Assembly: GCA_020541345.1 (NCBI GenBank)
Contig: CP045239.1
Location: forward strand, 620,001-684,000
DNA from: Candidatus Ecksteinia adelgidicola
GTDB lineage: Bacteria; Pseudomonadota; Gammaproteobacteria; Enterobacterales; Enterobacteriaceae
Direction: 5' to 3'
DNA length: 64,000 nt
Of the stretch, positions 1-64,000 are shown one piece after another. The position numbers and the translations under genes were made by a program. Position 1 is the first letter of the stretch; the number at the start of each line of letters is the position of its first letter. The notes under the pieces are model-generated. The model ran no database searches, had not been told where the DNA came from, and saw nothing but the letters and a program-made list of their open reading frames with translations.

Positions 1-1899
1 TTATTTATTGATAAAATAATTTTAATAATATTAAAAATTTATTTAAAAATATTTTTTAATATTTTATTAAAATTGTTATATTAATTGTTTAATTAACTAG
101 TATAAAAAATAAATAAAATAATGCTGTAATTAAAATAATATAATATTAAAAATATTAAATTATATTCAATTTTTTAATTATTAAAATTTAATAATAATTA
201 CTTTTAACTAAATAATTTTGTTCTATGAACATATAAAAATAAGTTAGCAACGTATATATATTTATATTATTTTTTAGTTGTAATCAGAATTAATATTTTA
301 TAATAATATAATTATTATTTTAATGCTTTAGTTTAATTTTATTTTTAGTATTTAAAGGAAAAATAAATATAATAGATATATTTTCGATAATAGCTATAAA
401 AAGATTGATTAAAACAGCACGAACTAGAATTATATTTATTAGTATTGTTATAAAACTTTAAATAAATAATTTTTATTTTTTTTTGAATATTTAGTTATTT
501 GAATGAGAATATAATATATTTTTATGTAATTATCATAATTCATCAATATATTTTTTTAATTAGTAATATAAATCTAGTTATTATTTTAAAAAATTTTTTT
601 AAATATAAAAATTTTTGTTATAATTTAAAATAAATATGAAAACATAAATAACCAATCAATATTATATAACAACAATTTTACAAATAAAATAATAAATTAT
701 TTTCAAATATATACTAATATAAGTATATAATAAGTAAAAATAAAAAAATATATAATATTAATCACAGTATAACATTATTATTTATTTAATTACATTAACT
801 AAAATTAATATAGATTTATTTTTAATTTTTTACTATTTTACTAATAATATAATTTTTTTTATTATTTTATATTTAAAAATATTATATTGTCATAATTATT
901 AATTATAGCTTTATTTATCTTTAAATTTAAAATATTATTAAAAAAAGATAATATACAAAATACTTTACTATTCAGTAAATACATTTAATAAACACTTTTG
1001 TTTTTAATATAAAAATGTATATCGAAAATATAAATTTTTTATATGTAGTATGTCTATAGATGACAATTATTTTTATAAAATTTTTTATATCTTTTATTAT
1101 TTTAAAATACATATTAAAAATATATTTTTGTATATTACATTTTATATTAATATTTTATATTTTTTATGAAATATTTCGTATAAGTAATTGATTTTTAATA
1201 AAATAATATCTATTATTTATCGTTATGTATTAACGTTTGTTTTTTTGTAATTATAATATTCATTAAATAAAAAATTAGTATTATTAATCACAGACTAAAA
1301 GTAAAATTTTAATACAAAAAAATTTATAAAAATGTGTTTTTATCAATTAAAACTGTAAGTTTAAATAAAAAATTAATTTATTATTTTAATTTTTATAATG
1401 ATTTTAATACATAAAATAAATAAATTACATAAAATAAATAATTATAATATTTATAGCGTAAAAAAGATTAATGTATTTTTAAAAGTAATGATGTTTAAAT
1501 ATAATATAAGCATGAATTATATATTGTTTTAAAAAATTGTTTTTTATTTTTATACAAAGATAAATCATTAAAAAAAAATAAATATTAAAAAAGTTTATAA
1601 AATAATCAAAGACATTATGTAATATAAAAGACTAAAATTATAATAATTTATTGATATTGTATTTTTATTATAGTATATTTATTATTAATTCTTAAATTTT
1701 TTATATAAATATATTTAATAGATAAGCATAATGTTATTTTTCATATATATGTTAAAAATTTTTATTATTAAATATAAATTTAATAAAATTTTTATTTAAT
1801 AATGTATAAATTGTGTTCATATCATTAAGACATTTTTTCAATTTATAATACTTAATTATTAAAAAATATATCACATAATTTTTCTTTATTAAAAAAAAT
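1..1899. other. Gene-free AT-rich stretch
   Basis: No reading frame with coding character, no tRNA-like T-loop and no clear repeat is visible. A patch near 370-440 is a little richer in G and C and stays open on the minus strand for about 37 codons, but it has no start codon and I cannot assign it. It probably represents decayed genes. Confidence 0.6.
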
Positions 1900-2140
1900 T
1901 TACATAAATAGCATTATTAAGTAAATATTCTGCAGTATGTCATTAAATACATGTTTTATTATTAAAAAATAAAATATATAAAAAAAATATATCATTAAAA
2001 ATTTTACAGAATATTGTATGTATTTTAAAAGTATGTGAAGTTTATCTATTTCAATTATTTTTAATAACTTATCATTATTCATAAAATATAAAATAATCTT
2101 TAATATTGAGACGTTTAATAAAAACATGTTACAATATGTT
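1900..2140 (-). pseudogene. slmA: Possible slmA remnant downstream of dut
   Basis: An open stretch of about 75 codons lies on the minus strand just after dut, where E. coli has slmA (nucleoid-occlusion TetR-family factor that blocks FtsZ over DNA). Read from the ATG at 2127, the order M-F, then S-I-L-K-I-I-L, then L-L-K-Y-I-Q, then K-F-L resembles SlmA around residues 58-110 (M-F-D-S-L-I; S-L-I-T-R-I-N-L; L-L-G-F-G-E; T-R-I-L) with several deletions. The DNA-binding N-terminus is not recognisable and there is no ribosome binding site. It could be a chance match in AT-rich DNA; synteny is the main support. Confidence 0.33.
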
Positions 2141-2267
2141 TATATATTTTTATCTTTTATAAAGAGTATAAAATTTTTAATAAAACATTAATTGTATTAT
2201 TATGAAAAATAAAAATTTAAATAATACTTATTATATAAAATTTAACAAATATTATTACCTATTTACA

Positions 2268-2720
2268 TTATCCAGAATGACCAAATCCTCCAGTATTTCG
2301 TTTAGTAATATTAAACATTAATACTGGTTTCAATTGAACTTGAATGATTGATATAAAAACTATTTGTGCAATGCGATCACCTGGTTTAATAATAAAAGGT
2401 ATATTGCTTCGATTCCACATAGAAATCATTAATTCTCCTTGATAATCTGAATCAATTAATCCTACTAGATTTCCTAAAACTATACCATAATTGTGTCCTA
2501 ACCCTGATCTTGGTAATATGATCGCAGCTACATCAGTTTGAACTATATGTATAGCTATTCCTGTAGGTATTAAAATAGTTTTCCCTCCTATTAGTTCAAT
2601 TTTACTTTTTAAGCATGCATGTAAATCAAGTCCAGCAGAACCTAAAGTAGCATATGATGGTAATGGAAAATCTTGACCTATTCGTGAATCAAGAATTTTA
2701 ACTTTGATTTCTTTTACCAT
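2268..2720 (-). CDS. dut: Deoxyuridine 5'-triphosphate nucleotidohydrolase (dUTPase)
   Basis: Hydrolyses dUTP to dUMP and pyrophosphate, keeping uracil out of DNA and feeding thymidylate synthesis; cytosolic homotrimer. The 150 residues match the family's length (151-152 in E. coli) and keep all five motifs: A-G-L-D-L near residue 30, P-R-S-G-L-G near 70, the uracil-binding G-L-I-D-S-D-Y near 88, R-I-A-Q near 116, and the glycine-rich C-terminal N-T-G-G-F-G-H-S-G that closes over the phosphates. The start at 2720 follows an AAGGA box 13 nt upstream. In E. coli dut lies between coaBC and slmA; here neither flanking gene is intact. Confidence 0.97.
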
Positions 2721-3971
2721 AAGAATTAATTTTTCCTTTATTAAAACATTTTATATAATGTATTCTATTTATAATTTTATAATAAATGTTTTTATTTTAT
2801 TATAAGATAGAATAAATTTTTTATATTCAAACTACATGATTTAAAATATTCTTAATAAAATTTAATATAATAATTTACATTTTCTTAAACATATATTTTT
2901 TTATTATTTATTTTATAATGAATTAAATAAATAATTAACATAAATTAATTTGATCTATTATTTTTATAATAATCATAATATATTTTATTATAATAAAATA
3001 TACTGTTTAGATTAAAATTTTTTTTAATTTTTATTATTATAGTTTAAATTTTACATAAGAGCATATATGTTGCAATATTTTTAAATATCAAAGTTAATTT
3101 TTATTAAAATTAATTGATAAATTTATGTTTATCAAAAGTAAAATTATTTAATTTTTATTTAAAAAATTAGTGAATAAACAAACTATTATTTTTCTATGAA
3201 ATTTTATATAATAATATTTATTATTAATAATAAATTAATTTACATACTTAACATAACATAATTCATAGTATTTAAAATAATAATACGATAAAATTTTTTA
3301 TAAAATAAAATTTTTATTAATAATTTTAAAATAGTATTTTTGTAAAAAATTTTAAAATTGTTAATTGCAATACATGATATTTTTTTAATAATTAAATAAA
3401 TAACATAAGATATCACATAATAGATATAAATATCTGTTATCAACAATTATTGTTACGATATCCTTATTAAAAGATATATCATTATAATGTGTTAATTTTC
3501 TAGAGTAATGTTTTATACATTAGTATATATTTTTGAAGATAAAAATTATTTTTATCTAATGTGTTATTATATATAATATAATGTTACTTACTAAATTTAT
3601 ATATAATAATATTATTTATATTTAAAACTAATACATTTAAAATATTTAGTTATATTTCTATGTCAAATTAAAAGTTAATCTTTAATAATTTAACTTATTA
3701 TGTTAATTTTAAAAAATGTTTTATTATCACGTTATGTCTAAAATTAAAAAATTTTAATAATAGAATAAATATATTGTTATTAAATTAAATGAACCTTAAT
3801 CATTTATTATAAAAATATTAAAAGATACTAAAATTTGTTTTTTATTGTTTTACATTGCTTAAAAAATTAAATTAATGTAATATTCTTATACAATTAAAAA
3901 CATTTAAAAATTGTTATATAAATAATTCTTATGATTAATTTTTATTTACGCAACATTATAAAACATAGCCA
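2721..3971. other. Gene-free gap between lpxK and dut
   Basis: No intact gene. The gap is about the length of coaBC (dut's upstream neighbour in E. coli), and the codons just before dut (H-L-L, then T-L-Y-K on the minus strand near 2750-2790) faintly resemble the CoaBC C-terminus, but this is too weak to call. The remaining open frames, for example 3240-3446, are made of I, Y, K, L and N as expected from AT-rich noise. Confidence 0.5.
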
Positions 3972-4952
3972 TTAATGTATTAATAAATTTTCAATTTTTT
4001 GTAACAATTTTTTTTCTTTTTTTGATGAAAAAATTGCATCAATAGGTAAATACCACCAATGAGGTTGAGCAAAATTATAACATTTAACTGCATCTTTTTC
4101 TGTCATTAATAGTGTTTGTCCTTCTAAAGTTAACATCATTAATGATGTTAATTGATAAAATTTATGATCTGAAAATGAAATTTCTTTTTCAATAAAACAA
4201 TCTAATTTTTTTAACATTTCAAAAAATCGAGGTGGGTATCCGATGCCTGCCATTGCTACTACATGTGTCAATTTATTAACAGGAAGACGTTGACCATTCA
4301 ACATATTTATTGCTTCGTGTGCGTAAAGTGTCATAGATATTTCTCCTGATTTTGGTGTTCCGCCATTTATAATGCAAGCATTTACAGTCTTAATACGAGA
4401 AGCTCGTTCACGCATGGGTCCTGCTGGCAACCACCAACCATTACCAAAACGACGAACACCATCAATAATTATTATCTCAAAGTCACGTTGTAGTGCATAA
4501 TGTTGTAAACCATCATCACTAATTATTATATCAATTTTAAATGTTTTTAATAATTTTTTGACGGCTTCAGAACGTTTAGGTGAAACAGATAATGGCGCTT
4601 TTGTTCGTTGATAAATTAACACTGGTTCATCTCCTGCTTGAAAAGGAGAAGTGTTTTTATGAAGTAAAATGGGATAGTTTTGACATCTTCCTCCATATCC
4701 ACGTGATATTACACCGACTTGATAACCTCTTTGTTGTAATTGGTTTACGAGCCAAATTACCATTGGTGTTTTTCCTTGACCACCTGCGTTAATGTTTCCA
4801 ACTATTACAATTGGCACTGGTGCTTTCCAACTTTTAAGAAGCCCAAAATGATAACTAAATCGAATAAGTATACTTATTAAGCCATATAAAAAAGAAAATG
4901 GAAGTAATATTAAATAAATAAAATAACGACCTGACCAAATATAGTTAATCAT
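3972..4952 (-). CDS. lpxK: Tetraacyldisaccharide 4'-kinase (lipid A biosynthesis)
   Basis: Phosphorylates the 4' position of tetraacyldisaccharide-1-phosphate to give lipid IVA, the sixth step of the Raetz lipid A pathway, on the inner face of the inner membrane. The 326 residues equal the family's length. A hydrophobic N-terminal segment (about residues 11-30) anchors it, followed by the P-loop [12 protein letters not shown] near 51-62, and later D-D-G-L-Q-H and D-G-V-R-R-F-G motifs typical of LpxK. In E. coli it is co-transcribed with msbA; here the region directly upstream holds a decayed msbA 3' end, its stop 2 nt from this start codon. No Shine-Dalgarno is obvious. Its presence implies that the cell makes, or recently made, lipid A. 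Confidence 0.96.
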
Positions 4953-4954
4953 AG

Positions 4955-5097
4955 TTAATTAAATTATGAGAAATATAATTATTCATAAATACCTTGTTAA
5001 TTAATTGAATATGTTTTCTGTATTTAGTTATATGTTCTTTTTTAAGAACTAGAATTTTATTATCTTTTTTTAATTGTTAATGAATAATAAGAAACAA
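4955..5097 (-). pseudogene. msbA: Decayed 3' end of msbA (lipid A flippase)
   Basis: On the minus strand directly upstream of lpxK, codons from 5097 downward read as a ruined MsbA C-terminus. I-I-H matches I-A-H of the H-loop; K-I-L-V-L-K-K and a conserved spacing to R-K-H-I-Q-L-I-N match E-I-V-V-V-E-D through R-G-T-H-N-D-L-L-E; after a one-base loss at 4994-4995, G-I-Y-E-stop-L-Y matches G-V-Y-A-Q-L-H. Three internal TAA codons are present (5077-5079, 4979-4981, 4964-4966), at least one from CAA. The terminal stop is 4955-4957. MsbA is an ABC transporter that flips core-lipid A across the inner membrane. The body (about 1.6 kb, to about 6700) is not readable by eye. Confidence 0.72.
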
Positions 5098-8000
5098 ATA
5101 AAAAAGTACAATTTTTTTATGATTTTTATAAAGTTTATCACATCATATATTTAGATTGTATATCTAAAGATAAAATTGCTTTATATAAAATTAAATAAAG
5201 TAATGATAAAATAATGAAAATATCACATATTGACAATATTTTTTATAAAAAGTATATCATTATTAATAATGATATTTCATTTATGTTTATATAAAATTAT
5301 AAGATAAGAAATATTTAATCTTTTTTTGTTTCTTATTTGTTATAATAAAATGTATATATAATCGATATTATTTTTTAATTATGTTATTAAAAAATACGCA
5401 TTTGAAAATCAATACTATTAAATTTTGTAAAATAAAGTATATTCGTATAGATCATAGTTATCTATTAAAATTTTTCTTTCATATCATAGAGTAAACTAAT
5501 AAGTGAGCAATAATTTATTTTGATAATCTTAATTATTCTACGAATGCTACAATTTTATTTTTTAACATTTAAATTCTTAATATTTAAATTAAAATTATAT
5601 AATTTTAATTTTTTATTAAGATAATAAAAAAATTATATTAAAAATTTAGTATAACCTTTTACATATAAATATTTTAATTTTTTCGTTTTTTTTGTTTTTT
5701 TATATTTAAAATAGAAAAAATATAACAATATACTATACTACATTAAAATTAAGTATTAATATTATCAAATATTTTTAATAAAAGCAGTAAAGTTTTTAAT
5801 AAGAAATTGAAGTAATAAAGTCAATTATTAGATTGTTTATAATTGTCAAAAAAATCATAATAGATACTTTATAAAAAATAAAAATAAAAAATAAATTAAA
5901 TGATAAAATCTAACATAAAAATAGATGTTAGTTTCGTATTTTTTATTATATTATTACTAATAAAATTAAAATGATCTAGTTTAATTGTTTTTATTACTAA
6001 AAATTTAAACTTCTTTATAGAAATTAAGTATTTATTTAAAACTATTAGTGACTGATTTTATATTATTTCTTTTGATAATTTTAAAATTATTTTAAAATAA
6101 CACTAATCACAATAAAATAATTTATTTTAAAAAAATTAACATAATAGAAAACTGTTAATTATAATCACATTTCACATAAAAATATAATAAGTAACATACT
6201 TGTAGGACAAATATCATTAGTATATTAGAATAAGATAATTTTTTTTAATTTTAAAACATATATATAATGATACCGAATAATATAAATATTATATTTTTAA
6301 CTTAAAGAAATAGATATCTTTAATTATACATTTAAAAATATTAATAAATATTTATTATAAGAATATACAAGACAATAAAAAACAATATAATTATTAAAAA
6401 TTAAACCAGTAGAAGAATATATCATTATTAATTTAAAATAACTATTAAAATTAAAAATAACATATGTTTTTAATTGTTTACAATTATTGTCTAATAAAAG
6501 TTATAGAAAAGATAACATAAAAACATTACTAATTATATTAAAAATTTATTAAAAAGTTATAATTCTTTTACTTTTTAAAAGTATAATAATTAATTAAAGG
6601 AAATTAAATGTTTTTAAATCAAAATATTTTTATTGTTTATTATAAAAATATTATTTTTTAAAAGCGCTTTTTATTTTTTATTTTTATTTTTTATATCAAA
6701 CAACTAATAATTTTATAAATTTAAATATTTTTAACAATAATATAAAATATTATTCACATTATGTATATGTCTAATAATATATTTTAATTATTTTATTTAA
6801 TTAATTGTAAGTTCTTTTAAAAGATATTAATGTAATATTTTATATAATGATTTTTTTGAGTTATTAATTTATTATAATAAAATAATAGATTTAATAAAAT
6901 TAATTATTTTTATAAAAAAAAGTTTGTTATTTTTTATTTTAATGTTTATTAAAATATTTTTAAAAAAATTAGTTTTAAAATAAAAAATGTTAATATTAAG
7001 TAATTTTATTTTAAATAAAATGCATCATATTAATTATTTAATTTATTTACGATACAGTATTATCTAATAATAAAATAACATTAAGAATATCAAGAAATAT
7101 TATTATCTATTAAAAATATTTAAAAATTTTTACGTCTTTTATATTGATTAATAACTGATATATCATGTTATTTTACATATAAAAATGTTTTAATAATAAT
7201 ATAAAATAAACGTTAAGTTATTTTTAAATATCTTAAAAGATTTATTTAAGTTATTAATACATTATAAAATAATCACAATTGTTATTTTTTATAACAATTT
7301 TATTTAAATAAAGATATTGATATATATAATACAATGTTGTATTTATTTTAAATAATTTTAAAGATATTTTTAAAGATATAAGGAAAAAAACAATAAGATA
7401 ATAAAAACATAAACTATTTTTTTTATTATAGATGAGAAAAATCATATTACTCATTTTTTAAAAAAAACAATTAAATAGTAATTAATATAATTATGAAAAC
7501 AAAAATAATAAGAAATATTATATGATTATTGAAAATTTTATAAAATATTATGTTTAAATCTTTAATAAAAAATAATATTAAAATTTTATAAAATATTACA
7601 AAATAAAATTAATAAAAAAAATTTTAACTTTATTTATAATTTATTACTTTATAAATATTTTATTTTTAAAAACAAATTTTTTATTATTATATAAAAATTA
7701 TAAAATTTAAATATAACTTTCATTATTATATTTTATTTTTAATAATTTTGTTTTATAGAAATAAAAAATTTTTTAAAAGTAATACATTGATTTTAATAAT
7801 AATAACTTATTAAAATAATTATATTTTAATTCATCATCTTTTAAATCATAATTAAAATTATTTATTTTAAATAAGATAAAATTTTTAATTTTATATTATT
7901 ATTTTTTTTTAATAAAAAAAATACTATTTAGTATATTAAAAATTTTATATTATATAATACATATCGTAAATATAATGTTTTTGCTATTTAAATGTGTTTT

Positions 8001-8165
8001 TTTTATTCAAATTAGTCGTTTAATACGCATTGTATATTCTAATAATATATTTAAAATATATTATTGTAATAAATTTATGTTTTTTAGTTAATTGATTATT
8101 TAATGTTTTTTGTATTATTTGTTTGTTTTTTTTAAATGATTTTTATAAATGTATTACTTCTTATT
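5098..8165. other. Gene-free AT-rich stretch (includes presumed msbA body)
   Basis: No intact gene is seen. The first 1.6 kb should be the rest of msbA by position and length. From about 6,700 to 8,165 I recognise nothing. A ribosome-binding-site-like AAAGGAAA with a 17-codon plus-strand frame at 6608-6661, followed by a palindrome and T-rich DNA, is listed separately. Open frames such as 7254-7454 are low-complexity noise. Confidence 0.55.
6597..6692 (+). other. Orphan SD-like box, 17-codon frame and palindrome with T-rich tail
   Basis: An AAAGGAAA box sits 5 nt before ATG at 6608; the frame runs 17 codons (M-F-L-N-Q-N-I-F-I-V then Y, K, N, I, F) to TAA at 6659-6661. Immediately afterwards comes the perfect palindrome AAAAGCGCTTTT followed by a long T-rich run, the form of an intrinsic terminator. 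This could be a relic of a gene that lost its interior, or chance. No function is assigned. Confidence 0.25.
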
Positions 8166-9119
8166 TTAATTTAAAAGTTTAACATCTATATGTAATTTTT
8201 TTGGTATTTGAAATATCATATTTTCTTCATGTCCATTTATTTCGTATACATTTGAACTTTCTAAATTTATTAAATAATAAATCACTTTTTGCACGAGAAT
8301 TTCAGGAACTGATGCTCCAGCAGAAATGCCAACATTCCGAACATTTTTAAACCAATATTTTTTAACGTCTAAAACAGAATCAATAAAATAAGTAAATTTT
8401 CTAATTCGTTTTGCTAATTCTACTAATCGATTAGCGTTAGAAGAATTTTTTGATCCTAATATTAATATAATATCTACATGATTAGCTAAATTTCGCACTG
8501 CTTCTTGACGATTAGTAGTAGCATAACAAATGTCATTTTTTCGTGGTCCAATAATCTTCGGAAAACGTTTATAAAGAGCGTGAATGATTTCTTTAGTATC
8601 ATCTATTGATAAAGTTGTCTGAGTGACATAATATAAATTATCTGTATTTTTTACTTTTATTTTATATACATCTATTATTGATTCAACTAAATATATACCA
8701 GCTTTTAAATTATGATACTGACCGATAGTACCTTTTACTTCTGGATGATCAGAATGACCGATTAAAATAACTTCATTTCCTCGAAAACTTGCTCGTTGTA
8801 CTTCCATATGTACTTTAGTTACTAATGGACACGTAGCATCAAATAACATATAAAGATTACGTAATTGAGCTTCTTTATATATTTTTTTAGATACTCCATG
8901 TGCAGAAAAAATTAAAATTGAATTATCTGGAACTTCAGATATTTTTTTAATAAATACTACACCACGTTTATTTAAATTTTGAATTACATAACGATTATGA
9001 ATAAGTTCATGTAATACATAAATTGGAATTCCATAAAGTTTTATTGCTTGATGAACTATACTAATTGCGCGATGAACTCCAGCACAAAATCCACGAGGGT
9101 TAGCTAAAAATATTTTCAT
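8166..9119 (-). CDS. ispH: 4-hydroxy-3-methylbut-2-enyl diphosphate reductase
   Basis: Last step of the methylerythritol phosphate pathway: reduces HMBPP to IPP and DMAPP in the cytosol using an oxygen-sensitive iron-sulfur cluster. The 317 residues match the E. coli length (316). All three cluster cysteines are visible: Cys12 in G-F-C-A-G-V, Cys97 in D-A-T-C-P-L-V, and Cys198 in [12 protein letters not shown]. Substrate-binding H-G-V-S and H-P-E-V are also kept. It stands in the ribF-ileS-lspA-(fkpB)-ispH order of E. coli, but fkpB has decayed. No Shine-Dalgarno is visible before the ATG. Confidence 0.97.
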
Positions 9120-9140
9120 AACGTTTTGTATTATAAATAC

Positions 9141-9194
9141 ATAATTAATAATTTAATATTTAAAATAAATAATTGATTTATATATCAAGGATTT
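9141..9194 (-). pseudogene. fkpB: Decayed fkpB (SlpA-type peptidyl-prolyl isomerase) C-terminus
   Basis: Minus-strand codons from 9194 read S-L-I-Y-K-S-I-I-Y-F-K-Y-stop-I-I-N-Y, which follows the FkpB C-terminal order P-L-A-G-Q-T-V-H-F-D-I-E-V-L-E-I with one extra codon; the stop is TAA where GAA is expected. E. coli has fkpB exactly here, between lspA and ispH, and the gap (470 bp) is close to one fkpB (about 450 bp). FkpB is a cytosolic FKBP-type prolyl isomerase and chaperone. The upstream part of the gap is unreadable. Confidence 0.5.
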
Positions 9195-9589
9195 AATATT
9201 CATAAAAATAAAATATTGTATTTCTTTTAATCTATAAATATAGATATTGTTATTAATTTTAATAAAAATATTAAAATTATTATTTAAAAAAATAACTTTT
9301 AGAATATAAAAATAAAATATAGAATAAAATTTTAATGTTATATGTTTTAAAACATTTTATATATTGCAATGTTACAAATATATATTGCAATGTTATAAAC
9401 ATGTATAAAATCAAATTAAATAAATTAAACTCATCTATACTTAATAGTTAATACTTAAATTTATTATTATTAGATAAATAGTTTAATTAATTTTTTATTT
9501 GTTAATAAATAATCATTATGTTTTAATATGTTCGTTAAACATAACATATTATAATAATTATTTAATTAAAATAAAAAATATTATTTTAT
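9195..9589. other. Rest of the ispH-lspA gap (presumed fkpB body)
   Basis: No intact gene. It contains a 17-nt direct repeat of period 21 (9358-9374 and 9379-9395), which looks like a local tandem duplication. By position it is the eroded body of fkpB. Confidence 0.45.
9358..9395. repeat. 17-nt direct repeat, period 21
   Basis: TATATATTGCAATGTTA occurs at 9358-9374 and again at 9379-9395. It is a short tandem duplication in decayed DNA, probably replication slippage. Confidence 0.8.
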
Positions 9590-10078
9590 TTAAAATTTGT
9601 TATTATTTGATAAAAAATTTTTTGAAATCATTATTACACCTATAACAATAAAAGTATCTGCAATATTAAATGTTGGATAGTGCCACTTTCCAATATAAAA
9701 ATCTATGAAATCAATTACAAATCCTTTTAATAATCGATCATATAAATTACCTATTGCACCACCAATAATACAAGAAAAAGCAATATTGTCTAGATTTTTA
9801 TAATTACTATTATGATAATTTTGTTTTAATAATCCTACTATTATAATAATGGAAATGACAGAAAAAAACCAACGTTGATTGCCATTATATACATTTAAAA
9901 AACTAAAGACAGCACCATAATTTTTAGTATAAAATAAATTAATTGATGGTATTAATGCTTGACATTGACCTAATAAAAGATGATTTACTATCCAGTATTT
10001 ACTGCTTACATCTAATATTATTATTAAAATAGAGAGTAATAACTGACACAATCTTATTTTTTTTATACTTTTAATCAT
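9590..10078 (-). CDS. lspA: Lipoprotein signal peptidase (signal peptidase II)
   Basis: Inner-membrane aspartyl protease that cleaves the signal peptide of diacylglyceryl-modified prolipoproteins. The 162 residues (164 in E. coli) contain four hydrophobic segments (about 12-30, 70-84, 96-112, 138-152) and the catalytic aspartates in G-F-V-I-D-F-I-D-F (near 123) and N-I-A-D-T-F (141), plus G-G-A-I-G-N-L-Y-D-R. It follows ileS by 12 nt on the same strand, so the pair is co-transcribed as in E. coli. Its retention implies that lipoproteins are still exported. Confidence 0.96.
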   Translation of the reverse strand: MIKSIKKIRLCQLLLSILIIILDVSSKYWIVNHLLLGQCQALIPSINLFYTKNYGAVFSFLNVYNGNQRWFFSVISIIIIVGLLKQNYHNSNYKNLDNIAFSCIIGGAIGNLYDRLLKGFVIDFIDFYIGKWHYPTFNIADTFIVIGVIMISKNFLSNNNKF

Positions 10079-10090
10079 AACATTAAATTT

Positions 10091-12916
10091 TCATACATAA
10101 CGACGTTTTTCGCCGTCACCAAATATATTAGTAATACATCGCCTACAGAGTTCTTTATATTTTTGATGTTCTCCAAACCATTTAGTGTCTTCAACATAAT
10201 GCCAACAACGAGGACATTTTTTTCCTGTAGCAGCATCTAAAACAATTTTTAACGTTTTTACTGATTCAGTAACTTGAATATTTTTAGGAGCAGATTCTAA
10301 AGACTTAACGTGTGCTGAAGAAGTAAGTAATACAAACTTTAACTCATTTTCTAAACTTTTTAAAATATTAAATAACTGAGTATCAACATATAATATTACT
10401 GACACTTCTAGTGAATTACCGAAACGTTTTTCAATTCGAGCTTTTTCTAACGATTTATTGACTTCATTACGAATTTTTAACAATTGATTCCAAAAATTAT
10501 TATTCATTTTTTCATTATTTGGAAGTTTAGAAAGATTGCCATACCATTCTTCAGTAAATACATATGTTGAACGATTTCCTGGTAAAAAACTCCATATTTC
10601 ATCAGCAGTAAATGATATTATTGGTGATATCCATCGTACTAGTGCTTCAATAATGTAGAATAACGCAGTTTGACAACTGCGACGAGCGACTCCATTTTTT
10701 TTGGTAGTGTACTGACGATCTTTAATGATATCTAAATAGAAAGATCCCATTTCAATTGAACAAAATTTCATAAGACATTTTACTACTTCATGAAAATTAT
10801 AGTTAGCATAAGCTTGAATAATACATTCTTGTGAAGTTAGTGCACATCCAATTGCCCATCTATCTAATATCAACATATTCTCTATGTTAATACAATCAGC
10901 GCTTGGATCAAATCCTTTTAAGTTAGCTAATAAAAAACGAACAGTATTGCGAATACGACGATAAACATGAGTTGTAGATTTAAGAATTTCATCAGAAATT
11001 GTAATATCACAGCTATAATCAGTAGATGCTACCCATAAACGAAGAATATCACTACCAAACTTTTGTATTACTTGCTGTGGATTTATGGTATTGCCAATTG
11101 ATTTAGACATTTTTCGTCCTTGACTATCTACAGTAAAGCCGTGAGTAATCACTTCTTTATATGGTGCTTTATTTTTAATAGCACTAGAAATTATTAAAGA
11201 TGACATAAACCAACCACGATGTTGATCAGAACCTTCTAAATACATATCAGCAGACTTTTCATAAAATTCAGGACGAACGTTCATTACAGATATGTGAGTA
11301 GAACCAGCATCAAACCATACGTCTAGAGTATCTGAAATTTTTATATAATTAATAGCGTCTTCCCCTAAAAAATTTGTTATATTTAAATCCCACCATGCTT
11401 GAATTCCGTCTTTTTCAACGTACTTAGCAACTTTTTCAATAAGTTCAACACTATGCGGATGTATTTGTTTAGTATCCTTATGAATAAATAGCGACATAGG
11501 AACACCCCAAGTGCGTTGACGAGATATACACCAATCAGGCCGATTAGTGATCATAAAATTATTACGTTCTTTACTCCAATCTGGAATCCATCTGACATCT
11601 TTGACATTTTCTAATACTTCTTGACGCAATCCTTTTAAATCCATACTAATAAACCATTGTAGCGTAACCCGAAAAATAATTGGTGTTTTATGACGCCAAC
11701 AGCATGGATAACTATGTTCTATGTTTTTTACACTTAATAATACATTTGATTTACGTAATAAGTGAAGAATCAAATCGTTAGCTTCAAATATACATTTTCT
11801 ATCAAGTAACGGATGAGTACCGATTAAATAACAACCATCTGGTCCTAATAAATTAGATATTTCTAAATCATATTTTTGACTAATAATAAAATCGTCTTGA
11901 CCATGTCCACCTGCAGTATGTACTGCACCAGTTCCAACATCTAACATTACATGATCACTGAGAATAATTGGCACATCAAAGTCCATGAATGGATGATAAA
12001 AACGTAATGATTCTAAATCAGTTCCTTTACAAGAACCTAGTATTATCCATTTATCAACTCCAATTCGTTTCATAACACTTTCAACTAAATCAGTTGCTAA
12101 AATAAAATATTGAGTATGAGCTTGTAATAATTGATAAGTAAAATCAGGATTCAGCGATATTGCTCTATTGTCAGGTAACGTCCATGGAGTTGTGCTCCAA
12201 ATTATTATTGAAATAGAATTAATAAAACTGTATATACCAAATTTAGATGCAACTAAAACAGTATTAACTGCATGAAATGCTACATCAATTGATAGAGAAA
12301 TTTTATTATAATATTCAATTTCTGCATCGGCTAAAGAAGAACGACAATCAATACACCAGTGTACTGGTTTTATTCCTTTTAATAAATGACCATTATTAAT
12401 AATTTTACCGAGTGTTCGAATAATATTAGCTTCAGTTTTAAAATCCATAGTTAAATATGGATGATTCCAATCACCGAAAACGCCAAGTCGAATAAAATCT
12501 TTTTTCTGACCTAAAACTTGTTTATAAGCGTATTCACGACATTTTTTACGAAATTCTAGTGCACTTAAATTTTTTCCTGGTTTACCATATAATTGCTCTA
12601 CTTTTAACTCAATAGGCAAACCATGACAATCCCATCCCGGGATATAGGGTGAATCAAATCCAGCTAATCCTTTTGATTTTATAATAATATCTTTAAGAAT
12701 TTTATTAACTGAGTGACCAATATGAATATCACCATTTGCATAAGGAGGACCGTCATGTAAGATAAACATTTTTTTACCTTTTTTAACAGTACGAATTGTT
12801 CCATATAAGTCCTGTTGATACCAACGTTTTAATATAATAGGTTCATATTTTATTAAGTTAGCACGCATAGGAAATTTTGTATCTGGTAAGTTTAGGGTAT
12901 GTTTATAATCACTCAT
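10091..12916 (-). CDS. ileS: Isoleucyl-tRNA synthetase
   Basis: Class I synthetase that charges tRNA-Ile and edits misactivated valine. The 941 residues match E. coli (938). The HIGH signature lies at residues 65-68 (D-I-H-I-G-H), the editing domain follows (W-S-T-T-P-W-T-L-P), K-M-S-K-S is near 603, and the C-terminal zinc-binding C-P-R-C...C-R-R-C is intact. The ATG has a GAGA box upstream. It is transcribed with lspA; ribF is upstream but separated by 869 bp, whereas in E. coli the spacing is a few tens of bases. It is the largest gene in the window. Confidence 0.98.
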
Positions 12917-13785
12917 TAGATTCTCATATATATTTTTAATAAAATTTTCTAGTGATGTTTTTAGTTGTATTTTTTTTATATTTCTTAAACAAAATAATTA
13001 AAAAATAAGTATTTATAGCAATAAATGCAAGTTTTACTTCATTCTTTAATAATAAAATTTAATATAAATACATTCTTTAATTTTAATTATTTTATTTATT
13101 TTTTAAATTTATAATTTTATTACATAATATTATTATATAAAATATAGATTAAAATATAAAATTATTTAATACTAATATGTATTTTTTATCGAAAATAAAT
13201 ATTATTATTAAATAACATACATAATTTATATAATATTGTTAGTTGATTTTAAAAATAACAATATAGCATTTTTATAAAATTGTTAAAATTGAACATGTTA
13301 ATCATCATTTATGTTATTAAATGTTTTTTAAAATAAGTAAAGATGTTTTATTCATAATAATTAACATGTATTAAAAAAATATATTACATATTTTAATTTA
13401 TATATTAAAATTTAAATTATGCTTGTTTTAATATTTATTTTATTTTTTATAAAAATAAAAGAAGATTATTAATAATTTAATAAACATTTTTTATATTTAA
13501 ATTTTTTTATTTTTTTTATAAAATTTTTTATAAAAATTCAATGATATTGTTTGTTTAAATATTTAAAGTATAAATGTCTATATTTTCATGAAAATCTCTA
13601 TTTGTATTTTATTAAAAATGAATTAATTAGTTAACATTGTTTTTTTAAATCATTCTATTTAATAACTTTTAAATGAAATTTATTACAATCATTATAATTT
13701 TATTTAATAAAAAATATAATAAGAATCATTTAATATTAATATATTTTAAAATTTAATTAATAAAATAACGTTTTAATAACTAATT
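12917..13785. other. Unexplained 869-bp gap between ribF and ileS
   Basis: No gene is recognised. In E. coli ribF and ileS are nearly contiguous, so this stretch is not explained by loss of a known intervening gene. I see only AT-rich low-complexity DNA on both strands. Confidence 0.6.
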
Positions 13786-14718
13786 TTATATCTTTAAATC
13801 AAAAAATTTTTTAGCTTTTATTACATCATGAGTTATTTGTTCTTTTAACTGATTAATCGAACTAAAACATTGTTCATTTCGTAATTTTTTAAGAAAAGTT
13901 ACATTAATATGATATCCATAAAAATTTTTATTAATATTTAATAAGTGGACTTCTAACTGATAATGTTTACTATAAAAAGTTGGCCTAATTCCAATATTAG
14001 CTACACCAGGTAAAGAATGAGAACTAAGACCAGAAACATTCACTATATACACACCTTGTACAGGTGGTCCTGAGTATTTTAGTAAAATATTAATAGTAGG
14101 AAAACCAATAATACTCGCTAATTTATTTCCATGTACTATTCGACCAGAAATACTATATTCATGACCTAGCAAGTGCTCTGCTAGTAGTAAAGAGTCAGAA
14201 GTTAGTGCATTTCGAATTTCAGTACTACTAATGCGATCATTGTTTTCTTTGTAAGTTAAAACTTTTATTACTTTAAAATCATATTTTTGTCCAGCTTTTT
14301 CTAATAGTGTAGCATTTCCTTGTCGACCAGATCCAAAACGAAAATCATCTCCGATTATCAATAAATTAATTTTTAATTTCTTTACTAAAAATTTAATAAT
14401 GAAACATTCTACACTACAAATTGCAAGCTTTAAATTAAATTTTATGCACAGAACATAATCTATATTAGACTTTTTTAGATATTTTAATTTGTCACGAAAA
14501 TATGTAATTCGGGTTGGCACATTCTTTTTTTTTAATATTTCTAGCGGTTGTGGTTCAAAAATCATAACCATTACGGGTAAATTTAAACGTTTTCCTTCTT
14601 TTTTTAATTTTTCTAATACTGCTTGATGTCCTCGATGTACACCATCAAAATTACCAATAGTAAGAACACAACCACGATGGTATTTTTTAATATTGTAGAC
14701 ACCACGAATTAACTTCAT
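13786..14718 (-). CDS. ribF: Bifunctional riboflavin kinase / FAD synthetase
   Basis: Converts riboflavin to FMN and FMN to FAD. The 310 residues (313 in E. coli) have the N-terminal nucleotidyltransferase domain with T-I-G-N-F-D-G-V-H-R-G-H near 21-32 and S-S-T-E-I-R-N-A-L near 165, and the C-terminal flavokinase domain with G-N-K-L-A-S-I-I-G-F-P-T near 195-210 and G-V-Y near 220. Upstream, where E. coli has the divergent rpsT, there is no gene. No Shine-Dalgarno is obvious. Confidence 0.97.
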   Translation of the reverse strand: MKLIRGVYNIKKYHRGCVLTIGNFDGVHRGHQAVLEKLKKEGKRLNLPVMVMIFEPQPLEILKKKNVPTRITYFRDKLKYLKKSNIDYVLCIKFNLKLAICSVECFIIKFLVKKLKINLLIIGDDFRFGSGRQGNATLLEKAGQKYDFKVIKVLTYKENNDRISSTEIRNALTSDSLLLAEHLLGHEYSISGRIVHGNKLASIIGFPTINILLKYSGPPVQGVYIVNVSGLSSHSLPGVANIGIRPTFYSKHYQLEVHLLNINKNFYGYHINVTFLKKLRNEQCFSSINQLKEQITHDVIKAKKFFDLKI

Positions 14719-17700
14719 AATAATAAAAAGATTATATGTTGCATATAAGTATACAGAGCGTTATCCATGATAGTTTTTTTCTTTAAGTAAAATACATTTC
14801 TATTTAAAATATCTATAATTACAATCTTAATAATTTGTTTTAGAATATAATGTACATCTTATCTAAATTGATTTATATTCATAATAGTATAATAATGCAT
14901 CAGATATAAATTATTCATATCAAATATTAATTTATATTTTATTTTTTCCTGCATACTTAATAAAAATTTAGTATTAAATCATATAATAAAAAACATTCTA
15001 ATAAACATATAATAATTATAATATATTTCATATTATTATTTTATAAAATTAAAATATTTAACATAATTTTTTAAAATATAATAAATATTAATGTCAAATT
15101 TTTATATTTCATACTTTATGTATTAGATTAAATAACAAAAAATTTTTAGATATAATAAATGATTATTTTTAATATTAAATTAAAATATAGTATTATAAAC
15201 TATTTCAAAAAAAATACATCTAATTTTTTATACATTTTTAATAAATAATAATAATCTTTTATGATTGTCATGTTTTTTAATTTTATAAAAATATTTTTTT
15301 AATATGTCTATAGTTTTGAATAAGGTTTTAAATTTGTCTCAAATTATATAATATTAACAAAATAATAAATTTGTTATAAAATTGTTTCAATGTGTTTCAA
15401 ACACAAGATTTTTATGTTGTTTTTAATTAAAATATTTTATTATAATTAAATATATAACGCGATTTATATTAAAAATATATTTTATAATATATAAAAAAAA
15501 TAGTTTATAAATTATCAATTTATTATAATTAACATTTTTATATTGATACTTGAACTAGTATAATTCATGTCATCTTTTTTATTTATCAATATTTTATTAG
15601 AAATAATTTGTTAAGTTATTAGATTATATGTGGATTATGTATCACAATTTATTAAAGATTTATAAGTTTTCTTAACATTTATCTCAAAGATGACAGATTT
15701 TATTTTATACTATATAAAATAAAAATATTAATATAGTTTTTTTAATTTTTTTATTATTTTTCATTTATTCTTTCTAATATAAAATTTTTTATAAATTTTA
15801 TATAGATGTGTGAAATGCACATGTATTTAATCAATTGTCTTTTTGTTTTTAATAAAGTAATAAATAAATAAAAAAATAAATGTATTTTAAAATTATTATA
15901 AAATAAAATTTAATATTTTTTTTAAACTATTTTTTCTATTTTTTTATTTTCATAGATCATTTATTTATTATAACATGCTATCAATATGAGTGTATCTCCT
16001 ATAATTATTTTTTAATATGATAATATAGTAAAAATTATACTCTTCAATTACAATTAATATAATTATTAAACGTATAGTTTATAAAAATAGCTAAAATATA
16101 AGAAATAAATAACATTTGTAAAATGTATTTAAAACATTTTTAGTATAAATTTTATAAATATTTAACAGTTAATTAATTATAGTATTCAACAGTTAATTAA
16201 TTGTAATTTATAATTAATTGTAATTTGTAATTAAGATAAAAATTACTTTTATCTATAAAAAAATTGATTAAAAATAATAAACATAAATATACTATCATAA
16301 ATAAAAAATAAAATATGAAAATATTTTTTAATTTTAATCTATTTTTTATTAAAATAAAATTATTATTAGTTGTTATTTTTATAACATCATCAATATTTTT
16401 AAAAATTTAAATGATGTTTATTTTTTTATAAATTAATATATTTTAGTATTTGATCTAATTATTATAATATAGTTATATAAAATTATATATATTTATTTCA
16501 TATTATCTTATTTAATATATTTACAATTTTAAAAAAACTTTTTATTAAAAAAAATATTATTTTTTAAGATAAAATGTTTATAACATTAATTTAAAGAATA
16601 TTTCTCAATTAGAATATTCAATAAAAATATGTTATGAAATTAATTACGTTAAAAATTATCAAATAAAATGGACATAATTAAAAAACTAAACATAAAATAT
16701 AATATAAATTTTTTTATTAAATCTCATTCATACTTAATGAGAATAAATACATTTAAATATAAGTTTCATACTAATAATCATCAAGTCATTCTCTTTGTTA
16801 TATAATTAATTATATTTTTTTTTAAAAAAATTCAAATATTTATATGTTATTAAACATTTTTATTGAATTTATAAAATTAATTATTAAAAATAGATATTAT
16901 ATTATAATTATAATATAATATTTGAATTAATAAAAAATTTTTTAATAGTATTAATACATAAAATATTAATTATGTTACTATAATTAATAAAATTTTAATT
17001 TTATTAAAAAAAAATCAAAACAAAAAAATAATTTTAACTAAAAAAATAATCGTGTATCTTTTATATATATTAAAATATATATATTTCTTTTGTTATTATC
17101 TAAAAAAATACTATTTTATTTTTAAAATTATATTTTTATTTTTAAACAAAATTTTTAATAATTGGGTTTTTATTAAATATTTGTTTGTTTATTCAAAGAA
17201 TAATTTACCTTATTTATTTATATACATTATTCTCGTCATTATAAAATCAATATAAAAAAATAATAAAATAAATTAAAATAATATATAATATCAAATTAAA
17301 TTTTTTATAACAAATAATACAATATCTATTGTGAATTATTTATAACAACATACTAAATTATAATTGATAAATATTATCTTTTATTACATTTAATATAATA
17401 TCTATACTTAACAAATATATTTAATTAATAAATAACTTTTATAATAATGATGTAACATATAACACTACTATAATAAAAATTTTAATATTTTTTGTTTTAT
17501 ATTAATGTTACTGTATTAATTAAAAAATTACTTTTAATAAAAATTTTTAAAATTTAAATAACATTTTATTGCAACTAATGGGAGTATAAAAATAGTTATG
17601 ATAAAAAATTTTACTTATTTTTTTAAGAAATTTGTATTTAGTTACTGATATTGTTGTATTTATTTTGTTAATTATAATCATATTATATATTTTTTTATAT

Positions 17701-18445
17701 AGTTACATAAATTACTAATAGTAAAGTTACTTAACTAATGAATAATAATACAATTATAGTAAATACACGAAGTTATAATGAATTTAATATGAAGTATTTA
17801 ACTAATAGTATTTATTTAAATAACTATGATATAAAATTAATAATTTTAATCAGTTAAAAAAATATAAGTCAAGAATAATTATTATAGTGTTTTATGAATA
17901 GTATTATATTATGTCGATCAATAAAGCTTCTTAATAAATATGATTTTAAAAAATGTTTTTATTTTAAAATTAGATATGAATAGATAGAATAATGATCACT
18001 TACTTTTCGTAAGTTGTAAAAAAGTTACATATGATATTTAAAAGTATAATTTACAATCAATTTTAATATTTATAAAATAATGTTCAATTATATTTAAAAT
18101 ATTTAATTAAAAGTAAAGCTTTTTTTAATTTTTAAGATTCAATATCTAAGGTATTTATTATTTATTAAGATTGTTAAAAAATATTGATTATATTATTAAA
18201 ATTTTAATACAATTAATCATTATATTATTAGTTTTTATATTATTAATTATTAGATGATAAAAAAAATTGTATATTAAATTTATACCAAGTAATAAGTAAA
18301 TTATTTTAATAAATACAATGGTTTTATTAAAAAAACGTTACAATGTTAAATTAAAAAAATATTATACAAATGTTAAAAAACAAAAAACAACTTTTTAAAT
18401 TTATCGTATTTATTTCAAAGATATTTCTTTTAAAATATAAAATAT
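14719..18445. other. Gene-free AT-rich stretch
   Basis: No intact gene or RNA is seen. Small signals: a 10-bp inverted repeat TGTCATCTTT/AAAGATGACA (15568-15577, 15687-15696), a 15-nt direct repeat of period 24 (16164-16202), a 7-bp hairpin TCTCATT/AATGAGA near 16722-16742, and a hairpin ACTTAC/GTAAGT near 17998-18014. The last few hundred bases should be the secB body by position. The frame at 17052-17255 is low-complexity noise. Confidence 0.55.
16164..16202. repeat. 15-nt direct repeat, period 24
   Basis: AACAGTTAATTAATT at 16164-16178 recurs at 16188-16202. It is a short duplication inside gene-free DNA. Confidence 0.8.
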
Positions 18446-18524
18446 ACCTTATCTTTTTAAAAAAAAGAACATAACAAAGATATCACATTCGATTTAAATA
18501 CTATTATTTATATCTTAACTAACT
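18446..18524 (+). pseudogene. secB: Decayed secB 3' end
   Basis: Plus-strand codons read T-L-S-F-stop (18446-18460), then, after seven extra bases, N-I-T-K (18468-18479), then a frame-shifted F-D, then L-L-F-I-S-stop-L (18501-18521). This is the order of the SecB C-terminus [20 protein letters not shown], with stops at a Leu (TTA) and a Tyr codon. SecB is the export chaperone that hands preproteins to SecA. In E. coli secB-gpsA-cysE form an operon, and decayed gpsA and broken cysE follow here on the same strand. Confidence 0.55.
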
Positions 18525-18582
18525 ATAACATGTATAAAGTAATATTATGTTAGTCACCGTAAATATATCTTTCGATAAAAAG

Positions 18583-18627
18583 ATTTTTTTATATAAGATA
18601 CAATAAGAAAGTATTTTTTTATATAAG
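18583..18627. repeat. 15-nt direct repeat, period 30
   Basis: ATTTTTTTATATAAG occurs at 18583-18597 and 18613-18627, in the 5' part of the gpsA fossil. Probably a slippage duplication. Confidence 0.75.
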
Positions 18628-18639
18628 GTATCAAAAAAA

Positions 18640-19550
18640 ACAGCTAGTGCATTATTGAAATATATGCTGTCTAAATATTTTATTCTCTTATACACGAGAG
18701 TATATTTCAAATCTTGTTTTTCGTGGTATATTTCTACAACTAAATTTATTACTAGTAAATTTTTATGAAATATTTATGAAGAATTCAAAAAAAAAGATAA
18801 ATAACAACAATTCTAAAAAATTTTAATAAAAATAAATAAACCATCATGAATGTCTTAAAATAACTATTAACCTTAGTTCATGTAGCATAATATGAATAAT
18901 CATGAGAGAATCAAATACTTTTAAAGTAGTACATATAAAGACATAATTTTATGAATATAAAACAATTAAAGAAACATAATTATCATAATAATTTGTTTTT
19001 AATATAAATTTTTTCTATTTATCTTTTTTTTAAATTAAATTTTTTATATATTATATTTAAATGATCATACATTAATAATTCTACTAAATTATACATTGTT
19101 AACGTACACTGCGCCAGTATAGAACAACTATAGTTACTATTAGCACTTAAATATCTCATAGACTCAATATAAAATTATTAATATAAAAAATTATGTTTAT
19201 TTATTAAGATGTAAAATAGCTATCTTAAATATAAGATTAAATACTAATTTATTAATATCAATGATCAATAGTAAGATTAAGATATTTATTTCTCACTTGA
19301 ATTAATTATAAATTAAAAAATTATTAATAAAATATTGCGTTAAAATAAGATTAAATAACATAAAATTCTTTTCAAAGAAAATTCATAAGATGATTAAAAA
19401 ATATTTTAATATTAAATAAATATTAATTTTATCAAAACGTTATAACATAAAATAAGAATTTATAAATAAATGTATCAAATTTTATACTATAATAAAAAAT
19501 ATTAATAAAAAGTATTCAATCTACTTAGGTATATAAAAAAACAAAAAAAT
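18640..19550 (+). pseudogene. gpsA: Decayed gpsA (glycerol-3-phosphate dehydrogenase)
   Basis: Four anchors occur in the right order on the plus strand. (1) 18640-18696: T-A-S-A, then M-L-S-K and I-L-L-Y, like G-T-A-L-A and L-A-R-N-G-H-E-V-V-L-W. (2) Near 18870: CCTTAGTTCATGT, like codons for P-S-H-V with two extra T. (3) 19111-19170: a GC-richer patch with TTAGC and AAATATCTC, like the conserved N-A-R-T-A-L-I-T-R-G-L-A-E-M-S-R. (4) 19452-19529: R-I-Y-K-stop-M-Y-Q-I-L-Y, like P-I-T-E-E-I-Y-Q-V-L-Y, followed by L-L at the right distance. Many indels and stops. GpsA makes sn-glycerol-3-phosphate for phospholipids. It lies directly before cysE as in E. coli. Confidence 0.65.
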
Positions 19551-19571
19551 TATTATGCTTTTAATTATAAA

Positions 19572-19606
19572 ATACTATTCGCATAGTAGTATACTGGCTC
19601 CAGTAT
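19572..19606 (+). promoter_or_regulatory. Two adjacent inverted repeats upstream of cysE
   Basis: ATACTA...TAGTAT (19572-19592) is followed by ATACTGG-CT-CCAGTAT (19591-19606), a perfect 7-bp palindrome around a 2-base centre. They sit 66-100 bp before the cysE start and are richer in G and C than the surroundings. They could be remains of an operator, an mRNA processing hairpin between gpsA and cysE, or chance. Confidence 0.35.
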
Positions 19607-19671
19607 TATCAATAAAGGATCATATTACTTTTAGTTAAATGATCTATTTAACGATACTATAGAGGAATATA

Positions 19672-20440
19672 ATGTTGAAAAAATTAAAAAAAGTTTGGAA
19701 TAGTATTCAATCAGAAGCAGTTATTTTAGTTGATCGTGAAGTAATCTTATCTAATTTTTTTTATGATAGAATTTTAAAACATAAAAATTTAAGTAATGCA
19801 CTAAGTTATATTTTATCTAATAAATTAAAAAATACAATGATGCCAGCTAATTCAATGCGTAACGTAATAAAAGATATTTATTTAAACAATAAAAATATTA
19901 TTTTATCTGCAGTAAGTGACATTTTAGCAGTACATTCCCGTGATCCAGTTATAAAACAATACTCTTACTCCTTTATTATACCTAAAAAGATTTCATGCTC
20001 TTCAAGCATATCGTATTAGTCATTGGCTATGGTCAAATAATCGAGAAGAGTTAGCAGTTTATATACAAAATAAAATTTCATCTTCTTTTGGTGTAGACAT
20101 TCACCCTGCAGCTATTATTGGTTCTGGTATTATTATTGATCACGCTACTAGTATTATTATTGGCGACACTACAGTTATTGAAAACAATGTCTCTATTTTA
20201 CATTCTGTAACTTTAGGTAGTACCGGTAAGATGAGAGGGGATCGTCATCCAAAAATTCGAGAAAACGTAATAATTGGTGCTGGAGCAAAAATTCTTGGTA
20301 ACATCTAAATAGGGAAAAATGCAAAAATTGGAGCTGGATCTGTTGTTTTAAAAGATGTTCCTGCTGATAGTACTGCTGTTGGCGTACCAGCTCGCATTAT
20401 TCATCATCTAAAAAATAAAGAAAGAATTAATAAATATTAA
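19672..20440 (+). pseudogene. cysE: Serine acetyltransferase, broken by a frameshift and a nonsense codon
   Basis: CysE acetylates L-serine to O-acetylserine, the committed step of cysteine synthesis. The N-terminal domain reads well from ATG 19672 (GAGG box upstream) to about residue 97, ending Q-Y-S. One extra T near 19965-19966 then shifts the frame; shifting by +1 restores T-P-L-L-Y-L-K-R-F-H-A-L-Q-A-Y-R, matching E. coli. The hexapeptide-repeat acetyltransferase domain then runs intact (V-D-I-H-P-A-A, D-H-A-T, G-D-R-H-P-K-I) until TAA at 20306-20308, inside G-N-I-stop-I-G where E. coli has Glu (GAA to TAA). The frame continues V-G-V-P-A-R-I-I to TAA at 20438-20440. High residual identity marks recent inactivation. 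Confidence 0.93.
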
Positions 20441-22627
20441 TAAATGTTTTCATAAAAATAATAATGGTTTTAAATATAATGATAACATCTATTGTTTTTA
20501 TTTTTAGAAATTTTATAATATTTATAGATAAGTTTTAATATTGATAATTAGAAATTATATATATTTAATAGTTACTTAATGTTTAAAATATTTTATTAAT
20601 CGTAATTAAAAGAAAATAATCAGTATAATTAATTTTAAAAAAACATCAAAAATAATTATTAATGTTAAATATATGAATAAATATTTTTATAATTTTAATA
20701 AAATTTATTATTCTTTTTAATAAATAATAAAAACGTAATAATAAATTATGTAAACTATGTAATTATATTATTTATCTAAAAATAAAAAATTTTGACTTGT
20801 AAATAAGTATTATTAACGTTAATATTACATTTATTAAATATTAAGATATAGTAATTTATCTTGTTCATTTTTTAAAATATTTATATTGATTAATATAGCT
20901 ATAAAATTTTTGTTATAAAAATTTGTAGTAAATGTTATTGTAAAATGTACAATATAAATTTTTATTTTATAAACTTATTACAAACACTATCAAATATTTT
21001 TATTAAATATATCATTTATATTAATAAAAATATAATGTTAAATATTATAACATTACTAAAATATAACAAATACTTTATTAAATACTATTATTAAACATAA
21101 TTTTAATAAAAAATAAAGTATATTAATTAAAGTTTATTATTTAAATTACAATTTTTATTATATTATAAACATTTGTAAATGTTTATACATAGTCTATTAT
21201 ATATAACAATAAAAATACATATTCTATAACAAAAATGGAATTTATTATACAACAAATATAAGTAAAATTTTTATATTGTGAATAAATATTTTAAAATATA
21301 TTATTATCGTAACTATAGTTTTAATTATTTTTTTATTAATAGAAAAATGAATATTTTTTATAACATTTATACAAATTATTTAATTAATAATTAAATAAAA
21401 TAATAATTATTTATTAATGTGTAGTTTTTAATATTATAAAATAAGAATTTGACTTTATTATATTGTTGTTAGTATTTTAACATTATAAAATATGAATTTA
21501 TTAATATATTCAAATGCATTTTAATTTAATATTTCTTACTTTTTATATTAAAAAATTTTAATTTTATGTAAAATTAAACAAAATGTATTTACTTTATTTT
21601 CATATTATTAAATAATACTTTTATTTGATAAATAGTACAAATAAGATTTTAAAATTTTTTTATCAATAAAATATTATTAAATATTATATTTTAACGTAAT
21701 GATTATATTTTATTTTTTATTGAAATTTTATAGTCAGCATAATTTTTGTTGTTATTTTATTAGATACGTTTAAAAATTATTTTTTTTAAAATTTATAAAT
21801 TTTTTACTATGTTTTTATTAGAATTGTTATTTAAATTAATATATAATAACATTCGAATAAAATATTTTTAGTTTATTAATGCAACATATTATTAAGAATA
21901 ACAAAATTTAATTTGTTTTTAAAAAAAATTAAATTTTTTAATTGTAGTAATAACTATTAGTTATGTTATAATATTTATATTATAAAAATACACTATATAA
22001 AAAGCATTAATAATTTTATATTTTTATATATTGATCAATCAATACTAATTCAATAACTAAAATACTAAAATTTAATATTTTTAACAATATTAAAAAGTAT
22101 ATAATATATATAAATCTTTAATAATAATTATTATATGAAATATAAAATATGTAAGTATTATTTTAAATGTACAAGAATGTTTTTAAAAGTCATTTCGTTA
22201 ATTAATTAAATTATATATATATTTATATAATATTTTATTTAGATGATTTCAACAAAAATTATTAAAATTTTAATATAACATCGATATTATATTATTATAT
22301 TTTTATAAATTTTATTGCTCAACAAAATGTTAATAATATTAAATTTTTACATAAATTATTATAGATTTTTTAAAAAAAATATTATTAATCTTTATTTAAT
22401 TTTAAATATTTAAATTTTATTTAATGATATTTAGTTAAAACATAAATTATTTGTTGATATTAAATGTATAACATCGTTACTTTAAAAAAAACAATATTAC
22501 ATTATAAATATTTTATATTTTAAAAAAAGTATTTTATTTTTTATGATATATTAAAAAATTTTTTCATATTATAAAAAATTTAAATAATTTTATTTTAATA
22601 TAATGATTAATGTTCATTTACTTAAAT
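20441..22627. other. Gene-free AT-rich stretch
   Basis: I see no coding frame, RNA, terminator or repeat worth naming between the broken cysE and the 3' end of epmB. Confidence 0.6.
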
Positions 22628-23650
22628 TCATAAGTATAAATCAAGTGGAATTTTACTTGATTTTCCAGCTATTTCACGCATCAATCGAGGAACTAAATAA
22701 CCGGAAATTTTTCCTAACAAAGATTTCATAATAATTCTTGCTTGTTGATCATTAACTACAAAATGAGAAGTGCCTTGAACTTTGTCCAAAAGATGAATAT
22801 AATATGGAAGAATGCCAATATCGAATAATGCATTGCTTAATGTCGCTAATGTATCAGCGTTATCATTAACGCGATGAATTAATACGCTTTGATTTAGTAA
22901 TGTTATTTTTTTTAAACGCAATTTTTCTATAGCTATTTTTAATTCATCATTAATTTCATTAGCATGATTAATATGAGTAACTATAATCACTTGTAAATGT
23001 GATTTTGATAACCAATAACATAATTTTTTTGTAATACGCGCCGGAATCATTACTAATAAACGAGTATGAATTCTTAAACGTTTGATATGTGGAATATGTG
23101 ATAACTGAGTAATTAACCAACCTAATTCGTCATCTTTTGCCATTAATGGATCACCTCCAGAAAAAATAATTTCATTAATCGATGATTTTTTATGAATATA
23201 ATCTAATGCTTGTTTCCAATTAGATTTATTGCCTTGATGATTATGATATGGAAAATGACGGCGAAAACAATATCGACAATTAACAGCACATCCTCCTTTA
23301 ACTAAAAGCAAGACACGATTATAATATTTATGTAACAATCCTGGTACTACAATGTTACAATGCTCACTTAGCGGATCAAGAATAAAATCAGAAGCATTAA
23401 TGAATTCTTCTTGAGAAGTAATTACTTGACGAAATAATGGATCATCAGCATCACCAGGTCGCATACGTTCAACAAAACTATGTGGAACACGCATTGGAAA
23501 TAATTTACGAGCATTTCGACCTTTTAGAAACTCTGAATTCGTATTTAATAACAATATTTGTAGTAACTCATTAGGATCAGTAATAACATTTGAAAGTTGA
23601 TATAACCAATCTTTTTTATAAACTGTATTTTTTAATTTAATGTATGCCAT
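22628..23650 (-). CDS. epmB: EF-P-(R)-beta-lysylation lysine 2,3-aminomutase
   Basis: Radical-SAM, PLP-dependent aminomutase that makes (R)-beta-lysine, which EpmA attaches to Lys34 of EF-P. The radical-SAM cysteines appear in C-A-V-N-C-R-Y-C-F-R-R-H-F (residues 121, 125, 128), followed by I-F-S-G-G-D-P-L-M and the C-terminal Y-Y-I-H-L-L-D-K-V-Q-G. I start it at ATG 23650 (340 residues, M-A-Y-I like E. coli M-A-H-I) rather than the TTG four codons upstream. It is divergent from efp with 39 bp between them, as in E. coli, so the two share a control region. epmA is not in the window. Confidence 0.95.
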   Translation of the reverse strand: MAYIKLKNTVYKKDWLYQLSNVITDPNELLQILLLNTNSEFLKGRNARKLFPMRVPHSFVERMRPGDADDPLFRQVITSQEEFINASDFILDPLSEHCNIVVPGLLHKYYNRVLLLVKGGCAVNCRYCFRRHFPYHNHQGNKSNWKQALDYIHKKSSINEIIFSGGDPLMAKDDELGWLITQLSHIPHIKRLRIHTRLLVMIPARITKKLCYWLSKSHLQVIIVTHINHANEINDELKIAIEKLRLKKITLLNQSVLIHRVNDNADTLATLSNALFDIGILPYYIHLLDKVQGTSHFVVNDQQARIIMKSLLGKISGYLVPRLMREIAGKSSKIPLDLYL

Positions 23651-23689
23651 ATTTAAATTCAATCTTAATTAAAATGTTACAAGGTTGTT

Positions 23690-24268
23690 ATGATAACTTA
23701 TTTTAGCAAAAGTTTTCGTCCAGGTCTTAAAATTATATTTGAGAATGAACCTTATTCTATTGAAAATAGCGAATTTGTTAAATCCGGGAAAGGTCAATCA
23801 TTTGTTCGTGTAAAAATGCGTCGTTTATTAAATGGTGCTCGAATAGAAAAAACTTTTAAATCTACTGAATCTTTAAAAATTGCAAATGTTATTGATGTTA
23901 ATATGAATTACTTATATAGCGACGCTAACTTTTGTTATTTTATGAAATCTAAAACATTTGAACAATTTCAAATTGAAAAAACAATAATTTCTGAATCAAT
24001 TAAGTGGCTTCAGAATAATATAGAATGCATTATTACTCTATGGAATAGTCGTCCTATTCTTATACAGCTACCTAATTTTATTGAAGCAAAAGTTATTGAT
24101 ATTAATCCAGAATTCAAACATGATGTAATAAACACTTCTTATAAGTCAGTACTTTTAAACACAGGAGCTATACTTAAAGTACCATTATTCATACAAATTG
24201 GTGAAGTTATTCGTGTTGATACACGATCTGGTTGTTATATATCTCGTGTGAACGACTTATTTAAATAA
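23690..24268 (+). CDS. efp: Translation elongation factor P
   Basis: Binds between the P and E sites and rescues ribosomes stalled at polyproline. The 192 residues (188 in E. coli, four extra at the C-terminus) show the N-terminal KOW-like domain with G-K-G-Q, where Lys34 (the beta-lysylation site) is kept, then two OB domains ending V-D-T-R-S-G-C-Y-I-S-R-V. An AAGG box precedes the ATG. Retention of Lys34 with epmB next door suggests the modification is still made, provided epmA exists elsewhere. Confidence 0.96.
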   Translation: MITYFSKSFRPGLKIIFENEPYSIENSEFVKSGKGQSFVRVKMRRLLNGARIEKTFKSTESLKIANVIDVNMNYLYSDANFCYFMKSKTFEQFQIEKTIISESIKWLQNNIECIITLWNSRPILIQLPNFIEAKVIDINPEFKHDVINTSYKSVLLNTGAILKVPLFIQIGEVIRVDTRSGCYISRVNDLFK

Positions 24269-25009
24269 AAAAATAACATATAATCTTAAACATACTAAAA
24301 TACATAATTATTGTATAGCACAAACATAAAATTTTATATTTAATCTTAAAGACATACCTAAATTATCATATATCTTAAATAAAATATGTGTTTATATCAT
24401 ATTTTAAGAAATACATTTTACATTAAAAGAGATGCTTCATTATTTTAATTTATTAAGATTTATGATACTAACTCTATGTCTCTAGTATAGAACATTACTT
24501 ACGCTATGTTTTATAAACATTTTTTTATAATAATTCACATCGTGTTTATTTTTTTTAATTAGATAATATTATTTTTATTTTCTTCACATTTAGATAAAAT
24601 AATTTATTTACATTATAAATATAAAAATGTTAAATAAAATTAAAATAAAAATTTTTATTTAAATGTTGAATGTTATAACATAAAACATTAAACGTATATA
24701 ACAATTAAAAATTTAACTTTATATAAAAAAAGAAATAAAGATGAATAATACAACATTTTTAATTTGTAAAAACTAAAGTTAGTATTTTGTAAATTTATAA
24801 CTGAATATAATATTTATAATAAATTAATATTTTAATAAAATATTGTTATTTTATATTTTGTACTAAAATAAAATTTTGTGCTCAAATAAAAATTAATTAT
24901 TAAAATAAAAACGATCAATATAAAATTATATAAAAGTTTATTAGTATAAAATACAAAACAAAGATATATATTTTAATATTAAAATAAAATGATGGAAATT
25001 CATATACAT
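24269..25009. other. Convergent gap between efp and rplQ
   Basis: Both flanking genes end here. Apart from the rplQ terminator at its right edge I see only AT-rich DNA. A slightly GC-richer patch lies around 24,460-24,520 but has no open frame. Confidence 0.55.
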
Positions 25010-25052
25010 AAAAATTTAGGCGCAAAATCAAAGATAATTGAACTTTACGCCT
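25010..25052 (-). terminator. Intrinsic terminator of the alpha operon (after rplQ)
   Basis: On the minus strand AGGCGTAAAG (25043-25052) pairs with TTTTGCGCCT (25018-25027) as a 10-bp stem with two wobble pairs. The intervening sequence can add TCAA/TTGA, and the 3' side runs into AAATTTTT. The hairpin starts 8 nt after the rplQ stop codon. It is one of only two convincing GC-bearing terminators in the window. Confidence 0.75.
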
Positions 25053-25060
25053 TTTAAAAT

Positions 25061-25450
25061 TCACTTTAAAGTTTTTATTTTTTCTTGAGATATAGAACGA
25101 TCAATTAGTTCGATATATGCCATTGGTGCATTATCACCTGTTCGGAAACCACACTTTAAAATTCGAGTATAACCTCCATTACAATTTAAAAATCGTACAC
25201 TAAGTTCATTAAATATTTTTTTAACAATTTTGTCGTTACGAGCACGTGAAAATATAAGACGACGACGAGCTATAGTATCAACTTTAGAAATAGTAATTAA
25301 TGGCTCAAAAATTCGTCGTAATTCTTTTGCTTTTGGCAGAGTTGTCATAATAATTTCATGACAAACTAAAGAGCTAATCATGTTACGGAACATAGCCTGA
25401 CGATGACTACTATTACGATTTAATTGACGACCACTCTTACGATGGCGCAT
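25061..25450 (-). CDS. rplQ: 50S ribosomal protein L17
   Basis: Large-subunit protein near the exit tunnel. The 129 residues (127 in E. coli) begin [20 protein letters not shown], the invariant N-terminus, and include L-P-K-A-K-E-L-R-R and [11 protein letters not shown]. An AAAGG box precedes the ATG. It is the last gene of the alpha operon, 50 bp after rpoA, and is followed by the terminator. Confidence 0.98.
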
Positions 25451-25500
25451 AACCTTTTTTATCCTTTTATTTTAATAAACCTTCTTAAGATGTTGTTAAA

Positions 25501-26490
25501 TTATTTATCAGTAATACTTTCTGGTGGCCAGTTTTCAAGATGTATTCCTAATGAAAGTTTTCTTGAAGCTAACACGTCTTTAATTTCCGTAAGAGATTTT
25601 TTTCCTAAATTTGGAGTTTTTAGTAACTCAACTTCAGTACGTTGAACTAAATCCCCGATACAATGAATTGCTTCTGCTTTAAGACAGTTTGCAGATCGGA
25701 CAGTTAATTCTAAATCATCAACAGAATGAAGTAATATTGGGTCAAACTCTGGTTTTGATTCTTTCATTTCTGGTTCATGTATATTACGAAGATCTACGAA
25801 AGCTTCTAATTGTTCTGATAAAATAGTTGCTGCACGTTTAATAGCTTCTTCAGGATCGATTGTGCCATTTGTTTCCATCTCAATTATTAATTTATCTAAG
25901 TCAGTACGTTGTTCTACACGTGCTGCTTCAACTTTATAAGTAATACGTTCTATAGGACTAAATGAAGCATCAATTAGTAAACGACCGATTGAATATTCAT
26001 GTATTTCGGAATTCATACGAGCTAAAGTAGGTACGTAACCACGCCCACGCTGTACTTTTATACGCATATTAATGATAGCGTTTTTATCAGTTAAATGGCA
26101 AATTATATGTTTAGGATTTGCAATTTCAACATGACTATCATAAAGAATATCAGAAGCCATTACAGGACCAATTCCGCATTTATTTAATATAAGAATAACT
26201 TCATCTTTTCCTCTTACTTTTAAAGCTAATTCTTTTAAATTTAGTAATATGTCTAAAATGTCTTCTTGAACACCCTCTTTCGTACTATATTCGTGCGATA
26301 TACCATCAATTTTAACTTCAGTTACTGCATAACCTGGCATAGATGAAAGTAAAATACGGCGAAGTGCATTACCAATAGTATGCCCAAATCCACGTTCTAA
26401 AGGTTCAAGAGTGACTTTAGCGTGTGTTGTGCTGATTTTTTTGATGTCTACTAGTCGTGGTTTTAAAAACTCCATTACAGAACCATGCAT
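25501..26490 (-). CDS. rpoA: RNA polymerase alpha subunit
   Basis: Dimerises to nucleate assembly of the polymerase core. The 329 residues equal E. coli's length. The N-terminal dimerisation domain has [20 protein letters not shown], then a linker, then the C-terminal domain with [10 protein letters not shown] (Arg265 for UP-element DNA) and T-P-N-L-G-K-K-S-L. Keeping the DNA-binding CTD suggests UP elements or activators still matter. GAGAGGA lies before the ATG. It follows rpsD in the alpha operon. Confidence 0.99.
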
Positions 26491-26515
26491 ATATCCTCTC
26501 TTTAAAACTCAAATC

Positions 26516-27136
26516 TTATTTAGAATAAAGTTCCACAATTAAATATTCGTTAATATCAGCTTGGAGATCAGTACGTTCAGGCATACGCTTAAAAATACCT
26601 TCCATTTTTAACACATCTACTTCTAACCAAGTTGGTTGTTCACGTTGTTTACTTAATTCTAAAGAAGCTTTAATTCTAGATTGTTTTTTAGATTTTTCAC
26701 GTACAGTTATTTTGTCATTTACAGATACTTGATAAGAAGAAATGTTAACAATATGATTATTAACTAAAATCGCTCGATGATTTACTAATTGACGTGACTC
26801 TGCTCGTGTAGCACCAAAACCCATACGATAAATAACGTTGTCTAGACGAGATTCAAGAAACTGCAACAAATTTTGACCAGTATTGCCTTTTAAACGAGCT
26901 GATTTTTTATAATAGTTATAAAACTGTCGTTCAAATATACCATATATACGACGAATTTTTTGTTTTTCACGTAACTGTATGCCATAGTCAGATAAACGTG
27001 TTTTTTTTACACCATGTTGACCTGGTAGTTGATCAATTTTACATTTTGAATCAATTGTACGAACGCCAGATTTTAAAAAAAGATCTGTACCTTCACGGCG
27101 ACTAAGCTTAAGTTTAGGACCTAAATATTTTGCCAT
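26516..27136 (-). CDS. rpsD: 30S ribosomal protein S4
   Basis: Primary 16S rRNA binder that starts assembly of the 30S body; in E. coli it is also the translational repressor of the alpha operon and an antitermination factor. The ATG at 27136 gives the family length of 206 residues with the expected [19 protein letters not shown], and has GGAG 8 nt upstream; a longer frame starting at 27202 lies inside rpsK and is not credible. The S4 RNA-binding domain ([13 protein letters not shown]) is intact. Confidence 0.98.
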
Positions 27137-27167
27137 TTTTTTCTCCAATAAATCAAAAATATCGATG

Positions 27168-27557
27168 TTATACGCGGCGTTTTTTTGGTGGTCGACAACC
27201 ATTATGAGGAATTGGAGTTACGTCAGTAATATTTGTAATACGAAAACCAGCTGAATTTAAAGCACGAATAGTAGATTCACGACCAGGTCCTGGTCCTTTA
27301 ACCATAATTTCTAAGTTTTTAATATTATATTCTTTCACTAAATTAGCACAATGTTCTGCTGCTACTTGTGCTGCAAAAGGAGTCGATTTTCTAGAACCAC
27401 GAAAACCAGAACCACCAGAAGTTGCCCATCCTAAAACATTACCTTGTCGATCAGTAATAGTTACTATAGTATTATTAAAAGAAGCATGAATATGAGCTAT
27501 TCCATCAGGAATTTGTTTTTTTGTACGATTACGTGTATTAATAGGTATTTTTGACAT
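27168..27557 (-). CDS. rpsK: 30S ribosomal protein S11
   Basis: Platform protein near the mRNA exit and E site. The 129 residues equal E. coli's length; [15 protein letters not shown] and the C-terminal [11 protein letters not shown] are invariant. Lies between rpsM (16 bp upstream) and rpsD (31 bp downstream) in the alpha operon. The Shine-Dalgarno (GGTAA) is weak. Confidence 0.98.
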
Positions 27558-27573
27558 TATTTAATTACCATTA

Positions 27574-27930
27574 TTATTTCTTAATTGGCTTGCGAGGACC
27601 CTTACGAGTTCGCGAATTTGTTTTAGTTCGTTGTCCTCGAACTGGAAGACCACGACGATGCCTCAAACCACGATATGTTCCAAGATCTATCAGACGTTTT
27701 ATATTTAGGGTAACTGCTCGACGCAAATCACCTTCAATAGTAAATTTTAAAACTTCTTGACGAAGTTGTTCTATTTGTTCTTCATGCAGATCACTGAGTT
27801 TAACATTTTTAGGAATATTTATAGAAGAACAAATTAACTGTGAACGAGTTTTACCAATACCATAAATTGATCTCAATGCAATTACAGTATGTTTATGATC
27901 AGGAATATTAATACCTGTAATACGAGTCAC
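27574..27930 (-). CDS. rpsM: 30S ribosomal protein S13
   Basis: Head protein contacting P-site tRNA and bridging to L5. 118 residues, beginning T-R-I-T-G-I-N-I-P and ending [10 protein letters not shown]. The start codon is GTG, with GGAG 7 nt upstream; E. coli rpsM also uses GTG. As first gene of the alpha operon its leader is the E. coli target of S4; two stems lie directly upstream (listed separately). Confidence 0.98.
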
Positions 27931-27936
27931 TATTTA

Positions 27937-27981
27937 CTCCTAACATTTATATGTTAATACTATTTTACAATAGAAAATAGT
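27937..27981 (-). promoter_or_regulatory. Alpha-operon leader: two hairpins abutting the rpsM ribosome binding site
   Basis: On the minus strand a perfect 8-bp stem ACTATTTT/AAAATAGT with a 7-base loop (27959-27981) is followed two bases later by a 6-bp stem TAACAT/ATGTTA with loop ATAA (27941-27956), directly against the GGAG box (27937-27940) of the GTG start. In E. coli S4 represses this operon by binding a pseudoknot in the same place. Whether these stems form a pseudoknot cannot be told by eye. Confidence 0.5.
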
Positions 27982-28060
27982 GTTATATTGTGATACATAA
28001 AAATCATTTTAAAAAATATTATTAGTATTCTATTTAATTTTCTAATAAAATATATGATAA

Positions 28061-28177
28061 TTAACCTTGACGTTGTTTATGTTTTAAATCAGCAGTGCAA
28101 ATTACTAAAATCACACCATTGCGTTTAACAATTTTACAACTACGACATAATTTTTTTACAGAAGTTCGAACTTTCAT
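28061..28177 (-). CDS. rpmJ: 50S ribosomal protein L36
   Basis: Smallest large-subunit protein, stabilising 23S rRNA near the peptidyl-transferase side. The 38 residues equal E. coli's; the zinc ligands Cys11, Cys14, Cys27 and His33 are all present, and it ends K-H-K-Q-R-Q-G. Starts 38 bp after the secY stop with AGAGA upstream. It is the last gene of the spc operon, before the alpha leader. Confidence 0.96.
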
Positions 28178-28215
28178 TTTAATAATCTCTATAACTTCTA
28201 ACGTCTATCTAACTG

Positions 28216-29544
28216 TTATTTGTGACTTTTTAAATTTGCTTTTTTTAATACAGATTCATATTGAGTTGACATCATTACAGTTTGGATTTGTGTTATAAAA
28301 TCCATAATAACAACTACTACAATTAATAATGAAGTACCACCAAAATAAAATGGAACTTTTATTGCATTTCGTATAAACTCAGGCATTAAACAAATAAAAG
28401 TAATATATATTGCACCTATAAACGTAAGCCTTGTTATTACTTTATTAATATATTTTGCTGTTTGTTCACCTGGACGAATTCCTGGAAGAAAAGCACTAGA
28501 TTTTTTAAGATTATCTGCTGTTTCTCGTGGATTAAAAACTAAAGCCGTATAAAAAAAGCAAAAAAAGATAATTGCCACTGCGTAAAGTAATGTATAAAGT
28601 AGTTGACCTGGCTGTAAATATAAAGATATGGTTGTTAACCAAGACCAACTGGTGCTACCTCCAAACCAAGAGACAATTGTAGTAGGAAATAAAATGATAC
28701 TAGAAGCAAAAATTGCTGGAATAACACCAGCCATGTTTATTTTTAATGGTAAATGCGTACTCTGTGAAGAATAAATACGATGGCCTTGTTGCCGTTTTGC
28801 ATAATTTACTATAATGCAACGTTGAGCACGTTCAATAAAAATAACAAAACAAATTACTGAAAATATTAGTAACATTACCAATAATAATAAAATAAAATTC
28901 AAATCGCCTTTTCGCGCTTGCTCAATAGTACTTAATGCTGCTGGTGGAAGTCCTGCTACAATCCCAGAAAAAATAATAATTGAAATCCCATTTCCGATTC
29001 CGCGTTGAGTAATTTGTTCACCTAGCCACATTAAAAATATTGTTCCAGTTACTAAACTTATTATTGCAGTAATATAAAATATCAACCCTGGATTTAATAC
29101 TATACCTTGCATACCAGGAATATTTTGAAGTCCGGTAGCTATACCTATAGATTGAAATATACCTAAAATTAATGTACCATAACGTATATATTGATTAATC
29201 TTTCTACGACCAGATTCCCCTTCTTTTTTTAGTTCAATCAGAAAAGGATGAATAGATGTTAAAAGTTGTATAATAATTGAAGATGAAACATAAGGCATAA
29301 TTCCTAATGCGAATATAGAAGCGTGACTAAGTGCTCCACCAGAGAACATATTCAACATTTCAATAATCGTTCCTCTTTGATGGTCAAGTATTTTTGAAAG
29401 AAAAGTCGTATTAATACCAGGAATTGGAATAAAAGAGCCAATACGAAAAACAATCAATGCGATAAAAACTAAAAGAATTCTATTTTTTAATTCATGGATT
29501 CCGTTTTTAACACTATGAAAATCTAATCTTGGTTGCTTAGCCAT
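28216..29544 (-). CDS. secY: Preprotein translocase subunit SecY
   Basis: Ten-helix channel of the SecYEG translocon in the inner membrane. 442 residues (443 in E. coli). Recognisable: the plug region near [19 protein letters not shown], the cytosolic loop with [20 protein letters not shown], and the C5 loop [18 protein letters not shown] precedes the ATG. Its position between rplO and rpmJ is standard. Its survival alongside a fossil secB indicates export by SecA without the SecB chaperone. Confidence 0.98.
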
Positions 29545-29552
29545 TAAATAAT

Positions 29553-29987
29553 TTATTCCTTAATTGTGCCACCAATAGCTTTAATAGCAAAACGAGCACC
29601 TTTAGTAACATTTAAGCCACATAAGTTAACTGAATGATCTAACATTCCAGAAAGAATAATTTTTACAAATTTAATCTGAATATTAATAATATTAGCATCT
29701 CTTAATGCGTTTATGTTAATAACGTCTCTTTTGACTGTATTAATTTCAGAAAGACGAACCTCTGCTGTTATTTTAGCTTTACGAGAAATAAATCCAAATT
29801 TAGGAATACGGCGGTAAAAAGGAGTTTGTCCACCTTCAAAACCACGACGAATGTAACCACCAGAACGAGATTTTTGCCCTTTATGACCACGCCCGCTAGT
29901 TTTTCCTAAACCAGAACCAATACCACGACCTAAACGTTTTGATTTACGCTTAGAATTTTTAGCTGGAGATAGCATATTGAAATACAT
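29553..29987 (-). CDS. rplO: 50S ribosomal protein L15
   Basis: Late-assembly 23S-binding protein. The 144 residues equal E. coli's. The glycine- and arginine-rich N-terminal extension ([20 protein letters not shown]) that threads into the rRNA is intact. GGAG is 7 nt before the ATG and lies within the end of rpmD; secY starts 8 bp downstream, so translation is probably coupled. Confidence 0.98.
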
Positions 29988-29990
29988 CTC

Positions 29991-30170
29991 TTACTCCTCA
30001 ACTTTAATCATATAAGAAACTAAATTAACCATACCACGCAAAGAAGGAGTATCTTGCCGATTTACAGTATGACCAATGTGACGTAAACCTAGCCCACGCA
30101 GTGTGGCTTTATGTTTAGGGAGACGGCCAATAGAACTATGAATTTGTGTTAATTTTATTGTTTTTAACAT
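29991..30170 (-). CDS. rpmD: 50S ribosomal protein L30
   Basis: 59 residues, the same length as E. coli L30. It begins [15 protein letters not shown] and includes [17 protein letters not shown]. It lies in its normal place, 7 bp after rpsE and 3 bp before rplO. Confidence 0.96.
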
Positions 30171-30177
30171 AATGATA

Positions 30178-30678
30178 TTACCTTAAAATCTCTGTAATTG
30201 ATTTTCCACGTTTAGCAGCAACCATTTCAGGAGAATTTATATTTTCTAAAGCATTAATAGTTGCTCGAACGACATTAATGGGATTAGTAGAACCATAAAT
30301 TTTAGCTAATACATTATGTATTCCAATTACTTCTAAAACAGCACGCATTGCACCTCCAGCAATAATTCCAGTTCCCTCAGAAGCTGATTTCATAAATACA
30401 CGGGAACCTGTATGCGAACCTTTAACTGGATGATGTAAAGTACTATTTTTTATTGGAATAGTTATCATATTCCGACGAGCCTTCTCCATTGCTTTTTGTA
30501 TTGCTGCTGGAACTTCTCTTGCTTTTCCATAACCAAAACCAATGCGACCATTGCCGTTACCAACAACAGTTAATGCTGTAAAACTAAAAATTCGCCCACC
30601 TTTTACTGTTTTAGAAACACGATTGACCGAAATTAATTTTTCTTTTAGTTCTCCAACTTGTTTTTCAATATAAGCCAT
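30178..30678 (-). CDS. rpsE: 30S ribosomal protein S5
   Basis: Decoding-fidelity protein with mRNA helicase contacts at the entry tunnel. 166 residues as in E. coli. The N-terminal double-stranded-RNA-binding domain ([16 protein letters not shown]) and [17 protein letters not shown] are intact. Fourteen bp after rplR in the spc operon. Confidence 0.98.
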
Positions 30679-30692
30679 CTTAAATTTCTTCT

Positions 30693-31046
30693 TTAAAACT
30701 GAAGGCCAGCTTCACGGGCAGCATTTGCTAATGCCTGAACTCGACCATGATATTGGAAACCAGAACGATCATATGAAACTTTTTTAATCCCTTTTTGTAG
30801 AGCTCGATAAGCAAGAGTTTTTCCTACAGTTTCTGCTGCATGTTTATTGCTAGAGGATTTTAATTTTTCAGCTATAGTTTTCTCCAATGTTGAAGCAGTG
30901 ACTAAAACTTGAGCTTCATTTGGAGAAATTACTTGTGCATACATATGACGTAAAGTACGATGTACAACTAAACGAGTTGCATTTAATCTTTTTAATTTAC
31001 TACGCGTGCTCATTGCTCGTCGAATACGAGCAGATTTTTTGTTCAT
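30693..31046 (-). CDS. rplR: 50S ribosomal protein L18
   Basis: 5S rRNA-binding protein that, with L5 and L25, attaches 5S rRNA to the large subunit. 117 residues as in E. coli, basic N-terminus, ending [13 protein letters not shown]. It follows rplF by 8 bp. Confidence 0.98.
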
Positions 31047-31054
31047 AATATCAC

Positions 31055-31588
31055 CTACTTCTTTTTAGCTTCTTTAGTACGTAAATTTTCATTAGCGTAA
31101 CGAATTCCTTTTCCTTTATAAGGTTCAGGACGACGATATGCTCGTAAATCCGCAGCAATTTGACCAATAATTTGCTTATCAGTGCCTCGTAGTATAATTT
31201 CAGTTTGACTTGGGCATATTGCGGTAACACCTGACGGTAAAGAATGTTCAATAAGGTGTGAAAAACCTAGTGCTAAATTTACAATATTACCTTGAATTCC
31301 AACACGATAACCTACGCCTACTAGTTGAAGAGTTTTAGTAAAACCTATCGTAACACCAATTATCATTTCATGAATAAGCGCGCGTGTAGTACCAGCGTAA
31401 GACCATGCGTTAGTAAAATTTTTATGTGGATAAAAAGTCAATATATTATCCTTTTTTTTAACGATAGTAGACTTATGAATAGTGCGAATTAACGTATTAT
31501 TATTGTTTTTAATGCTAATTATTTGATTATTTAGTTTTACTTCCACACCGATAGGAATAACGACTGGTGTTTTTGCAACACGAGACAT
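31055..31588 (-). CDS. rplF: 50S ribosomal protein L6
   Basis: Binds 23S rRNA near the factor-binding centre. I start it at ATG 31588 (M-S-R-V-A-K-T-P-V), which gives 177 residues as in E. coli and has GGAG upstream; the frame extends ten codons further only because it overlaps the end of rpsH. Conserved L-V-G-V-G-Y-R and [13 protein letters not shown] are present. Confidence 0.97.
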
Positions 31589-31602
31589 TTTTTTCTCCAA
31601 AA

Positions 31603-31995
31603 TTAAGATACGTAGCAAATAATTTCGCCGCCCAGACCAGATTGACGAGCTACCCGATCACTCATAATTCCTTTAGAAGTAGAAACAATAGCGATACCTA
31701 AACCAGCCATAACTTTTGGTAATACATCTTTTTTTTTATAAATTCTTAAACCTGGACGACTAATTCTCTGAATTTTTTCTATTACTGCATGACCTTGAAA
31801 GTATTTTAAAAATAATTTTATAACAGGTTTTATATCATTTTTAATTATAAAGTCTTTAATAAATCCCTCTTTTTTTAATACATTGGCAATTGATTTTTTT
31901 AACTTGGAGGAAGGCATTATAACTGCAATTTTATGCGCTGTTTGACCATTTCGAATTCTTGTTAACATATCTGCAATTGGATCTTGCATGCTCAT
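31603..31995 (-). CDS. rpsH: 30S ribosomal protein S8
   Basis: Central-domain 16S binder and, in E. coli, the translational repressor of the spc operon. The 130 residues equal E. coli's and begin [17 protein letters not shown]; the C-terminal [13 protein letters not shown] is intact. Spacing is 30 bp to rpsN upstream and 14 bp to rplF downstream. Confidence 0.98.
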
Positions 31996-32025
31996 TTATT
32001 TGTGCTCCTATAATTTTATGAATAA

Positions 32026-32331
32026 TTACCAGCTAGCTTTTTTTAATCCAGGTATTTCACCGCGCATCGCAGCTTCTCGTACCTTAATACGACTTAATCC
32101 AAATTTACCCACATACCCATGTGGTCGACCAGTTTGTCGACATCGTTTTCTTTGGCGAGATGGGCTAGAATCACGCGGAAGAGTTTGTAATTTTAACACT
32201 GCATTCCAACGCATCTCATTAGATGAGTTTATGTTAGAGATGATAGCTTTTAGTTGAGTACGTTTTAATAAAAATTTTTTAGCTAATTTTGTACGTTTAA
32301 TTTCACGTGCTTTTATGGATTGTTTAGTCAT
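32026..32331 (-). CDS. rpsN: 30S ribosomal protein S14
   Basis: Head assembly protein. The 101-residue form lacks the zinc-binding C-X-X-C pairs, as in E. coli, with [15 protein letters not shown] and a C-terminal P-G-L-K-K-A-S-W. Located between rplE and rpsH. Confidence 0.98.
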
Positions 32332-32355
32332 AATTAATCCACCTTACCCTCTTTT

Positions 32356-32895
32356 TTATTTTCGAAATGGAAAATTAAAAGCATCTAATAATGCAAAACC
32401 TTCATTATCAGATTTTGCAGTAGTAGTAATAGTAATATTCATACCACGAATTTGATCAATTTTATCATAGTTAATTTCTGGAAAAATAATTTGCTCACGT
32501 ATACCCATACTGTAATTTCCACGACCATCAAATGATTTTATAGGTAATCCCCTAAAATCGCGAATACGTGGAACAGCAATAAAAATAAGCCGTTCAAAAA
32601 ACTCCCACATTCTTTTTCTACGAAGGGTAACCTTACATCCTATCGGATAACCTTGTCTAATTTTAAATCCTGAAATAGATTTTCTAGCTTTCGTTATTAA
32701 TGGTTTTTGACCTGAAATAGCGGTTAAATTTTCTACAGCACTCTCTAGTAGTTTTTTATCAGTTGCTGCTTTACCAACTCCCATATTTAATGTAATTTTA
32801 TTAATACGAGGAACTTGCATGACAGACTTATAACTAAACTTAGAGACTAATTTTTTAATTGCTTTGTTTTTATAATAATCATGTAGTTTTGCCAT
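32356..32895 (-). CDS. rplE: 50S ribosomal protein L5
   Basis: 5S rRNA-binding protein forming bridge B1b with S13. The 179 residues equal E. coli's. [10 protein letters not shown] and [12 protein letters not shown] are present. In E. coli the S8 repressor site lies at the start of this gene; I did not fold the corresponding RNA. Confidence 0.98.
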
Positions 32896-32909
32896 CGTAT
32901 TACTCCAAA

Positions 32910-33224
32910 TTACTTAATAGTTTCATTGTTAGACTTAAAAAATCGAACTTTTTTTTTATCTTCAAACTTAAAACCGATCCGATCGGATTTTCCAGTTTTT
33001 TTATTAAAAATAGCAACATTAGAAACTTGAATTGCAGCTTCTTTTTGAATAATTCCACCTTGTTGATTTAAAGATGGAACAGGTTTTTGATGTTTTTTAA
33101 TGAGATTGATACCTTGAACAATAATTTTATTTTTTGATAAAATACTTTTTACTTTTCCTCGTTTTCCTTTGTCTTTTCCAGTAATAACAATAATTTCATC
33201 ATTTCGACAAATTTTTGATGCCAT
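32910..33224 (-). CDS. rplX: 50S ribosomal protein L24
   Basis: Early assembly initiator at the tunnel exit. The 104 residues match E. coli. The KOW motif [13 protein letters not shown] is near residues 14-26. Ten bp after rplN. Confidence 0.98.
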
Positions 33225-33234
33225 AGTTAACTCC

Positions 33235-33606
33235 TTAAAGTACTTCTGGTGCTAGAGAAATAATTTTCATAAATTTCTCATTTCGTAATTCACGCGTAAC
33301 AGGACCGAAAATTCGAGTACCGATGGGTTGTTCAGTACTATTATTTAAAACGACACATGCATTACTATCGAAACGAATAACAGATCCATCTGATCGACGT
33401 ATTCCTTTTTTAGTACGAACTACTACTGCTTTTAATACATCACCTTTTTTAACTCGTCCTCGAGGAATAGCGTCTTTAATAGTAATTTTAATAATATCAC
33501 CAACTCTTGCATATCGGCGACGAGCTCCACCTAAAACCTTAATACACATCACATGACGTGCGCCAGAGTTATCAGCAACGTTAAGCATAGTTTGTTCTTG
33601 AATCAT
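33235..33606 (-). CDS. rplN: 50S ribosomal protein L14
   Basis: Subunit-interface protein. The 123 residues equal E. coli's. [17 protein letters not shown] at the N-terminus is invariant. It is the first gene of the spc operon; the 179-bp spacer upstream carries a promoter-like sequence. Confidence 0.98.
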
Positions 33607-33693
33607 ATATATAAATACTCCAATAATGTCAGTGATTTATTAAAAAATATTAAATAAATATCTTATTATTAAAATTAAAGCTTGAGGATAGTT

Positions 33694-33722
33694 ATCATAA
33701 CACTGCTTGCGATTTATGGCTA
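33694..33722 (-). promoter_or_regulatory. Candidate spc operon promoter
   Basis: On the minus strand TAGCCA (33717-33722) and TATGAT (33694-33699) are separated by 17 bp inside the rpsQ-rplN spacer. The surrounding run (TTTTTTCT upstream, then AGCAGTGTTATGATA) resembles the E. coli spc promoter as I remember it. It is one of the GC-richest non-coding patches in the island, which suggests selection. Confidence 0.6.
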
Positions 33723-33785
33723 GAGAAAAAATTAATCGTTCTAATTCATTTATAAAATTTAAAAAACAAGTGAATTAAAAATTAT

Positions 33786-34028
33786 TTAATTTATAATACG
33801 AATTAATTTCCATGATTTAGTTTTAGATAATGGTCGACATTCAGTAATTTCAACTATATCTCCAACGTTACATATATTATTTTCGTCATGAACATGAAAT
33901 TTAGTAGTACGCTTTATAAATTTTTTATAAATTGAATGTTTTACTTTTCGTTGAATAACAACTACTATAGATTTATTCATTTTATTACTAATAACATGAC
34001 CTTGTAAAGTACGGATAATATTATTCAT
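33786..34028 (-). CDS. rpsQ: 30S ribosomal protein S17
   Basis: Primary 16S binder of the 5' domain. 80 residues (84 in E. coli). [16 protein letters not shown] and [11 protein letters not shown] are conserved. Its start overlaps the rpmC 3' end by 8 bp, implying translational coupling. Last gene of the S10 operon. Confidence 0.97.
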
Positions 34029-34218
34029 TTTCGTACCTTTTTTCAGTTATAAAGGTTTTAACACGTGCAAGGTTACGTCGTGTTTTTTTTAATAAATGTG
34101 TTTTTTTTAATTGATTACTAACTTTTTGAATTCGTAAGTTAAATTGTTCACGTAAGAGATTAAGTAACTCAGCATTTAACTCTTTAGTATTTTTTTCACG
34201 TATTTTTTTTTTTTTCAT
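34021..34218 (-). CDS. rpmC: 50S ribosomal protein L29
   Basis: Tunnel-exit protein next to L23. 65 residues (63 in E. coli), with [16 protein letters not shown] and the conserved R-R-N-L-A-R-V-K-T. Its start overlaps the rplP stop by one base, and it overlaps rpsQ by 8 bp. Confidence 0.97.
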
Positions 34219-34628
34219 TACATTTCCGTCTTAATTACAAAAGTTGTTTTAAATGGTAATTTTGCAGCTGCTAATTTAAACGCTTCACGAGCTATTTCTT
34301 CTGAAACGCCATCCATTTCATATAATATTTTTCCAGGCTGAATTAAAGAAACCCAATACTCTACATTTCCTTTACCTTTTCCCATGCGTACTTCTAATGG
34401 TTTTTCAGTAATTGGTTTATCTGGAAAAATACGAATCCATATTTTACCTTGACGCTTAATAGCACGAGTCATTGCACGTCGAGCTGCTTCAATTTGTCGA
34501 GCAGTAATGCGACCACGACCGATTGCTTTCATTCCAAAAATCCCAAAACTAATATTTGTGCTGTTAGCTAATCCACGGTTTCGACCTTTATGCATTTTAC
34601 GAAATTTTGTACGCTTTGGTTGTAACAT
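34218..34628 (-). CDS. rplP: 50S ribosomal protein L16
   Basis: Lies at the A-site tRNA elbow and is needed late in 50S assembly. The 136 residues equal E. coli's. [16 protein letters not shown] at the N-terminus and M-G-K-G-K-G are present. Overlaps rpmC by 1 bp. Confidence 0.98.
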
Positions 34629-34644
34629 CAGTAACTCTCCTTAT

Positions 34645-35343
34645 TTATTTACGTCCTTTACGTTGTTGCTTTTTAGGTTTAGAAATTGTTTCTGGTTGTT
34701 CAACTATAGCGATTCTACCTAGAATTTCACCTTTAAAAATCCATACTTTAACACCAATAGTTCCATAAGTAGTATGTGCTTCAGATATATTATAATCAAT
34801 ATCTGCACGTAGAGTATGCAATGGAACACGACCTTCACGATACCATTCAGTACGTGCTATTTCAGCACCTCCAAGACGTCCACTTATTTCAACTTTAATT
34901 CCTTTAGCTCCAAGACGCATTGCATTTTGAACAGCTCGTTTCATTGCACGACGAAACATAACACGTCTTTCTAATTGTGAAGTAATAGTCTCAGCAACTA
35001 ATTTAGCATCAAGTTCCGGTTTTCGAATTTCAGCAATATTAATCTGTGCAGGAACATTAGTTATTTTAGCAACGATTTTTCTTAATTTTTCAACATCTTC
35101 CCCTTTTTTACCAATTACAATACCAGGACGAGCAGTATAAATAGTTACACGAATGCTTTTTGAAGGACGCTCAATAATAATGCGTGAAACAGCAGCTTTT
35201 TCTAGTTCTTTGGTTAAGAATTTTCTAACTTTAAAATCACTATCTAAATTATTAGCGAAGTCTTTAGTATTAGCATACCAAGTAGAATTCCAAGATTTAA
35301 CAATACCAAGACGAATGCCATGAGGATGTACTTTTTGACCCAT
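34645..35343 (-). CDS. rpsC: 30S ribosomal protein S3
   Basis: Head protein at the mRNA entry channel. 232 residues (233 in E. coli). The KH domain motif [10 protein letters not shown] is near residues 75-85; [13 protein letters not shown] forms the N-terminus. Spacing to rplP is 16 bp. Confidence 0.98.
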
Positions 35344-35366
35344 TTGCTAATATCTCCTTCAGAGTC

Positions 35367-35699
35367 TCAGCGATCGGATACAGCCACAGTAATATGGCTA
35401 GTGCGCTTTAGGATGTGGTCTGCACGGCCTTTTGCTCGAGGCATAATACGTTTTATGCTTGATCCACCATCAACGAAAATTTTAGTAATTTTTAAATTAT
35501 CAATATCAGCGCCATCGTTATGCTCTGCATTAGCAATTGCTGACTCTAAAACTTTTTTAAGCAAGCCAGCAGCTTTTTTATTAATATAAGTTAAAATTTC
35601 TAAGGCTTTTGATGCTTTCTTTCCACGAATAAGATTTGCAACAATACGAACTTTTTGAGCAGATGATCGAGCATAACGATGTTTTGCGATAGTTTCCAT
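35367..35699 (-). CDS. rplV: 50S ribosomal protein L22
   Basis: Its beta hairpin lines the peptide exit tunnel. 110 residues as in E. coli. [18 protein letters not shown] near the N-terminus and R-A-K-G-R-A-D in the loop tip are conserved. Lies between rpsS and rpsC. Confidence 0.98.
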
Positions 35700-35714
35700 T
35701 TTTTTCTCCTTAAT

Positions 35715-35993
35715 TTATCGTTTTTTAACTTTTTTGTCAGCTAAATGACCACGATAAGTACGAGTTGGTGAAAATTCTCCTAGTTTATGACCAACCATTT
35801 CGTCAGAAACAAACACTGGTATATGTTGCCGTCCATTATGAATAGCAATAGTTAAACCAATCATATTAGGGAATATTGTCGAACGACGAGACCAAGTACG
35901 CAAAGGTTTTTTATCATTTTTTTTAATTGCTTTCTCTACTTTCTTTAACAGATGCAGGTCAATAAAAGGACCCTTTTTTAGAGAACGTGGCAT
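35715..35993 (-). CDS. rpsS: 30S ribosomal protein S19
   Basis: Forms a head complex with S13. 92 residues as in E. coli, beginning [12 protein letters not shown] and containing [15 protein letters not shown]. Position between rplB and rplV is standard. Confidence 0.98.
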
Positions 35994-36008
35994 AACTTAC
36001 CCTCTTAA

Positions 36009-36830
36009 TTATTTGCTACGACGTCGTATAATAAATTTATCAGTACGCTTATTATGACGAGTTTTTTTTCCTTTTGTTTGAATACCCCATGGAGTTACTG
36101 GATGCTTACCAAAATTTCGTCCTTCGCCACCACCATGAGGATGATCTACCGGATTCATTGCCGTACCACGGACAGTAGGACGGATACCACGCCATCGTGT
36201 AGCACCAGCTTTACCTAAAATACTTAACATGTGTTCAGAATTGCTTACTTCTCCTAAAGTTGCACGGCAATGAACTGAAACTTTTCGAATTTCTCCAGAA
36301 CGAAGACGTAGAGTAACATAAGAATTATCGCGAGCGATAATTTGAATATATGTTCCAGCAGCCCGTGCTAACTGACCACCTTTTCCTGGTTTCATTTCTA
36401 CATTATGAACAATTGAACCTATTGGAATTTTGTTCATTGGTAATGTATTTCCTGTTTGAATACTAACATCTATGCCAGATTGAATGTTATAGCCTACTTT
36501 AAAAAATTTTGGTGATAAAATATAACGACGCTCACCATCTTGATATAAAACTAAAGCTATATTTGCAGAACGGTTTGGATCATACTCTAAACGTTCTACT
36601 ACAGCAGAAATATTATCTTTATTTCTTATAAAATCAATTAAACGATAATGTCTTTTATGACCGCCGCCAATATGGCGTGTAGTAATACGACCATTGTTGT
36701 TTCTACCACCACTTTTGCTTAGTTTTTTAAGCAGCGGAGCATAAGGTTTACCTTTATGTAACTCAGGGTTAATTACTTTAAGTACATGACGACGACCCGG
36801 AGATGTAGGTTTGCATTTAATAATTGCCAC
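36009..36830 (-). CDS. rplB: 50S ribosomal protein L2
   Basis: Essential for subunit joining and peptidyl transfer. The 273 residues equal E. coli's length. The C-terminal [12 protein letters not shown] with the critical histidine (His229 in E. coli) is intact. Lies between rplW and rpsS. Confidence 0.98.
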
Positions 36831-36847
36831 TGATTTACTCCTATGAC

Positions 36848-37150
36848 TTACTCTGAATTGCTTATCAAGTCTAATTTTTGACCTTTATTGAGAGTAATAT
36901 AAGCTTTTTTCCAATTACGTCGACGACTAATGCGTTGATTATGACGCTTTCTTTTTCCTTTTATTAGTAAAGTATTTACGTTTTTCACTTTAACTTTAAA
37001 AAGTTTTTTTACTGCCTCTTTAATTTCTATTTTTTTTGCATCTCTAGAGACTTTTAGCACAAAAGTATTATTTTTTTTTATTACGGAAGATGCTTTTTCT
37101 GAAAGATGAGGTGCAATTAAAATTGTAAGTAATCGCTCTTCACAAATCAT
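36848..37150 (-). CDS. rplW: 50S ribosomal protein L23
   Basis: Tunnel-exit docking site for trigger factor and SRP. The 100 residues equal E. coli's, with [13 protein letters not shown] near the start and V-K-V-K-N-V-N-T in the loop. Its start overlaps the rplD stop by 4 bp. Confidence 0.97.
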
Positions 37151-37752
37151 TTCAACTTCTCCTCAATTTTTTTTATAGCATCCACAGTTAATACAACGTT
37201 TTTGAAAGATATTAAGTTTATTGGATTAATGTTGTCGACATTACATATATTCACGTTGTGTAAATTACGAGAAGCTAAATATAAATCTTGATTAACTACA
37301 TTCATAACAACTAACGCATTATCTAATGTTATATCTTTTAATTTTTTTAAAAGTAATTTAGTTTTATGGCTTCTTATAAAAAATTTTTCAACCACAATTA
37401 AACGATTTTGACGTATTAATTCGGATAAAATACTCTTTAGTGCGCCACGATACATTTTTTTATTTATTTTTTGACTGTAATCTTGTGGTTTAGCAGCAAA
37501 AGTTACACCACCAGAACGCCAAATTGGACTTTTAGTTGAACCTGAACGAGCACGGCCAGTACCTTTTTGTTTCCATGGTTTTTTATTAGAACCAGTAATT
37601 TCACCACGATTTTTTTGAGCTCGAGTTCCTTGACGAGCACCTGATGCATAAGAAGTAATCACTTGATGCACTAATGCTTCATTAAACTTACAACAAAATA
37701 TTGATTCTGAAATCGTTAGAACACTTGGTATATCTTTTAATATTAGTTCCAT
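37147..37752 (-). CDS. rplD: 50S ribosomal protein L4
   Basis: Lines the exit tunnel; in E. coli it also represses the S10 operon through the rpsJ leader and binds RNase E. I start it at ATG 37752 (M-E-L-I-L-K-D), giving 201 residues as in E. coli; an in-frame ATG two codons upstream nearly touches the AAGGA box, while this one is 7 nt from it. [10 protein letters not shown] and W-R-S-G-G-V-T-F-A are conserved. Confidence 0.96.
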
Positions 37753-37762
37753 TGTCATTTCC

Positions 37763-38392
37763 TTATGCTTTTATGGCTGGTTTAATAATTAAATCACTAC
37801 CAGTGGAACCCGGTACAGCTCCTTTAACTAATAATAGATTTCGCTTAGTATCAATACGTATTACATCTAAGTTTTGAATCGTAACTCGTTCATCACCTAG
37901 TTGACCAGCCATTTTTTTTCCTTTAAAAACTTTTCCGGGAGTTTGATTTTGACCAATAGATCCTGGTACACGATGAGATAATGAATTACCATGAGTTGCA
38001 TCTTGAGTATGAAAATTCCAACGTTTTATAGTTCCAGAAAAACCTTTTCCTTTAGATAAGCCAGTAACGTCAACTTTTTTTATATTGTTAAAAATTTCTA
38101 TAGTAATTTTTTCACCTATAGAAAATTTTTGATTTTCTTGAATAGAAAATTCCCATAAGCCACGACCAGATTTAACTCCAGCTTTAGAAAAATGGCCAGC
38201 TTCTGGTTTAGTTATACGATTAATTTTTTTCCTACCGGTAGTAATTTGAATGACACGATATCCATCATTTTTTATATTTTTAACTTGAGTTATAGAATTT
38301 ACTTCAATTTTGATTACAGTTACTGGGATAGAAATACCATCTTCTTGAAAAATTCGTGTCATTCCTATTTTTTTTCCAACTAAACCAAGCAT
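37763..38392 (-). CDS. rplC: 50S ribosomal protein L3
   Basis: Early assembly initiator near the peptidyl-transferase centre. The 209 residues equal E. coli's. [13 protein letters not shown] and [18 protein letters not shown] are conserved; the glutamine of the latter is the PrmB methylation site in E. coli. Confidence 0.98.
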
Positions 38393-38417
38393 GTTTTTTT
38401 ACCTCTTTATCATCTGA

Positions 38418-38936
<519 letters not shown>

Positions 38937-39033
38937 GCTACAGTTAGATATATACTTAAAATATTTGTATTAAAAATGAGAATATATTTTAATATAGAAT
39001 ATATTGTATATATTTCAAGAGTATATGTAATAG

Positions 39034-39057
39034 AAAAGGGCACCGGAGTACCCTCTT
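39034..39057 (-). terminator. Intrinsic terminator of the str operon (after tuf)
   Basis: On the minus strand AAGAGGGTAC pairs with GTGCCCTTTT around the tetraloop TCCG (a stable UNCG-type loop): a 10-bp stem with two wobble pairs whose 3' side ends in TTTTCT. It begins 22 nt after the tuf stop. Its GC content stands far above the local background, so it is clearly maintained. Confidence 0.85.
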
Positions 39058-39079
39058 TGTATATAAAATCACATATAAC

Positions 39080-40264
39080 TTAAGTAAGAACTTTAGTAAC
39101 AATACCAGCACCTACAGTACGACCACCTTCACGAATCGCAAAACGCAAACCATCATCCATAGCAATGGGATGAATTAAAGTCACAACCATGTTTACATTG
39201 TCTCCTGGCATAACCATTTCAATATTTTTTGGTAATTCAATAGTACCAGTTACATCAGTAGTTCGAAAGTAAAATTGAGGGCGATAACCTTGAAAAAAAG
39301 CTGTATGGCGTCCCCCTTCTTCTTTTTTTAGAATATATACTTCTGAATTAAATTTAGTATGTGGTTTTATGGATCCTGGTTTAGCCAAAACTTGTCCGCG
39401 TTCGATTTCTTCACGTTTGATGCCACGCAATAAAATACCAACATTTTCACCAGCTCGACCTTCATCTAGTAATTTTCGAAACATTTCAATACCAGTGCAA
39501 GTAGATTTAACAGTATTTTTAATACCAACAATTTCCACTTCTTCACCAACTTTTATAATACCACGATCAATACGACCAGTTACTACTGTACCACGACCAG
39601 AAATAGAAAATACGTCTTCAATTGGTAGTAAAAATGGTTTATTTATTGCACGCTCTGGTTGTGGAATATAAGTATCTAAATGAGTAGCTAGTTCAATAAT
39701 TTTAGATTCCCAGTTTAAATCACCCTCGAGTGCTTTTAATGCAGACCCTCTAACTATTGGTAAAGTATCACCATGAAAATCATATGCAGATAAAAGCTCA
39801 CGAACTTCTATTTCTACTAATTCAAGGAGTTCTTCATCATCAACCATATCACATTTATTCATAAAAACAACAATAAAAGGCACTCCAACTTGTCTCGCAA
39901 GAAGGATATGTTCACGAGTTTGAGGCATCGGGCCATCCGTTGCAGCAACTACAAGAATAGCACCATCCATTTGAGCTGCTCCAGTAATCATATTTTTTAC
40001 ATAATCAGCATGTCCTGGACAATCAACATGTGCATAGTGGCGTTTAGCAGTATCATACTCAACGTGAGAAGTATTAATAGTAATTCCACGTGCTTTTTCT
40101 TCTGGTGCGTTATCGATTTGGTCAAAAGCACGTGCAGAACCGCCATAGGTTTTAGCTAGAACAGTAGTAATTGCAGCTGTCAAGGTAGTTTTACCATGAT
40201 CAACATGGCCAATAGTACCAACGTTGATATGTGGTTTAGAACGTTCAAATCTTTCTTTAGACAT
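39080..40264 (-). CDS. tuf: Translation elongation factor Tu
   Basis: GTPase that delivers aminoacyl-tRNA to the A site. The 394 residues match E. coli. G1 G-H-V-D-H-G-K-T at 19-26, G3 D-C-P-G-H-A-D-Y near 81, G4 N-K-C-D near 136, then domains 2 and 3. Last gene of the str operon, 70 bp after fusA, with its own terminator. Only one tuf copy is seen here. Confidence 0.99.
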
Positions 40265-40334
40265 TGCTATATTTCCTTACTCTTATACTTTTTACTTAAA
40301 AAGCATGGGATCAATGAATTAAACAGCTAAAAGC

Positions 40335-42443
40335 TTATTTACTACGAGCTTCGATAACGGACAGAGCAATATTTTTTGGAGTTTCTAAATACTGAAAAAA
40401 CTCCATAGAATATGCTGCACGACCTTGAGTATATGAACGTAAATCAGTGGCATAACCGAACATTTCAGACAATGGGACTTGAGCGCAAATTGTTTTTCCA
40501 GTAGTAGAGTTATCCATACCTTCAATTATACCACGACGACGATTAAGATCACCAATTACATCTCCCATATAATCTTCAGGAGTTTCAACTTCTACTTTCA
40601 TGATTGGTTCTAATAACACTGGTTTAGCTTGCTTAAATGCATCTTTAAATGCAATAGAAGCAGCTAATTTAAATGCTAATTCCGAAGAATCTACATCATG
40701 ATATGATCCGTAATGTAAACGAACTTTAATATCAACAACTGGATAACCTGCCAAAGGACCGCACTTAAGTTGTTCTTGAATACCTTTATCAACAGCTGGA
40801 ATAAATTCTTTAGGAATTGTTCCTCCTACAATATCATTGACAAATTCATATCCTAAACCGCCTGGAGTAAGAGGCATTATATCAATTACAACATGGCCGT
40901 ATTGACCTCGTCCTCCAGTTTGTTTTGCGTGCTTACCTTCAACGTTTTTAATAGTTTCACGAATAGTTTCACGATAAGCTACTTGAGGTCTACCTATATT
41001 TGCTTCAACATTGAATTCACAATTCATACGATCAAGTAAAATATCTAAATGCAGTTCACCCATTCCTGCTATAATAGTTTGACTAGATTCTGAATCAGTC
41101 CATACTCGAAACGATGGATCTTCTTTAGCTAATCGACCTAATGCAAATCCCATTTTTTCTTGATCAGCTTTGGTTTTTGGCTCTACTGCTACAGAAATAA
41201 CTGGTTCAGGAAATTCCATGCGTTCTAAAATAATTGCGTTACTTGGATCACAGAGAGTATCACCAGTAGTAACGTCTTTTAATCCAATAGCTGCAGCAAT
41301 ATCACCTGCATGCACTTCTTTAATTTCTTCTCGTTTATTAGCATGCATTTGAACAATACGTCCTAGACGTTCACGAGTATTTTTTACTGAATTTAATACA
41401 GTATCACCAGATTTAATAATACCGGAATATACACGAAAAAACGTTAAATTTCCTACAAATGGGTCGGTAGCTATTTTAAACGCTAGTGCAGAAAACGGTT
41501 CTTTTTTACTAGAAAAACGAACAGCAGGAGTATCTTTTCCATCATCTAAAATTCCATTAATAGCAGCGATGTCTGTTGGCGAAGGTAAATATTCAATAAT
41601 TGCATCTAAAATAGCCTGAACACCTTTGTTTTTAAAGGCAGATCCGCACGTAATTAAAACAATCTCATTATTTAGTACGCGTTGACGTAATCCTTTTTTA
41701 ATCTCTTTTTCAGTTAATATGTTACCGTTTAAGTATTTATCCATTAGCTCTTCTGAAGCTTCAGCTGCAGATTCAACAAGATGATAACGCCATTTTTTAG
41801 CTAAATCTTTCATGTTTTCTGGAATGTTTTCATATTGAAAAGTTATACCTTGATCTTTATCATTCCAGTTAATAGCTTTCATTTTTATTAAATCAATAAC
41901 ACCAGTAAATGTTTCTTCTGATCCTATAGGAAGTTGTAAGGGAATTGGGTTTGCTGACAAACGAGATTTTATTTGCTGAATAACTTCTAAAAAATTAGCG
42001 CCCATCCGATCCATTTTATTAATAAATGCAATACGTGGAACTTTATATTTATTAGCCTGACGCCACACGGTTTCAGACTGCGGTTGAACACCTCCCACAG
42101 CGCAATAAACCATAACTACACCGTCAAGAACACGCATGGAACGTTCTACTTCAATAGTAAAATCAACATGGCCTGGAGTATCAATAATATTAACGCGATG
42201 AGCTTCGAATTGTTTAGCCATACCGGACCAATAAGTAGTTGTTGCTGCAGAAGTAATAGTAATACCACGCTTCTGTTCTTGTTCCATCCAGTCCATAGTT
42301 GCAGTGCCATCATGTACTTCACCAATTTTATGATTTACACCAGTATAAAATAAAATTCGTTCAGTAGTAGTTGTTTTTCCAGCGTCAATATGAGCACTGA
42401 TACCAATATTTCGATATCGCTGAATAGGTGTTGTGTCAACCAT
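40335..42443 (-). CDS. fusA: Translation elongation factor G
   Basis: GTPase that drives translocation and, with RRF, ribosome recycling. 702 residues (704 in E. coli). G1 A-H-I-D-A-G-K-T-T near 17-25, D-T-P-G-H-V-D-F near 89, N-K-M-D-R near 143, and the domain IV loop [11 protein letters not shown] are intact. It stands between rpsG and tuf. Confidence 0.99.
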
Positions 42444-42538
42444 TGAATTCCTCTATTATCTTAGGCATTTAAATTGAGTAAAATTTTAAACGGAACTTAA
42501 GATTTATTTAAAATATTGAGTATAATTTTATATTGTGA

Positions 42539-43009
42539 CTACCATCGATAGTGAGCAAATGCTTTATTAGCTTCAGCCATACGATGAACCTCTTCACGTT
42601 TTTTAACAGCCGAGCCTTTGTTGTTTACTGCATCAAACAACTCATTTGATAAACGTAAAGCCATAGATTTATCACGACGTTTTCTCGCAGCATCAATAAT
42701 CCATCGCATTGCTAATGCATCACGACGAACTGGACGAACTTCAACTGGAACTTGATAAGTAGATCCTCCAACACGACGAGATTTTACTTCTACTATTGGT
42801 CGAACATTATCAAGAGCAATTTCAAAAATTTCTAGATAATCTTTACCTGTGCGCTGTACTAATTTTTCTAGTACAGTATAAACAATATTTTCAGCAGTTG
42901 ATTTTTTACCACTGACCATTAAAATATTGATAAATTTAGCTAATAATTCAGATCCAAGTTTAGGATCTGGTAAAATTTTACGTTGACCAATAATGCGGCG
43001 ACGTGGCAT
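42539..43009 (-). CDS. rpsG: 30S ribosomal protein S7
   Basis: Nucleates the 30S head and contacts E-site tRNA; in E. coli it represses the str operon through the rpsL-rpsG spacer. 156 residues, beginning [16 protein letters not shown] and ending H-Y-R-W, the short form seen in many enterics. The spacer to rpsL is 90 bp. Confidence 0.98.
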
Positions 43010-43083
43010 AAAATACTCCGTTATTTTTTTAAATCATCCAAAGTCTAATATGATTTTATAAAAAATAAAATATTTAGTCTTAA

Positions 43084-43474
<391 letters not shown>

Positions 43475-43562
43475 TTAAATACTCCTTTTACATTACATAT
43501 ATAATGTTTTAATTAACTACTTTTAATATTTACTTAAATAAAAAATAAATATTTAGAACGGT

Positions 43563-43568
43563 ATTATA
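43563..43568 (-). promoter_or_regulatory. Possible str operon -10 box
   Basis: A TATAAT hexamer on the minus strand lies about 90 bp before rpsL, in the 128-bp tusB-rpsL spacer. The -35 region at 16-18 bp is poor, so this is a weak call; str genes may also be read through from tusDCB. Confidence 0.35.
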
Positions 43569-43602
43569 AACTTAAAAGGAGTATTAGTATTATCTTCTAT
43601 AA

Positions 43603-43893
43603 TTACCAAGCTATTTGATTATGATATTTTTCAGTAAACTTTACAAAATGATCATATCCAACAATAATAATTTTTTCCGAAAAATAATTAATTAATCCTC
43701 TAGCTTCTAAATCATTTTTTAATCCATAAATATATTTAACAGAAGAATTAAGCAACAATTTAAGAGCTGAACTATTAATAAGTCCAGCTAAAACTCCATT
43801 TTGTAGTAGTAATAAAGTATCGTCTGTCGATATAATACGTAATAATGCAGGAAAATCACATTCATAAGGAGAATGACTTAGCGTATATAACAT
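43603..43893 (-). CDS. tusB: tRNA 2-thiouridine synthesis protein TusB
   Basis: Subunit of the TusBCD hexamer that relays sulfur from TusA to TusE for 2-thiolation of U34 in tRNA-Lys, -Glu and -Gln. 96 residues (95 in E. coli); M-L-Y-T-L-S-H-S-P-Y and L-L-L-Q-N-G-V-L-A are family-like. The order tusD-tusC-tusB-rpsL is as in E. coli. TusA, TusE and MnmA are not in this window. Confidence 0.93.
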   Translation of the reverse strand: MLYTLSHSPYECDFPALLRIISTDDTLLLLQNGVLAGLINSSALKLLLNSSVKYIYGLKNDLEARGLINYFSEKIIIVGYDHFVKFTEKYHNQIAW

Positions 43894-43907
43894 TACATAT
43901 TCCTTAA

Positions 43908-44267
43908 TTAAAACGTTATTACCATGTCATAATTTTTTAATTTTTTATTTAATGTACATGGGCAAATGATTTTAACATCGAGTATCCAGTTAGTTTCTTG
44001 GCTTAAACCTCGCTCTTGTAATGAAACTAAACAGGAATAATATTTTGTAATATTATACATTGATAATGCGCAGAAAGTAAGAGTATAATTTCGAGATAAA
44101 ATATTTTTTGGTTCTTGTTCTGGCAATAACTGTAAAACACCATCACTAATGAAAAACACTCCAAAATCTTTGCTTAACAATGAAGTGGATATCAATGCAT
44201 CTAAGCCTTCTCTACCACTGGCATTACCATGCGGTCCTTGAGTAAAAATAAAAGCAATACGTTTCAT
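43908..44267 (-). CDS. tusC: tRNA 2-thiouridine synthesis protein TusC
   Basis: Structural subunit of TusBCD. 119 residues as in E. coli, with [19 protein letters not shown] near the N-terminus. Sits 8 bp after tusD and 14 bp before tusB, so the three are co-transcribed. Confidence 0.94.
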
Positions 44268-44275
44268 TTTATCCT

Positions 44276-44668
44276 TTAAAATTGTACTATTCGATCAGAT
44301 TTTATTAAAACTTCTGTAAACACACCTAATCCTCCAAGAAGAAAGCCAGGTTGTAAATTGCTAGCTAGTATATTTTGTTTACTAGCTTCTTCTTCATCAA
44401 TGATACCGCGACGCATTGCTGATGAAATACAAACATTTAACATAATATCATATTTTTTTGATAAATTCACCCATGCACGAACTAAGTCAAATTCATCAGC
44501 AGCAGGTGTAATTAATTTGTTTGCATTAAGTACTCCATCGCAATAAAAAAATATACTTAAAATACAATGTCTTCTCATTAATAAAGATAAAGAAAATTGA
44601 TAAGCAGTACTTGCTTGTTGTGTGCCATAAGATGGACCAGTAACTAGTAAACAATAATATAATTTCAA
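44276..44668 (-). CDS. tusD: Sulfurtransferase TusD
   Basis: Catalytic subunit of TusBCD. 130 residues (128 in E. coli). The sulfur-carrying cysteine is Cys80 in [11 protein letters not shown], equivalent to E. coli Cys78. [12 protein letters not shown] and D-E-F-D-L-V-R-A-W are conserved. First gene of the long minus-strand translation island; the E. coli upstream neighbour yheO is not recognised. Confidence 0.95.
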
Positions 44669-46407
44669 TATTTACTGACATCCTAACAGATTATTATTTA
44701 AAGAGATAAAATTTAAAAAGATAAAAATAAGATACATTTTTTAAGATGTTCTAAACTAAATAGTAAATATACAGTTTTATTTAAATATAAAATTTTTTAA
44801 ATAAACATGCTATGTAAGTATTTTATATAACTTCATTATTAAAAGTAAAATTGTTTTCATTATATAAATTAAAATTTTTAAAGATAAAATATTATTAATA
44901 AAAAACTTTTATTATTTTTATTAAATTATAAAATCTGTTTAAAATATTTATGACACCATTAAAATACTACATTAAAATAAAAGCATGAAATTTTATATAT
45001 ACATAAATTTATTTTACAAAACTATATATTATACTTAATATTATTTGCATTTACAAAAAAAATATTATTAAAAAACTGATTTTAAATTTAAAAACATACA
45101 TTATTTTATGTTTTAAAATGATAATAAAATAAATATTAAACATTTGATATAAAAGTTTTTTGTAATTATTTTTTATACAATAAATATCGAAATTAATAAT
45201 AAATTTAATATAAATCTAAAAAATTTTTATATAATCTTGATAACAAAAACATAAAACATCATATGTTCAGACATGCATTTAATTATGAGTTATGTTAAGA
45301 AATTATGTAATTAATATTAATAAATTATATTTATCTACAATTTATCATACATATTATATAATTTATTAACATTAAATTATGTTGACTAAAAAAAATATCA
45401 TAAGTATTTATAACATATTTATAAATAATACTTTATAATTTTAATAACACATATTTTAATGAACGTTTTTGTCTATATTTTATATCTTAAAAATACAATT
45501 TTAGAAAAATTTTTTATTGTTAATATAAGTAATATTTTGTGTTAAAAAGACTATGTTATACTATTTATAATTTTGTAAATAACAACAAGATCTTATAATA
45601 TTTGTATTATTAAAGTAATTAAAAATTTCGTATTTAGTAAAAATATTTTATTATAAATAAATCTGTTTAATAATTTTTTATTAAATTTTTATCAATACTT
45701 TTAGTAAAATTTCAATACAAACACAATGTTTAATTTTATTGTAAATATTTATTATTTTTAATTTTTACGTAAAATAGCATATTTAATTATAAATTTCAGT
45801 CTAATAAAACATAAAATATTAACTTATTAATAATAATTAAAATTGTTATAAAAATAAATTTATTTTTATTAATATTCAAATATTAAATTTTTTATTGGAT
45901 TTTAAAAAAATATTGAAAACAAATATTTAGTAAAATTAAAACATTATTTTATTAAATTTGAGCATTTTATATTTTTAATATTTTTAATTGTTTGAACGTA
46001 TTTAAAAAAATCTATTAATTATTTAATATTAATAAATTTTTTATTTAAAAATTTTAAAACATATAAATATATTATATCTAATATAAGACATTATTTTAAA
46101 TTAACATAATATTTTAATATATTAAAAATTTTTATAAATATAAAAAACATTAAAATAATGTTTTTATGTATATATTAAATTAAATTTTGTTTTTTTTTAA
46201 ATGATTTGAAATTTTATTATCAATTAAAAAAGTAATGATTATTATTTTTATTATAAATTTATCAATAAAAAAAAATACATTAATATTAAAATATTAATTT
46301 AATTTTATTTTTAAATGCATTTATTATATAATATTACTTAATTAACTTCTTAAGTCACTATTAAATAATTATTTATTAAAAAGTAAATGATTGATATTAG
46401 TTTATTT
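44669..46407. other. Gene-free AT-rich stretch
   Basis: I see no gene, RNA or strong repeat between the start of tusD and the end of murJ. A yheO remnant would be expected next to tusD by synteny, but I could not read one. Confidence 0.55.
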
Positions 46408-47946
46408 TTAATTGATTTTATATTCAAAGTTTTTTATTCGTAAACCTAAGCATGCTAAAATAGAAAAATAAGACGTCATTCCAATAATAATAACTGCAAG
46501 TAAACGTAATAAACGTTCTAACATATTACCTTGATCCCAGCACGGCATGAGCCACCATATAAATCCAATTAATACTCCTGTCATGACTAATACAGCAATA
46601 CCTAATTTAATAAAAAATATCAACCAACCTGGTTGTGGTTGAAAAATTTTTTTTTGACGAAGTTTCCAATATAACAACATAGCATTTACAGATGCTGCTA
46701 ATGCTATTGATAACGCTAATCCAACATGTTTTAGTGTATTTAAGAATACTAAATTCATTATCTGAGTCATAATTAAACTAATTATTGCAATTTTAACTGG
46801 CGTTTTAGTCTCTTGACGAGAGTAAAAACTCTGAGCTAAAATTTTAACTAGAATTAATCCTATAAGTCCTATTGAGTAAGCAATTAATGTATTTTTTGTC
46901 ATCTCAGTATCAAAAGCACTAAATTTTCCATACTGAAATAAAGTAATAATTAATGGTTTAGCTAAAATACTTAATGCAATAGCACTAGGTAATGCTAATA
47001 AAAAAGATACACGTAATCCCCAGTCAATTAATCGTGAATACTCATTATCATCGTTGATAGAAAAACTTTTTATTAATAAAGGTGATAAAATCGTATTTAA
47101 AGCTACTCCTAATACACCAGAAGGAAATTCCATTAAACGATCAGCATAATAAATCCAAGAAACTGAACCAGAAATAAGAAAAGAAGAAAAAAGAGTGTTG
47201 ATAACTAACGAAATTTGACTAACGGATACACCTAAAATAGCAGGTCCCATTTGACGTATTACTCGCCATACACCAACTTCATATAATTTAAATTGCGGAA
47301 AAACTAACATACCTATTTTAAATAGGTAGGGTAGTTGATAAATTAACTGTAAAATACCTCCACCTATCACACTCCAAGCAAGTATTTTTACTTGTGGATG
47401 AAAATAAGATGAAGTAAATAATGCACAGCTAATTATACTAATATTTAAAAATGCTGGCATAAATGCTGGAACTGAAAAGTGATTCCAAGTATTAAGGATT
47501 GCTCCTGCTAACGAAGCTAATGAAATAAACAAAATATAAGGAAAAATAATTCGAAGTAATGCTATAGTTAATATAAACATATCTGGTATATGCACAAATC
47601 CTGGTGCAGTTATAAAAATTATCCAAGGTGCAATAAGTATACCCAACGTTGTTATAACTATTAAAACTAATGTTAATGCGCCAGATACATGAGCAATAAA
47701 ATTTCGTGTTTCTTCTTTATTTTTTTGATTTTTATATTCAGATAAAATAGGTATAAATGCTTGAGAAAAAGCACCTTCAGCAAAAATTCGTCTTAAGAAA
47801 TTAGGAATTTTAAATGCTACAAAAAAAGCATCCATTGTTACACTTGCACCAAAAATTTTTGCTATGACTGTATCACGTGAAAAACCTAATAATCGAGAAA
47901 AAATGGTTATAATACTAACTATAGCGAGTGATTTAAATAGATTCAT
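46408..47946 (-). CDS. murJ: Lipid II flippase MurJ
   Basis: MOP-family membrane protein that flips lipid II to the periplasmic face for peptidoglycan synthesis. 512 residues (511 in E. coli) with about 14 hydrophobic segments. [10 protein letters not shown] and [14 protein letters not shown] are MurJ signatures, and the arginines of the central cavity are kept. It implies a cell wall is still made. Downstream and upstream neighbours differ from E. coli. Confidence 0.97.
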
Positions 47947-48937
47947 ATTTTTTTCTTTATACTATAAATATTAAAAAATTATATTAGATCCAAAAAATCA
48001 ATAAGAATTTAACATATTTTAGAATAATAAACATTTTATTTTCTAATATCCGTTACTTTTTTTTAATTATAATAAAAATATAACGTTATAAAAAGAAAAA
48101 TATTTTAACATGAATAATAATTAAGTTTTAATTATGTAACATCTTATATGAGGAAATATAATATAAATTTCTACATAAACAAATAAAAAAACTTGAATTA
48201 AATATTATAGTTAACTAATTGTATTTTTTTTAACTATACAGATAGATTTAAATAGTCTATTAAATTTTAGTATATAAATTCTAAATGTATTGATTATTTT
48301 AATAAATTTTTACGATACAATATAAAAAATTAATGATAAAAACTTAAAAAAACAATTTTAATATTAATTTTTATATATACTATGCATATTAATTAAATTT
48401 TATACATAGTGACATACTAACTAACTAAAAGAATATAAAAATGTTAATCTGATGTTATATAGTAATAAAATATTGTTTTTACGTTAAAAATATTTGAATT
48501 TATTTGCTTTAATAAATAAAATATTATCAATGTAAAAATTAAAAAATTTATAAAATAAAATTTTAGAGTTTTACAATAATATTTATATTTTATTTTTTTT
48601 AAAATACTTATATATTTTAAGATAAATTTATAAAATTTATAATTATTATCATGAATTTTAATCAAATTAATATAAAAATATTAATAATTTTTTTGATAAC
48701 TTTTAGTTGAATTATGTTTTTAATTAATAATTTTTATTTTTATCTTAAACAAAGTACCTATTTATTAGTATTTTAAATAAATTTTAATGAACGTTTTTTA
48801 TTTTAATGTTTTTAATATTTCAAATATTTAATATACATTTATTATATTTTATTCAACATGTTTAAAAAAAAAATAATAATTACCAATAGTAGTTATTTTA
48901 TGTACAACGCTTATATTTAAAAAATTATAACAAAACA
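47947..48937. other. Gene-free gap (presumed zapD/yacG slot)
   Basis: No intact gene. In E. coli zapD and yacG follow coaE; their combined length (about 0.95 kb) is close to this gap. Only the zapD N-terminus at the right edge is readable. The frame at 48444-48665 is low complexity. Confidence 0.45.
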
Positions 48938-48976
48938 CAATGTAAAGTGTGTATTTATTTACTAATGATCAAAAAT
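48938..48976 (-). pseudogene. zapD: Decayed zapD N-terminus
   Basis: Just after coaE on the minus strand, codons read L/F-D-H-stop-stop-I-N, then I-H-T-L-H, following the ZapD N-terminus L-F-E-H-P-L-N-E-K-M-R-T-W-L-R with one codon lost (Trp) and stops at the Pro-Leu pair. ZapD is an FtsZ-bundling cell-division factor and directly follows coaE in E. coli. The alignment is short, so synteny carries weight. Confidence 0.45.
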
Positions 48977-49021
48977 ACATTAACATACTATGATTAAGGA
49001 AACTTAACTTTATTAAAATAT

Positions 49022-49624
49022 TCAGTCTGCTAATTGAAGGTAGTACTGATGTAAGTCTGAAACTAACAAATCTAATTTTAAAATATTGCCGCTATTATCA
49101 ATAATATCATCTGCAATAGAAAGTCGTTTATCTCGAGTTACTTGTGATAAACAAATATTTTTTGCTTCTTGATAACTGATATGATCACGTTTAACAATTC
49201 TGTCTAGTTGATCTTTCATTGTTATATCAACAACTAATACTCGATTAGCAAAATTATGCAAGTTATTTTCTATTAAAAGTGGTACTACCCACAGTGTATA
49301 AGACGTTTTTGATAATGTAAATTGACGTTTTATTTCTTGATGAATTAATGGATGCAATAATTTATTTAAATATATTTTACTTGCATTATCACTAAAAATT
49401 TTTTTACGAATCATAACACGATTTAATCTACCGCACTTTAATAAAACTTTATCACCGAAATGTTTAGCAATCTTTGTTAGTACTGGTTGACCTAATGAAA
49501 CAATTTTACGAGCAATTAAGTCAGAATCAATTATAGTAATGCCATAACGTGAAAAATAATTTGTTACAGTTGATTTACCGCTTCCAATACCACCAGTTAT
49601 CGCAACAATATAAGTCATAATCAT
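49022..49624 (-). CDS. coaE: Dephospho-CoA kinase
   Basis: Last step of coenzyme A synthesis: phosphorylates the 3'-OH of dephospho-CoA. 200 residues (206 in E. coli). The P-loop G-G-I-G-S-G-K-S is at residues 11-18, D-S-D-L-I-A-R near 33, and the lid region R-D-K-R-L near 175. The start could be 49624 or the in-frame ATG two codons later (49618), which matches E. coli better; neither has a Shine-Dalgarno. The decayed zapD follows. Confidence 0.95.
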   Translation of the reverse strand: MIMTYIVAITGGIGSGKSTVTNYFSRYGITIIDSDLIARKIVSLGQPVLTKIAKHFGDKVLLKCGRLNRVMIRKKIFSDNASKIYLNKLLHPLIHQEIKRQFTLSKTSYTLWVVPLLIENNLHNFANRVLVVDITMKDQLDRIVKRDHISYQEAKNICLSQVTRDKRLSIADDIIDNSGNILKLDLLVSDLHQYYLQLAD

Positions 49625-51354
49625 TAAATATTTAATATGTTTTGAATAGAAAATTATTATAATTGTAAATGTGTATGTTGATCTTATTATTATAAATTTA
49701 ATGAAATGTTAATTAAATATTCATTAAAACAAAACTTTATATAGAATGTATATAAATCGTTATTTTATATTTTTTCTCTATTTTATTAAAAAAATTAAAT
49801 AAGCATGATAATTCATAAAGAAAATATTTTTATTATAAAAATTAATTAAAAATTTTATATTAAATGTTTAAGGATTTTTTTGAAAAACGATATTTTATTA
49901 AAAATTAATATTAAAATATTTGTTTTTTTATAAAAATTTATTGATAATTTTTTTAGAAAAACTTAAATGATCAAATGTGTGATCATTTTACATATATAAA
50001 TATAAAAATTGTTATATTTCTTTTAAAAAATAATTATATATTTTATGATTTTTTTATTAATATAATCAATAAATTTTTAAATAGATTACTAGTTTATTAT
50101 TATATAAATTTTTTTAAATAATAAAAACATAAAATGATAAAATATTTTATCAATATATAGATATTTTTGTTTTATTTTTTTATTTTACAATTTAATAAAA
50201 TGTTATTTTATAATAAAAAACTATTTTTTATTAATTTATGCATATTTAAGTATTTTTTAAAAATGTTTTTATACTATTTATCATTATTTAACTGATTTAT
50301 CTTTTAAGAATAATGCTATAATGTTCAATTATAAAAAATTATAGTTGCATTTATATATAAAATAAAAATAGCATAAAATTACTGGTTATTTTTTTTAAAA
50401 TTCATATAATATTTATTTTAAAATAATATTTTAATTGTTTTTATTTTTATATATTAAATATAAAGTAAAGTATTCGTACGTATTAATAACTTATTACACT
50501 TATTAATACTAATAATTATTTAGTGTATACTTTATGATATTCTTTAATAATTCATTGTCGTATCCTTTAATTTTATTTCCTTCTATTTATATAATCGATT
50601 AAATTCCTATAAATAAAAAAATTGTAATAAATAAGGTAGTTTTTACTTAAAGATAAAAAATTATTAATTAATTTTACATCAGCTATAAAATCACTTTTCT
50701 TTACTGCTTTCCTGAATTGATTTGTTTTAAAATGTATTACATTTATTAATATGTTGACTGAAGTTTTTTTTAATAGATAAAAGTTACACATTAACTATTC
50801 ATTATTCTTTGAATTAATAAGTTTTTAATCACTTGTTTATGATATTTTTTATTTTAATAATTTTGTTTAAAATTATATTAATTTTTTTTATTCATTAGTT
50901 TTTTTTTAAAAATATAAAAATAACTGGTAAAATATTTAATAATAGCATTATATTTAATAACGTTTTATTAATAATTTTAGTTAAATATATATTGTTGTAT
51001 TAAATATTTTTATTACTAAATAAATTTTATTAATAAATAGTAACACTCATAATTGATTTTATCAATGAATAATATTTAATTATTTATAATAATTTTTTTC
51101 TTATTTTATTTAATTAAATAGTTTTTATCTAAAAGATTTTTATAATGTTAGTTTGTAAAAACTATAATAAAATTATTATTTTTATATATTTTAATAAAAT
51201 ATATTTTATCAATCTTAACAAGAAATATTTAATACCAATAAATATTTTTTACATTATATTCATTGTATAAAAACTATATCATAACAATACAGTATTTATT
51301 TAACATATTATTGTTTAATCGTATGTTTTATATTTAATATTATATTTATATTTT

Positions 51355-51463
51355 TAGCATATCATTAATATATTGTATTTATTGTTTTATATTTTATAAT
51401 TATTAATATATTTATTCTTTTGTTATTTAAAAGATTATTAATAAATATATTAATGATATGCTA
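51355..51463. repeat. 20-bp perfect inverted repeat with alternative inner pairing
   Basis: TAGCATATCATTAATATATT (51355-51374) is repeated as its exact reverse complement at 51444-51463, 69 bp apart. The right arm can instead pair with a second 15-bp arm, ATTAATATATTTATT (51402-51416) with AATAAATATATTAAT (51440-51454), so two mutually exclusive structures exist. No gene is nearby. Confidence 0.85.
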
Positions 51464-53166
51464 TTTTTATGACTAAATTTATATTCATGTAAACTATAAT
51501 ATCTGATATTATAGTTCTAATATTAAAAATAATTACATTTTTTAAAATTATAATTAATTTATAACAAGTTTTCTTTTTTTTTTATAAATTTAATTTTGTT
51601 TTTAACGTTACATTTTCAAAATTATGCACAAAACACATGAATGATTATTTGACTAAAAATATTGTTAGTACAATAAAAATGAGGAAGATGAACTACATAA
51701 AATACTTTTATAGTTTATTTTATATGATATAAAATATAACTTAAAAGCTAAAATAATATGAATAAAATAATTTAAATATACAAAGAGATACATAAAAATC
51801 TTTTTTTAATTTTTCTTTAAATACGAAAATTTCAATATTAATAATAATTGTTGATTACGCTATAATTCATAGTTTTTAAGTAAACTAATACATTTATTAT
51901 GAAACAATATTCATTGAAGTTAGTAATAAATATGTTCAGTACTTTAAACTTACCGTTCGTTAGTAATATATTTTTATTATAAAATATTTTTTATATTAAA
52001 ATGAAATTTAAATATATCAAATGTTAATTATTACTTCTTTTTCAAATAAAATATTAAAATTTTATAAAATAATCTATGTAATACTGTTTAAATATAAAAT
52101 AAAATTTTATCAAGATAAAAAAAATCTTAAAATATAATTATCAGCGTTAGTTTTTAAATTAAGAATATGATTTGTTTTTTTAATTTTTTACAGTAAATAT
52201 TATCACAAATATGAAGTTATTTTATTTTAAGTAATAATAAATTTTAAATAATAACACATATAAAAATCTATTTTATTTTAATAACTTGAAGTGTATTTTT
52301 TACATAAAAAAATTTTTATATTTATAGTTAATTTATTTATGATGAATGACATTATAACATTTAAATTTTTTTAATTACAGAATATTTTAAAAAGTTTTAA
52401 ATTTTAAATTGTTATTAACTATTAAAATTTTATAATTTTTTTAATAGTATAATTTTTACAAAAAATTCTTACTTACATTCATTATTATATGTTATATAAC
52501 ATATAAAAATTTTAAAAACAAGATAAATATTTTATTATCTAATTTTTGTAGATTATATTAATTTTTTACTTTTTCTTATAGGTAAGATTTAGATACAGTC
52601 ATAATTTTAAATATATAAAGTAATGTTACTGTTCATAATCTTAAAATATTTTTTACTAATTGTTATTATTAATATTTTATTTGAAATAAACAATTTATTT
52701 TTTAAGAATAAATTAGTTTAAATTTTAAATATTTTATTTTTTTTAAAAATTTATAAATGTTAAATTTTTATTATTAATGAAAACTAATATTTTTGTTAAA
52801 AAATTTTTATAAAAATATTTTTTAAATTTATATTTTTTCTGAAAAGTACATATATTTTTATTTAAAATAAAATATTAATAATAACAATTAGTAATATAAC
52901 AACACAATTAAATAAAAGTTATATAATATGTGCTAAAATATAATATATTTATGATAATAAAAATTATTTTTTTTATTACAAATATTATTTTACTGTTAAA
53001 CATAAAATATTTTATAAAAATTATTACTAATTACTATAAGTAATTAATAATAAACTATTATAGTTTATAACTATATTATAAAATTAATTTTTTATTATAT
53101 AATTATTAATATATTCGTGTATGATAAATTTATATTTTTATTATATAAGAACAAAACGTTATAATA

Positions 53167-53205
53167 AAAATATTTCAATTTTTTTATAAAAAATTGAAAT
53201 ATTTT
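53167..53205. repeat. Perfect 18-bp hairpin with 3-base loop
   Basis: 53167-53184 and 53188-53205 are exact reverse complements around TAT. The stem includes one C-G pair within A and T runs. It lies 258 bp before folA. It could act as a bidirectional terminator or a cruciform; no T-tract follows on the plus strand. Confidence 0.85.
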
Positions 53206-53462
53206 CTTATGATTTATTTAAAATAATATATGCTAGTTTTTATTAATTTATAATTTTTTAAAACTGTTAGATAAAAACTACTTATGTTAATTAACAAGTT
53301 TGATGAAATTGTCTTATAAAAATTTTTAATTATTTTTTTATTAATTAATTGAAAAACAAAATTAAATTTTTATACATTTTTATAATATAAGTATATGACT
53401 CAATATAGTATTAATATTGATTATAACATATAAAAATTTACAAAATCATAGAGATTTTAAAA

Positions 53463-53954
53463 ATGATTATTAGCTTAATCGCTAGTTTAGGAAAAAATCG
53501 TATTATCGGTGTAAATAATGCTATACCTTGGTATCTTCCGGCGGACTTAAAATGGTTTAAGATAAATACATTAAATAAACCTGTTATTATGGGACGAAAA
53601 ACTTTTCATTCTATTGGTCATGCTTTACCAAATCGAATAAATATTGTATTGAGTACTAATTATTTAAAAACTGAAAGCAATATTATCTGGGTTCACTCAT
53701 TAAAAGAAGCATTAATTGCTTCTAAAAATGCACGAGAAATAATGATTATAGGTGGTGAACATGTTTATAAACAATTTTTAACATATGCTGATCGATTGTA
53801 TCTAACACATATTAATATAGTCATTACTGGCGATACTTATTTTCCATATTATAAATCAATAAAATGGAAAAGGTCATTTATAAAATATCATACAGCAAAT
53901 AAAAAAAATCCTTATGATTATTACTTTGAAATTTTAGATCAGGATAAGTTCTAA
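53463..53954 (+). CDS. folA: Dihydrofolate reductase
   Basis: NADPH-dependent reduction of dihydrofolate to tetrahydrofolate. 163 residues (159 in E. coli). I-G-V-N-N-A-I-P-W-Y-L-P-A-D-L near 15-29 carries the catalytic aspartate (Asp28, E. coli Asp27); P-V-I-M-G-R-K-T and I-I-G-G-E-H-V-Y bind NADPH. It is convergent with apaH as in E. coli. A GAGA-like box lies upstream. Confidence 0.97.
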   Translation: MIISLIASLGKNRIIGVNNAIPWYLPADLKWFKINTLNKPVIMGRKTFHSIGHALPNRINIVLSTNYLKTESNIIWVHSLKEALIASKNAREIMIIGGEHVYKQFLTYADRLYLTHINIVITGDTYFPYYKSIKWKRSFIKYHTANKKNPYDYYFEILDQDKF

Positions 53955-54397
53955 ACATTAATTTTCATGATAAGTATATAACAATTGTATTTTTTACATT
54001 GAACTAAAAGAAAGAACAGCTGTTTATTAATTTATTACTAAAATTTTTTTTATTTTATTGTTATAATTAAAATAATACAATAGCATACCATATACCATAA
54101 CATAAAATATTATATATTTTTTAAATACTATAATTATTTAATAATTTTATTAAAAAAAATAAAGTTACTTTAATTACAAAACGTATTCTTATAAAAATAT
54201 ATCAATAATATACAAGATCTTATCTTTATTTTTTTATTTGTAAGATCGTTTGAAATATCTAAATTATTATTTAAGTACTATGACAATAATATGATTATAG
54301 ATAAAAAATATCGCGTTAAAACATATTTCTATTTTTGAGAAAATCGCAGTTAAAAAAATTAAACAAATAAAAATCATGAACAATAACGTTATAAAGT
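53955..54397. other. Convergent folA-apaH gap
   Basis: No gene. Both neighbours end here. A 7-bp stem GATCTTA/TAAGATC (54216-54247) and a palindrome GTTATAAA-G-TTTATAAC that includes the apaH stop codon (54388-54404) may serve as weak transcription-end hairpins. Confidence 0.45.
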
Positions 54398-55213
54398 TTA
54401 TAACATTTTAGCTGATTGTGTAAAAAAACGATGATCCTCCCATCGAAGCATAGTTAATTTATTTCCCCAACAGCAACCTGTATCAAGTCCAATAACACCT
54501 TTTGGAACACCTTGTCCTAACAATGATGCCCAATGACCAAAAACTATAGTATATTTATTTTTTACTAAACGCGGTAAATTAAACCAAGGTTTTAATGAAA
54601 AAGGAGCAAAATTAGGTATACTTTTATAAGTCATATTTAATTGACCGTTTGGAAAGCAATAACGCATGCGTGTTAAAGCATTTGCAATAAAACGTAAACG
54701 TGCTAATCCGTTTAAGTTTGAAATCCAATAATTTGGAATATCGCTATACATAGTTTTTAAAAAAGATAAATAGTTATTACTGCGTAATACTATTTCTAGT
54801 TCATTTGCACAACTTTTTGCTGTTTCTATTTTCCATTGAGGCGTAATACCAGCATGTACCATTATCAGTTTTAATTTATTATTTATCTGTAACATTGGTT
54901 GAAAACGTAACCAATTAATTAGTTCATCTATATCTTGTGCCTTTAGCAAATCGGTAATACGATCTTTAGGTGTATTTTTACGAATTCCAGCATGAATAGC
55001 TAAAAGATGTAAATCATGATTTCCTAATACCATACGAATACTTGAACCAAGTGAACGTACAAAACGCAAAACTTCTAATGAGTGGGGACCCCGAGAAACT
55101 AAATCTCCAGTTAACCATAATGTATCTTCTTTTTGATTAAAAGAAACTTGAGTTAATAATAATTGAAGTTCAGTGAAACAGCCATGAATATCGCCAATAA
55201 TATAAGTAGACAT
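54398..55213 (-). CDS. apaH: Bis(5'-nucleosyl)-tetraphosphatase, symmetrical
   Basis: Cleaves Ap4A to two ADP and can remove Np4 caps from RNA. 271 residues (280 in E. coli). The metallophosphoesterase signature is complete: G-D-I-H-G at 7-11, G-D-L-V-S-R-G at 36-42, G-N-H-D at 64-67, and H-A-G-I-T and G-H-W-A further on. Upstream, its start is 2 nt from the stop codon of decayed apaG, as expected of the old operon. Confidence 0.96.
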
Positions 55214-55215
55214 AA

Positions 55216-55485
55216 TTAGTAAATTATTATGAAATATAAAGAATAAAATACGGATATTGTATAATACAGACTAATTAATTTTTTAGTATTAATCATTATA
55301 TAATGATTTTATATGAAATCTTTTAATTGTTTTAAAAATTTTAAAACATGAAAGATGATGATCTAAAAGATATTATTTATTATAATTCAATTTTATATAT
55401 TACATAAAAATAATATTTATTATACTATTTAATCAGTGATTTATTGTTTATAATTATAACTTGGTTTTAACTGTGTTTCAACTGT
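55216..55485 (-). pseudogene. apaG: Decayed apaG between apaH and rsmA
   Basis: Three colinear pieces are visible on the minus strand. N-terminal: T-Q-L-K-P-S-Y-N-Y-K-Q-stop-I-T-D (55432-55485) follows I-Q-V-Q-S-V-Y-I-E-A-Q-S-S-P-D. Middle: N-K-Y-Y-F-Y-V-I-Y-K-I-E-L (55383-55421) follows N-E-R-Y-V-F-A-Y-T-V-T-I-R-N-L. C-terminal: [13 protein letters not shown]-stop (stop 55216-55218) follows I-P-V-F-R-L-A-V-P-T-L-I-H-stop without gaps. ApaG is a small fibronectin-III-like protein of unclear role, encoded in this exact place in E. coli. Confidence 0.72.
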
Positions 55486-55608
55486 ATTTATTATAAAAAA
55501 AATTTTAATTAATTTTTTATTAGTTAATATAACTATATAGCACAAATTTTAATACATCAATGAAAAAAAATCAATAAATATTGTTAATGTTTTAATTTTT
55601 ATTTTTCA

Positions 55609-56406
55609 TTAAATAAAAAAATTAGCTAATTTAGAATATTCTGAAACAGAAATATTTTCTGCTCTTAACGAAGGATCAATACCTAGATCCATAAATTGTG
55701 TTTTAGTAAAAAATTTACCTAAACTATTTTTAATTTTTTTTCTACGTTGATTAAATGCTTGAGCGGTAATACAAGAAAGAATATAAACATGTTTTACTTT
55801 ATTCGGTATTATTTTATAAGGTCTTAAACATACTATTGCAGAATTAACTTTTGGTTTTGGAAAAAAAGAAGTAGATGGTACTTCTAATAGAGTAGTAATA
55901 TAACAATAATATTGCGCCATTATACTTAATCGTCCATAATCTTTATGATTTTCTTTCGCAATAAGACGATTTACTATTTCTTTTTGAAACATGAAGTGCA
56001 TATCTAAAATTACTTTATTATACTTAAATAAATGAAACATAAGTGGTGTTGAAATATTATATGGTAAGTTACCAAATATACGTAGCAATTTTCCTGATTG
56101 ACTAGATAATGCATTAAAATCAGTATTCATAACGTCTTGTTGATACACTGTTAACTTTTTTTTAAAAAATAAATTAGATTTAAGACGATCTGATAAATTA
56201 CGATCTAATTCAATTACTGTCATATGATCTATTTTTTGACAAATAGGTTTAGTCAACGCACCTAAACCTGGTCCGATTTCAATTATATCTTCACTAGATT
56301 GAGGATTAATTATCGAAATAATTTTATCAATCACAACTTGATTAGTTAAAAAATGTTGTCCATAACGTTTACGAGGAAAATATCTTTTATAAAATTTTTT
56401 ATACAT
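55609..56406 (-). CDS. rsmA: 16S rRNA dimethyladenosine transferase (KsgA)
   Basis: Dimethylates A1518 and A1519 in helix 45 of 16S rRNA, a late 30S checkpoint. 265 residues (273 in E. coli). SAM-binding I-E-I-G-P-G-L-G near 42-49 and the catalytic N-L-P-Y at 113-116 are intact. The neighbours apaG and pdxA have both decayed, so it has lost its operon partners. It starts M-Y-K-K. Confidence 0.97.
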   Translation of the reverse strand: MYKKFYKRYFPRKRYGQHFLTNQVVIDKIISIINPQSSEDIIEIGPGLGALTKPICQKIDHMTVIELDRNLSDRLKSNLFFKKKLTVYQQDVMNTDFNALSSQSGKLLRIFGNLPYNISTPLMFHLFKYNKVILDMHFMFQKEIVNRLIAKENHKDYGRLSIMAQYYCYITTLLEVPSTSFFPKPKVNSAIVCLRPYKIIPNKVKHVYILSCITAQAFNQRRKKIKNSLGKFFTKTQFMDLGIDPSLRAENISVSEYSKLANFFI

Positions 56407-57304
56407 TATTATTAATAATAGTTTTAATAAATTTAAATTTAAAATGGTTTAAAAACATTGATATAAGTAATACTTGATTAATTTTTTAAATTAATAATAC
56501 TATAAAAAAATAAAAAAATTTTTAATATTTACTTTATTTTATATAATTTTTTAATATATTGTTAACAATGAAATATAATAATACAAAAGTAAATATTACA
56601 TTTATATTATAAATCCATGATATTAGTGAAACAATATATTTTGATATTAATTATCTTATTTACTATTATTATTTACTAAAAATAATCTCAAACATTACTT
56701 TTAAAGTTTATTAATACTTAAACAAATTATAGTATATTTTAAATAAAATTAATAAAAAACATTTTTTAATATTATATTGATTTAAATACATAATATTAAA
56801 AAATATAAAAATAAAAATAGATAATAACTATATTTATAATGTAATATGTTATGATAAATATAAATACTATTATAAAATTACATAATAACAATTAAAACAT
56901 TTTAATAAACGTAATAAAAGACATATTGATATTATATAAGACATATTTGTATTATTTAATAAAATCTTGTGCATCTATAATAAAATATAAAAAAATAAAT
57001 TCTTTTATATTACTATTATAAATTTAAATTAAAATGATTACTATAAATCATGTATGATGTTTTATAAATATATTGTTATCATGAAATGTATAATAAATAT
57101 TAATAATATATTATACATTAATATAATATATTGTTTAAAATAAAATTGTTTTTATATTTAAATGATAAGCTTATTTTCATAATATAATTTAATTTTTTTA
57201 AACCAATGTAAAATTAATATAAAATGTTATATTACGTCGTAATCTTATCATTTAATCGAGCTTTTAGTTTTTAACAATTTAATATTTTATTAAGAATTAT
57301 AATA
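56407..57304 (-). pseudogene. pdxA: Decayed pdxA slot, 3' end recognisable
   Basis: E. coli pdxA lies between surA and rsmA; the gap is 898 bp against about 990 bp for pdxA. At the rsmA end, minus-strand codons F-I-K-T-I-I-N-N (56408-56431) match the PdxA C-terminus A-I-K-M-I-V-N-T, preceded after two extra bases by TTTAAATTTA, fitting A-L-N-L. At the surA end a GC-richer patch (K-A-R-L-N-D-K-I) faintly fits P-A-G-I-G-P-D-L. PdxA oxidises 4-phosphohydroxy-threonine in vitamin B6 synthesis. The middle is unreadable. Confidence 0.48.
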
Positions 57305-58591
57305 TTATTTACTAATAATATTTATATAAGTTTTAGAACGTAATTCTTTTATCCATGATTGTAATTCTTGAGTAAACTTTCTATTAAGTAGCATAGCATA
57401 TGCATGATTTTTTTCAATTATTTTTGATTTATCTACTTTTCGAGTATCAAGTAATTGAATGACATTCCAACCAAAATCATCAAAAATTGGTCTACTAATT
57501 TCTCCTTTTTTTAATTTAGTTAATATATTAAAAAATACTGGATGATAGGTATTTAAAGAAGCCCATCCTAAATCACCACCATTTAAAGAAGAATTTAAGT
57601 CTTGAGAAATTTTCTTTGCTTGATCAGAAAAGGAAATATGTCTAAATTTAATGTCTTGAGTTACTTTTAGTAATTTATTTCTAATTTGATTATTTGTCAT
57701 ATTTTTTGAAGGTTTTAACAATATATGACGAGAGTGTATTTCAGTAATTAATATGGGTTTGTTAAAGTTATAAATATCATTTATTTTAAAAATATGCAAT
57801 CCTATTTTAGAATTGATAGGACCAATAATTATATCTTTTTTAATATTTTTTAATTGTTTTTCAAGTAATATTGGTATATCTTTTATCTTAGTCCAACCTA
57901 TATTAACGCCATTTAAAATATCTGAATTTGTAGAGTACATATTAATTATTTTCTTAAAATTATAGCCTGTTTTCCATTTGTTTATAATTTTTATAGCTAA
58001 TTTTTTTATGTCTTCTATTTTTTGTTGTGACACGTTTTTTGGAATAGATAATAAAATATGAGTAATGTTTATTTGATTATTATTCATATTTCTTTTAAGA
58101 ATTTGTTGTGTTAATGTATCTATCTCTTTCGGAAAGATATGAATACGACTATTTACTTCATGGTTACGAACTGTTGTGATTAAAATTTCTTTACGAATCT
58201 GCGATCGATATTTATTGTAATCTATACCTTCAGAAAATAAGCGATTACGCAATTGATTGACACTAATTTTATTTTGCATTGCGATATTAGTAATTGTTTT
58301 ATCTAAATTAGCTTCAGATAATACAATACCAACTTTTTGAGCGAGTTGTAATTGAATATTTTCTATAATTAAATCATCAATAACTTGTTTACGTAATAAA
58401 CTTTTTTCTTTTAGTGATAAAATGTGATGTTTTATATTATTTTTTTTGAATAGTAATACATTATTAATATCACTTTCTAATATAACGTTATGATTAACAA
58501 TTGCAGCAATTTTATCTAATTCTTTAGGTTTTGAAAAAGAAGTATTAATACAAATTAAAAATCCAAAAACAAATATTTTCCAGTTTTTCAT
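57305..58591 (-). CDS. surA: Periplasmic chaperone / peptidyl-prolyl isomerase SurA
   Basis: Escorts outer-membrane beta-barrel proteins to BAM. The 428 residues equal E. coli's. A signal peptide (M-K-N-W-K-I-F-V-F-G-F-L-I then C-I-N-T-S-F-S) is followed by the N-terminal chaperone domain, the first parvulin domain from about 170 (I-T-H-I-L-L-S-I), the second from about 282 (S-R-H-I-L-L-K-P ending G-W-N-V-I-Q-L-L), and the C-terminal helix. Lysine- and asparagine-rich drift is strong. lptD, its E. coli upstream partner, is not intact here. Confidence 0.96.
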   Translation of the reverse strand: MKNWKIFVFGFLICINTSFSKPKELDKIAAIVNHNVILESDINNVLLFKKNNIKHHILSLKEKSLLRKQVIDDLIIENIQLQLAQKVGIVLSEANLDKTITNIAMQNKISVNQLRNRLFSEGIDYNKYRSQIRKEILITTVRNHEVNSRIHIFPKEIDTLTQQILKRNMNNNQINITHILLSIPKNVSQQKIEDIKKLAIKIINKWKTGYNFKKIINMYSTNSDILNGVNIGWTKIKDIPILLEKQLKNIKKDIIIGPINSKIGLHIFKINDIYNFNKPILITEIHSRHILLKPSKNMTNNQIRNKLLKVTQDIKFRHISFSDQAKKISQDLNSSLNGGDLGWASLNTYHPVFFNILTKLKKGEISRPIFDDFGWNVIQLLDTRKVDKSKIIEKNHAYAMLLNRKFTQELQSWIKELRSKTYINIISK

Positions 58592-61500
58592 ATATCCTCT
58601 ATATAATCTATAAATTTATAACACAAAGCACTTACTATTAAAATAGCTAGATAATATTTAATTAAATTATACAATATTTAGTTAAATATATATATGATAT
58701 TATATAGATACGTAATCTTTTTTTAAGATTATAATAATTATTTTTATAAACTGAATACATTAATATTAAAAATTATTTTATTCTTATTAATAAAGAATAT
58801 TTTTATAATTATTCTAATGAAGAACTTTATAATTATCGTTTCAATTTTCATTTTAAAAATAGATATTATTCTTTAATTTAGATATTATTCTTTAATTTTA
58901 ATCAATAAATTAATAGATTGTACAGTATGAATATTATGATAATTATAAAGCTATTAAACTTAAGTTGTTAGTAATTAGACAACAACTTCTTTAAATGTAA
59001 CAGAAAAATGATATTTTATAAATTAAAATTTTTTAACACGTAATATTTTCTGCATATATTTTAAAATAGTATGACAATAATACAAAAATATTTATATATT
59101 TTATTTTAATAACACAACAATTAATTCTTTGATAATGATATTTTACTGAGTTAACATTACACTTAAATTTTATATATAACTTTTTTGTCATTATTAATCT
59201 TGTAATATATATTATCAACTTATATTTAACTTTATTAAATATTTCTTCTTATGATTGTATTTATAATTATAACTAAGAGCTATCAAATATCAGATAATAT
59301 TTCTTATTAAATTATTAAAACATTCTAATAATGCGTTATTATAAACGCAGATGACAAAGAAACTAAAGATACTCGTTTATAAAATAATGTGGTTAAAACT
59401 GCTATACATCCTATCTCTAAATATACTAAAATAATTTACTTTTGATAAAGTGGTATCATAAATGTCAATATTGTTTTAATGAATATTATTTTTATTATAA
59501 TATAGAGCGTCAAGATATTAAGTTTATACTTTTAGTATCTGAAAAAAAATTTTATAAAAAAAATACAATAATATGTTAAATAATCACTAATCATCAGTTT
59601 TAAACTAAAAAACATATCACCTATTAATTTTTAAATATAAGACATTATAAATTTATTAAAATCAACATAATTTTAATAAAATTTATTACTGATATATTCA
59701 TTAAAGTGGTTTTAATAACGATGAGGTGTTAATGATTTCATTTTAGTATTAGGTTTTTTTAATAATTTTAAATCATAAATTTAGTAATAATTTTTTATGT
59801 TCACAAATATGCAAAAAATTATAAATAATTATATCAATAAAATAATAAATGTAAACGTTTTGCCTATAGATTAAAACCATTTAAGATTATATCATAACAA
59901 TTTAAATGAAATTATATTTATACTTTATTATAGAGATAAATGCGAATAATAAAAAATTAAAATATAGCGTAATTAAAATTTAAAATAACGTTTAAATTTT
60001 ATTATAAACACTTATATTAAATTTTTTATAATATATTATTTAAAGTGACATTGTTGTTTAAAAATAAATTTTAAAAACATTAATCATTACTAATTTTAGT
60101 ATAATTAATATTAAATTACTATCTTAATTAATTTACTTTTTATCTCTATAAAATAATTAGTATATGTTATTTTTACAATGATTTTATATTTTTTGTGACG
60201 TAATAAACCGATCTTAAATAGGTATTTCATAATTTAAATCTATTAAATGTTAACATATATTATTCTATTTCTATTAAGAATTACATTTTAATATATAATA
60301 TAAACAAAAAATATTATAGTTACATATAATATTTTAATAATACGCGATAATACAAACTTTAAATCATTAGTTTTTTATTTTTATATGGTATTAATATCTC
60401 AAATATATTTATTATCTATAAAAAATCTTAAATAAAGAATACAAATATAAATATTTTTTAATACAAAACAAGTATTCTAAAATTTTAATACTTAATTTAT
60501 AAATAGTATAATATTATCGATTTTACTATAGTTTTATATATTATAGTATTTAAGAGAGAAACAATTTATTATTTTAAAATAATACAATAATAAATTACAC
60601 ATATTTTTTATTTTTAGCTTAATTTAATAATAAAATATTTTATAGTAAATGTAAAATACATTAATGTTTTTAACATGTAAATGTATTTAATCTTCTATTT
60701 CTATAAATATTATTGTATGGTTATTATAATAGAATAGAATAAATAGTTATTCATATTAGTATTAGTAGTTATTACATTATAAAATATTTTATTGTTTTTT
60801 TTCATAATTTAATTTTAATTCATTAGCATTAAAAACATTATCTTCTTGATAAGTTTTAAAATTTTTTAGTAACTAATATTAATTAAATTAATTGTATATA
60901 ATCGATTAAAAGAAATTGTATTTTTCGTAGTATGAATATTATTTTTAATAAATAATTTATTATGTATATCAATTTAAACATTCATTATTTATTATATAGA
61001 TTAAAAATTTACGTAAACTGTATAAAAAATAAAATTATTATAAATTAAAATCCTAAAAAAACTTTTTCATATGTAATTATATTGTTTTTTGTTAGATATA
61101 TAAAAAAATTTTAAATAAATTAAAGATTATATTACTTTATTTATATAATAATATATTTATATAATAATAAAATTAAATTACATATTCTTTGTTATTAAAA
61201 TAGTAATTAATAAAAATCATAAATATATTCAAAGCGTAAACAAAATTATTATAATTTTATTAAAACGTCCGTATATTCTTGAACGTAGTAATTAAAAAGT
61301 ATATACAATATTGATTTATAAAATACTTAAAATTATTGTTTCTATTTCATTAAGGGAAGAATCATGAAGGTACAACTTTAAAAGCAATTTTTTAGCACGT
61401 AATCAGTTCTAGACTTAGTATAATTAAATCTATTATTATATGAGAGCGTAAAACACTATAAATTTTTTTAGCATCGTGTTGCAGGTAATAAGATATTTAA

Positions 61501-63792
61501 CTAAATTTAAAAGATACATAACTAATATATTTAAATTATTATTTTATATATGAATATACTACTACAACTTTATAAAAAATAACGTATTTTTACTTAACAA
61601 ACTTTTACAAAGAAAAAGGCAATTTTCTTTATAAAAAAATATTCTATTCATTTCAAATTATCTATATTAATGGTTTTTTTATTTAATACTTATATTTTTA
61701 GAAATTAAATTTCCAGTATTGATATCTAATGGTATCTGTCATCTTAATAAAGTAAAGAATTTGATATATTATTTCTGAAAAATTTAGTGTTTTAAATGTA
61801 AAATTTAATTAATTCTTTAATATAATAAAAAAGATTTATTGTTTTTCTTTGAAGAACAAGAAGAGTGATTATTAGTCGAAATACAAAAAAATTGATTTTA
61901 TAAAAAATATATCAAGATTTTTTAGAAATAAAAATAATTTTGGCATAAAACATTAAACATGTTCATTATAAACTTATAAACGAAAATTATTCAGATTAAT
62001 TAATAAAAAAATTATTGCTAACACAAATAAAAACAACGAAAAAATAGAAAAAAATTAATTATCATATAACTTAATGAACAACAAGAGATTTTTAAAACAA
62101 CATTCAGACATTTGTTATTAATTTTATTAATTATCAAAAACATAAGTTAGTTTAAATATAAAAGATATTATTTAAAACAAAATAATTTAAATCTTATTAC
62201 TAATAATATATTAAAATGCTATAAAATTTTTTAAAATTATATTTTTTATTTTTTATATAGTGATTTTTTTTTAAAAAAAAAAGTTTTTTGATTATTTTAA
62301 CTAGATTAAATAATTAAAATTAGATAAAAATTATTAAAAACCATAAACCATAATATAAAATTATATTATAGTAACTACTTAAATTATTTAAAATTATTAG
62401 ATTTATGCATAAATATAATATTATATATAATTATTTATATAAACAATTACTGATTTTTTATAATCGAAAAACATTTCTATAAATAAAATATACTTTATAC
62501 TTTATACTTATATATTAGTTTAATATAATGATATTAGGATTTTAAAGTTATATTGTATCATTAAAAAACTTTGTTAATAAGTTAACTTAATTAATAATAA
62601 ATATATTATTTTTAACTAAAATATAAATAATATTAAAAATCTTTTTTTAACATAATATTTTTATATTTCATATTATTTTTATTTCTTTTTTTAATAAATT
62701 ATATTCTTATAATAATTTTTTATAAAATAATTTTAACAAATGTATGAAATATTATTAAGATGTAACTCTTAATATAAAATAATAACTAGCATGAATGTAT
62801 TATATTAAATAATAATTTTTATTAAATTATTTGTGTTTAAAAAAAATATAATTTTTTTAACGTTAGATGATTTATTTTAATTATTGTATGATTTTAATTT
62901 TTTAAAAATTTTTATAAAAAAGTTCTTAAAGTTAATAAAAAATGTAATATTTTATTTGAGTTATAATATATTAATAAACAAACATTTGAGATCGGATGTA
63001 TTTATTAATTAATTGTTCTTTATAATATACTATATTTATCTAACAAAAAAAATAAAATTTAATACACATGTATTTACTTAAAATTTATTTGTTCAAATTA
63101 AATAAAATATAATTCTTGTCATAAAATAAAAAGTTAATACATTATAATTAATAATCATATTTTATTATAAATAAAAAACTTAAATAGTCTATAACTTTAT
63201 TATATTTTATTAATATATTTATTGTATCATCGTTTTTTGTTTATTAATAGATAAATAAAGGTGAATTTACTCTTATAATATTTAACTTTATTACAAACAT
63301 TTCATATATTTTATCTTTAATTTATAACATTAAAAAAATTAAGATTTAATCTTACTATAATTTTAACTACAATGAATACTAACGTTGAGTCATAATATAT
63401 AGATAATCTATAAAGTATAAAAATTTCTTTTTATATGATTTAAAATTTATAAAATTATCTACATTAATAAACATTATATATTACATATCAATAAATAATA
63501 ACAAAGGAAAATTAATTAATATATTTAATAAAGTGACAACTATTAAATATTTAATTCAAAATTATGTTTTGTTTTAAAATGATATTTTATATAATAAATA
63601 TCTCTTCTAACAAAATATTATATAAATAATTTTTTTTCACATTATTTTTACAAATAACAAAAATTTTTAATTATTTTATATTTTAAATAAATTAGTTCGT
63701 ATTTTTTGTCTTTTTAAGATAATTTATTAAAAATTTTATAATAAATTTGATAAAGTTATTATATTAACTATAATTTTATTTTTTAGATATAA
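58592..63792. other. Gene-free stretch of 5.2 kb, the longest in the window
   Basis: lptD precedes surA in E. coli; here codons about 33-55 nt before surA (A-I-L-I-V-S-A-L) weakly resemble the LptD end N-I-L-P-Y-Q-N-T-L, but nothing longer can be followed. Two composition islands (59330-59450 and 61260-61480) stand out and are reported as findings. A 19-nt tandem duplication lies at 58861-58898. No tRNA or intact gene is seen. Confidence 0.5.
58861..58898. repeat. Perfect 19-nt tandem duplication
   Basis: AGATATTATTCTTTAATTT occurs twice head to tail (58861-58879 and 58880-58898). The absence of any difference between copies suggests a recent event. Confidence 0.9.
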
Positions 63793-64000
63793 CTATCGTA
63801 ATAGTAAATAATCAACACTTTTTTTAACAATATTTCCAATAAAACGATCTATTAAACGTTTTTGTTGTCTATATTGTACAGAGATAACTTTATGAGTATC
63901 TATTTTATCAATAATAAAATCATCACTAGTTCCTATTTCATCAATAAGTCCTTTTTCTTTTGCTTCTATTCCAAACCAATGTTCACCTGAAGCGACATTA
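63793..64000 (-). CDS. sohB: Probable inner-membrane protease SohB, C-terminal part
   Basis: The window cuts the gene; only the last 69 codons are visible, ending at TAG 63793-63795. They read A-S-G-E-H-W-F-G-I-E-A-K-E-K-G-L-I-D-E-I then T-S-D-D, and R-L-I-D-R-F-I-G near the end, matching the C-terminal part of SohB (S49 signal-peptide-peptidase family) including the G-L-I-D-E turn. The protein ends at L-L-L-R, about a dozen residues short of the E. coli C-terminus. The catalytic residues lie outside the window, so intactness cannot be judged. Confidence 0.85.
   Translation of the reverse strand, partial: NVASGEHWFGIEAKEKGLIDEIGTSDDFIIDKIDTHKVISVQYRQQKRLIDRFIGNIVKKSVDYLLLR

Follow-up and report, generated by a model that had tools for sequence, protein, structure and literature searches.

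Probable in-place erosion of an ancestral yibN-grxC-secB-gpsA-cysE cluster, with late inactivation of cysE, in a reduced symbiont genome

The Locus and Its Setting

The window, a stretch of 64,000 nucleotides from Candidatus Ecksteinia adelgidicola, covers positions 620001-684000 in a genome that consists of one contig (980,458 bases) and is reduced, strongly AT-biased and apparently Serratia symbiotica-like. GC content in the window is 9.6-11.4% (0.096-0.114) in six non-coding stretches compared to 21.5-31.2% in 14 open genes, which were used as yardsticks and most of which were named by eye, without a search. A 2.8-kb block on the plus strand (17636-20440) comprises remnants of yibN, secB and gpsA followed by a nearly full-length cysE, and it is flanked by two genes on the minus strand, ribF (13786-14718) and epmB (22628-23662). 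The order of the genes is that of E. coli, and it is also the order in six Serratia and one Hafnia, which harbor the full yibN-grxC-secB-gpsA-cysE arrangement. The spacers at 14800-17600 and 20470-22600 are long, show about 10% GC and appear to represent the neutral floor of the genome. The features of the block are the following:

17636-18024, plus strand: yibN remnant (rhodanese-like protein), core 17702-18002, ends uncertain; stops and indels throughout
18025-18380, plus strand: place of grxC in relatives; GC 0.104, equal to the floor
18381-18810, plus strand: secB remnant (export chaperone); 141 residues aligned, with 6 stops and some 20 indel events
18811-19592, plus strand: place of gpsA (glycerol-3-phosphate dehydrogenase), strongly decayed; outer limits set by the neighbours, not by alignment
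19555-19671, plus strand: cysE 5' leader with a ribosome-binding-like sequence; GC-rich compared to the decayed DNA upstream
19672-20440, plus strand: cysE (serine O-acetyltransferase), apparently a recent pseudogene; frameshift near 19966, in-frame stop near 20306

Remnants of yibN, secB and gpsA

Remnants were searched for on both strands of 16501-19671 with nine neighbour-gene queries. Frameshift-tolerant alignment of yibN gave a score of 89.1, compared to maxima of 49.8 with 500 permuted queries and 48.7 with 500 shuffled DNAs, and the limits of the alignment differed by run (17636-18002 and 17702-18024). At the place of grxC (18025-18380) the profile score of 21.7 was matched by 123 of 200 shuffles; this query is short (83 residues) and hard to detect, and grxC may be gone or unreadable here. 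For secB, a search of the whole genome with the Pfam SecB family (PF02556) led to a sole place, 638452-638793 (window 18452-18793; E 7.8e-11, 41.5 bits against a cut-off of 26), where four in-frame stops mark a pseudogene and which is adjoined by a second, weaker SecB piece at window 18378-18482. The frameshift-tolerant alignment of secB (18381-18810) scored 168.9, far from the maxima obtained with 500 permuted queries (61.0) and 500 shuffles (66.3).

The gpsA remnant is the weakest claim of the block: it appears to be real, near the detection limit, and the bulk of the gene is unreadable. It is recognised by frameshift-tolerant alignment alone, best with a query from the same genus together with position. 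The Pfam GpsA C-terminal domain (PF07479) gave no match at the block in a search of the whole genome, its single match elsewhere (13.4 bits) being below the cut-off, and a profile of 32 GpsA sequences taken alone was borderline, with 5 of 200 shuffles as good. With GpsA of G001, a genome of the same genus, as query and the alignment held to the place expected from cysE, a score of 89.7 was obtained, whereas the two null sets averaged 38.8 (sd 8.6) and 38.3 (sd 8.1); neither the 500 permuted queries nor the 500 shuffles reached this banded score, and without the positional limit the score was reached by one of 500 permuted queries and by none of 500 shuffles. A preceding variant of the test, run at four band widths, had 0, 0, 1 and 0 of 300 shuffles as good as the G001 query, and 0 of 300 as good as a mixed profile at every width. 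The clearest stretch (19402-19526) corresponds to the C-terminal part in a collinear alignment with the G001 protein and lies close upstream of cysE.

An earlier note on this DNA had described heavily decayed secB and gpsA genes next to an almost intact cysE, all on the plus strand in E. coli order, and the frameshift-tolerant alignments agree with that description; SecB and GpsA both align significantly on the plus strand, with none of the 500 shuffle or 500 permutation controls as good (for GpsA, at the predicted place). Its boundaries require correction, since the secB remnant is present and starts at about 18381, not 18446, and the block extends further upstream to the yibN remnant. The note had also considered the whole operon to be preserved, which holds for the order of the secB, gpsA and cysE remnants but not for their completeness, most of gpsA being unreadable and grxC undetected.

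cysE, a Recent Pseudogene With a Preserved Leader

None of secB, gpsA and cysE forms a single open reading frame, as stops and frameshifts are found in each. The two open pieces of cysE match the NCBIfam serine O-acetyltransferase family with E-values of 1.6e-30 and 2e-52, and the match to TIGR01172, reading through one TAA, has an E-value of 3.2e-65 (218.3 bits, cut-off 210.65). No other cysE in the genome is over that cut-off, all six further TIGR01172 matches being below it. The family consensus is matched at 157 of 243 aligned codons, and of the 121 residues shared by all of 11 open references 107 are kept; the stop and a residue past the limit of the alignment are among the remaining 14. 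Seven residues that we take to lie at or close to the active site are also kept. Compared within cysE itself, conserved G/C sites are kept at 43 of 80 positions in the N-terminal part and at 114 of 142 in the rest, and the lower N-terminal retention could reflect an earlier relaxation there. From these sequence features, cysE appears to have been inactivated recently by the frameshift and the stop.

There is a small chance that cysE is still functional, that its frameshift and stop are sequencing or assembly errors and that only yibN, secB and gpsA are dead. GC content, codon pattern and conserved residues do resemble those of an intact gene, just two lesions separate it from one, and the yardstick genes provide no measure of the assembly error rate since they were chosen for being open. 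Nevertheless, long genes are open in this assembly, such as ileS (941 aa, with all residues matched in relatives) and, by eye, many ribosomal-protein reading frames; two errors in one gene of 770 bases would be a coincidence, and cysK, encoding the next enzyme after CysE, was not found in the genome.

The 5' leader of cysE stands out from its surroundings. Its last 79 bases (19593-19671) have a GC content of 0.266, whereas the maximum in 1228 overlapping non-coding slices is 0.241, and the leader of 117 bases aligns to that of S. symbiotica PERIS-14S with a score of 47.5, reached by none of 1000 shuffles and none of 218 overlapping non-coding slices. The gpsA DNA directly upstream is decayed and near the GC floor. 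Because the leader escaped decay and the gpsA DNA upstream of it did not, cysE and its own 5' region would have been under selection after gpsA was lost, which suggests that selection acted on cysE and its leader apart from the operon. A promoter scan was uninformative, with 40 promoter-like sites against 41.2 expected, and identified no promoter; the predicted RNA fold of the window's cysE leader does not stand out from shuffled sequence (z -0.98, with 31 of 200 shuffles folding as well). The earlier proposal that transcription may have been maintained for cysE alone thus gains indirect support from a GC-preserved, alignable leader and none from the promoter scan. The promoter and fold results would also suit a cysE that persisted as a slowly decaying stretch, without selection on cysE alone. 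We regard this as very unlikely, given that the adjoining gpsA DNA has come close to the GC floor whereas the leader and the gene have not.

In relatives, the spacers between gpsA and cysE fold strongly in E. coli, six Serratia and Hafnia (L001, L149-L155), although their sequences differ and the folds were computed without a shuffle control, whereas little or no fold is seen in others such as L011, L021 and L028. The folding spacers possibly act as an attenuator or terminator, according to these predictions. Rfam gave no match in this spacer at the E. coli, S. marcescens, Hafnia and PERIS-14S loci.

Relative Ages of the Losses

The GC contents of cysE at the three codon positions (0.406/0.332/0.129) are inside the range of the 14 open genes of the window. 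The fraction of GC excess left was estimated at 0.47 (0.17-0.78) for yibN, 0.51 (0.31-0.73) for secB and 0.25 (0.09-0.41) for gpsA, so that about half to three quarters of it is gone, under a clock that assumes the same neutral rate throughout and an initial excess derived by scaling from two other genomes. On this scale cysE has a value of 1.0 by construction, as it sets its own scale, and the independent evidence for its age comes from codon-position GC and from indels. Indel events per 100 aligned residues amount to 10.9 in yibN, 14.2 in secB and 14.3 in gpsA compared to 0.8 in cysE, the counts of the decayed genes being taken from cheap-gap alignments and inflated by alignment noise, in gpsA most of all; of the two events counted in cysE, one is no lesion but a gap of a single residue close to the start.

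These data support at least two ages: yibN, secB and gpsA are old and cysE is much younger. The different ages of inactivation that had been proposed for this operon are thus upheld in the form of two classes. No finer order of loss among yibN, secB and gpsA can be given because their GC-excess intervals overlap, and a single shared early death of the three is compatible with the data. A joint death of all the genes upon loss of the operon promoter, with cysE looking younger through higher conservation, is highly improbable: the overlapping ages of the three old genes would fit one early event for those three, but cysE has an indel density 13 to 17 times lower (against noise-inflated counts), a coding pattern of GC over the codon positions and a preserved leader, and its place and leader also argue against a later copy acquired, for example, by transfer.

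The retention of conserved G/C sites was also tried for dating the decayed genes and dropped, since shuffled DNA in local alignment scored higher than the remnants (0.36 compared to 0.27 for yibN, 0.58 to 0.49 for secB and 0.46 to 0.43 for gpsA); cysE alone was above its shuffles (0.71 compared to 0.57).

Cysteine and Phospholipid Genes

No cysK candidate was obtained in the genome of the window, and G001, G006 and G009 gave no match either. A search for a cysK remnant beside ligA by tblastn gave ligA alone, and the alignment scores there were uninformative, as they tracked GC-rich genes. It appears that cysE outlived any detectable cysK, a reading that depends on no cysK remnant having been overlooked. 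We consider it conceivable, though rather improbable, that an orphan CysE was kept under selection after the loss of cysK, providing O-acetylserine for a co-resident symbiont or another use, and died recently. The S. symbiotica of Cinara cedri is listed as a cysteine maker and its partner Buchnera as unable to make it (PMC3213167), which makes a late retention of cysteine-related genes in the lineage plausible.

The acyltransferase family of the plsB/plsC type (PF01553) has no match in the genome of the window at an E-value of 0.01 (one candidate was scored), unlike the other five of the six genomes searched. For glpK no match was found in this genome, nor in four of the five others searched. 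The membrane phospholipids of the organism may have their source elsewhere.

Interpretation

Genes of an operon are often handled as one unit of loss. The block is very probably an ancestral yibN-grxC-secB-gpsA-cysE cluster that is eroding in place and in which cysE was the last gene to be inactivated. The functions of yibN, secB and gpsA were lost earlier, exposing these genes to AT-biased substitution and indels, while cysE stayed coding for much longer, presumably under selection and along with roughly 100 bases of leader, before the frameshift and the stop arose. The stagger was presumably set function by function: SecB may be dispensable in small symbionts, gpsA would have become useless once the downstream phospholipid pathway was gone, and cysE might have been kept for the supply of O-acetylserine or cysteine up to the point at which the host or a partner met the need. 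The pattern of decay is ordinary reductive evolution, a known process, here well resolved. The interest of the locus is that gene deaths of two or more ages are seen side by side, one of them the recent death of a gene with a retained 5' leader, and that the order of loss can therefore be timed by GC and indel decay; its unusual point is a possible orphan cysE, outliving any detectable cysK.

Comparison With Relatives and Known Systems

The IleS protein shows 69-71% identity to most of the Serratia listed and 67-69% to three S. symbiotica loci, among the best 80 of 311 matches and in a comparison that possibly left out records very near the window. Judged from this protein rather than from a species tree, the genome appears to be closest to Serratia among the named relatives found. 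SecB was matched in 33 of 40 genomes, the window's own included, and a match was lacking in all seven genomes of 0.5-0.7 Mb and in no others. In nine genomes searched for both genes, cysE had matches in two (G014 and G021) and gpsA in four (G001, G006, G009 and G014). G001 (650,317 bases) possesses an open gpsA without any secB or cysE match and looks like a mirror image of the window, with gpsA kept there and cysE the longest-lived here; taken together, the two genomes form a natural test, on a small scale, of the functions that are first to go in a dwindling symbiont. In G021 yibN adjoins cysE, gpsA and secB not being found, and in G006 yibN adjoins gpsA. The cluster was likewise reduced gene by gene in these two genomes, but there the lost genes leave no room, whereas the window keeps their remnants.

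Of three named S. symbiotica, PERIS-14S and Sm Midelt carry a fragmented grxC and SCifornacula gives no grxC match; the secB and gpsA matches are full-length or nearly so in all three. A search for cysE in 30 genomes of the genus of Sm Midelt gave a match in every one, 28 of them over the cut-off; Sm Midelt is the sole one with stops in its match, and G054, below the cut-off, has a shorter match without stops. In Sm Midelt (2.5-Mb genome; L147 4124-4956), cysE contains several stops and frameshifts and was broken independently. In the metagenome-assembled PERIS-14S (L146, about 4069) it is otherwise open, with ATA in place of the usual ATG start. On the loci compared, the same cluster is evidently eroding along differing paths across relatives.

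A literature search on S. symbiotica cysE, symbiont serine acetyltransferase and the gpsA/secB/cysE operon gave, as judged from the listings, nothing evidently on this block. Among known systems, the S. symbiotica SCc of Cinara cedri has a coding density of 38.7%, 58 identifiable pseudogenes and long AT-rich intergenic regions (PMC3213167). Like the organism of the window, it is a reduced symbiont of the Serratia lineage with long spacers that are regarded as former genes. The SCc spacers are reported to retain no trace of homology, while the remnants in the window are still readable in order; additionally, cysteine is listed there as synthesised, whereas in the genome studied here cysE is broken and cysK undetected. 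S. symbiotica STs-Pazieg (0.65 Mb) differs in that it is described as almost devoid of pseudogenes (PMC5013485).
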